Assembly (NCBI GenBank): GCA_913041895.1
Contig: CAJWKQ010000006.1
Span: 1-38,762, forward strand
Source of the DNA: an uncultured Verrucomicrobiales bacterium
Lineage (GTDB): Bacteria > Verrucomicrobiota > Verrucomicrobiia > Limisphaerales > UBA1100
Reading direction: 5' to 3'
Length of the DNA: 38,762 nt
In this document: piece by piece, positions 1-38,762 of the stretch
How positions within the stretch are numbered: position 1 is the first letter of the stretch
Layout of the letters: the number at the start of each line of letters is the position of its first letter
The notes under the pieces: generated by a model
The model's database searches: none
Told to the model about the DNA's origin: nothing
The model's input: the letters and a program-made list of their open reading frames with translations, nothing else
Translations under genes and position numbers: made by a program

Positions 1-677
1 ACGGTAAAAAGACCTATGTAATTGTCGGTAGCCACGATTTCTTTCTCTACTGTCTGGATATGAAAACCGGAAAAAAGATTTGGGAATATGAGTCCGAGAA
101 TTATATCAACGGATCACCCGCCCTTACAAACGGAAGAACGATGTTTGGTGGATGCGATGCCTTGCTGCATGTAATTGACATAGGCAAAGGCAAAAAAGAA
201 AAGACGATAAATGCCAACTCCTATATAATTGGTAGTGTTGCCGCAGATTCCGGGCGTATTTACGTGGGTCATCACGACAACGAATTCCTTTGTATTGACC
301 TAAAAACAGAAAAGATTGTGTGGAACTACAAGGACCGACTCTTCCCTTACTCTTCTTCCCCTGCAGTAACAAAGGATCTTGTCCTCTTTGGCGGGCAGGA
401 TAAACGACTGCACTGTGTCCGCCGCAACAATGGTGAGAAAGTATGGACTTTTTCCACTCGAGGACAGGTCAATAGCTCACCGGTTGTTTGTGACGGAAAA
501 GTTGTTGTGGGATCGAATGATGGCCGTCTATATATGGTTAAACTGAAAGACGGCCAACGCATTTGGGACTTCGAAACTGATGATGCCATAACAGCTTCAC
601 CAGCAATAGCCGATGGGAAGATTGTAATTGGAAGCGAGGATGGAAAAGTCTACTGCTTTGGCTCAAAGAAAAAGTAA
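1..677 (+). CDS. PQQ-like beta-propeller repeat protein, 5' end missing
   Basis: This is the C-terminal part of a beta-propeller of the PQQ/quinoprotein-dehydrogenase-like fold. The frame is open from base 3, so the real start lies upstream and the ATG at 60 is internal. Blades repeat with a period of about 40 residues, each with a D-x-x-T/K-G-x-x-x-W motif (KTGKKIWEYE, KTEKIVWNYK, NNGEKVWTF, KDGQRIWDFE) followed by SSPAV or ASPAI and then a GS-D-G-x-x-Y strand. No catalytic residues typical of PQQ alcohol dehydrogenases are visible, so it may be a BamB-like or generic ligand-binding propeller. The stop is TAA at 675-677. The GT4 gene begins 89 bp downstream. Confidence 0.85.
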   Translation, partial: GKKTYVIVGSHDFFLYCLDMKTGKKIWEYESENYINGSPALTNGRTMFGGCDALLHVIDIGKGKKEKTINANSYIIGSVAADSGRIYVGHHDNEFLCIDLKTEKIVWNYKDRLFPYSSSPAVTKDLVLFGGQDKRLHCVRRNNGEKVWTFSTRGQVNSSPVVCDGKVVVGSNDGRLYMVKLKDGQRIWDFETDDAITASPAIADGKIVIGSEDGKVYCFGSKKK

Positions 678-766
678 GGGATATTTTCACTAAACAAGCC
701 AACTTGTTAGGAACCCTCAGAAATCGTTGTTTGCCCAAGGCGGACTAAAAGAGCTAAATATCCGCC

Positions 767-2080
767 GTGCAAATCCTCCAAATCACTCCAGGAGCCGGCA
801 AAATGTATTGCGGGAATTGCTTCCGCGATAATGCGCTTGTCGCTGCATTGCGAAAAGCAGGCCATGAAGTAACCATGGTCCCTCTCTACCTCCCATTAAC
901 TTTGGATGAAGAAAATCAATCGGATGGCACACCTATTTTCTTTAACGGGGTAAATGTATACCTGGAACAACAATCTTCACTGTACAGGAATGCTCCCCGC
1001 TGGGTGCATAAAATGGTCGGCTCAGAAATTATGCTTAATTGGGCTGCCAACCAAGTGGGAAAAACAAAAGCGGAGGAAGTAGGTGAACTCACCATATCCA
1101 TGCTAAAAGGTGAAGATGGCAACCAAGCTAGAGAACTCGATGAACTCATTGACTGGCTAAAAACCCAAACCAAACCAGATGTTATTTGTCTATCCAACTC
1201 GCTCTTACTGGGTCTTGCACGTCGTCTAAAGCAGGAAATAAATGCTCCCGTGGCTTGCCTCCTGCAAAACGAAGCACCTTACATTGACAGTATGCCGCAA
1301 GAACTACGTTCAAAGGTGTGGGAAATAATGAGCCAAAGAGCACGGGAAGTAGACCAATTCATTGCCCCAAGCCAATTTTACGCAGAGCGTATGCAAACCA
1401 ATCTAAAAATTTCCAAACCCCGTATCCAAGTCATCTATAATGGCATAAACCACGATGGTTTTGAATCAGAACGCGTTGCCCCCAATCCACCTGTTTTGGG
1501 ATTCTTCTCAAGAATGTGTAAAGATAAGGGTTTAGACACATTAATTGATGCCTTTATTAAGCTCAAAGCTAATAATCATATCCCCTTACTTAAACTTAAA
1601 ATTGGAGGTGGCTGTGGGCCATCAGACAAAAAGTTTGTCAAAAGATTGAAGGATCGGCTTCACGCCAAAGGCCTTATGGGAGAGACAGAATTTCACCCCA
1701 ACCTCAGCCGGTCTGAAAAACAGACCTTTCTGAAATCACTATCTGTACTATCTGTTCCGGCCCAATTCGGTGAATCGTTTGGGTTTTACGTAATTGAAGC
1801 TATGGCTGCAGGGGTACCTGTTGTACAACCCCGGTGTGCATCCTTCCCTGAATTAATTGAGATCACCGGCGGCGGGGTTATTTATGATCACGAAGACCCT
1901 AAAAGCTTGGCCAACGCCTTGGAAAAGATGTTACACAATCCAGCAAACGCAAAGCAGATGGGACTCAAGGCCAGAGAAGTAGTTCGAAATAAGTTCTCTG
2001 TGGAAAATATGGCAAAGGAAATGATTACCCTTGCAGAAAAACTGGCAACCGATAAGACACGTAGCAAATCTCGGACATAA
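767..2080 (+). CDS. GT4-family glycosyltransferase
   Basis: A retaining GT-B glycosyltransferase of the GT4 (glycosyl transferases group 1) type, likely transferring a sugar from a nucleotide-sugar donor in the cytoplasm; the acceptor is unknown. The N-terminal Rossmann half (about residues 1-200) has the ITPGAGKMYCG opening. The C-terminal half carries the donor-site E-x7-E motif (E336 in GESFGF and E344 in YVIEAMAAG) and an LGFFSRMCKDKGLD segment. At 437 residues it is normal length. The start is GTG at 767, because ITPGAG is the expected first strand and loop. The gene ends 14 bp before the GTG chosen for the ABC ATPase, so the two are probably co-transcribed. Donor and product cannot be told from sequence. 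Confidence 0.88.
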   Translation: MQILQITPGAGKMYCGNCFRDNALVAALRKAGHEVTMVPLYLPLTLDEENQSDGTPIFFNGVNVYLEQQSSLYRNAPRWVHKMVGSEIMLNWAANQVGKTKAEEVGELTISMLKGEDGNQARELDELIDWLKTQTKPDVICLSNSLLLGLARRLKQEINAPVACLLQNEAPYIDSMPQELRSKVWEIMSQRAREVDQFIAPSQFYAERMQTNLKISKPRIQVIYNGINHDGFESERVAPNPPVLGFFSRMCKDKGLDTLIDAFIKLKANNHIPLLKLKIGGGCGPSDKKFVKRLKDRLHAKGLMGETEFHPNLSRSEKQTFLKSLSVLSVPAQFGESFGFYVIEAMAAGVPVVQPRCASFPELIEITGGGVIYDHEDPKSLANALEKMLHNPANAKQMGLKAREVVRNKFSVENMAKEMITLAEKLATDKTRSKSRT

Positions 2081-2093
2081 CCACCCTTTATCA

Positions 2094-2795
2094 GTGAACA
2101 CACCTATTTCCTTATCCACACCACTACTGAAATTAGAGAAGGTAACCCGCGAGTTTCCTTCCGCTCAAAAAGATGAATCACTGCAGGTTTTGCGCGGGGT
2201 TTCAATGCAGGTTGAATCAGGTGAAACCATTGCGGTAATTGGCCCCTCAGGATGCGGGAAGAGTACATTACTTAATCTAATAGGCACCCTTGACTTGCCT
2301 ACTAGTGGAGCTCTCACTTTTGATGGACGTGATATTACTCAGTTGAATGATACTGAATTAGCCGCCCTAAGAAATAGCGAGATGGGCTTCATCTTTCAGA
2401 GTCATCATCTTTTGCCTCAATGTACCGTACTTGAAAATGTACTCATTCCAACGATTGCACATAGAACCGCCACAGGTAAAGATGAGGATCGAGCCCGAAG
2501 ACTGCTTGAACGTGTTGGGCTCGGCGAACGCCTAACTCATCGTCCAGGGAAACTATCTGGAGGAGAGCGTCAGCGCACAGCAGTGGTGCGCGCCTTAATC
2601 AATAAACCCAAACTGCTACTAGCCGATGAGCCAACTGGGGCACTTGACGAGTCTACCGCTGGAAAACTGGGAGAACTCCTTGTCGAATTAAACGAAGAAG
2701 AGAAAGTGACACTTATCACCGTAACACATTCAGTCAGCCTAGCCTCTTGCATGAAACGCACAGTAAGACTTGCTGAAGGTAAAATAGTTGAATGA
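2094..2795 (+). CDS. ABC transporter ATP-binding protein (LolD/YbbA/MacB type)
   Basis: A cytoplasmic ATPase that should drive the FtsX-type permease encoded next. Walker A is GPSGCGKST (about residues 50-58), the signature is LSGGERQR (154-161), Walker B is LLLADEPTG (about 174-182), and the H-loop is VTHS. The start at GTG 2094 avoids the upstream frame start at 2031, which would overlap the glycosyltransferase by 50 bp and add 21 residues with no family equivalent. The stop overlaps the permease ATG by 4 bp (ATGA), a strong sign of translational coupling. Family members move lipoproteins, lipids or act as mechanotransmitters; the substrate here is unknown. Confidence 0.9.
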   Translation: MNTPISLSTPLLKLEKVTREFPSAQKDESLQVLRGVSMQVESGETIAVIGPSGCGKSTLLNLIGTLDLPTSGALTFDGRDITQLNDTELAALRNSEMGFIFQSHHLLPQCTVLENVLIPTIAHRTATGKDEDRARRLLERVGLGERLTHRPGKLSGGERQRTAVVRALINKPKLLLADEPTGALDESTAGKLGELLVELNEEEKVTLITVTHSVSLASCMKRTVRLAEGKIVE

Positions 2796-5700
2796 CCTTT
2801 ACCCACCTCATTTTTGCCAGTCTCAGGCACCACGCCAGAGCACACGCAGGAACTCTCCTCGGGGCCATTGTGGCAAGCACCGTACTCACTGGATCTCTAG
2901 TAATAGGAGATTCTGTTAAACGCACCCTACAAGACCAAGCCAAACAACGACTAGGCAAAACCCAGATTGCTCTGGAACAACACGATCGATTCTTCCGATC
3001 TGATCTGGGAGAACAACTTCAGCTGAACAGCCAAACCCGTTTTGCACCTCTTCTTAAAATTAACGCCGCAGGCTATACCGAAAACGAAGAAGGCCAAACA
3101 AGTAAACGTGCCAACAATATCCAATTAATTGGCATCGATGATAATTTTTGGCATCAAGCCATACTAAAAGCAGATAGACCTCCTATTATAAGGGAAAGTG
3201 AAGCTCTGATTAACCCGCGACTAGCTAAGCAACTCAACATCAAGGAAGGTGATGACTTTCGCCTGCGTATCGCTAAACCAAGCGTGCTGCCAAGAGATGC
3301 ACCTCTTTCAGTAGCAGAAGATCTAACGGTGCGACTCCGTCTCTCGGTGGCTAAAATCACAAGTCCCGATTCTGAATTGGCCAATTTCAACCTTAGACCC
3401 GGCGCCACCCCACCCTATAATGTTTTTGTTCCGCTCTCATGGTTGCAGGAAGAAGCTGAACTACCTAATAGAGCCAATATTTTAATAGGCTCAGGCGGTG
3501 AATCGGCAAATAAGCTGGCCAGTGAATCTAATCAAAAACTTGAGGAAACATGGCGTTTAACTGATGCAGAGTTGGAACTGGTCGAAAACAAAGTGGACGG
3601 GTTCATAGATATCCGAACTGACCGTATTTTTCTAGACAAGCGCATCCTTCAGGCAACTGATGGATCAGATACCGCTCTAACCTATATTGCTAACAACGTA
3701 CAAAACGGAACTCAATCGACTCCGTATTCTATGATCGCAGCCGTTAGCTCCGATTTTTTGGGCGACCAAACTCCCAAGGGAAATCAGATGCTCATCACCC
3801 AGTGGCTTGCCGAAGATTTAGGTGCAAAGCCAGGTGATAAGCTAAAAGTAGATTACTATATTCTTGGACTAAACCGTCAACTTGAGGAACGTTCGCACAC
3901 TTTTAATGTAAAAGGTATAGTCCCTACTGAAGAACCCGGCTGGCGGGAACTAATGCCAAATTTCCCTGGCATAGTTGATCGTGATAACCTTCGTGACTGG
4001 AACCCAGGGATTGATTTTGACTCTGGCCGTGTACGAGATAAGGACGAAGAGTTTTGGAAAAAACACCGCGGCACACCCAAGGCATTTATTGCACTAGAGA
4101 CAGGCCAAAAACTATGGGCCAATCGATACGGAGAAGCCACTACGATCCGCTATTCTTTTGCTGAATCCAAAACCGAAGAGATTAAGTCGTCGCTTCGTAA
4201 AAAACTAGAACCAACAGATATCGGTTTGGTATTTCGTGATGTCCGAACAGAAGCCCTATCAGGCAAATCGGCTAATGATTTTGGAGGGCTTTTCATTGGG
4301 TTGAGCTTTTTTCTTGTTCTGTCAGCACTCCTTCTAATGGGCTTATTGTTCGTTTTTGGTATTGAACAACGCGCTTCACAAATAGGGACCCTTATGGCTA
4401 TTGGATTTACCGGTAAAACCGTGCGAAACATCCTTCTCACCGAAGGTCTCGTGTTGGCCATTTTAGGAGCTGGGTTAGGCGCATGGGCGGGCTTGGGTTA
4501 TACGCAAACTTTAGTCGGTCTTTTAAATACGGATTGGGGAGGTGCAATCGGAAATGGGACCATCTCCTATCACTATGAACCCCTTACGATCTGTTACGGA
4601 GTATTAGGTGGATTGTTTGTGGCTATTTTCACAATATGGCTCACGGTCCGTAAACTCTCTCGCGCCAAAGCAATTACCCTTTTGCAGGAGGAAACCTCAA
4701 CTTCGGACAACTCAACGACCGACCGTAAAGCAATCGTTATTGCAATCATTTGTTTTCTTGGAGCAATCGTGCTGGGCATCGTCTTGAAGGATGCACAGGG
4801 CCAAATGAAGGCTGGAGGGTTTTTCGGTGCAGGAATGATGCTCCTCATTAGTTGTCTTTGCTTGTGTCACTGCTACCTAGTAAAACTAGCCACAAGCGGA
4901 GGTGATTCATTTACCAATTTAACCTCAATGGGATGGCGTGGCAGTGCACGCCGCCGTGGGCGGAGTTTGGTTTGTATCGGGTTACTCGCATGCGGAGTGT
5001 TCCTTTTGGTAGCCATCGGTGCCTTCCGCATAGACCCTAAAGAAGGAGCTGGTGAAAGTTGGAGTGGTACGGGTGGATTCGCATTCTATGGGCAAAGTGA
5101 TGTCCCCCTCCTCTATGATTTAAACACGGAAAAGGGGCGTGAAAAAATGGCTTTCAACGGAGAATTAAACCTTGTCCAGCTGCGGGTCCGTGAAGGTGAT
5201 GATGCAAGTTGCTTGAATCTCAATCAGACTACTGAACCCCGTTTGTTGGGAGTAAATCCTGATCAACTCAGCGAACGAAATGCCTTCACCTTTTCCAAAG
5301 GAAAAGGCTGGGAGGTTCTTAAAGGAAAACCCGACAATATTGTACCAGCAGTAGTGGATATGAATACAGGGATGTGGGCTCTGCACGTCAAGGTGGGTGA
5401 CATTATTGATTATCCAAAAGAATCGGGAGGCACCTTCAAGATTCGTGTCGAAGGGTTCCTTTCCAATTCCATGCTTCAGGGTGACCTAATCATCTCTGAG
5501 GAGAACTTTGTGGAACAGTTTCCATCAGCAAGTGGTTACCGAGTTTTTCTTATCAAATCAGAGAACCCCGAGAAAACGAGTGAAGAGTTAAGTTATGCAC
5601 TAGAAGATTACGGTTTGGAACTCACCAAATCGATGGACCGACTAACAGCATATAGTCAGGTACAAAACACCTATCTGGACATCTTCCAGATTCTTGGAGC

Positions 5701-6049
5701 AATGGCTCTACTTTTAGGAAGCGTAGGTTTAGGCGTGGTGGTGCTACGAAATGTAATGGAACGCCGTGGCGAACTAGCACTCTTGCAGGCGATTGGCTTT
5801 AAAAAAGGTTCCTTGCAGTGGATGATGTTGGCCGAACATGGAGGATTGCTGGCTCTTGGAATTACCGGGGGTGTGCTCAGTGCTCTCTTGGCAGTTTGGC
5901 CTTCACTAACCACTCCTGACCAAGGGCTTCCTAAGGGAATGTTGTGGGCAATAATCGGAGCAATTCTAATTAGCGGCCTTTTCTGGACATGGCTGGCTAC
6001 TGTCATCGCTCTGAGAGGCAAGTTACTTCCATCGCTACGTAACGAATAG
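2792..6049 (+). CDS. large FtsX-type ABC permease with two permease modules (YbbP-like)
   Basis: An inner-membrane permease of 1085 residues. It has one N-terminal TM helix (about 20-40), a large periplasmic MacB-PCD-like domain (about 45-490), and a first FtsX module with TMs near 500-522, 545-570 and 598-620. Further TMs lie near 648-668, 680-697 and 722-745. A second periplasmic domain (about 750-955) is followed by a second FtsX module with TMs near 962-985, 1019-1037 and 1050-1074. That makes ten TMs, the YbbP-like architecture rather than four-TM MacB or LolC. Both FtsX modules have the family's AIGF turn (LMAIGF and LQAIGF). The ATG overlaps the ATPase stop. The substrate is unknown. 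Confidence 0.88.
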   Translation: MTFTHLIFASLRHHARAHAGTLLGAIVASTVLTGSLVIGDSVKRTLQDQAKQRLGKTQIALEQHDRFFRSDLGEQLQLNSQTRFAPLLKINAAGYTENEEGQTSKRANNIQLIGIDDNFWHQAILKADRPPIIRESEALINPRLAKQLNIKEGDDFRLRIAKPSVLPRDAPLSVAEDLTVRLRLSVAKITSPDSELANFNLRPGATPPYNVFVPLSWLQEEAELPNRANILIGSGGESANKLASESNQKLEETWRLTDAELELVENKVDGFIDIRTDRIFLDKRILQATDGSDTALTYIANNVQNGTQSTPYSMIAAVSSDFLGDQTPKGNQMLITQWLAEDLGAKPGDKLKVDYYILGLNRQLEERSHTFNVKGIVPTEEPGWRELMPNFPGIVDRDNLRDWNPGIDFDSGRVRDKDEEFWKKHRGTPKAFIALETGQKLWANRYGEATTIRYSFAESKTEEIKSSLRKKLEPTDIGLVFRDVRTEALSGKSANDFGGLFIGLSFFLVLSALLLMGLLFVFGIEQRASQIGTLMAIGFTGKTVRNILLTEGLVLAILGAGLGAWAGLGYTQTLVGLLNTDWGGAIGNGTISYHYEPLTICYGVLGGLFVAIFTIWLTVRKLSRAKAITLLQEETSTSDNSTTDRKAIVIAIICFLGAIVLGIVLKDAQGQMKAGGFFGAGMMLLISCLCLCHCYLVKLATSGGDSFTNLTSMGWRGSARRRGRSLVCIGLLACGVFLLVAIGAFRIDPKEGAGESWSGTGGFAFYGQSDVPLLYDLNTEKGREKMAFNGELNLVQLRVREGDDASCLNLNQTTEPRLLGVNPDQLSERNAFTFSKGKGWEVLKGKPDNIVPAVVDMNTGMWALHVKVGDIIDYPKESGGTFKIRVEGFLSNSMLQGDLIISEENFVEQFPSASGYRVFLIKSENPEKTSEELSYALEDYGLELTKSMDRLTAYSQVQNTYLDIFQILGAMALLLGSVGLGVVVLRNVMERRGELALLQAIGFKKGSLQWMMLAEHGGLLALGITGGVLSALLAVWPSLTTPDQGLPKGMLWAIIGAILISGLFWTWLATVIALRGKLLPSLRNE

Positions 6050-6106
6050 TTTTTAGCTTTGCCAAAGGCGAGTGAAGGGTTTAATCCCTCTAAAGTATTT
6101 TACCAC

Positions 6107-6925
6107 ATGAAACTTCGAACTTTTAACCTCATTCTTTGCCTTGGCCTCCTGTTGGGATTTCCCATATTGGGAGCAGAAAAATACCAACCAAAACTCGGCC
6201 TTCAAACTTGGACATGCCGTAATATGGACTTTGAACAAATGGTCGCTTTTGCGGTGAAGCACAAGCTCACTTACATCCAGCCTTTTAGTAAACACATAAA
6301 TCCGATGGGGTCAAAAGAGGAGACACTGGCCAAAAAAGCCGTTTTAGATAAACACGGCTTAACTTGTTACACATTCGGAGTCACCCGCACATACAAGGAG
6401 AAGGAAAAAAACCGAAAGCTTTTTGAATTTGCCAAACTGATGAAAATTAAAATCATTGTAGTGGAACCCGGCGATCTTTCTCAATGGGATGTGCTTGAGG
6501 AATTAGTGAAAGAGTACGACATCAAATTGGCCATCCACAACCACGGCATTAACTCTACCTATGGCTCACCTGAAAAAGTATGGAAAGTGATTCGCAGCCG
6601 CGACAAACGAATCGGGGTATGCATGGACGTGGGGCATATCACTGGGGCTGGATTCGATGCAGCCAAAGCTTTTACTGAATATAAGGGCCGGGTTTATGAC
6701 ATCCATCTCAAGGATAAAAAAGTGGAGAAAGTCGCGGGAGGTAAAACGGTACTATTGGATGTAAAAGTGGGTGCCGGTAGCTCTAATTATAATGGTCTCT
6801 TCAAAGTATTGCGTGAGGCCAAGTGGTCGGGCGTACTAGCCATTGAGACTGACAACGGCACTTACGCCCGCAATCCCACTGATTTCGTGAAGGCTGCCAT
6901 CAAATACGTAAAAAAGAATCATTAG
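6107..6925 (+). CDS. exported sugar phosphate isomerase/epimerase-like TIM barrel
   Basis: A xylose-isomerase-like TIM barrel (AP endonuclease 2 superfamily) of 272 residues. The start is ATG 6107: it opens a clear Sec signal peptide (KLR, then a leucine-rich core ending FPILGAE), while the upstream TTG at 6059 would put 16 odd residues in front. Likely divalent-metal ligands sit in VVEPGD, HNHG, CMDVGH, DIHLKD and AIETDN, at the usual strand ends. Homologues are abundant in Verrucomicrobiota and Planctomycetota with mostly unproven reactions on sugars or inositols. It follows the permease by 57 bp and is followed at once by a lipoprotein gene. Confidence 0.87.
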   Translation: MKLRTFNLILCLGLLLGFPILGAEKYQPKLGLQTWTCRNMDFEQMVAFAVKHKLTYIQPFSKHINPMGSKEETLAKKAVLDKHGLTCYTFGVTRTYKEKEKNRKLFEFAKLMKIKIIVVEPGDLSQWDVLEELVKEYDIKLAIHNHGINSTYGSPEKVWKVIRSRDKRIGVCMDVGHITGAGFDAAKAFTEYKGRVYDIHLKDKKVEKVAGGKTVLLDVKVGAGSSNYNGLFKVLREAKWSGVLAIETDNGTYARNPTDFVKAAIKYVKKNH

Positions 6926-6926
6926 A

Positions 6927-7571
6927 TTGACTCTGCGTTTCCCCAGTATTCTGTTTCTAGTTTCCTTTGTTTCCGGATGCGTTACCCCACAATCCGCACC
7001 TGAAAATGGGGCTTTTTTCCAAGATTCTTTTGAATCTAAATCCTTATCATCCTCATTCACAGTCATAGCAGGGCAAACAAATATAAAAAGAAAAGGGGAA
7101 AACAGTTATGCGGTATTGCAATCAGATTCAAAGGAAACTGTCGGACTTCTTTTCGGCCCAGCTTTTTCAAGCGGCCTAAGATTAGAAGCAAGATTTCTGG
7201 CGGAAGACGGAGAGAAATCACCCACTTTTGCTGTTGGTTTAAATGGGCTGAGCGGATACAAGCTGCGCGTTAATCCAAATAACCAAAAGCTGGAATTACT
7301 GAGCAATGATGTGCTTATACACTCAGTAAAATATGAATGGTCAGCAGGACAATGGACCTATCTGCACTTGCAAGTGCGAGAATTACCAGGCCGACAATGG
7401 TCAGTAGAAGGCAAAGTGTGGCAAGAGAAACAGACAAAACCGAAAACATGGACCCTGCAATGGACAGACACCACCACTCCCGAAAACGGCCAACCAAGCG
7501 CGTGGGCAACACCAAACCCCGGAAAACCCATTGCACTAGATGACATACAATTGTGGATAACGGAAGATTAG
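6927..7571 (+). CDS. small lipoprotein with jelly-roll-like fold
   Basis: A predicted lipoprotein of 214 residues with unknown function. It starts at TTG 6927, one base after the stop of the preceding gene. The first residues make a lipoprotein signal peptide with lipobox FVSGC (Cys18). The rest alternates short beta strands with motifs such as LRLEARFLAED, YKLRVNPNNQKLELL and DDIQLWI, resembling LamG/DUF1080-type concanavalin-like sandwiches that often bind carbohydrate; this is fold inference only. The close spacing suggests it is made with the isomerase-like protein. It converges on the DUF3299 gene, 12 bp away. Confidence 0.75.
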   Translation: MTLRFPSILFLVSFVSGCVTPQSAPENGAFFQDSFESKSLSSSFTVIAGQTNIKRKGENSYAVLQSDSKETVGLLFGPAFSSGLRLEARFLAEDGEKSPTFAVGLNGLSGYKLRVNPNNQKLELLSNDVLIHSVKYEWSAGQWTYLHLQVRELPGRQWSVEGKVWQEKQTKPKTWTLQWTDTTTPENGQPSAWATPNPGKPIALDDIQLWITED

Positions 7572-7583
7572 ATGATAGTTAAA

Positions 7584-8318
7584 TCAGAGGTCAATTGGCC
7601 CGTCGAGACGTTCGCCGTCCATCTCGTAGATACCAACTAGATAACCATTTTCTAGAACCTCTCCAACCTTCAGCGTGCCAAAGATAGTCACGGGCACATC
7701 CATAACGGGCCTTACCCCCTTGCCCTTGGGCATACGCACACTTACCCATTCATTAATCTTTGGCACAGCACCATAACAGCACATGGATTGGTCACGTAAA
7801 ATCAATAGCTCCGTAATTTTTCCATCCTCAACTTTTAATGGGAGCATATAACCCTTGAGTGCAATTTTTTGCTTATCGAATTTTTTAACCGACTCCGGTA
7901 TCTCATTTTTTTCCAGAATCTCTTTTGCTTTGGGTTCAGTAATAGGATCATCAGGAACTTCATATGCAAAGGAAGCCAATCGATCAAAACCTAGTAATGA
8001 ATAATCACCTATCTTTTGAACTGGGCCCAAGGGTTTTGGCTGAACAGGCTTTTTATCAGTTCCTTCGGGTGAGGATTCATCAACATTACCGGCAGCAACG
8101 ACCACAGCTTCCGGTTTTTGGGGAACTGGAGCCTCAAGCAGGGGGCCCTTAGTTTCAGGGATTTCTTCAATGAACGGTTCAGGTTCTGGATTTGACACAC
8201 GTAGAACAACCTCCCCTCGTTCCACCTTCACGTTTTTTTGGGTGGGTACCTGATCAGTACAAGCCGCAGCAATGAAAACGATCACTATCATTAACCCAGC
8301 TGTCTGCCAAATCCTCAT
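7584..8318 (-). CDS. DUF3299 domain lipoprotein
   Basis: A predicted lipoprotein of 244 residues. The signal peptide ends in the lipobox AAAC (Cys20), followed by a low-complexity Pro/Glu-rich linker (about 30-100) and a DUF3299 domain (about 105-240). Marks of the domain are KGYMLPLK and a conserved double cysteine in QSMCCYGAVPKINEW (Cys180-Cys181). An AGAGAGGT-like ribosome site precedes the ATG. It lies 61 bp downstream of an FtsX permease and ABC ATPase. In many bacteria DUF3299 proteins sit beside such ABC pairs together with a DUF2796/ZrgA-type metal-binding protein, pointing to metal homeostasis; that last partner is not visible here. Confidence 0.85.
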   Translation of the reverse strand: MRIWQTAGLMIVIVFIAAACTDQVPTQKNVKVERGEVVLRVSNPEPEPFIEEIPETKGPLLEAPVPQKPEAVVVAAGNVDESSPEGTDKKPVQPKPLGPVQKIGDYSLLGFDRLASFAYEVPDDPITEPKAKEILEKNEIPESVKKFDKQKIALKGYMLPLKVEDGKITELLILRDQSMCCYGAVPKINEWVSVRMPKGKGVRPVMDVPVTIFGTLKVGEVLENGYLVGIYEMDGERLDGPIDL

Positions 8319-8379
8319 ACCTCTCTAATCTAGCTTTTTTTTGGTAGTTTAAAAGTTATTTTAGCCGATTTGGCCATCC

Positions 8380-9717
8380 CTAACTCTGGGGGATAAGGTT
8401 CCCAGCGACATCAGTACTATAAGCCTTTAGTGCAGGGATAATCCCTACCACCGCCCCCAATACAATCAGGCCCAGTGGCGCAATCAACATGATCTGGTGA
8501 AATTCATCAAGCTGAAGTGTTACCCCAATTTCCCGCCGCAGAACAGTCTCGGCGGCTATCATGATGAGAGCATAAAACACAAATCCAATTACCGAACCTA
8601 TTGTCGCAATAACAGCGCTCTCCATCGCAATAACACTAAACACCAGATTTCGACCAGCACCCAAAGCCCTCAGGATTGCAAACTCACGACGTCGTTCATT
8701 CATCGAATTATAGATACTAGCCAATACACCGCCTGCAGCTACCACGGCCACCAGATAGGCTACCCATCGTAAAATAGTTTCGGCCCAAGCAAATTGGTCA
8801 AAAAGCCGGGCCACTACGTCTTCAGTAGATTTAACAAAAGTTAGATGATCGGTTCCTTTGTTGTAAATACTATCCAACGAGTTCATACCAAAACCGCGTG
8901 CAGTTGTGTCTTCGCTCATCTGAATGAGTATCGCGCTAACATCTCCAGAATATTTTATGTCATGGCCATCCATCTGCTGTAGCCCTTCAATAGGAATCCA
9001 AATTACTCGGTCAGCCGGTGTCCCGGTAGGTTTGAGAATTCCCGTCACCGTGTACTTGTCCTTATGAGGTTCCTGATTCGGATCGAAATTAAGACCATGA
9101 TAAGGCTGAAATTTTGAGTTCACTTGCAAATCGAGCTTAGAAGCCACTGTATTTCCAATCACCGCTTCCTTGTTCCATTGTTTTTCGTTTTGAATAAAAA
9201 ATTCACCAGCAGCTAGGCCATAAACCTGACCCGGAGAATGCTCCACGCCAAAGAGATCATGAGTCGTGCCGACGATGCGATAACCATTGTAATTATCGCC
9301 AACGGCAATAGGTACAGCCGCCTTGTAAAAGCGCTTATATTTTTGGCGAAAGATACGGTAATCCTCTGCATTAACTAATCCGGGAGACGAATCCATATGA
9401 AAGAGGCTATTTAATACCAACTGCAACTGGGAACCACGTGGGCCCAATATAGAATCGAAACCACCTGTCACATTTTTGAAAGCGCGCTGACTTTGAAAGT
9501 TTACAACCCACACCGACATCAGAAGCCCACATCCCAGCCCAATACTAGTTGAAGTAATAAATGTCGAGAGGGTATGCTGCCGCAAGCTCTTGAGTACAAT
9601 CGTCGGAATGACAACCGGATTACATGCTAGTTGAACCAACAGATACAAAAGGAAAACCAACAACAGTGCTCCAGAAAAAAGAACAAATAATGGTGTATTG
9701 AGCACATCTTGAATCAT
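8380..9717 (-). CDS. MacB-like FtsX-domain ABC permease
   Basis: An inner-membrane permease of 445 residues. TM helices are near residues 10-30 and 52-72, with a periplasmic MacB-PCD-like domain (about 75-310) and three C-terminal TMs (about 317-340, 363-387 and 408-432) typical of FtsX. The coupling motif ERRREFAILRALGAGR, which contacts the ATPase, is present between the TMs. The start ATG at 9717 overlaps the ATPase stop by 4 bp (ATGA). The partner is the ATPase upstream, with the DUF3299 lipoprotein downstream. An ABC-driven role in metal or lipoprotein handling at the periplasm is inferred from context only. Confidence 0.88.
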   Translation of the reverse strand: MIQDVLNTPLFVLFSGALLLVFLLYLLVQLACNPVVIPTIVLKSLRQHTLSTFITSTSIGLGCGLLMSVWVVNFQSQRAFKNVTGGFDSILGPRGSQLQLVLNSLFHMDSSPGLVNAEDYRIFRQKYKRFYKAAVPIAVGDNYNGYRIVGTTHDLFGVEHSPGQVYGLAAGEFFIQNEKQWNKEAVIGNTVASKLDLQVNSKFQPYHGLNFDPNQEPHKDKYTVTGILKPTGTPADRVIWIPIEGLQQMDGHDIKYSGDVSAILIQMSEDTTARGFGMNSLDSIYNKGTDHLTFVKSTEDVVARLFDQFAWAETILRWVAYLVAVVAAGGVLASIYNSMNERRREFAILRALGAGRNLVFSVIAMESAVIATIGSVIGFVFYALIMIAAETVLRREIGVTLQLDEFHQIMLIAPLGLIVLGAVVGIIPALKAYSTDVAGNLIPQS

Positions 9718-10397
9718 ACTACCACCTTCTGGTCTGCAAGGTTTATCTCCCCCAAATCACGACAATGATCGAATTGATTCAGCACATCTTGATCATGGCT
9801 CACTAGTAACAAAGCCGCCTCATTCTCCTCACAAACTTCACGAATCAACTGCACCGCTTCAGCGGCATTCTTTGGATCCAAATTACCAGTGGGTTCATCG
9901 GCTAATACCAGTTTCGGCCTGTTGGCCAAGGCGCGGGCAACGGCCACACGCTGTTGTTGCCCCACTGACAACTGGCTAGGCCAATAACCCAGACGAGCAC
10001 TTAGCCCCACTCGATCCAATAATTTCAACGCAAACACCCGGTCTGCCCCACAACCAAAACGCATACCTAATAATACATTATCCAAACAAGTATAACCTTG
10101 GAGAAGATTGAAGGTCTGAAAAATATAACCGATATTACTGGCTCGAAGTTGATCGCGCCGAGATTCACTGATATCGGCTATATTCACCCCATTAATACTT
10201 ACAACTCCACTATCGGGACGTGATATTCCAGCTATGCAGTTAAGGAAAGTGGTTTTCCCGGTGCCACTGACACCCCGTAAGGCCAACTGTCGACCCGCCT
10301 CAAGAGTAAACTCAGGAACATCCAATACACGCTGCAGTCCCCCTCCCGGTGAACGGTAGTTTTTGGTAAGTTTACTAATCTCTAAAAGTGGCACCAC
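9714..10397 (-). CDS. ABC transporter ATP-binding protein (LolD-like)
   Basis: An ATPase of 227 residues, the partner of the permease at 8380-9717. Walker A is GVSGTGKTT (42-50), the Q-loop is YIFQTFNLL, Walker B is LVLADEPTG (163-171) and the H-loop is VSHD. The signature reads LSVGQQQR (143-150), so the second residue after Ser is Val instead of the usual Gly; several LolD-like proteins tolerate this. It starts at GTG 10397. It is divergent from gap, and the 142 bp between the two starts holds the gap promoter. Confidence 0.9.
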   Translation of the reverse strand: MVPLLEISKLTKNYRSPGGGLQRVLDVPEFTLEAGRQLALRGVSGTGKTTFLNCIAGISRPDSGVVSINGVNIADISESRRDQLRASNIGYIFQTFNLLQGYTCLDNVLLGMRFGCGADRVFALKLLDRVGLSARLGYWPSQLSVGQQQRVAVARALANRPKLVLADEPTGNLDPKNAAEAVQLIREVCEENEAALLLVSHDQDVLNQFDHCRDLGEINLADQKVVV

Positions 10398-10477
10398 TCC
10401 GAGATTATCCTGACTTTTGCGTAGTGTCGATGGTGCTTTGAACGCATCTCACCAAAAAATTGGCACTTTATTTGACG

Positions 10478-10505
10478 TTGACGACTTGCACGCCGTAGCT
10501 ATGAT
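10478..10505 (+). promoter_or_regulatory. sigma70-type promoter of gap
   Basis: A -35 box TTGACG (10478-10483) and a -10 box TATGAT (10500-10505) are separated by 16 bp. Transcription would begin near 10512, giving a leader of about 28 nt before the gap ATG. A second overlapping TTGACG lies at 10472-10477. The boxes are seen directly; activity is inferred. Confidence 0.6.
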
Positions 10506-10533
10506 TCGCGCCCCCAACTTTTTGGACTTTTAA

Positions 10534-11559
<1,026 letters not shown>

Positions 11560-11585
11560 GTTTTCACTCTAGCAAACAACCCATG

Positions 11586-11615
11586 GGAAAAGGCGGCCTT
11601 AAGGCCGCCTTTTCC
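11586..11615 (+). terminator. transcription terminator after gap
   Basis: A perfect 30-bp inverted repeat with 15-bp arms centred between 11600 and 11601. The arms carry AAGGCGGCC and GGCCGCCTT and end in a short T run. It begins 26 bp after the gap stop. Because the repeat is symmetrical and has A and T tracts on its two flanks, it could act in both directions. Confidence 0.8.
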
Positions 11616-11714
11616 ATTTATTTGTTATGCCCTCAAAGATTATTCACCGCAATGTGAACAAATTCGCGGGAAAAACCCCAAAAAATATGCGAGGTTATGA
11701 TCTGAGGAAATGCA

Positions 11715-12011
11715 ATGTGGTATGCTGGTCAACGGATTCGTTGCACGAACGACCGCTTCTCAGGAGCAGTGTGGGACTGGACTTCTGCTGTTCCTGAAGC
11801 AGGGCGCCTGTACACCATAGCAGCTCTTGATCGTTTACCTCAATGGAACACGCGTACCCCCATACTCTGCTTTCTCCTGTTGGAAATGGAAGAACAAGAC
11901 AGTAATACCTTTTTCTCTTCTTGGCGGTTTGAACCTGTAGATAACGCCCCCTCATGGGTCGACACGGCTCATGCCATCCCCTACAGAATTCCACCCGCCT
12001 TTGAGTCATGA
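11715..12011 (+). CDS. small hypothetical protein
   Basis: I do not assign a function to this 98-residue protein. It is likely real. A GAGGA ribosome site (11704-11708) sits 6 bp before the ATG, the frame fills the gap between the gap terminator and yjbQ, and the stop lies inside a strong hairpin. The layout (G-x-R-I-R-C-T-N-D-R-F near the start, G-R-L-Y-T-I in the middle and W-R-F-E-P-V late) resembles a loose family of small bacterial and phage hypotheticals with CVDD...G-x-Y-T-V...RFxP motifs. It has no signal peptide or TM segment and is rich in aromatic residues. An overlapping minus-strand frame looks like a shadow. Confidence 0.6.
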   Translation: MWYAGQRIRCTNDRFSGAVWDWTSAVPEAGRLYTIAALDRLPQWNTRTPILCFLLLEMEEQDSNTFFSSWRFEPVDNAPSWVDTAHAIPYRIPPAFES

Positions 12012-12039
12012 GGGTGGCCAAATGCCGCCCTCATGACTT
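12003..12039 (+). terminator. stem-loop at the 3' end of the small hypothetical gene
   Basis: An inverted repeat with arms 12006-12018 and 12024-12036, 13 bp with one G-T wobble and a 5-nt loop, extendable by two or three pairs at the base. The stop codon of the 98-residue protein is inside the left arm. There is no T run, so this is a possible but not classical terminator. Confidence 0.45.
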
Positions 12040-12072
12040 GATCATTTCCCTTACTCCCTGCAACTCTTCCTT

Positions 12073-12495
12073 ATGCTCACCCAGCACTCTTATACTATCG
12101 AGGTTTCCACCACAGGCCGACAATTCCACGACCTAACCAAGGAAGTCAGCAAACAAGTAGAGAACGCAAAAATTTCTGAAGGGCTGGTCACTTTGCATTT
12201 GCAACATACGAGCGCATCTCTGCTCATTCAGGAGAATGCCGACCCTGGAGTCCGGCGCGATCTAGAACGTTTCATGGCTCGTGTATGCCCTGATGGAGAC
12301 CCCATCTTTGAACATAATTATGAAGGATCCGATGACATGCCCGCCCACGTACGCACGGCTCTCACAGCAGTGAATTTATCAATCCCCATTATCAAAGGAC
12401 GGATGACACTCGGCACTTGGCAAGGAATCTTTCTATGGGAACACCGCCACGCAGGCCACCAACGGAAGGTAACGATGCATTTACTGGGTCAATAA
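12073..12495 (+). CDS. yjbQ: YjbQ family protein (UPF0047)
   Basis: A 140-residue member of the YjbQ/UPF0047 family, a small trimeric beta-rich fold. Family hallmarks are LQHTSASLLIQENADPGV, a central ERFM segment, H-N-Y-E-G-S-D-D-M-P-A-H, and the C-terminal LGTWQGIFLWEHRH motif whose histidines could bind a metal. Some members show weak thiamine-phosphate synthase activity, hence the name secondary thiamine-phosphate synthase enzyme; the physiological role is unclear. It starts at ATG 12073, 34 bp after the hairpin that ends the small upstream gene. It converges with the large unknown gene at 12514. Confidence 0.92.
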   Translation: MLTQHSYTIEVSTTGRQFHDLTKEVSKQVENAKISEGLVTLHLQHTSASLLIQENADPGVRRDLERFMARVCPDGDPIFEHNYEGSDDMPAHVRTALTAVNLSIPIIKGRMTLGTWQGIFLWEHRHAGHQRKVTMHLLGQ

Positions 12496-12513
12496 ACGAA
12501 AGGTGTCAGATAA

Positions 12514-14310
12514 TTACTTTGAAGCAGGTGGTGTGGGCATAAAAATCCCCATACGAATCCCCTGCTTATCCGCCTTAACCCCAATCACAGAGAAGTGAAA
12601 ATACTTTGAGATTTGCTTAAACTCAGGAAGTAACTTGAAGTCCAACCACTCACCAAATCGATCTTCTTGAACTGGCAAACCGGTGACAGGATCAATTCCT
12701 TGAAGCCTTCCTCCAAAAGCATTGGAAACCAGATCAGGATTCTTTTTTACCATGGCAAATAGTCTACGGGCCATGATTTTTGTATTTTCAAAGCCAAAGA
12801 CACCGCCATCAACCCCACCCACTTTTTGGGCTGCCTGATTAAGTCCTGAGAGTTCGGTTAAGGGTTTAGCTCCTTTCTTGGGTCCATCCAGATATTCTTT
12901 CATCGCATTTAAGTCCTGCGAAAACATCAAATATTCCCCGACTGCCACCATATGTACCGATACACCCTTATCATCAACAAAATCACCAAAATTATAGGAG
13001 TACAAGGTGCGGCCCTCGACCTCTTCCTCTTCAGGGGGCGCATCAATCACCACCGAGATTAAGTCCATTATTGCTTTCAGAGTTACTTTTGGTTTTTTAG
13101 AATTAATCAGATACAACCGCGGCGGATTTAACAAATCCTCTAATTCCATCCCCCTTGGAGCCATTTCAATCATAATGAAGTCATCCCCCATGGTATCAAT
13201 GAGTTGTTCCTTGAGTTTGAAATCCGGGTTCTTGGCTTGAACCGAAGCCTGAAAGAAAGCCATGGCCCCTGCCGCTGCGGGGGTAATTTCATTCGCAGTA
13301 TCAACAAAGGTTTTCCATATATGCGCCGTACTTTGCCGCAGACGACCAAAACTCACGACATCTGCCGGCACAAACGGAGGAGGTCCAGCATCCTTGTTTG
13401 CCGGAGCAATCATGCTAAAAAGTCCACGACGCGCAGCTTCTGGCACGTTCATAGTAATTTCCAGAAACGTGCCTCCATCATCCGTACGACCTGAAATGCC
13501 CATATTCTTTAGGCCGGTCAATCCTAGTGCCTCCATAACTCGCTGTGGCTCGGGCATTAATGGATTAGGTTCTGCATCAAGATCACGTCGCTTTTCAATT
13601 TCATCAATTACAACTTCTAATACTGTCGAAAAATCCAGCCAACCGTACATCCATGCCTTCTCAAACTGTCTCTTGTATTGAACTGTGAAAGTCGCGTTGT
13701 TTTTCAGTGTTTTTGCTTTGGGATTCTTTTGATTCTTAACCAAAGTCTCTGCCAACAGCTCGGAATTTGTAACGATAAATATGGACTTGGATTGCCCCAA
13801 ATAAAAGCCCGCCTCTTTTCCCCCGGGCCCGGGTATGCGCAAAAAATCCGTTGCCTCAATGCGTAATCTTTTATGCTCCACCTGATTGTCCACCAAAGCC
13901 TCACGTAACAACAACATCCCGCGATCTAATTCGGCTACTTTTTTACCACTATCAACCAAAAAGATAACACCCGGTGATGACTGGCCAGGCTGATGCGTTA
14001 AGGCAACGGTCACCTGTCTCTGACCAAGGTTCCATATTTCGATCGGATCCACAGAAGCTTCTTCACGAATACGATCCATTACATTTTCACGAAAAGCCTT
14101 CCCAATTTTTCCGGTAAAAGCGGCCATAGACGGGTCATTCCACATCCGGCATAAGGGATCAGCCTTGAATAATTGGCGAGCTGCGTTCAAATCAGGAACT
14201 GTCGCCACTGCAAAGGTATTAATAGGCAGAATCGATTCAGGGGACATTGCAGCCCTTGTCGACACATTCAACAGAACGACCAAAGCTACAGAAAATGTGA
14301 AGTTCTTCAT
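12514..14310 (-). CDS. exported protein of unknown function (DUF3352-like appearance)
   Basis: I do not recognise a firm function for this 598-residue protein. It begins with a Sec signal peptide (KNF, then SVALVVLLNVSTRA, cleavage near residue 20). The mature part opens with ILPINTFAVATVPDLNAA and has repeated segments about the difference between predicted quantities, for example QVTVALTHQ and GGTFLEITMNVPEA. This resembles the long exported DUF3352-type proteins common in Planctomycetota and Verrucomicrobiota; similarity judged by eye. No catalytic motif or TM segment is seen after the signal. It stands alone between yjbQ (convergent) and mobA-like (same strand, 83 bp upstream). Confidence 0.75.
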   Translation of the reverse strand: MKNFTFSVALVVLLNVSTRAAMSPESILPINTFAVATVPDLNAARQLFKADPLCRMWNDPSMAAFTGKIGKAFRENVMDRIREEASVDPIEIWNLGQRQVTVALTHQPGQSSPGVIFLVDSGKKVAELDRGMLLLREALVDNQVEHKRLRIEATDFLRIPGPGGKEAGFYLGQSKSIFIVTNSELLAETLVKNQKNPKAKTLKNNATFTVQYKRQFEKAWMYGWLDFSTVLEVVIDEIEKRRDLDAEPNPLMPEPQRVMEALGLTGLKNMGISGRTDDGGTFLEITMNVPEAARRGLFSMIAPANKDAGPPPFVPADVVSFGRLRQSTAHIWKTFVDTANEITPAAAGAMAFFQASVQAKNPDFKLKEQLIDTMGDDFIMIEMAPRGMELEDLLNPPRLYLINSKKPKVTLKAIMDLISVVIDAPPEEEEVEGRTLYSYNFGDFVDDKGVSVHMVAVGEYLMFSQDLNAMKEYLDGPKKGAKPLTELSGLNQAAQKVGGVDGGVFGFENTKIMARRLFAMVKKNPDLVSNAFGGRLQGIDPVTGLPVQEDRFGEWLDFKLLPEFKQISKYFHFSVIGVKADKQGIRMGIFMPTPPASK

Positions 14311-14393
14311 ACCACTAGTGAATAATAAGTTCGCTCACAGTCAAAGTTTGTCTCGCCAGCGAAGATACGTGAACATCCTAATGCTTCAGTATG

Positions 14394-14930
14394 CTATTGC
14401 AAGCGCGCTCGCGCAGCAGCCAATTGTTCAGGAGTATTGATATTTTCCATCTGAGGCCGATCTGACTCTGGAATACAAAAAAGATGCCCCTTGGACTCTG
14501 CAAGAGATTGAAGGGAAAGTTTGCCTGCTGCTATACGTCGTTCTACTTGAGGTAGTAGTTCTGGTTTCATACAAAATGGAAAACCAGCCAAACCATCAAT
14601 CTGGGCAAATACTGCCAAGCAATCGGTTTCTAAAAGAGATTCCACCAATCTGGAAGTGAGAAAAGGCATGTCACAGCTGAGAAACAGAACCCTTTGCATC
14701 TTTGTACTACGCAAGGCTGTTTCAACCCCGCCCAAAGGCCCATACCCATTCCTATAGTCCACCCTGACAACACGGTAGGACATCTCCAGTTCTTTTGCAA
14801 CTCTCCGAGCATGACCCAGTAAGGTATATCTACCCACTCTGAGTTGAGCCTTGTCTAATCCCATTCGCTGACTCTTGCCACCGGCCAGAATTACCGCTTC
14901 GAGTTGGCTTTTTTTATTTATTTTACGCAA
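14394..14930 (-). CDS. mobA: MobA-like molybdenum cofactor guanylyltransferase
   Basis: A nucleotidyltransferase of 178 residues, probably adding GMP to molybdopterin to make the bis-MGD cofactor. The N-terminal nucleotide-binding loop LAGGKSQRMGLDKA is diagnostic of MobA and MobA-like proteins. The YGPLGGVETAL loop and the metal-binding L-S-C-D-M-P-F motif are also present. The start is TTG 14930, because no ATG precedes the first strand (LEAVILAGG); AAGG lies about 12 bp upstream. It is slightly shorter than typical MobA (about 190). A MobA-like sugar or cytidylyl enzyme remains possible, as no other cofactor genes are in the window. Confidence 0.82.
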   Translation of the reverse strand: MRKINKKSQLEAVILAGGKSQRMGLDKAQLRVGRYTLLGHARRVAKELEMSYRVVRVDYRNGYGPLGGVETALRSTKMQRVLFLSCDMPFLTSRLVESLLETDCLAVFAQIDGLAGFPFCMKPELLPQVERRIAAGKLSLQSLAESKGHLFCIPESDRPQMENINTPEQLAAARARLQ

Positions 14931-15059
14931 AAACTGGTTGCCTTTTAATTAGCACGTGATAATTTGCCCGCCCTTTTCCCTCCAGCAAGGTGGTTAAAGG
15001 TAACGGTCTTAATAATCCAATTCGAGTGAATCTGGTGACCACATTAACAACTATCTGTA

Positions 15060-15093
15060 ATCCCGTCATCCTGCGGGATGGCCCGTAGCGGGT
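15060..15093 (+). promoter_or_regulatory. hairpin leader upstream of rpsB
   Basis: Two short adjacent hairpins precede the rpsB ribosome site. The first pairs ATCCCG (15060-15065) with CGGGAT (15074-15079). The second pairs CCCG (15082-15085) with CGGG (15089-15092). In other bacteria S2 represses its own rpsB-tsf mRNA through a structured leader, so an autoregulatory role is plausible, but the motif is not matched to a known family here. Confidence 0.4.
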
Positions 15094-15113
15094 CTCAAAC
15101 AAGGGAACACAAT

Positions 15114-16148
15114 ATGAGTACTGGAATTCAAGAACTGCTTGAAGCGGGAGTCCATTTTGGACACCAGACCCGCCGTTGGAACCCCAAGATGAAGCCCTAC
15201 ATTTTCCGGGCACACAACGGAGTTCACATTATCGATCTGGCACAAACTGCCGAGCAACTTAATGCCGCCTGCAATTTTCTGGGCAATACAATCCGCTCTG
15301 GAGGCAAAATCCTTTTTGTTGGAACCAAAAAACAGGCCCAACCCTTCATTCGGGAACTGGCTGAAACTCACAAACAACATTTTGTAACCGACCGATGGCT
15401 TGGCGGAATGCTTACCAATTTAAAGACTGTTAAACAACGTCTCAAGCGCCTCAAGGAAATCGAGACTATGGAGGAAGATGGCAGTATTGCCGGATATGTA
15501 AAACAGGAACAAGCCTCCATACGGCGTGAAAAAGCCCGTTTGCTGAAAAACCTGGGTGGAATCCGCCATATGGATAGTACTCCCGATGCAATGTTCGTGG
15601 TTGATATCAGGCGCGAACACAACGCGATTGCCGAAGGACGAAAATTGCGTATTCCAATTGTGGCATTGGTCGATACCAACTGTGACCCCGAACTCGTGGA
15701 CTACCCCATTGCCGGCAATGACGATGCCATCAAATCAATACAAGTTATTGTTGAAACAATTAGTCAAACCATTGCCGAAGCCAAAGGTGAACATGCTGCA
15801 ACAGCTGAACAAATGGAAGAACCGGTTCAATCCTCATCGCAAGAATCAACTCAGTCAACAGAGCCCTCAGAAAATCAAGGCGAAGCATCTATTTCGACAA
15901 CAGAAAGTATAGCCGACGCAATTTATAAGGCTTGTAAAGGCCCGGGCACAGATGAAAAGGAAATCGCAAACTCTATTAACCTCATCAATTCGCAAGAAGA
16001 GTGGCAGGCGGTAAAGTTATCCTTTCAGGCCAAATATGCTGACCACTACGATGGAGACATAGTTAAGTGCCTCAACGGTGACTTGAGCGAAACGGAACTA
16101 AAGGAATTTGTTCAAACACCACTGCAGACCAAAGGCATCCAACTTTAG
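15114..16148 (+). CDS. rpsB: 30S ribosomal protein S2 with C-terminal annexin-repeat-like extension
   Basis: Small-subunit protein S2 with an unusual tail. Residues 1 to about 225 are a normal S2 (GVHFGHQTRRWNPKM, FVGTKKQAQ, DRWLGGMLTN, P-D-A-M-F-V-V-D, IPIVALVDTNCDPE). Residues about 227-265 are a Ser/Gln/Glu-rich linker. Residues about 266-335 resemble one annexin repeat: A-I-Y-K-A-C-KGPGTDE (G276-E281) matches the annexin K-G-L-G-T-D-E loop, followed by a helix pattern and L-N-G-D-L-S at the place of the annexin L-K-S-E-L. The total is 344 residues against about 230-260 for most S2. The start is ATG 15114 after AAGGGAA; the ATG at 15078 lies in the leader hairpin and would add 12 residues. 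tsf follows after 41 bp. Confidence 0.95.
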   Translation: MSTGIQELLEAGVHFGHQTRRWNPKMKPYIFRAHNGVHIIDLAQTAEQLNAACNFLGNTIRSGGKILFVGTKKQAQPFIRELAETHKQHFVTDRWLGGMLTNLKTVKQRLKRLKEIETMEEDGSIAGYVKQEQASIRREKARLLKNLGGIRHMDSTPDAMFVVDIRREHNAIAEGRKLRIPIVALVDTNCDPELVDYPIAGNDDAIKSIQVIVETISQTIAEAKGEHAATAEQMEEPVQSSSQESTQSTEPSENQGEASISTTESIADAIYKACKGPGTDEKEIANSINLINSQEEWQAVKLSFQAKYADHYDGDIVKCLNGDLSETELKEFVQTPLQTKGIQL

Positions 16149-16189
16149 ACAATAATACAAACCAATTTTAATCTAGAAAAAATCTAATT

Positions 16190-17026
16190 ATGGCCGAAAT
16201 TACCGTAGCTCAAATCAGCAAACTCCGCCAACAAACCGGAGCCGGGATGATGGACTGTAAAAAAGCCCTCACTGAAACAGACGGCGACGTCGAAGCTGCA
16301 GTAGAATGGTTGCGTAAGAAAGGCGCAGCCACCGCTGAAAAAAAATCTAGCCGAACTACCTCAGAAGGAATAATAGCCCGGAACCTTACGCCTGATGGCA
16401 AGAAAGGAACACTGGTGGAAATAAATTGCGAAACTGATTTCGTCGCCAAAAATGAAAAATTTCAGGAGTTTTGCGATGAAATTGCCGCCATGTATTGTGA
16501 AGATCCTGGCGCAGATCTAGAAGAAAAACGCACTACAGCCGTTGCTGAAATCGGTGAGAATATCCAACTATCTCGTAATGAAAGCTTAAGTATAGAGGGC
16601 TCAGGTGCAGTAGCTGCTTACATCCATCATGGCGCCAAAGTGGGTGTTTTAGTCGCGGTGGCGACAGGCAAGGACGAAACCACCGAGTCAGAAGCCTTCA
16701 AGGAACTTTTAAGTGACATTACCCTTCAAATTACCGCAGCCAGCCCTGAGGCCCTCGATCGTGATGCTCTTGACCAAGAAAAGCTCGAAAAGGAACGTGA
16801 AATTGCTCGTGAGCAATTCAAGGATAAACCTGCTCAAGCCATCGAGAAAATAGTTGAAGGCAAAATCGAGAAGTATTACTCGGAAGTCTGCCTTGTTGAT
16901 CAAGATTTTGTCAAAGGAGAAGGACCTGTCAAAGATCATGTGACAGCAGTCGCAAAAGAGGTTAACGACGAAATAACTATTAAAGCCTTCATCCGATATC
17001 AGGTAGGTGAAAATCAGGAAGATTAA
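16190..17026 (+). CDS. tsf: translation elongation factor Ts
   Basis: Nucleotide exchange factor that regenerates EF-Tu-GTP. The N-terminal UBA-like helix pair has LRQQTGAGMMDCKKAL, followed by GDVEAAVEWLRKKG. The conserved core V-E-I-N-C-E-T-D-F-V-A-K-N, which contacts EF-Tu, is present, and so is the second core domain with H-x-G-A-K-V-G-V-L-V. At 278 residues it is normal length. It follows rpsB in the usual order and ends before a rho-independent terminator, so rpsB-tsf form one transcript separate from pyrH-frr. Confidence 0.97.
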   Translation: MAEITVAQISKLRQQTGAGMMDCKKALTETDGDVEAAVEWLRKKGAATAEKKSSRTTSEGIIARNLTPDGKKGTLVEINCETDFVAKNEKFQEFCDEIAAMYCEDPGADLEEKRTTAVAEIGENIQLSRNESLSIEGSGAVAAYIHHGAKVGVLVAVATGKDETTESEAFKELLSDITLQITAASPEALDRDALDQEKLEKEREIAREQFKDKPAQAIEKIVEGKIEKYYSEVCLVDQDFVKGEGPVKDHVTAVAKEVNDEITIKAFIRYQVGENQED

Positions 17027-17048
17027 CTCCTAATCGTGATTTCTCTAC

Positions 17049-17077
17049 GCGGCTCGATACACCGAGCCGCTTTTTTT
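17049..17077 (+). terminator. rho-independent terminator after tsf
   Basis: GCGGCTCG (17049-17056) pairs with CGAGCCGC (17063-17070) across a 6-nt loop, followed by seven T residues (17071-17077). It starts 23 bp after the tsf stop, separating rpsB-tsf from pyrH. Confidence 0.9.
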
Positions 17078-17114
17078 ATGCTTACGTTTGACGTCAAAGG
17101 GCATCTGATGGTAG

Positions 17115-17864
<750 letters not shown>

Positions 17865-17909
17865 TCAATTTTTCTTCCCCCTCACCCTCACCCTGCCTAA
17901 ACTGGTGAC

Positions 17910-18473
17910 ATGCCCGTAGACGACATCCTTTTACACACAGAGGAGAAAATGCAAAAAAGTGAGGAAGTGGTTTTAACCGAGTTTTCAGGTGTTCGCACTG
18001 GAAAAGCCTCTCCAGCCTTAGTTGAAAATATAAGTATAGAAGCTTATGAGGGCAGCTCCATGCGCCTTAAAGAATTGGCGGCCATCACAGCACCTGAGAT
18101 GCGAACATTGGTCATTCAGCCATGGGATGCTTCCACAGTCACACCCATCGAAAAAGGCATACAAGCAGCGAATCTTGGCTTGAATCCTGCCGTAGATGGC
18201 AAACTCATCCGCATCAATTTGCCTGATCTCAGCAAAGAACGTCGGCAAGAAATGGTAAAAGCAGCTCGAAAATTGGCTGAAGATGGCCGTGTGTCTGTTC
18301 GCCATGTACGCCGTGAAGCAATGGAGTCATTAAAAGCTGAACAAAAAAAAGGTGAAATCACTGAAGACGATTTGAGCCATGGTGAAAAAGAGGTTCAAAA
18401 ACTAACAGATAACTACGTTAAAAAAATTGATGACCACCTTTCCTCAAAAGAAGAGGAAATCCTCACCGTCTAG
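17910..18473 (+). CDS. frr: ribosome recycling factor
   Basis: Splits post-termination ribosomes together with EF-G. The 187-residue length and helix pattern fit the family. Motifs include F-S-G-V-R-T-G-K-A-S-P-A-L-V, VIQPWDASTVTPIEKGIQAA, L-N-P-A-V-D-G-K-L-I-R-I, LPDLSKERRQEMVKAARKLA and the late VRHVRREAMESLK helix. It starts at ATG 17910, 45 bp after pyrH, and is probably co-transcribed with it. The YlbF-like gene begins 7 bp after the frr stop. Confidence 0.96.
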   Translation: MPVDDILLHTEEKMQKSEEVVLTEFSGVRTGKASPALVENISIEAYEGSSMRLKELAAITAPEMRTLVIQPWDASTVTPIEKGIQAANLGLNPAVDGKLIRINLPDLSKERRQEMVKAARKLAEDGRVSVRHVRREAMESLKAEQKKGEITEDDLSHGEKEVQKLTDNYVKKIDDHLSSKEEEILTV

Positions 18474-18480
18474 TAATGTC

Positions 18481-18918
18481 ATGAATACTGAAACTACCAC
18501 ACCCCAAACACATCTTGAAATGGAACCAGTCAAAAAAGGCACCGACCAGCTCTGTGAGTCCATCGTAAATCAAAAAGGGTTCAAGGAGCTCTTCTCCAAA
18601 ATTGATGCATTCATGACTGATGAAAAGCTGAAATATGACTACAGTATGCTTAACGATCGTGGCGCACTACTGCAACAAAAGCAACAGGCAGGAGTTGAAA
18701 TAACTGAGGAGGAAATAGTCGAGTTAGATAAACTGAGTGAGGCATTTATGGCCAACCCTGTTGCCAAGAATTTTATCGAGGCACAAGAAGAGTTTCAGCA
18801 AGTTCAGAACCGCATCAATCAAGTAATCACAAAAACCTTTGAGATCGGAAGAGTTCCCAATCAGGATGATTTTGATTTCTGCAGTGATGGGTTTGGCGAT
18901 TGTGGCTGTAGCAACTAG
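18481..18918 (+). CDS. YlbF/YmcA-family protein with Cys-rich tail
   Basis: A 145-residue mostly helical protein of the YlbF/YmcA (Com_YlbF, formerly DUF964) type. In Bacillus this family assists RNase Y-dependent mRNA processing and competence; its job in this lineage is unknown. The start is ATG 18481, because the upstream frame start at 18427 overlaps frr and adds nothing family-like. The middle (about 40-120) has the A-N-P-V-A-K-N-F-I-E-A-Q-E-E-F-Q-Q-V-Q-N helix. The tail ends CSDGFGDCGCSN with three cysteines, suggesting metal or Fe-S binding, as YlbF-YmcA-YaaT has been reported to carry Fe-S clusters. It lies 7 bp after frr. Confidence 0.78.
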   Translation: MNTETTTPQTHLEMEPVKKGTDQLCESIVNQKGFKELFSKIDAFMTDEKLKYDYSMLNDRGALLQQKQQAGVEITEEEIVELDKLSEAFMANPVAKNFIEAQEEFQQVQNRINQVITKTFEIGRVPNQDDFDFCSDGFGDCGCSN

Positions 18919-18923
18919 AGCCT

Positions 18924-19823
18924 ATGTACTCGATAACTCGCCGCAGTTTTCTTGCTTCCAGCTCAACTCTAGGTTTGATGAGTGCCCTAGGAGCCCCCTT
19001 TGAGCGTTCTGGGAAACCCAATATTCGTCTTAGTCTGGCAGCATATTCATTCAGATCATTTTTCAAATACCAAAAAAATAGCTTACGCGAAGTCAAAGAC
19101 CGACCAATGAACATGTTTAAGTTCATTGATTTTTGCGCCGATAACGGCTGTGACGGGACTGAGCTAACCAGTTATTTTTTCCCACATAATGTTACAAATA
19201 AATATCTAACTGATTTGAGACGCCATGCATTTTTGCGTGGAGTAGATATTAGTGGAACGGCGGTAGGAAATAATTTTTCTTTACCTAAAGGAGAGAAACG
19301 AGATGCCCAAATTTCGTATGTAAAAAAATGGATCGACCATGCGGCCGTGTTAGGCGCGCCACATATTCGCGTATTTGCCGGACGGGAAGCAAAAGGAGTC
19401 GAAAGAAAGCAGGCTGACTTATGGGCGATTGAAAGTCTCCGCGAATGCTGCGATTACGCTGGCAAACACGGAATCTTTCTAGGCATAGAAAATCACGATA
19501 GTATTGGTAGCTCCAATACGTTGATTGAATTTGTCAAAGCAGTTAATCATAGGTGGTTTGCTGTAAACTTGGATAGTGGTAATTTTCGCACCCCTGACCC
19601 TTACATTGATTTTGCATCTTCGGCTCCTTATGCGGTAAACGTGCAGCTCAAAGTGGAGTTGCGAATCGGAAAAGACAAAAAGGCGGCTGATTTTGAGCGT
19701 CTGATAAACAGCCTTAAGAAGGCCAATTATCAGGGGTATGTCGTCCTAGAGTACGAAGCAGAGCAAGATCCGTATGTAGCTATTCCACCGCTACTCAAAA
19801 AAATACGCGAGCTACTTGTCTAG
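18924..19823 (+). CDS. Tat-exported sugar phosphate isomerase/epimerase-like TIM barrel
   Basis: A xylose-isomerase-like TIM barrel of 299 residues with a Tat signal (TRRSFLASSSTLGLMSALG). Probable metal ligands are in CDGTELTS, GIENHDS, VNLDSGN and VLEYEAE. Tat export suggests the protein folds before leaving the cytoplasm. It starts 5 bp after the YlbF-like stop and may be transcribed with it, but its function looks unrelated. The substrate is unknown; most exported relatives in Verrucomicrobiota and Planctomycetota are annotated only by fold. Its end overlaps the convergent peptidase gene by 4 bp. Confidence 0.87.
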   Translation: MYSITRRSFLASSSTLGLMSALGAPFERSGKPNIRLSLAAYSFRSFFKYQKNSLREVKDRPMNMFKFIDFCADNGCDGTELTSYFFPHNVTNKYLTDLRRHAFLRGVDISGTAVGNNFSLPKGEKRDAQISYVKKWIDHAAVLGAPHIRVFAGREAKGVERKQADLWAIESLRECCDYAGKHGIFLGIENHDSIGSSNTLIEFVKAVNHRWFAVNLDSGNFRTPDPYIDFASSAPYAVNVQLKVELRIGKDKKAADFERLINSLKKANYQGYVVLEYEAEQDPYVAIPPLLKKIRELLV

Positions 19824-22252
19824 GGACCACCAGATTCTATCTCCTCCGAGGATTTTTTAACGTATTTATCAAACCACTGAACCATCTCTGCCAAGGTGTG
19901 CCCTACGCTTTCGCGAGCCTGATAATTATGAGTTTCGAGCGGTAAAACAACGATTCGGGCCTTTCCCCCATTCCCCTTAATAGCGCGAAATAGCCGCTTG
20001 GTTTGTTCCGGAGTTGTGGCTGGATTTTTATCATTTTCCCCGTGAATCAATAAGAGTGGCCCACGAATCTTAGGTGCGGCCAAAAGCGGTGACATTTCCA
20101 GATAAGTCTCGGGAGCATCCCATAAGGTTCGGCGTTCATTCTGAAATCCAAACGGAGTCAGTGTTCGGTTATAAGCTCCACTTCGTGCTATGCCAGCGCG
20201 GAATAGGTCGCTATTAGCTAATAACATGACTGCCATAAAGGCTCCATAACTGTGCCCACCGACTCCCACACGGGATGGATCGCATATGCCCATCTTTACC
20301 ACTGCCTCGATTGCGGCCTCCGCATTATCGACAATTTGATCAGTAAAGTTATCGTTAGCCGTATCTGCCTCACCGACAATTGGCATAGCTACTTGGTCCA
20401 AAACCGCATACCCTTGAAGCGCCAAAAAACGAGGGGAGGCACCAGTAAAGGTTGAAAAACGATGTGGCGAATTAGCCACCTGCCCTGCCATCTTGCCCTG
20501 GGTATACGCTTTTGGATAAGCCCAAAGGATAGTAGGTAAAGGATTGGGATTGTCTAAATCATATCCAGGAGGCAAATGCACCATACAATTTAGCATTACC
20601 CCATCTGCACGATCATAAGTAATTAGTTTCTTCTGAACCTCTCGCAAGGATTTAGCTGGATCCTTGAATTGAGTAAGCGGTTTGCGTTCCGGATCATTCA
20701 GTTTTCTTAAAAAATAATTAGGGTGTTCTTCAGAGGTTTCGCGCCGGGTCACGTATTGCGAACCGTCATCGGAAGTTACCGCTACAACTGCCTCATAGCT
20801 GTCTTCAGAACATTTAAACAAGTGTTCACGCTCAAACTTGACTAGATCTAGGCGATCCAAAAACGGCCTATCGCCTTCTGTTGAGGAACCATTTCCATTA
20901 AGATAAATAGAATTCTGATGTACGCGCATTGCCCGCTTTCCGTTTGGCAATTGACGCATCAGTGGATAACCCGGATGGCGATAACGCTCATCTACAGAAT
21001 GACTCCAAAGCAGCCGATCAGGAATATCCGGATTATCAGGATCTACCAGCCAAATCTTATACCAGTTCCGACTACTTTCATATTCCCTTACTAAAGCCAC
21101 ATTGCGCGTTTGGCCCCAATATATTTTGGAAAAACGATTCTCCAAATAGGTGATTTTCCTAGCTCGTCCAGTGAATGGGGCCTCCAGCATCATTACCCGG
21201 TCACGGTAGTCTACCTCCCTCGAAGGATCTCCCCCGTCAAGTGCCTCAATCCAAGCAATTGTTGCGGGCCCTGTGGGACGCCAGTGATGACCTCTTGGCT
21301 GAAGTGGTACTCCGCCAGTCACCACATCTTCTGTTGCAGGACGTATGGAAACGTGCTTCACAGAAGCCTTAGCCTTTAAGTCCCACACCTCGATACTACG
21401 CGGAAAAAACTGTGCTGGTGATTGATATGAATAGGGTGGATGAACCCGTTCAACCAATACGTATCGACCATCGGGTGAAATATCAAATTTACCGAAAACA
21501 GAAGGCCGACCCAGTTTCTTGATTTGCGATTTGTTGATATCCAAGCTTGTCAACTGGGCTGTAAGAAAATAATCGAACAACTTTTCATCATGTTCGTTAC
21601 GAAGGAGATCGGGATAGGTCAAAACTGGTGTTTCCTTGGGGCCGGTCTCCTGAACCACCGGCCCGACTGGCCCTCTGGGTGCTATAGGGGAATCACCACG
21701 ACCAGCAGGAATTGCCAAACACAACAATCCTTTACTATCTGGAAGCCACTGAAAAGCCCGGCCCCCAGCAGCGTTTAGTTTTAGGTTTAGAAAGGACTTA
21801 ATGCTCCCAGTCTGAGCATCACCCACATGAATAAAAATTTCTGTGCGATTATATTGTAGAAATGCAAATTTTTGGCCATTTGGCGACCAGACCGGAAGGC
21901 TATAACGTTTCAATCCACTTGGAAGCCGAAGGGCTTGTGTTTTGCCCTCGGGAATTCCTTTTTTTAGCTCCATCCGAAAATAATATTCAGGCAGGGCCGG
22001 CCCATTATTTTGGGAATCCAAGCGAATTCCAGCCAGAGCCGTTACTTTTGAAGCCAGTTCTGCAATACGGCGAAAACGGTACCGCTCAGCAATCAACAAA
22101 TAGTCACCATTGGGACTCAATGAAACCCGCGGCATCGGGCGCGACGCAAAAAGCTCTTTTGCCGCATCTGGTGGCTCCAAATATTGCTGTTGTGCCCAAA
22201 CAATTACACCTGAAAAAACCGTTAAACAAAAAATAGATACCCGCAAATGCAT
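19820..22252 (-). CDS. exported S9 prolyl oligopeptidase-family peptidase, glutamyl endopeptidase-like
   Basis: An exported serine peptidase of 810 residues. After a Sec signal peptide (HLRVSIFCLTVFSGVIVWA) comes a beta-propeller (about 40-540) and an alpha/beta-hydrolase domain (about 550-800). The nucleophile is Ser668 in GGHSYGAFMA; Asp741 in HGENDKNP and His775 in LETHNYQ complete the triad. The stretch from GHSYGAFM through ARSGAYNRTLTPFGFQNE to E-M-S-P is, from memory, very close to plant chloroplast glutamyl endopeptidase (S9D), so cleavage after glutamate is a reasonable guess. It is convergent with the isomerase-like gene and divergent from the serine hydrolase. Confidence 0.9.
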   Translation of the reverse strand: MHLRVSIFCLTVFSGVIVWAQQQYLEPPDAAKELFASRPMPRVSLSPNGDYLLIAERYRFRRIAELASKVTALAGIRLDSQNNGPALPEYYFRMELKKGIPEGKTQALRLPSGLKRYSLPVWSPNGQKFAFLQYNRTEIFIHVGDAQTGSIKSFLNLKLNAAGGRAFQWLPDSKGLLCLAIPAGRGDSPIAPRGPVGPVVQETGPKETPVLTYPDLLRNEHDEKLFDYFLTAQLTSLDINKSQIKKLGRPSVFGKFDISPDGRYVLVERVHPPYSYQSPAQFFPRSIEVWDLKAKASVKHVSIRPATEDVVTGGVPLQPRGHHWRPTGPATIAWIEALDGGDPSREVDYRDRVMMLEAPFTGRARKITYLENRFSKIYWGQTRNVALVREYESSRNWYKIWLVDPDNPDIPDRLLWSHSVDERYRHPGYPLMRQLPNGKRAMRVHQNSIYLNGNGSSTEGDRPFLDRLDLVKFEREHLFKCSEDSYEAVVAVTSDDGSQYVTRRETSEEHPNYFLRKLNDPERKPLTQFKDPAKSLREVQKKLITYDRADGVMLNCMVHLPPGYDLDNPNPLPTILWAYPKAYTQGKMAGQVANSPHRFSTFTGASPRFLALQGYAVLDQVAMPIVGEADTANDNFTDQIVDNAEAAIEAVVKMGICDPSRVGVGGHSYGAFMAVMLLANSDLFRAGIARSGAYNRTLTPFGFQNERRTLWDAPETYLEMSPLLAAPKIRGPLLLIHGENDKNPATTPEQTKRLFRAIKGNGGKARIVVLPLETHNYQARESVGHTLAEMVQWFDKYVKKSSEEIESGGP

Positions 22253-22329
22253 TTAGAGTTGTCAAAAATCATTCCAGATCTTCAGGCCCACTGCAAGCCT
22301 CCTTGAATCCTGAGTGTACCACGGGTAAA

Positions 22330-23565
22330 ATGGACCTCAAGATGGCCACTTTTGTTCAAAAAATTACATATATTTTATTTCTTACAATACTTTCCCTTGG
22401 TTGTATTAACTTGGCCGATACCTCACCGATCCGAGGAAAACAAACCCACCAGCCTTTTGACCTATCCAAACTGGAGTCCATCAAAACTGCGATCGCTAAG
22501 GGCCAAAGAGAAAAACGCTTGCCAGGGGGGGTGCTGTGGATCGAACACAAAGATTACAAATTTTACAAAGCTTACGGCAAAGCAAGTACAACGCCCCTTC
22601 ATTCACTCACACAGATTGGTACTATTTATGACGCCGCATCACTCACCAAGGTCGTCGCCACCACACCAGCCATCATGCTCCTCCATGAACGCAAACAATT
22701 AAATATTTATGATCCAGTAAAAAAACACATCCAGGAGTTCGATGGTGAAGGGCGTGATGAAGTTACAATTAAGCATCTCTTGACTCATACAAGCGGTCTA
22801 AGGCCGGATATCTCTATTAAAGGCTGGGAAGGTCACACCGAATGCATAGCAAAATGTGTTTCTGAAAAATTGCGCGCAAAACCGGGGGAAATATTTATTT
22901 ATAGCGACATCAATTTCCAACTGCTTGATGAAATCCTCAGGAGAATCACCAACCAAAGATTGGATATATTTTGTGAAAAGGAAATATTTAGACCCTTAAA
23001 AATGCATGATACGGGTTATAACCCGCCCACAGAAAAAATTGGCCGTATAGCACCGACAACAGTAACAGAAGGTAAGGTCCTCCAAGGAATCGTACACGAT
23101 CCAAGAGCGCGAAAAACGCAAGGGGTGGCTGGCCATGCCGGCCTTTTCACCACTGCACCAGATCTTGCACGTTACGCACGAATGCTCCTTCAAAAAGGTG
23201 AACTCGATGGAATACGCCTATTTAGTCCAACAACCGTAGATCTGATGACTTCCGTACAAACCCCACCTACCCTCACCGCCCGTCGTGGATTGGGATGGGA
23301 TATTGATACCGGTTATTCTAGCCCACGAGGCAACTTGTTTCCATTAGGCTCTTACGGGCATTCAGGTTTCACAGGCACCTCTATGTGGATTGATCCTTTT
23401 TCACAGAGCTTCGTCATTTTCCTTTGTAATCGTGTACATCCCACCGAAAAAGGCCCCAGCATCATTCCTTTGAGGCGAACTATTGGTACTCTGGCAGCCG
23501 AATCAATTCGAGGTTTTGAATTTAAGAACGTGCCTGGGGCTTTGCCTCCTATGAAAAAAGACTAA
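22330..23565 (+). CDS. beta-lactamase-fold serine hydrolase lipoprotein
   Basis: A class C beta-lactamase/penicillin-binding-like hydrolase of 411 residues. The start is ATG 22330 (an ATG at 22342 is also possible; a TTG at 22303 only lengthens the N-region). A signal peptide ends in the lipobox LSLGC (Cys25). The active site shows S-L-T-K (S104-K107), Y-S-D-I-N (Y191) and GHSGFTG near the C-terminus in place of KTG. LLTHTSGL is also typical. Relatives include esterases, D-amino-acid peptidases and transesterases; true beta-lactamase activity is unlikely. The stop overlaps the convergent unknown gene by 4 bp. Confidence 0.88.
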   Translation: MDLKMATFVQKITYILFLTILSLGCINLADTSPIRGKQTHQPFDLSKLESIKTAIAKGQREKRLPGGVLWIEHKDYKFYKAYGKASTTPLHSLTQIGTIYDAASLTKVVATTPAIMLLHERKQLNIYDPVKKHIQEFDGEGRDEVTIKHLLTHTSGLRPDISIKGWEGHTECIAKCVSEKLRAKPGEIFIYSDINFQLLDEILRRITNQRLDIFCEKEIFRPLKMHDTGYNPPTEKIGRIAPTTVTEGKVLQGIVHDPRARKTQGVAGHAGLFTTAPDLARYARMLLQKGELDGIRLFSPTTVDLMTSVQTPPTLTARRGLGWDIDTGYSSPRGNLFPLGSYGHSGFTGTSMWIDPFSQSFVIFLCNRVHPTEKGPSIIPLRRTIGTLAAESIRGFEFKNVPGALPPMKKD

Positions 23566-24098
23566 TATTTAACGTCGGTTTTCTTCCAATCCCGCTTATC
23601 ACCAGTACTCACCTCGATTCGCATCCCTGCTTTCCATGGATATTCCTTACGATTTACTACCAACCCACGCGGCAAGAGTTCAATCTCGTGACGTCGCCCT
23701 TTACTGGATGCATTAGCATCCTCAGCAAAAAAATTATACGTCACAGTACCTGGAAGATAAGTAAGATCTGCAAAAAACCACTCTCCAAAAGGGACCTTTA
23801 ACGGCAGGTGTGAAGGATCCACATAGTTGGTCTTTACAAGCTCAAACCCTTCCGGCAACGAATCTCCATGAAATAGAACTGTACAGTTTGAATAATCACG
23901 CGAGGCCAAGTTTATAACCAATATCGGCGTTCCATTCGCATCCTTATCAAAAGTCACCTCCCATGGCCCATCCTTTTTACGCATCCATTGGTCAAAGGAA
24001 TATAATCCGAAATAAACAATAGCCGCGATTACTGCGGTCTTAGCAACAAACTTGATAATATCATCCCGCGGAGGAGTGTTTGATTCTTCCTTGGCCAT
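23562..24098 (-). CDS. single-TM membrane-anchored protein, unknown function
   Basis: I do not recognise this 178-residue protein. It has a short polar N-terminus (EESNTPPRDD), one TM helix (about residues 17-36, VAKTAVIAAIVYFGLYSF) and a mostly beta extracytoplasmic domain with WEVTFDKDANGTPILVI and YPWKAGMRIEVS segments. Topology is probably N-in by the R/K distribution, an inference. The ATG lies directly after the T run of a terminator hairpin that follows the oxidoreductase gene, so its expression may depend on read-through. Confidence 0.72.
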   Translation of the reverse strand: MAKEESNTPPRDDIIKFVAKTAVIAAIVYFGLYSFDQWMRKKDGPWEVTFDKDANGTPILVINLASRDYSNCTVLFHGDSLPEGFELVKTNYVDPSHLPLKVPFGEWFFADLTYLPGTVTYNFFAEDANASSKGRRHEIELLPRGLVVNRKEYPWKAGMRIEVSTGDKRDWKKTDVKY

Positions 24099-24137
24099 AA
24101 AAAACCCCGCACATCCTGCAATGAAGAGAAGGCGGGG
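24099..24137 (-). terminator. rho-independent terminator after the oxidoreductase gene
   Basis: On the minus strand CCCCGC (from 24137 to 24132) pairs with GCGGGG (24110 to 24105) across a 21-nt loop, followed by six T residues (24104 to 24099). The ATG of the next gene comes immediately after the T run, an unusually tight arrangement. Confidence 0.7.
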
Positions 24138-24155
24138 GCAAGTTTATGACGCGGG

Positions 24156-25646
24156 CTAATACTCCCTCTTCTTGGTAATACCCGGTTGCGGAGAGGGGTA
24201 AGACCCGTCTGCATTTGCCTTTACAGGCGCATCCCCATCAAGGCCAACAAGCTTCTCCAAATCCGGAGCCAGTGGCTCCGCATTCAACGCGTCATTCCAC
24301 ATCACGCGCTGTCCGGTATGCGCTGCCATTCGGCCTAGGTTGCACACCTGACTGGCAAGAGCACCGCGCTCGGCCTCATTGTATGGCTTATCATTTCGAA
24401 TGGCGTCTAATAAATCATCCCATTCATCCTGATAAGGATTAGTTTCTCGAGCCGGGAACTTCCATGTCTGGTTCTTTGGGTTAGGTGTCAGCCCGGTATA
24501 GAGTGCACTCGGCGCAGGCCAGTGACCATTCTTGGAAAAGGTTCCAAAACCCTTCGTACCGTGTATGTAACTGGCAAACTCGTTGTGGCACCCCTCGATA
24601 GTACGACCGTAATGCATCAGCTTGGTTCCATCGGCATAGGTGTATTCCACAGAATAGGTATCCAAGTTCTGGTCGACGTAGGGTTGGCCCTGATCATTCT
24701 CGGTGTAATGTTTACCTCCGGTAGCCTGAGCCATAATAGGCCAGGTCCATTTATCAAGTGTACCCATTACATTTAGAGGATCACCGCCCGTGTGCTCGGG
24801 GTCACCCATGGCTGCACCCTTCATCCAGCAGCATTCATCAATGTTGTGGATGTAGAAATCGTTGAAGCATCCGCCACTAGCCCAAATAAAGCTGTGGAAA
24901 CGACGAATCTGCCATCGAATTTCCTCTAAATCCTTATATTCATTTCGCAGCTTTTGCGGAATAGTCCGCGAGGAAGCCACTGGGCCGTGCATCCGGTAGC
25001 TACGCATGAGTACAACATCACCTATTGCGCCTTCCTGAATCTTATCAGCCATGGCACCGCGCGCCCGGCTATGACGGCACATGAGGCCCACACCCACCTT
25101 AAGGTTCTTTTTCTTGGCCAGCTTATTTATTTCCAGAATCTGTTTTGTCCCATAACCATCAGCAGTCACAGGTTTTTCCATGAATACATTGATCCCGCGC
25201 TCCACGGCATATTTATAGAAAACCCAGCGGAATGCCGGAGGCGTGGTGAAGATGGCCACATCGCCCTTATCTAAATTGTTAATGGCCTCCTTATATGCCT
25301 CAAACCCTATGTAGGCGCGCTCAGGTAAACCATTCTTACCCGTCTTACCGAGATCCACTTTTTCCTTATGCTTTTTTGAGAGTCCATTGAGACTACTCTT
25401 GAGGTTGCTCTCAAAAATATCAGCTGCAGCTACTAGTTTTGTGGGGCCGTGTCCGGCAGAAACCGATAAAGCATTACTTGCCGCACCCGTCCCACGTCCA
25501 CCCGCACCCACCAATGCGACCTTAACAGTATCATCTACAGCGGCATGTACGTGCGGAATGGCTACACCCGCTAGAGCCGAAGCGGCCGTTACCTTGCCCG
25601 TGGTTTCGATAAATTCACGACGGTTCTGATCTTGCTTTTTTGGCAT
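24156..25646 (-). CDS. Tat-exported Gfo/Idh/MocA-family oxidoreductase
   Basis: An NAD(P)-dependent sugar or inositol dehydrogenase-type protein of 496 residues. It has a Tat signal (N-R-R-E-F-I-E-T-T-G then AASALAGVAIPHVHA) and a Rossmann domain with V-A-L-V-GAGGRGTG. The family's catalytic EKP motif is in NVFMEKPVTADG, followed by the C-terminal beta-sheet domain. The start is ATG 25646, which leaves MPKKQDQNRREF in front of the Tat motif; TTG 25667 is the alternative. Tat export lets it leave with bound cofactor. It is on the same strand and downstream of the sulfatases, fitting sugar processing after desulfation, an inference. Confidence 0.9.
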   Translation of the reverse strand: MPKKQDQNRREFIETTGKVTAASALAGVAIPHVHAAVDDTVKVALVGAGGRGTGAASNALSVSAGHGPTKLVAAADIFESNLKSSLNGLSKKHKEKVDLGKTGKNGLPERAYIGFEAYKEAINNLDKGDVAIFTTPPAFRWVFYKYAVERGINVFMEKPVTADGYGTKQILEINKLAKKKNLKVGVGLMCRHSRARGAMADKIQEGAIGDVVLMRSYRMHGPVASSRTIPQKLRNEYKDLEEIRWQIRRFHSFIWASGGCFNDFYIHNIDECCWMKGAAMGDPEHTGGDPLNVMGTLDKWTWPIMAQATGGKHYTENDQGQPYVDQNLDTYSVEYTYADGTKLMHYGRTIEGCHNEFASYIHGTKGFGTFSKNGHWPAPSALYTGLTPNPKNQTWKFPARETNPYQDEWDDLLDAIRNDKPYNEAERGALASQVCNLGRMAAHTGQRVMWNDALNAEPLAPDLEKLVGLDGDAPVKANADGSYPSPQPGITKKREY

Positions 25647-25693
25647 GGGCTGAGAGTCGCCTTGCAAGTCTCAACCGTCAATAATAGATGCGT

Positions 25694-27124
25694 CTAATTA
25701 CCCAACGCTGCGGCCATTGCCGACTTGATTTCTGGCAAATCCGCGAAGGGATCCTTTTGAAGTTTACTGTATCTTCGTAATTGAGTGGTCATTTGAGTAA
25801 CAATCTTTTTTGATTTAGGATCATTAAATAGATTAATCATTTCATCGGGATCTTTCTCTAGATCAAAAAGCCACGGATCACCCATGTCCGAATAAACCAG
25901 TTTATAGCGATCACTCACTGCACAAAGCCACGGTTTTCCGGCACTAGTGGAGCGAATAAAGGCCATGTCATTCCAGTCGGTTTTAGATCCCGTAAAAAGA
26001 GTTGTTGCATCACGCCCATCGACCTTCTGTCCGTGCTTGATATTCATCAGGTTCATTACTGTAGGCATAAAATCAATGCAGCTTAAGGCCTCATTGACCA
26101 CGGTGCCGCCCTTGATTTTACCCGGTGTATAAATAAGGAAAGGAATACGTGCTGACCCTTCATATGGGACACCCTTGTTCAACCTTCCATGTTCTCCGCA
26201 GAGATCGCCGTGGTCACTGGTAAAGACGATGATGGTATTATCAATCTGCCCATTCTTGCGAAGCGTATCGAGAATACGCCCGATATTATCATCCAGACAC
26301 TTCACCATGCCGTAATACTTGGGCATGAGCACCCGAATGGTATCAGCAGTAATCCTAGGCGCTTTAGATGCCCACCTTGGAGTTTGCGCACGGGTTTTAT
26401 TGACTGAACGCGGGATAGGCGGCTTTACGTCCTCATACATGGTGTCGTAGGGCGCGCGCACGGTATTGGGGCCGTGCGGGTCAGGATAGCTCACCATGTA
26501 GCAGAAGGACTTGCCCTTTTTCTCGTTCACAAAGTTGATGACCTTGTCGGTGAGCCAATCGGTGGCGAAACTCTTTTCATCTGCGCCTTTCAAGCCGTAG
26601 TCAGGCCGACCATTCTTCGTGGATCCCACACGCGGCCCATTGGACCCATCAGCGAACATCTTCCAGTGGCCACGGTTGAACATGAACCGGTTATCTTCCC
26701 AGCCGAATTTACGTTTGGGCCCCCACTGTGGTTTTCCATCGCCATCCAGATGCCATTTACCGGCATAACCGGTGGCGTAACCCTCGCGGCGCAGTACCTC
26801 GGCAAAGGTAACGATGTTTTCACCCAGCTTGATATTGTTATTGGTTACAGGGGTATGTTGCGGGTACTTGCCGCTCATGAGTGCGCCGCGTGAGGGAGAG
26901 CAGACAGGTGTGGTGGCATAGAAACTGGTAGCGATGGCGCCATTCTTGGCAATCCAATCAATATTAGGAGTCTTAACGATTTTACCACCGTAACAGCCGA
27001 GCGTCTTGAAATGGTGTTCATCAGTCTGGATTACCAGCAGGTTGTAAGGGGACTTCTTATCCGCCGCAAAGGCAGAAAGAGAGAGGCACAGGATTACCAG
27101 AATGGTGTAAGTGTATTTCATCAT
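25694..27124 (-). CDS. exported sulfatase (S1 family, Cys-type), first
   Basis: A secreted sulfatase of 476 residues that should hydrolyse a sulfate ester on a glycan or aryl substrate. The Sec signal peptide is MKYTYTILVILCLSLSAFA. The formylglycine cysteine is Cys75 in V-C-S-P-S-R, then AGKWH (K123 and H125). Metal-site residues are in QTDEHH (D35), DPHGP (D215) and FTSDHGD (D304, H305). The TDEHH opening, with one Asp then Glu, differs from the usual DD pair. The start overlaps the Sel1 stop by one base (TGATG), so translation is probably coupled. The Cys must be converted to formylglycine by a maturase not in this window. Confidence 0.93.
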   Translation of the reverse strand: MMKYTYTILVILCLSLSAFAADKKSPYNLLVIQTDEHHFKTLGCYGGKIVKTPNIDWIAKNGAIATSFYATTPVCSPSRGALMSGKYPQHTPVTNNNIKLGENIVTFAEVLRREGYATGYAGKWHLDGDGKPQWGPKRKFGWEDNRFMFNRGHWKMFADGSNGPRVGSTKNGRPDYGLKGADEKSFATDWLTDKVINFVNEKKGKSFCYMVSYPDPHGPNTVRAPYDTMYEDVKPPIPRSVNKTRAQTPRWASKAPRITADTIRVLMPKYYGMVKCLDDNIGRILDTLRKNGQIDNTIIVFTSDHGDLCGEHGRLNKGVPYEGSARIPFLIYTPGKIKGGTVVNEALSCIDFMPTVMNLMNIKHGQKVDGRDATTLFTGSKTDWNDMAFIRSTSAGKPWLCAVSDRYKLVYSDMGDPWLFDLEKDPDEMINLFNDPKSKKIVTQMTTQLRRYSKLQKDPFADLPEIKSAMAAALGN

Positions 27125-27648
27125 CAGTCTTTCTTCCGAATCAGCTTCGGCTGCTTATTGACCATCTCAGTGGAAAATTCCTGCCCCTTGGAAATTTGTT
27201 CGGGAGTCATTTTTTTGGCTAGTTCACTCAAACGTTTTCTGAGGCGGAAACCGTTGCTAGTGTTGCCTCGGTTATTCGTCGCAGCGATGGTGCACCATGC
27301 GTAGGCGGCGACTAAATCCTGCTTTAACCCATGACCACCCTCTTCGTACATCACTGAAATCCAATGTGCAGGATCGTAGAGAGACATCCCCCTATCGTCG
27401 GGGATGTTGAAACCCTGTTCGGCAGCTTTACGAGACCACTTAACTGCTTCCTTGTAATCCTGCTCCCCACTCCACCCATCACTATACGCCTCCCCAAGAT
27501 GATATTGCGCCTCGGCATTTCCGTTCTCTGCCATCCTCTTTAGCGCCGGAATGTCTCCGTCCTGCGCAGCCTCCTCAGCGGTCTTACTATTCCCACACCC
27601 CACAGGGCAAAGACACAAAGCTATCAGTGGTATCATCAGTTTTTTCAC
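27124..27648 (-). CDS. Sel1-repeat lipoprotein
   Basis: A lipoprotein of 174 residues. The signal peptide ends in the lipobox PVGC (Cys18). Sel1-like helical repeats follow (N-G-N-A-E-A-Q-Y-H-L-G-E-A-Y-S-D-G, then DYKEAVKWSRKAAEQGF, then a second, looser repeat at YEEGGHGLKQDLVAAYAWCT). Such repeats mediate protein-protein contacts. It overlaps the upstream sulfatase stop by 4 bp and the downstream sulfatase start by 1 bp, so it is translated between the two sulfatases. A scaffolding or accessory role for them is an inference. Confidence 0.85.
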   Translation of the reverse strand: MKKLMIPLIALCLCPVGCGNSKTAEEAAQDGDIPALKRMAENGNAEAQYHLGEAYSDGWSGEQDYKEAVKWSRKAAEQGFNIPDDRGMSLYDPAHWISVMYEEGGHGLKQDLVAAYAWCTIAATNNRGNTSNGFRLRKRLSELAKKMTPEQISKGQEFSTEMVNKQPKLIRKKD

Positions 27649-29102
27649 CTCTTTTTTGCTCCGGGCATTTGTTCAGGTTTGATGTCGACTTGCTTGATTA
27701 ATTTATCCAAAAGTTGTCCGGTCTCGGTGATGGCTCTATTATAACCGGTTTGGCCAGCAAGATTATTCATCTCAAAGGGGTCTTTCTTCAAATCATAAAA
27801 TTCATAGTCGCTAGTCCCCGCAAAGCGTATGAGCTTGTGCTCTTGAGTGCGTACACCCCAGTGGTAATGGCCGGTGGCCCAGTAGGCATACCAGATGCCT
27901 TTCCGCCAGTTGGCCGGTTTTTCCCCTCGCAAAAGTGGCCTAAGACTAAAGCCCTGCATGGTTTTGGGCACAGCCACTCCAGCCATATCCAGTAATGTAG
28001 GCGCAAAATCCACATTGCTACACAAGGCCTCACTCACTGAGCCGGCCTTGATCTCCTTGGGGTAGCGCACGATAAAGGGCATCTTGAGTGAACCCTCAAG
28101 AATCAGGCGCTTATCATAAAGGCCATGCTGGCCCAACCAATAACCTTGATCGCTGGTGTAGATAATCAAAGTGTCATCCTTGATGCGCTCCTTTTCCAAA
28201 TAATCAATAACTCGCTTGATATTGTCATCCACCGCACCCACTGCACGGAGGTACTTGTGAATCATGTGCTGATAGGCTGCTGAAGTTTTACTGCGGATAC
28301 TGCCATCATGCGGCCACATCGGCGGTTCCTCATCTTTTTCATGCCTACCAAAGTAACCGTTTTTATCCACCATATGCCAGGTATGCACCCCTTTAAGCAG
28401 CGGGCTGGTCTTTTCCACGTCCTCATGCAGGCTGGGAGGCTCAGGAATCAGTGTGTCCTTCAGGTAATCCTTCCAGCGCTCAGGGTATTCATAGGAATGA
28501 TGTGGCGCCTTAAAATGCAGCATCATGCAGAAGGGTTTTTTGGAATCACGCGCCTTCAGCCACTGAAGTGCCTGATCGGTGTATACATCTGAGCAGTAGC
28601 CTTCATGTTTCTCACCGGGCACCCGGTCCCGTTTTTTCTTTTTCCCATACCACTGTCCCGTCTGGGTATAGAAGACCGGATCAAACCATGAGCCCTGACC
28701 GCGCGTGACCTTGTAGGCATCAAACCCCTTGGGCTGAGATGTCAGGTGCCACTTGCCGAAGACAGCCGTTTGGTAGCCGACCTTTTGTAATTGGGCCGCC
28801 ACCTGTGGAGAATCCTCACTAATGGCACCATTAAGGCTGGGCACACCATTCTTGTGACTGTATTGGCCGGTAAGAATGGTGGCCCGACTGGGTGAGCAAA
28901 TGGAGTTATTACAGCAGACATTGGTAAAACGCATACCCTCAACGGCCAACTGGTCAATAGTGGGGGTAGTACAGTATTTCTTGAGCCAAGAACCATATGC
29001 GCCAATAGCCTCAGAGGCATGGTCATCAGACATGATGAATAGAATATTGGGTCGCGCCAAAGCCGTGCAGGCAATAGCCATCAATAAAATGAGCAAACGC
29101 AT
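27645..29102 (-). CDS. exported sulfatase (S1 family, Cys-type), second
   Basis: A secreted sulfatase of 485 residues. The signal peptide is short (RLLILLMAIACTALA). The metal site opens with FIMSDDHA (D26-D27). The formylglycine site is Cys69 in ICSPSRATILTGQ, with GKWHL further on. The C-terminal metal motif reads TSDQGYWLGQHG, with Gln where many sulfatases have His or Asn; this is typical of some S1 subfamilies that act on carbohydrate sulfates. The protein ends 4 bp into the Sel1 gene start. Substrate specificity cannot be read from sequence. Confidence 0.93.
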   Translation of the reverse strand: MRLLILLMAIACTALARPNILFIMSDDHASEAIGAYGSWLKKYCTTPTIDQLAVEGMRFTNVCCNNSICSPSRATILTGQYSHKNGVPSLNGAISEDSPQVAAQLQKVGYQTAVFGKWHLTSQPKGFDAYKVTRGQGSWFDPVFYTQTGQWYGKKKKRDRVPGEKHEGYCSDVYTDQALQWLKARDSKKPFCMMLHFKAPHHSYEYPERWKDYLKDTLIPEPPSLHEDVEKTSPLLKGVHTWHMVDKNGYFGRHEKDEEPPMWPHDGSIRSKTSAAYQHMIHKYLRAVGAVDDNIKRVIDYLEKERIKDDTLIIYTSDQGYWLGQHGLYDKRLILEGSLKMPFIVRYPKEIKAGSVSEALCSNVDFAPTLLDMAGVAVPKTMQGFSLRPLLRGEKPANWRKGIWYAYWATGHYHWGVRTQEHKLIRFAGTSDYEFYDLKKDPFEMNNLAGQTGYNRAITETGQLLDKLIKQVDIKPEQMPGAKKR

Positions 29103-29167
29103 GAACCCAAGGCTACGTTAAGAAAGGCAAACCGGCAACCGGAGAGCTAATGACTTTAATTACGAAT

Positions 29168-29545
29168 CTAGCCCGCGAGCTCTTCAACACACTCCACCAA
29201 GGCCGGGTAACCCAGTTTTTTATCAACTTTCTTGAGAGGAACCCATTCACGTTCGCGCCAATCCATTTCAGGCCATTTCTTGAGGAGCTTGGAAATTTTC
29301 ATGGGATACAAATCGAGGGTCCAGTCGGGATGTTCAATGGTGGCCTTTTTGCCCCCGTCAATTTCCCCGAGCACACCTGCTTCCTCGTAGGCCTCCTCCA
29401 GTGCAGTCTTCTTCTTGCCCAGTTCGGGCATCAGGTTGCCCTTGGGTACTCCCCAGCCATTATTCTTGGTAGAAACCAGAAGCACTTCCGTTTGCCCGTT
29501 CTTTTCACGGGTCGCCACCACCCCTGTCTTAATCACTTTACCCAT
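29168..29545 (-). CDS. NUDIX hydrolase
   Basis: A small pyrophosphohydrolase of 125 residues. The NUDIX box is G-N-L-M-P-E-L-G-K-K-K-T-A-L-EEAYEEAGV: the REUxEExGU part is EEAYEEAGV, with Glu in place of the usual Arg, and the first Glu of the box is shifted or replaced by Leu. This resembles the PKG-type (diphosphoinositol phosphohydrolase-like) branch. The start is ATG 29545, because AAGGAGG lies just upstream; the ATG at 29572 lies before that site. There is no signal peptide, so it acts in the cytoplasm. It is flanked by sulfatase genes on the same strand, with no obvious functional link. Confidence 0.85.
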   Translation of the reverse strand: MGKVIKTGVVATREKNGQTEVLLVSTKNNGWGVPKGNLMPELGKKKTALEEAYEEAGVLGEIDGGKKATIEHPDWTLDLYPMKISKLLKKWPEMDWREREWVPLKKVDKKLGYPALVECVEELAG

Positions 29546-29550
29546 CCAAA

Positions 29551-29557
29551 CCTCCTT
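29551..29557 (-). promoter_or_regulatory. strong ribosome binding site of the NUDIX gene
   Basis: AAGGAGG on the minus strand ends five bases before the ATG at 29545. It decides that start over the in-frame ATG at 29572. It is one of very few near-perfect Shine-Dalgarno sites in this window. Confidence 0.85.
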
Positions 29558-29571
29558 GCGAAGGTATACCA

Positions 29572-29601
29572 CAACGTGTGATTTTTTTCAATCACACGTT
29601 G
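29572..29601 (-). repeat. perfect 12-bp inverted repeat upstream of the NUDIX gene
   Basis: Arms CAACGTGTGATT and AATCACACGTTG are perfectly complementary with a 6-nt loop. It lies between the stop of a sulfatase (29632) and the NUDIX ribosome site. With no T run after it on the minus strand, it could be a weak terminator, an RNA-stabilising hairpin or an operator. Confidence 0.7.
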
Positions 29602-29631
29602 CCCAATCAATTGACCAGAAAACTTTTTGTA

Positions 29632-30999
29632 CTAATTACCTTTTGGCGGACGCGGCATGGGGGCACCGGTTGCTTTAAGCCAAGTGGTAAGCTTTTTATT
29701 CAGGCGTGACGCGAGCTTGGGGTTTTGTTTCGCGACATTTTTCTCTTCGCTGAGATCCTTTGGAAGATTGTAGAGTTCCAGTGAATTGTCATCGTAATTG
29801 CGAATGAGTTTCCAGTCACCTTCACGAATGACACTGCCCAACCGGTTGTCCATGTGCCAGGCGTAGTTGGGGTAATGAAAATAAATCGCCTTGCGCTTTA
29901 ATCCCCCACTCTGACTGAAAAGTGGAAGGAGACTTTCACCATCAATGGGTTGCTTACCCGGCTTCAAGTTGGCCAACTCTAAGAATGTCGGATAAAAATC
30001 CATACTGATGACCGGTGTATCACATAAAGTACCTGGCTTCACTTTTCCCGGCCAGCGAACAATCATCGGCACACGAATACCACCTTCATAAAGGTGTCCC
30101 TTGGATTCCCGTAGCGGACGGCAATCAGACACTCCGGCAAATCCGCCATTGTCACTGGTAAAAATGACTAAAGTATTTTCCGCTTGGCCCATTTCATCCA
30201 GTGCCTTGAGCAACCTGCCAATCGCCACATCCATGGCTTCAATCATCGCACCATAACGCGTGTCATTGAGGCCCGGACCTTTCCGGTTGGCATATTTTTC
30301 AAGCAAGGGTTCAGGCGCCTGCATCGGCCAGTGCACCGTGTAAAACCAGAGGTGCGTCATCCACGGTTTGGATTTGTTTTTACCAATAAAATCAATCGTC
30401 TCATTAACCAGTCGATCAGGAAGATACTCACCCTTGGGCCCATCTTTGAGTTCCCCGTTGCGGTAGGGAGAGAAAAAACTGGGCGGCCCCCCATAGGAAG
30501 TGCCTCCAATATTGATATCAAAACCCTGTCCTATGGGCGAAAGCTCTGGAGCTACCTTCCCTCCCTTCCCTACACTCGAAGCAATATGCCATTTACCCAG
30601 AAAAGCACTTTTATAACCTGCTTCACGCATACGCTCAGCAATGGTGACATATTCGGTACTGAGCTGCTTGGCAAGGACGGCCGGTTGCGGACGGTTATCC
30701 TTCGGGAAATACATTCCCGGCAAATGTGTGGTAAGGCCAATTCGCGCAGGAGCCTGACCGGTCAATACTGCGCAACGGGTAGGCGAACACACTGGTGCAG
30801 CCGCATAGGCATCGGTAAACCGCATGCCCTGTTTCGCCAACCGGTCAAGATTCGGTGTCTCGACCAGTTTGTTGCCCTGACAGGCAAGGTCCATCCAGCC
30901 GAGGTCATCGGCCATGATGAAGAGGATATTGGGTTTGGCCTCTCTGGCCGAGAGAGAAACAGCCAACAGAAAACTTAGTAGTACAATTAATTGACCCAT
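29632..30999 (-). CDS. exported arylsulfatase-like sulfatase (S1 family, Cys-type), third
   Basis: A secreted sulfatase of 455 residues. The signal peptide is GQLIVLLSFLLAVSLSA. The metal site starts at FIMADDLGW (D31-D32). The formylglycine site is Cys71 in VCSPTRCAVLTGQ, with FLGKWH following. The second metal motif is FTSDNGG. The ADDLGW, CSPTR and SDNGG combination is the common arylsulfatase A-like form. A GGAG ribosome site (31005-31008) overlaps the end of the propeller gene and the ATG comes one base after its stop, so the two are probably coupled. A perfect hairpin lies downstream. Confidence 0.94.
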   Translation of the reverse strand: MGQLIVLLSFLLAVSLSAREAKPNILFIMADDLGWMDLACQGNKLVETPNLDRLAKQGMRFTDAYAAAPVCSPTRCAVLTGQAPARIGLTTHLPGMYFPKDNRPQPAVLAKQLSTEYVTIAERMREAGYKSAFLGKWHIASSVGKGGKVAPELSPIGQGFDINIGGTSYGGPPSFFSPYRNGELKDGPKGEYLPDRLVNETIDFIGKNKSKPWMTHLWFYTVHWPMQAPEPLLEKYANRKGPGLNDTRYGAMIEAMDVAIGRLLKALDEMGQAENTLVIFTSDNGGFAGVSDCRPLRESKGHLYEGGIRVPMIVRWPGKVKPGTLCDTPVISMDFYPTFLELANLKPGKQPIDGESLLPLFSQSGGLKRKAIYFHYPNYAWHMDNRLGSVIREGDWKLIRNYDDNSLELYNLPKDLSEEKNVAKQNPKLASRLNKKLTTWLKATGAPMPRPPKGN

Positions 31000-31000
31000 T

Positions 31001-31942
31001 TTATCTCCAGGTATTTTCCTTTATCGGCTTGCCATTGGTGGTGAGGATTTGAAAGTGATGAAAGCCGGCTTTTTGCCCCCTGTAACGCCACACGACCTTC
31101 TTATCACGCGTGACTTCAAACAGTTTCACTGAATCCCCTTTGGCGTGGTAACTGGTAATGACAGTATTGCCATTGGGAAGGCGCTGTACCCCGCAGGCAT
31201 CATCAAATAGGTTTTCTCCTATATCCCCATTATCCACACTCCAGATAATCTTACCCTTGGTATCCACTTCAATGACACGGTTTCCATTGGTGCAACCGAT
31301 GAGTGTGTTTCCATTGGCCAGACGTATACCTGTAAAGGGCCAATCACGCTTGCCCCGCCCCCGGTCATCAGTAGGAAAACTGCGCAATACCTCGCCGGTA
31401 TCTGGATTGTATTCCTTTACTGCAAAATCCAAGAGGTGTGGCGCAATGTAGTTGCCGTTGGGAAGTGCACGCAGCATGCGCGTCTGCATATGGAAATTCT
31501 TTTTCTGACAGGCAAGGGGTGTGGATTTTAGTATCTCGCCTTTACGGTTAATCACAATCGCACGGGGTTTGGGGCCTAGTTCAGCCACCAAATACTTCCC
31601 TGAACCCAAGGGTTGCACTGTGCTGATCTCCTTCTGCTGGCCTTTGTAGGACCAGACAATTTTTTTGGTTTTACGATCCACCTCCACCACTCCTCCATTA
31701 GGAAAACCCTTGGTAGCGTACAACGCCAATAACACGTTTCCATTGGATAATACCCAACCATCGCTTGCGGGCATATCTAAACGCCATTGCACCTTTCGGT
31801 CTTCACCCACAATCACCACACCGTTGGCCTTACCTGCTCCCAGAAATGAGTGTGTTATTGCTTCCTTGCCCTCTGAAGAAAGTGATGAAACGAAAATCGA
31901 TAGCAGAATTAGATAGGTCTTTAGATAAAATACGGGGTTCAT
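31001..31942 (-). CDS. exported arylsulfotransferase-like/PQQ-type beta-propeller
   Basis: An exported propeller of 313 residues. The start is ATG 31942, which opens a signal peptide (NPVFYLKTYLILLSIFVSS); a frame start at 32014 would add 24 residues with no signal character. Blades repeat the motif L-P-N-G-N-x-I/V/T (ALPNGNYI, LANGNTLIG and RLPNGNTVI) and K-I-V-W-S-Y or K-V-V-W-R-Y strands, as in arylsulfotransferase-type (ASST) and PQQ propellers. The active-site histidines of true ASST cannot be confirmed, so a structural or binding role is equally possible. It ends one base before the sulfatase start. Confidence 0.83.
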   Translation of the reverse strand: MNPVFYLKTYLILLSIFVSSLSSEGKEAITHSFLGAGKANGVVIVGEDRKVQWRLDMPASDGWVLSNGNVLLALYATKGFPNGGVVEVDRKTKKIVWSYKGQQKEISTVQPLGSGKYLVAELGPKPRAIVINRKGEILKSTPLACQKKNFHMQTRMLRALPNGNYIAPHLLDFAVKEYNPDTGEVLRSFPTDDRGRGKRDWPFTGIRLANGNTLIGCTNGNRVIEVDTKGKIIWSVDNGDIGENLFDDACGVQRLPNGNTVITSYHAKGDSVKLFEVTRDKKVVWRYRGQKAGFHHFQILTTNGKPIKENTWR

Positions 31943-32052
31943 GGTTTTAATTATCGGGGCTTGTCCGAGAAGAGAAACAGAATAAAGGGTTAATTCAAGT
32001 ATTGGTTGAACCAAAGGAAGCTTAAATTTGAGCTCTTTCTAGGTTCTAAACC

Positions 32053-33063
32053 TTATTCCATTGCATCCAATCGGACTTCCAGTTTCCTAACCTGTTTGAT
32101 CAAATCAGGAAGCTTAGGGAGGGATGCAATTTCCCTCTTCCATTGAGTATTGGGAACAACCGGAAATCCACTAACCACTGAATTGCTTTCAACATCCCGA
32201 AAGGTGCCGGACCTTGCAGTAAGTGTCACCTGATCTCCAAGCGTAACATGATCCCCCAACCCCACCTGCCCCGCCAACACGACGTGATGCCCTAAAGTTA
32301 CACTGCCGGCCAGTCCGACTTGAGACACTAAAATGGAGTGCTCTCCTACCGTGCAATTATGAGCCACCTGAACCAAATTATCTATTTTGGTTCCCTCCTT
32401 TATCAGGGTCGTATCAAAGGCCGCCCGGTCCACACAACTATTGGCCCCAATTTCAACGTGATCCTCAATCACCACACGGCCAACCTGATTGATTTTGAAA
32501 TGCCGACCCACTTCATCGACTGTATAACCAAACCCGTCAGCTCCAATCACCACTCCGGAGTGAAGGATAACGTGTTGGCCCAACTCCGAATTCCGATATA
32601 GGGTAACATTCGGATGCAGGATACTGTGATCTCCAATAAGACAGTTATCGCCAACCACCACATTGGCATGCAACACCGCCCCATCACCTATCACCACGCC
32701 ATTTCCAATACTAACCCCTGCGGCCAAAGAAATATTATCACCCAGCTTTACATTATCCCCAACGGCAACACTGGGATGAACTCCCAGCTTGGCAACCGGT
32801 TCGGGATGTAGCTCACTAATTATATGAGCAAAAGCCAGCTCCGGTTTGGCAACAATGATTTGGGGAAGGGATGTTTCGACTAACTCTGAAGTCAAGATCG
32901 CAGAAGCTCTACAATCATCCAAATATTCAATATATTTACTACTACCTAGAAAGGTAATATCCCCTTCTTTGGCGTCTTTCATCCCACGCACACCACTAAT
33001 TTCAATCGAAGGCTCTCCTTCCAAGGTGCCCCTAACCAATGCAGCAATTTCTCTAAGTTTCAT
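32053..33063 (-). CDS. lpxD: UDP-3-O-acylglucosamine N-acyltransferase
   Basis: Third enzyme of lipid A synthesis, transferring a 3-hydroxyacyl chain from acyl carrier protein to UDP-3-O-acyl-glucosamine in the cytoplasm. It has an N-terminal uridine-binding domain (about 1-95, with EGDITFLGSSKYIEYL) and a left-handed beta-helix of hexapeptide repeats (about 96-300). The catalytic histidine is probably His235 in VQVAHNCTVG. GADGFGY is a further family mark. At 336 residues it is normal length. The start is ATG 33063; a frame start at 33081 would add six residues. It shows that the organism makes lipid A-type lipopolysaccharide. Confidence 0.96.
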   Translation of the reverse strand: MKLREIAALVRGTLEGEPSIEISGVRGMKDAKEGDITFLGSSKYIEYLDDCRASAILTSELVETSLPQIIVAKPELAFAHIISELHPEPVAKLGVHPSVAVGDNVKLGDNISLAAGVSIGNGVVIGDGAVLHANVVVGDNCLIGDHSILHPNVTLYRNSELGQHVILHSGVVIGADGFGYTVDEVGRHFKINQVGRVVIEDHVEIGANSCVDRAAFDTTLIKEGTKIDNLVQVAHNCTVGEHSILVSQVGLAGSVTLGHHVVLAGQVGLGDHVTLGDQVTLTARSGTFRDVESNSVVSGFPVVPNTQWKREIASLPKLPDLIKQVRKLEVRLDAME

Positions 33064-33179
33064 AATTAATGCCCCAACCATTTTCCAAGCAGTAATTACG
33101 ATGAAAAATCACTGTCAAATTACGAATGAATGCGAAAACAAGAGAAACAGAATATTGGCTTATTACAAGCGTAGTTTGA

Positions 33180-34349
33180 CTAGGGCTTCTCAATTGCCAA
33201 CTGCACAAGCTTGAAAAATCGGTCGCGCAATATACTCCCCGAAGGGCTCTGGGTGAAAACCAGTACTATCAATTGATTCTTGGGATCCACCCAAGCAGCA
33301 GTTCCATCAGAACCCGTATGGCCATAAACACCATCCTTGTGCACACGCCAACCATAACCATAATAATGGGATTGTTTCATTTGTTCAGCAGGTGAATAGA
33401 GAGAAGCGGTGTGCGGGGTCGTTATTAATCTCACTGTCTCTGTCTTCAAAATTCTCTTACCTCCATAAATGCCGCCATTGAGATACATTTGACAAAACAC
33501 AGCATAATCCATTGCTGTAGAAATCATACCTCCCGAAGCCCGCACAAAGGGATACTTTGGAGATAAACCAGGCTTCCAGCCTTCTACCCATTTACCCTCA
33601 CGACGGTAATAAACAACCGACATACGGTCTAATTTTCCATCCAGTTTTTCAGCCACTTCATGATGATAACTGTCATCCATCCCAAGTGGTTCATAGATCA
33701 GGTGATCCAGATAGATTTCGAGCGGCTTACTTGAGACTGTCTCAACCACTGCACCCAGCGTGTTAAAACCTGCATTACTGTAACTGTAACTTTTTCCTAT
33801 AGGCTCGACTGCCCCAACTTCCCCAAAACGGTCCACCTCCAGTTTCAAGCTGGGTGCGTTTGGATGTTTGGCAGATTTTTCTATGAGTGGCTTAAAGAAA
33901 ATTGGTTTTATTCGAAAACCACTAGTATGAGTCAATAAATGATGCAGCGTGATCTCACTCGCATTGGAGTTATCGAAGGACTTGATATGGCGATGAACCG
34001 GGTTATCAAATCGCAACTTACCTTGCTCTTCCAAAATCGCGATGGCTGTCGCCACAACAGGCTTGGTATTGGATGCCATGCGAAACATGGCGGTTTTCTT
34101 GAGCGGAATACCACGCTCCTTGTCCTTCCATCCCAAAGCCTCATGCACAACCACCCGGCCCTTGCGGGCAATTAGGATCACCGCACTGCGCACCTCATCA
34201 CGCTCAATGGCTTTACGGTACATGTTCACCCCCGCTTCAAGAATAGTAGTATCCAAACCAACCTCTGAAGGTTTACCCAAGGATAATGTAAGGTCTGCAC
34301 CCTTAGCCGCCTGAAAACACAAAATTAGAATGAGGCAAAGCAGTCTCAT
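33180..34349 (-). CDS. exported beta-lactamase-fold serine hydrolase
   Basis: A class C beta-lactamase-like hydrolase of 389 residues with a Sec signal peptide (RLLCLILILCFQAAKG). The active site shows S-N-T-K (S93-K96), Y-S-N (Y190-N192) and GHTGSDG near the C-terminus. LLTHTSGF and VYYRREGKWVEGW are also typical of the esterase/peptidase branch. It overlaps the end of the cyanophycinase-like gene by 4 bp, so it is the last gene of a hydrolase group. It resembles the lipoprotein serine hydrolase at 22330 in plan, but the surrounding sequence is too different for a recent duplication. Confidence 0.9.
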   Translation of the reverse strand: MRLLCLILILCFQAAKGADLTLSLGKPSEVGLDTTILEAGVNMYRKAIERDEVRSAVILIARKGRVVVHEALGWKDKERGIPLKKTAMFRMASNTKPVVATAIAILEEQGKLRFDNPVHRHIKSFDNSNASEITLHHLLTHTSGFRIKPIFFKPLIEKSAKHPNAPSLKLEVDRFGEVGAVEPIGKSYSYSNAGFNTLGAVVETVSSKPLEIYLDHLIYEPLGMDDSYHHEVAEKLDGKLDRMSVVYYRREGKWVEGWKPGLSPKYPFVRASGGMISTAMDYAVFCQMYLNGGIYGGKRILKTETVRLITTPHTASLYSPAEQMKQSHYYGYGWRVHKDGVYGHTGSDGTAAWVDPKNQLIVLVFTQSPSGSILRDRFFKLVQLAIEKP

Positions 34350-35134
34350 TTAAGTCCTTTGAACTGAAACGTTTGGCCAGCTTTTAAAATATTCAGGCTT
34401 AAGTTCGATCCACTTTGGAGTTTTCCAGATTTGCCATTAGATATTTTGGCCTTTCGCGCGTCGATCACCACCACGCTACCTTTCCCCATGACAGTAAAAC
34501 TACCACCGCGAACGATAATTGCTGTCGCTTCACCTATACCAACCCCTATTCGGTCCGGATGATCCATAACTGCGCTTAAAAGCCGATCCATCCGGTGGCG
34601 GGCAATAAAGTGTTGGTCAATAATCAATTCGGGCACCAACCCCAGCCCTTTGGTAATTGGAGTATTGCCTCCTACCAAACCGGGCTTTTCAGGCGCATTG
34701 GGAATCATAACCTCAGACATAATGGCCGCACCCGCACTGGTCCCGGCAATGGGAACACCTGCGCGATGCCGCAAACGGATAAAATCCAATAACCCCGCCT
34801 TATCCAGCTCCTGATATAACTGCCTCTGGCTTCCACCGGGAAACCAGATGGCCGTAGCCTTATTTATCAGTGCACGCGCTTTCTTGGAATCATCCAGTGT
34901 TACGCTGTAAACCTCACCGGCTCCGAGCTTGGTATATACCTCTACGGAGGCCTCACCGCGATTGTGGCGGCTGGAGGCTTGAGGAAGAACTGCTATCCGC
35001 GCCTTTTTCCCGCCGGCAAGTTCCACAAACTGCCTGCGTACATTTTCCGGCGATCCCCCACCACCTACGATCACTAACGGACCAGATTCACCTGCATAAA
35101 GTGTATAACCCAAAAACAGAAATAGTAAACGCAT
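34346..35134 (-). CDS. exported cyanophycinase-like S51 peptidase
   Basis: A serine peptidase of 262 residues from the S51 family, related to cyanophycinase (cyanophycin to beta-Asp-Arg dipeptides) and aspartyl dipeptidase. The nucleophile is Ser133 in IAGTSAGAA. The substrate-site motifs are WFPGGSQ and I-I-D-Q-H-F-I-A-R-HRMDRLL. The start at ATG 35134 opens a signal peptide (MRLLFLFLGYTLYAGES); an ATG at 35164, directly after the metallo-hydrolase stop, would add 10 residues and is the alternative. Export suggests an extracellular polymer or peptide as substrate. True cyanophycin use is unproven. Confidence 0.88.
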   Translation of the reverse strand: MRLLFLFLGYTLYAGESGPLVIVGGGGSPENVRRQFVELAGGKKARIAVLPQASSRHNRGEASVEVYTKLGAGEVYSVTLDDSKKARALINKATAIWFPGGSQRQLYQELDKAGLLDFIRLRHRAGVPIAGTSAGAAIMSEVMIPNAPEKPGLVGGNTPITKGLGLVPELIIDQHFIARHRMDRLLSAVMDHPDRIGVGIGEATAIIVRGGSFTVMGKGSVVVIDARKAKISNGKSGKLQSGSNLSLNILKAGQTFQFKGLK

Positions 35135-35164
35135 CAGACAGTTATTACTCTTATCCCACGACAT

Positions 35165-36106
35165 CTAAAGTTCAACTCTTTCGCCTTGTACGGCAACGCG
35201 CATCCCCGCCTTCTCGATTTGCTTGGTGGCGACACTATTTGGATTATGAGCAGGGTTAGTATGGTTAAGATGAATAAAACGAACCTTTTGACGCAAAGAA
35301 TTCTGCTTGCCTTCTAAACGGCGTATTGTTTCAGCAATCAATGGATGTGGGATTTTTGACATATCCCGACCAGGCAATTCTCCTTGCGCATAAAATGTGC
35401 CATCCAAGTACGCAACATCTACACCACTCAACACCTTCTCTAGGGGAGTATTCCATTTTTCCCATTTATCAATATCAGGTAGCCATAATATTTTCTTTGA
35501 GGGCCCTTCGATTTGAAACCCAACCGTTTCAGAAAACTCATCGCGGTGTGGCACAAGAAAGGGGTAAACCTTGATTCTATTATTCAGATGAACTGGGCGA
35601 TTATCCCGCATGGTCTTAAGCTCAATATTCTTTAGTTCAACCAACTGACTCCAAGGCCCTTGAGTCCGAAGAAATTTCTCCATGCGCGGCATAACATGAA
35701 CCGGAACACTTTTAGCGCCCATCACTTCACGCCCCAGATGGATAAGCCCAGCATAATGTCCAATGTGGGCGTGGGTGAGCATGATACCATCGATTTTCCC
35801 CTCTAACTTTGGATAGGCACCATCCAGTCGACCAACCTGACGGGGGAAACTAGGGGTGCACTCGATAAACCAGCGTTGGTTTGTTACCGGATCAACAATC
35901 CCCAAGCTTGCGACATCACGACGTCTTGATACATCCTCCCATAATCCTTTACAGCAATCCTTTTTACAGCCCGCTTGAGGATACCCTCCATCCTGCGCCG
36001 TTCCCAATACCACAGCAAATGGGCTATCCTTTTGCGCCGAGGAACACATTGAGACCAAGCCAAATGTTGACCAACTGGAGTTAATGATAAAATTTCTACG
36101 ATCCAT
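35165..36106 (-). CDS. PqqB-like metallo-beta-lactamase-fold hydrolase
   Basis: A metallo-beta-lactamase-fold protein of 313 residues, in the PqqB-like branch by the LGTAQDGGYPQAGC opening and a cysteine-rich KKDCCKG segment. The metal motif reads THAHIGHYAGL (H112, H114, H117): the usual Asp of HxHxDH is Gly, so one metal site may be altered. Other ligands may be in VPHRDEF, LPDIDK and LNHTNPAHN. The N-terminus (DRRNF, then a hydrophobic stretch ending SMC) looks like a weak Tat or lipoprotein signal. It ends directly before the cyanophycinase-like gene. No PQQ synthesis genes are nearby, so a PqqB role is unlikely. Confidence 0.85.
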   Translation of the reverse strand: MDRRNFIINSSWSTFGLVSMCSSAQKDSPFAVVLGTAQDGGYPQAGCKKDCCKGLWEDVSRRRDVASLGIVDPVTNQRWFIECTPSFPRQVGRLDGAYPKLEGKIDGIMLTHAHIGHYAGLIHLGREVMGAKSVPVHVMPRMEKFLRTQGPWSQLVELKNIELKTMRDNRPVHLNNRIKVYPFLVPHRDEFSETVGFQIEGPSKKILWLPDIDKWEKWNTPLEKVLSGVDVAYLDGTFYAQGELPGRDMSKIPHPLIAETIRRLEGKQNSLRQKVRFIHLNHTNPAHNPNSVATKQIEKAGMRVAVQGERVEL

Positions 36107-36128
36107 AGTAGCTACCTTTTAGCTACCC

Positions 36129-37445
36129 TTACCTACTCGGCGGCCGATGAGCCGGAATCTGAGCTTTAAAATCGCCCAAGCTGTGCCAATAGATACGTTT
36201 ATTTAAATCTACTTCGCTAACGGCAACTGAACCCCAATCTTTTGCCTGTGCTAGAGGCTTCCCATCATGGCCATAAATAGCGGATATCATCCAGTTACGG
36301 GACGCATCAGTATACGTACTACTAATAACGTAAACATGGTTTTCACAGGCACGTGCCGCCCCCAGCATGGGATTACACCCCCACACGGGCCATGCAATAA
36401 TCTCAGCCCCGTTATTGCTTAAGTTGCGGGCAACCTCGGGGAAAAATCCATCATAACAAACCATCATACCTACCTTTCCGAATCGCGTTTGAAAAACAGG
36501 ATATGTTTTACCCGGTGAAATTCCTCCTTCTATCTCACCTCTCGGGAGACATACTTTTCTATATTTACCAACAACACTGCCATCCGGGCCGATGAGTACC
36601 GCAACATTGTAAATTAAATTTGCATCACGTTCGAGAAGCCCCGCTACAAGGTAAAGATTATGTTTCTTGGCTAGCCTTCCAAAATAATCAGTGGACGGCC
36701 CAGGGATAGACTCAGCACATTCAGCAAAGGTACGACCGCTATGATAATATGTGAGTGTCTCGGGCAACACCACCAAATCAGCCTTGCTCCCTGCGGCATC
36801 AGCGATCAGTGGTGCAAAGAGCTTACACTTTTCAGTATTTGATTTACCCGCACGCGGCTGAAAATGAATCGTGGCCAATCGCACCTTGCGAGGCTTCGGT
36901 TCGGCGACTGGTTTTATCGAGACATGTCTCCAACTTACCCGACCATCATCCAACCAACGCAGGCAAAGTTCCACTTTTACTTGTGTAGCAGCCTTTGGCG
37001 CACGGAAGATTTCGAGCACCTCATCCCAGCCACCGCGAGTCATTGCACCTGTCATGCGAGGGAATTCTGGCTCTGCTCGAGGCGCTGTGCCAGGCCGATA
37101 AGAGGAATACGTCGGCTCATCACGGTTTACTTTATTGCCAGCAGCATCCAGCCAGATCAATCGTTCGACTACGTGCCGCTGCACATTTTGCCTATCGATA
37201 TCCCATGTTTTCCGGGCCGCAGAAAAGCGGTAGTAATGCCCGCCCTTCACCGAAAAATGCGCCTGCCACTGACCTGTAGCACCTGAACGTCCCCCAGCAT
37301 CAATTTGAAGGACCCCATCGTCATGTTGAAATTTCGGGCTAAGTTCCTGCCTCGGCGAATGCGATTGCCATAATCCATCACTTTGAGCAGCAAAAAACTC
37401 ACTGGATAAGACAAAGAAAAACACAGCTATAACAACGGATTTCAC
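36129..37445 (-). CDS. exported carbon-nitrogen hydrolase with N-terminal jelly-roll domain
   Basis: A nitrilase-superfamily amidase of 438 residues fused to an N-terminal sandwich domain. The catalytic triad is E229 (V-V-L-P-E-T-L), K297 (K-Y-R-K-V-C-L-P) and C330 ([12 protein letters not shown]). Residues about 20-185 form a carbohydrate-binding-like jelly roll ([20 protein letters not shown] and [17 protein letters not shown]) before the hydrolase (about 188-438). The chosen start is GTG 37445 because it opens a tidy signal peptide ([20 protein letters not shown]); TTG 37481 is the alternative and adds 12 residues. A secreted amidase with a binding domain is unusual, as most nitrilases are cytoplasmic. 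It lies 22 bp before the metallo-hydrolase. Confidence 0.87.
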
Positions 37446-37592
37446 GCAACTCAGACTAACGTCTCCAACATATAGTGGCAACCTTTGTCGCGTTTTCTAA
37501 CTACAAAACAATTAAAAGTAAAAAGCTGGGTGTATGATACAGGTTAGGCCACTCTACTCTAAAAGGGCGCTGAAATCGCGTTAAAATCTTTG

Positions 37593-38501
37593 ATGCTAGA
37601 AACATTTAAACATCCAAGAGTACGGGATTTGGCGTGGGTGATAAAAAGTCCGACAATGCTAAAAGGCAATATCCCCGAACACCCTATTTTTTCCGATCAG
37701 GATTGCGATGATGTTTTTGGTAAAGCTTTAGATAAACTTCATCAACTTGAAGAGGATCCTGCTCCTCTCCTCTCTTATTTGAAGCAACTTTCCAGCCACC
37801 GTGTTGGCCGATACTTTGAGGCGCTAATCCACTTCTGGCTTGAGCATCTTACAGAATTTGAAGTCATCGCGAGCAACCTCCAGCTTAAGGATGGGAAACG
37901 TACATTAGGGGAAATTGATTTCCTCTTCCGTGGAAACGAACAAATCATCCACTGGGAAACAGCGGTTAAATATTTTCTTCAATTGACCCCAAACTGTCAG
38001 GAGCACGAGTTTATAGGCCCCAACACATCCGACAATTTGGCATCAAAAAGAGAGCATCTATTTAAGAAACAACTTCCACGCAGCACTCAGGAGAATCTAA
38101 ACCGAGAACTTGATAACCTTACTGAAACCAATTCCATCCAACGTCAGGCCTTTGTTAAGGGCTGGCTCTTTTACCGTGAACTATACGAAACAGATAATGA
38201 CTGCCTATCCACCCTCAATCCTCACCACCTTAGAGGATTTTGGATACGACATGACCAAGAGAAACTACCTGAACATACTGAAGACGCACTTTGGACTGTG
38301 CTAACTAAACCCTACTGGCTTGCCCCAAGACTGGCGCCCTCAAGCAACGGACTTCTATCCCGGGCCAAATTAATAGATTTACTTCAGTCACATTTTAGCT
38401 CGAAACAAGCCCCCATTTTGGTAGCCCAACTTAAACCTTGTGACTCAGGCTACTTGGAAACTTTGAGAGGATTTATAGTCCCGCCTCAATGGCCCATCTA
38501 A
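37593..38501 (+). CDS. DUF1853 family protein, PD-(D/E)XK-like fold
   Basis: A 302-residue cytoplasmic protein of the DUF1853 family, function unknown. Family marks are VRDLAWVIKSPTML at the start, H-R-V-G-R-Y-F-E-A-L-I-H-F-W-L, and R-T-L-G-E-I-D-F-L-F followed by HWETAVKYFL. The residues E107, D109, E122 and K126 match a PD-(D/E)XK nuclease-like core, which is why relatives are suspected to bind or cut nucleic acid; activity is untested. The start is ATG 37593; the in-frame TTG three bases earlier only adds one residue. It stands alone, divergent from the nitrilase gene, with the tRNA fragment just after its stop. Confidence 0.85.
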   Translation: MLETFKHPRVRDLAWVIKSPTMLKGNIPEHPIFSDQDCDDVFGKALDKLHQLEEDPAPLLSYLKQLSSHRVGRYFEALIHFWLEHLTEFEVIASNLQLKDGKRTLGEIDFLFRGNEQIIHWETAVKYFLQLTPNCQEHEFIGPNTSDNLASKREHLFKKQLPRSTQENLNRELDNLTETNSIQRQAFVKGWLFYRELYETDNDCLSTLNPHHLRGFWIRHDQEKLPEHTEDALWTVLTKPYWLAPRLAPSSNGLLSRAKLIDLLQSHFSSKQAPILVAQLKPCDSGYLETLRGFIVPPQWPI

Positions 38502-38503
38502 AT

Positions 38504-38531
38504 TGGCTCCAGAGGTAGGACTCGGACCTAC
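38504..38531 (-). pseudogene. tRNA 3'-end fragment (T arm, acceptor strand and CCA)
   Basis: Read on the minus strand, the stretch has the exact spacing of a tRNA 3' end: T stem GTAGG (38531-38527), 7-nt loop TCCGAGT, T stem CCTAC (38519-38515), acceptor strand CTCTGGA (38514-38508), discriminator G and CCA (38506-38504). The T loop has C instead of the invariant T at position 55. No matching 5' acceptor strand (TCCAGAG), D arm or anticodon arm is found upstream, where the cytochrome gene ends. It lies between the convergent DUF1853 and cytochrome genes, starting 3 bp after the DUF1853 stop. Confidence 0.55.
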
Positions 38532-38537
38532 CGAGTC
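38519..38537. repeat. 7-bp inverted repeat overlapping the tRNA fragment
   Basis: GACTCGG (38519-38525) pairs with CCGAGTC (38531-38537) across a 5-nt loop. It competes with the T-arm pairing of the tRNA fragment because the two share bases. Lying between two convergent genes, it may help end transcription, although no T run follows. Confidence 0.5.
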
Positions 38538-38571
38538 AGCCTCCAAGTGGGGTTCAGAGAATGAAAAATAT

Positions 38572-38762
38572 TTATTTTATCTCCAAAAGCTCTTTTACAT
38601 TCCAAGGTAAAACGCGATCCTTATGAGTAGCGCGAACTTGTTTGACCTCTTTCTCTTTCACCTGACTTTTTCCTCCCCAGGCAGTTCGGATATAGGTCAG
38701 CACATCTGCAATCTGCTGGTCTTTCAGGGCAAGGCCCAAGCCCGGCATAACCTCCGGATGCC
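38572..38762 (-). CDS. c-type cytochrome domain protein, C-terminal fragment
   Basis: An open frame with no start in the window encodes the last 63 residues of a larger protein; the rest lies beyond 38762. The sequence opens HPEVMPGLGLALKDQQIADV and goes on L-T-Y-I-R-T-A-W-G-G, the usual end of a cytochrome c domain, where the Met of V-M-P-G would be the sixth heme ligand and the final helix follows. After this come about 35 charged residues ending LPWNVKELLEIK. The CxxCH motif would lie upstream outside the window. In Verrucomicrobiota such domains often close large exported heme-binding dehydrogenase-like proteins. The stop is TAA at 38574-38572. Confidence 0.8.
   Translation of the reverse strand, partial: HPEVMPGLGLALKDQQIADVLTYIRTAWGGKSQVKEKEVKQVRATHKDRVLPWNVKELLEIK

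Follow-up and report, generated by a model that had tools for sequence, protein, structure and literature searches.

Of the systems described so far, those closest to the locus considered here include the cyanophycinases, for which Ser132 of CphB and its pocket residues Gln101, Asp172, Gln173, Arg178, Arg180, and Arg183 serve as reference (PMC3235067). Among genomes with a cyanophycinase gene, 78% are reported to have it clustered with cphA1, iaaA, or iadA, and where a cyanophycinase and iaaA occur but no cphA1, the two genes were clustered in 30 of 32 genomes (PMC10206079). MAGs of Ca. Sulfomarinibacter are described as encoding Sec-exported cyanophycinases and no cyanophycin synthetase, a combination taken by the authors to mean that the substrate comes from outside; one of the MAGs has an isoaspartyl dipeptidase (PMC8528874).

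We analyzed a 38,762-nucleotide stretch of DNA (the window) from an uncultured Verrucomicrobiales bacterium. The original prediction described four tightly packed, head-to-tail genes on one strand, and their coordinates, strand (minus), and gaps (22, 0, and –4 bp) were all confirmed. In order, they are NIT, a nitrilase-superfamily amidohydrolase (36129..37445; PF00795, CN_hydrolase, 145 bits); MBL, a PqqB-like metallo-beta-lactamase-fold protein (35165..36106; Lactamase_B_2, 65 bits); CPH, a cyanophycinase-type S51 peptidase (34346..35164; TIGR02069, 175 bits; Peptidase_S51); and BLA, a serine beta-lactamase-fold (S12/esterase-like) hydrolase (33180..34349; PF00144, 203 bits). The CN_hydrolase, Lactamase_B_2, Peptidase_S51, and Beta-lactamase matches all exceed their Pfam cut-offs. 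NIT starts at a GTG codon, with an in-frame TTG further upstream at 37481. The group is real but was drawn slightly too narrowly, leaving out three co-linear genes of the same strand: lpxD2, a second lpxD paralog (32053..33081; TIGR01853, 370 bits, cut-off 242.5), which follows BLA after 98 bp; PQQ2, encoding a Mal s 1-like/PQQ beta-propeller protein (31001..32014; PF22701, 47.5 bits), after a further 38 bp; and SULF, a sulfatase with a CSPTR site that is conserved near NIT (29632..30999; PF00884, 205.5 bits), after 1 bp. A second sulfatase (25694..27124; PF00884, 189 bits) and a Gfo/Idh/MocA-like protein (24156..25667; PF01408, 27.3 bits, cut-off 24), both also on the minus strand, belong by synteny to a conserved backbone. 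The four proteins were also expected to be exported, and visual reading of their N-termini agrees, with Sec-like starts for NIT, CPH, and BLA and a twin-Arg type start for MBL, of which the sister genus shows the clearest form (TRRQFL). Promoter and terminator scans gave counts inside the shuffle range (10 versus a shuffle mean of 12.1 and 11 versus 9.7) that carry no information on operon limits. The gaps, together with the position of MBL directly before CPH in all seven genomes where the CPH neighborhood can be read, suggest co-transcription and fit a shared process.

CPH scores above the curated NCBI cyanophycinase cut-off (TIGR02069, 175 versus 126.6 bits). When aligned to PDB 3en0, 7uqw, and 7uqv, it has the triad S143/H185/E212 and keeps 9 of 9 checked residues (Q113, S143, D183, Q184, H185, R189, R191, R194, and E212), which are invariant among seven aligned orthologs. 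The triad His and Glu of CphB are presumably residues 174 and 201, and both numbers agree with the alignment offset to CPH. At the position of CphB Arg183, the family's long S51 paralogs carry Asp (5 of 5; L018, L019, and L024 were omitted as fragments or as duplicates of loci already included, L235 and L261 encode an identical protein, and degenerate first domains that lack the catalytic Ser were assigned to neither the Arg nor the Asp type), so that Arg or Asp at this position is a one-residue marker splitting the S51 proteins compared. The long paralog in the window's genome scores 113.3 bits, under the TIGR02069 cut-off. Since CPH passes both the score and the residue checks, the cyanophycin-like substrate proposed for the four proteins jointly is reasonable, but for CPH alone. 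CPH is the only one of the four whose substrate can be guessed with reasonable confidence; its probable role is the breakdown of a nitrogen store that other microbes release. Among the 20 family genomes, 15 were searched for a cyanophycin synthetase, and none of the 15 has one above its cut-off.

An exported-looking IaaA-type peptidase (G000:C78), the only PF01112 match in the window's genome, is encoded on a contig other than that of CPH, and another occurs in G002; Pfam found no IaaA-type dipeptidase gene within the block. IaaA as a gene tracking CPH was a trend only (7 of 8 genomes with CPH and 6 of 12 without; Fisher test, P-value 0.16). The closest CPH homologs outside the family are 52% (L262) and 45% (L263) identical, and no NIT, MBL, or BLA matches were found in the flanking DNA of L262 (only 1.2 kb upstream) or L263.

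The possibility that the four genes are neighbors in no relative can be set aside. The four families do adjoin in relatives, although within one Verrucomicrobiota family only and there in changing sets. NIT-MBL-CPH-BLA was found in 3 of the 9 genus genomes searched (G000, G002, and G007), each time within the full order NIT-MBL-CPH-BLA-LpxD2-PQQ2-SULF, a recurrence that exceeds coincidence. In the sister genus, where PQQ2 sits between NIT and MBL, G015 and G019 have MBL-CPH-BLA preceded by PQQ2, the order in G019 being NIT-PQQ2-MBL-CPH-BLA-LpxD2-SULF. Other sets are NIT-PQQ2-MBL-SULF in G017, where MBL stands without CPH and BLA, and NIT-PQQ2-SULF in G012. NIT directly adjoins SULF in G001, G003, and G008, which gave no MBL, CPH, or BLA match, and MBL-CPH is present in G014 and G016 with BLA missing beside them. 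MBL immediately precedes CPH in all seven readable genomes, and the backbone NIT-SULF-sulfatase-Gfo/Idh exists without the other genes. Single gene absences are weak evidence because most of the genomes are incomplete, and stepwise loss would give the same presence/absence patterns as gain. The synonymous difference between the congeners G000 and G002 changes abruptly between MBL and CPH: it is 0.70 for NIT and 0.65 for MBL versus 0.20–0.39 for CPH, BLA, LpxD2, PQQ2, and SULF. NIT and SULF occur together in both genera, and the four genes are interspersed with PQQ2 and SULF. It is conceivable that the whole locus, sulfatases included, degrades a single sulfated and N-substituted glycan or glycopeptide whose peptide or ester substituents would be the targets of CPH and MBL; in two planctomycete loci (L067 and L101), a sulfatase-type gene is found no more than 40 bp from MBL. 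We nevertheless consider this unlikely: there is no glycoside hydrolase or lyase among the tested genes of the block and the backbone below it, and with three sulfatase genes in the window alone, proximity is weak evidence.

MBL does not reach the PqqB cut-off (TIGR02108, 103.7 versus 245 bits), and its metal motif also differs. The three histidines (His112, His114, and His117) and the Gly of its HAHIGH motif are invariant in 40 of 40 aligned sequences, made up of the window protein plus 39 relatives taken from the best 80 of 536. The structure model is confident (pLDDT 92.1), with PqqB as the best fold match (Z 31.2). Judged from its sequence, MBL belongs to a family that is widespread and separate from PqqB. 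Its phmmer matches to SAKe designed proteins were disregarded, as they add up hits to a single short stretch that is repeated. A literature search of titles and abstract starts (cyanophycinase with Verrucomicrobia, PqqB-like with metallo-beta-lactamase) returned nothing on this cluster or on the MBL family.

Of 320 genomes of the order, 9 gave an MBL match, and 8 of these 9 (the window's genome included) belong to the family. The scan of genome contigs from which the best 80 of 536 relatives were kept placed 73 of the 80 outside the family; these form a top-ranked sample in which many loci end at contig breaks. CPH is a neighbor of MBL in none of these 73 loci, and an S51 homolog is present in 28 of the 50 genomes searched among them. 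Together with the changing gene sets and the jump in divergence between MBL and CPH, this leaves a single four-step pathway unsupported. The original prediction suggested that the four proteins process an amide- or isopeptide-rich compound, such as a cyanophycin-like polymer or peptide, by stepwise degradation or editing outside the cytoplasm. Tight spacing on a single strand, export-type starts, an order conserved in three genomes, and low dN/dS in all four genes (0.055–0.191 across computable pairs) speak for such action, yet the members occur separately in relatives, MBL is without a CPH neighbor throughout the outside-family sample, and the block has no IaaA-type gene, so we regard it as rather improbable.

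The neighbors of MBL, with clusters named from one Pfam-tested member each, vary among the best 80 of 536 loci. A NamZ-type gene lies upstream in 9 of the 80 (seven Marinimicrobia, bacterium TMED144, and one acidobacterium), 8 of which also have a GH18-type gene; the members tested proved to be GH20 (L089) and a fusion of GH3 with a beta-lactamase (L099); and elsewhere we found a redoxin (9 loci), an AMP-binding enzyme (11 loci), and sulfatases. Peptidoglycan turnover, in which BLA would be a D-amino-acid carboxypeptidase or endopeptidase, NIT an amidase, MBL a muropeptide enzyme, and lpxD2 would serve the envelope, draws on the NamZ-, GH18-, GH20-, and GH3-type neighbors and on the envelope-type lpxD2 that travels with BLA, but is very doubtful given the different MBL neighbors in other groups, the checked cyanophycinase pocket retained in CPH, and the sulfatases that accompany NIT. 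There is an equally slim chance, raised by the MBL-CPH adjacency in all seven readable family genomes, that the two work one after the other on an extracellular, modified cyanophycin-like polymer, with MBL stripping a substituent that blocks CPH; if true, MBL would give access to a large family of exported proteins, with 536 relatives in one scan, whose reaction differs from that of PqqB.

In NIT, the CN_hydrolase domain is preceded by an N-terminal part of about 180 residues in which Pfam finds no match. E229, K297, and C330, which we take to be the Glu-Lys-Cys catalytic triad of the nitrilase superfamily, are invariant in 12 aligned homologs; the structure model has low confidence (mean pLDDT 54.9). 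None of the 10 NCBIfam families of named nitrilases that matched NIT exceeded its cut-off (best 109.9 bits versus 500). BLA has SNTK at 93, YSN at 190, and HTG at 344, and we classed it by these SxxK, YxN, and HTG motifs, presumably those of the serine beta-lactamase/S12 fold. BLA scores below the class C beta-lactamase cut-off (NF033085, 49 versus 415 bits). LpxD2 is 40% identical to the other lpxD copy (G000:C45), and of the 20 family genomes, the five with a BLA ortholog are also the five with an lpxD2 ortholog. For BLA and lpxD2, the synonymous difference to G015 and G019 is 0.44–0.65 for G000 and G007 and 0.36–0.53 for G002. A later transfer of BLA-lpxD2 between genera is only suggested by these values because the backbone sulfatase (25694..27124) is also low (0.56, G000 versus G019).

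Overall, we suggest that the four genes are, somewhat more probably than not, an accessory modular stretch of a conserved sulfatase locus in one Verrucomicrobiota family, including an exported scavenging cyanophycinase, with no fixed four-step pathway. CPH would be a serine beta-aspartyl exopeptidase active outside the cytoplasm. It would trim cyanophycin produced by other organisms, or a beta-linked Asp-Arg polymer like it, to beta-Asp-Arg dipeptides, which the exported IaaA-type peptidase encoded on the other contig could split to Asp and Arg. More tentatively, NIT and the sulfatases may act on an amide-bearing sulfated compound, MBL may be a PqqB- and PhnP-related metallo-hydrolase that is exported, and BLA an S12-type peptidase or esterase travelling with lpxD2. 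The tight gaps and the constant MBL-CPH adjacency (7 of 7 readable genomes) count against this reading. So do the location of iaaA on a different contig, whereas published cyanophycinase genes usually cluster with their partners (PMC10206079), and the finding that IaaA does not significantly track CPH. As the comparison shows, genes packed tightly in one genome may belong to a locus whose composition varies and need not form a fixed pathway.

Compared with known systems, NIT has the catalytic domain in common with PH0642 (PDB 1j31) of the nitrilase superfamily but differs in its export-type start, its extra N-terminal part, and in reaching no NCBIfam equivalog cut-off. MBL has the fold of PqqB (TIGR02108; PDB 4z7r and 6e13; Z 29–31, 22–23% identity) and shares its GG-P-C-C and HxNxTNP regions. 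Unlike PqqB, it has an export-type start; HxHxGH is invariant across the MBL family, whereas chains 4z7r and 6e13 of PqqB lack HxH at this place. The PhnP family and Apyc1 phosphodiesterases are the next-best matches to the modeled fold (Z 23–25.5, 13–25% identity), a comparison that gave no evidence for a nucleotide or phosphate substrate. What the comparison singles out is a PqqB-like family, exported and widespread, that carries the HxHxGH motif. CPH shares the family score, Ser-His-Glu triad, and pocket residues of known cyanophycinases (TIGR02069; CphB, CphE; 3en0, 7uqw, and 7uqv), and its export-type start recalls CphE, described as exported (PMC3235067). Unlike them, it has no adjoining cphA or iaaA and is flanked by the PqqB-like MBL and a serine beta-lactamase-fold gene. 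CPH resembles the cyanophycinases of Ca. Sulfomarinibacter, a host of a different phylum, in its Sec-like start and in lacking an accompanying cyanophycin synthetase above cut-off, and would add an exported, apparently scavenging cyanophycinase for Verrucomicrobiota.

The window is contig 6, complete, of a 3.17 Mb source genome (completeness 81.5%), and the isolate names of relatives suggest a marine host. We found that the four genes originally predicted to form a tight, head-to-tail group of exported hydrolases do so. The nitrilase-family gene NIT (36129–37445; CN_hydrolase), the PqqB-like metallo-beta-lactamase-fold gene MBL (35165–36106; Lactamase_B_2), the cyanophycinase-type S51 gene CPH (34346–35164; Peptidase_S51) and the serine beta-lactamase-fold gene BLA (33180–34349; Beta-lactamase; all Pfam matches above cut-off) have intact frames on the minus strand, spaced in that order by 22, 0 and –4 bp. 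Judged by eye, all four appear to have export-type N-termini, with a twin-Arg start on MBL that is clearest in the sister genus. NIT, CPH and BLA keep their catalytic residues, and dN/dS is 0.055–0.191 across the four genes (pairs where computable). The predicted extent was slightly too narrow: on the same strand, the run continues through a second lpxD paralog, lpxD2 (32053–33081, 98 bp beyond BLA), the PQQ beta-propeller gene PQQ2 (31001–32014, after 38 bp) and the sulfatase gene SULF (29632–30999, after 1 bp), then into more sulfatases and a Gfo/Idh-like gene. A further serine beta-lactamase-fold gene lies at 22303–23565 on the plus strand (PF00144, 207.6 bits).

The four enzymes had also been proposed to degrade or edit one amide- or isopeptide-rich compound stepwise. 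Comparative genomics does not support such a pathway, as the members occur in varying sets. Counting the window's own genome, MBL matches were found in 9/320 genomes of the order (8 in the window's family) and in 4/387 genomes sampled from the phylum, where the other three are weak (24–33% identity). Some type of CPH match is present in 16/98 genomes, and the CPH orthologs, at 60–89% identity in alignment, are confined to the family. The four families are neighbours in the window's genome (G000), G002 and G007, all ordered NIT-MBL-CPH-BLA-LpxD2-PQQ2-SULF; other relatives hold smaller sets or a different order. NIT adjoins SULF directly in three genomes of the window's own genus (G001, G003, G008) and G012 has NIT-PQQ2-SULF; genome searches of these four gave no MBL, CPH or BLA match. 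G017 carries PQQ2 and MBL between NIT and SULF, and a search there for CPH, BLA and lpxD2 orthologs found none. Its PQQ2 is broken into two frames (L056:10727–11675), which may reflect decay or mis-assembly. In G014, NIT-PQQ2-MBL-CPH leads into a DUF1501 gene, after which the contig breaks off in the first part of a sulfatase-like frame; G016 has PQQ2-MBL-CPH, with no match in a NIT search; the order is NIT-PQQ2-MBL-CPH-BLA-LpxD2-SULF in G019 and PQQ2-MBL-CPH-BLA-LpxD2 on a short contig of G015. MBL lies directly ahead of CPH in all seven genomes with a readable CPH neighbourhood (G000, G002, G007, G014, G015, G016, G019; CPH of G018 is truncated where its contig stops), and joint action of this pair alone could still hold. 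Near the locus, two small proteins (L027:5502–6200, L031:10511–11290) have zinc-peptidase-type Pfam matches of 20.8 and 20.1 bits, below the cut-off of 27.4.

Orthologs of BLA and lpxD2 occur in the same 5/20 family genomes (Fisher test, P-value 6e–5, uncorrected for kinship). lpxD2 is additional to the lpxD on contig C45 of the same genome, to which it is 40% identical, and its sharing of five genomes with BLA leads us to ask whether there is a second lipid A-type acylation. Between G000 and G019, which belong to different genera, synonymous difference is 0.59 for BLA and 0.46 for LpxD2, lower than for NIT (0.74), MBL (0.85), CPH (0.79), PQQ2 (0.88) and SULF (0.73). A later transfer of BLA-lpxD2 between genera is only suggested, because a backbone sulfatase (25694–27124) is likewise low (0.56). 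Within the block, synonymous difference between G000 and G002 is 0.70 for NIT and 0.65 for MBL, versus 0.24 for CPH, 0.39 for BLA, 0.25 for LpxD2, 0.33 for PQQ2 and 0.20 for SULF; between G000 and G007 it is 0.25–0.41 over all seven genes. Recombination in the G002 lineage, with its breakpoint between MBL and CPH, is the simplest reading.

The structure model of MBL is confident (pLDDT 92.1), and the model's best fold matches are PqqB (Z 29–31), followed by PhnP-like, related AMP/GMP-bound and Apyc1 proteins (Z 23–25.6). We nevertheless rejected the name PqqB, since all 40 aligned MBL relatives carry HxHxGH, where PqqB differs. By eye, most of these 40 have N-termini that resemble a signal, lipoprotein or twin-Arg sequence. 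We read the neighbourhoods of the best 80 of 536 MBL relatives. CPH sits beside MBL in 6 of the 7 family genomes among them. The 73 outside-family loci, going by record titles and general taxonomy, are in many cases Planctomycetota and Marinimicrobia, with KSB1, Acidobacteriota, Bacteroidota and Gammaproteobacteria also present. In the locus DNA of these 73, no CPH, LpxD or adjacent BLA match was found; the MBL-CPH pairing is therefore special to the window's family within this sample. A PQQ2 homolog was present at 2/73, a nitrilase-type gene 3.4 kb from MBL at 1/73 and a beta-lactamase-domain gene >2 kb away at 5/73. An S51 protein was found somewhere in 28/50 genomes searched from the outside-family MBL bearers. 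Neighbour types among the best 80, each named from one Pfam-tested member, include NamZ-type genes (9 loci, 8 with GH18-type genes), redoxins (9) and AMP-binding enzymes (11). The NamZ/GH18-associated loci are a cell-wall sugar recycling setting. The NamZ-type gene is upstream of MBL at L081, L089, L091, L094, L096, L097, L099, L105 and L107; GH20 was confirmed at L089, and at L099, the one tested of the five beta-lactamase-domain loci, the domain proved fused to GH3.

CPH scores 175 bits against TIGR02069, and its best matches among solved structures are cyanophycinases (3en0, 7uqw, 7uqv). The seven residues named for CphB in PMC3235067, together with the triad His and Glu, are all kept. The position of CphB Arg183 splits the compared S51 homologs into two groups. 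Arg occurs in CPH, 3/8 same-order homologs and 13/33 readable distinct domains from MBL-bearing genomes elsewhere (three of the 13 with Ser or Thr at Gln173); Asp occurs in 5/5 long family paralogs, 5/8 same-order homologs and 20/33 domains elsewhere. The Asp-type proteins are probably not cyanophycinases. Five Planctomycetota records (L235, L236, L239, L240, L241) encode tandem two-domain S51 proteins with Arg in domain one and Asp in domain two. Cyanophycin synthetase scored over cut-off in 0/15 family genomes searched. Overall, we suggest from sequence that CPH is an exported scavenging cyanophycinase, our sole concrete functional call.

According to PMC10206079, IaaA enzymes cleave beta-Asp-Arg, and cyanophycinase and iaaA are clustered in 30/32 genomes that have both and lack cphA1. 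In the window's genome, however, CPH and IaaA are unclustered: an Asparaginase_2 (IaaA-type) protein and an adjoining M28 peptidase (4-bp overlap), both with export-type starts, lie on contig C78 (L229:3613–5957). IaaA does not significantly track CPH among family genomes (7/8 with CPH versus 6/12 without, P-value 0.16), and the published clustering figure very slightly reduces our confidence in the best explanation. For Ca. Sulfomarinibacter, an exported cyanophycinase with no synthetase was earlier argued in PMC8528874 to mean an external substrate.
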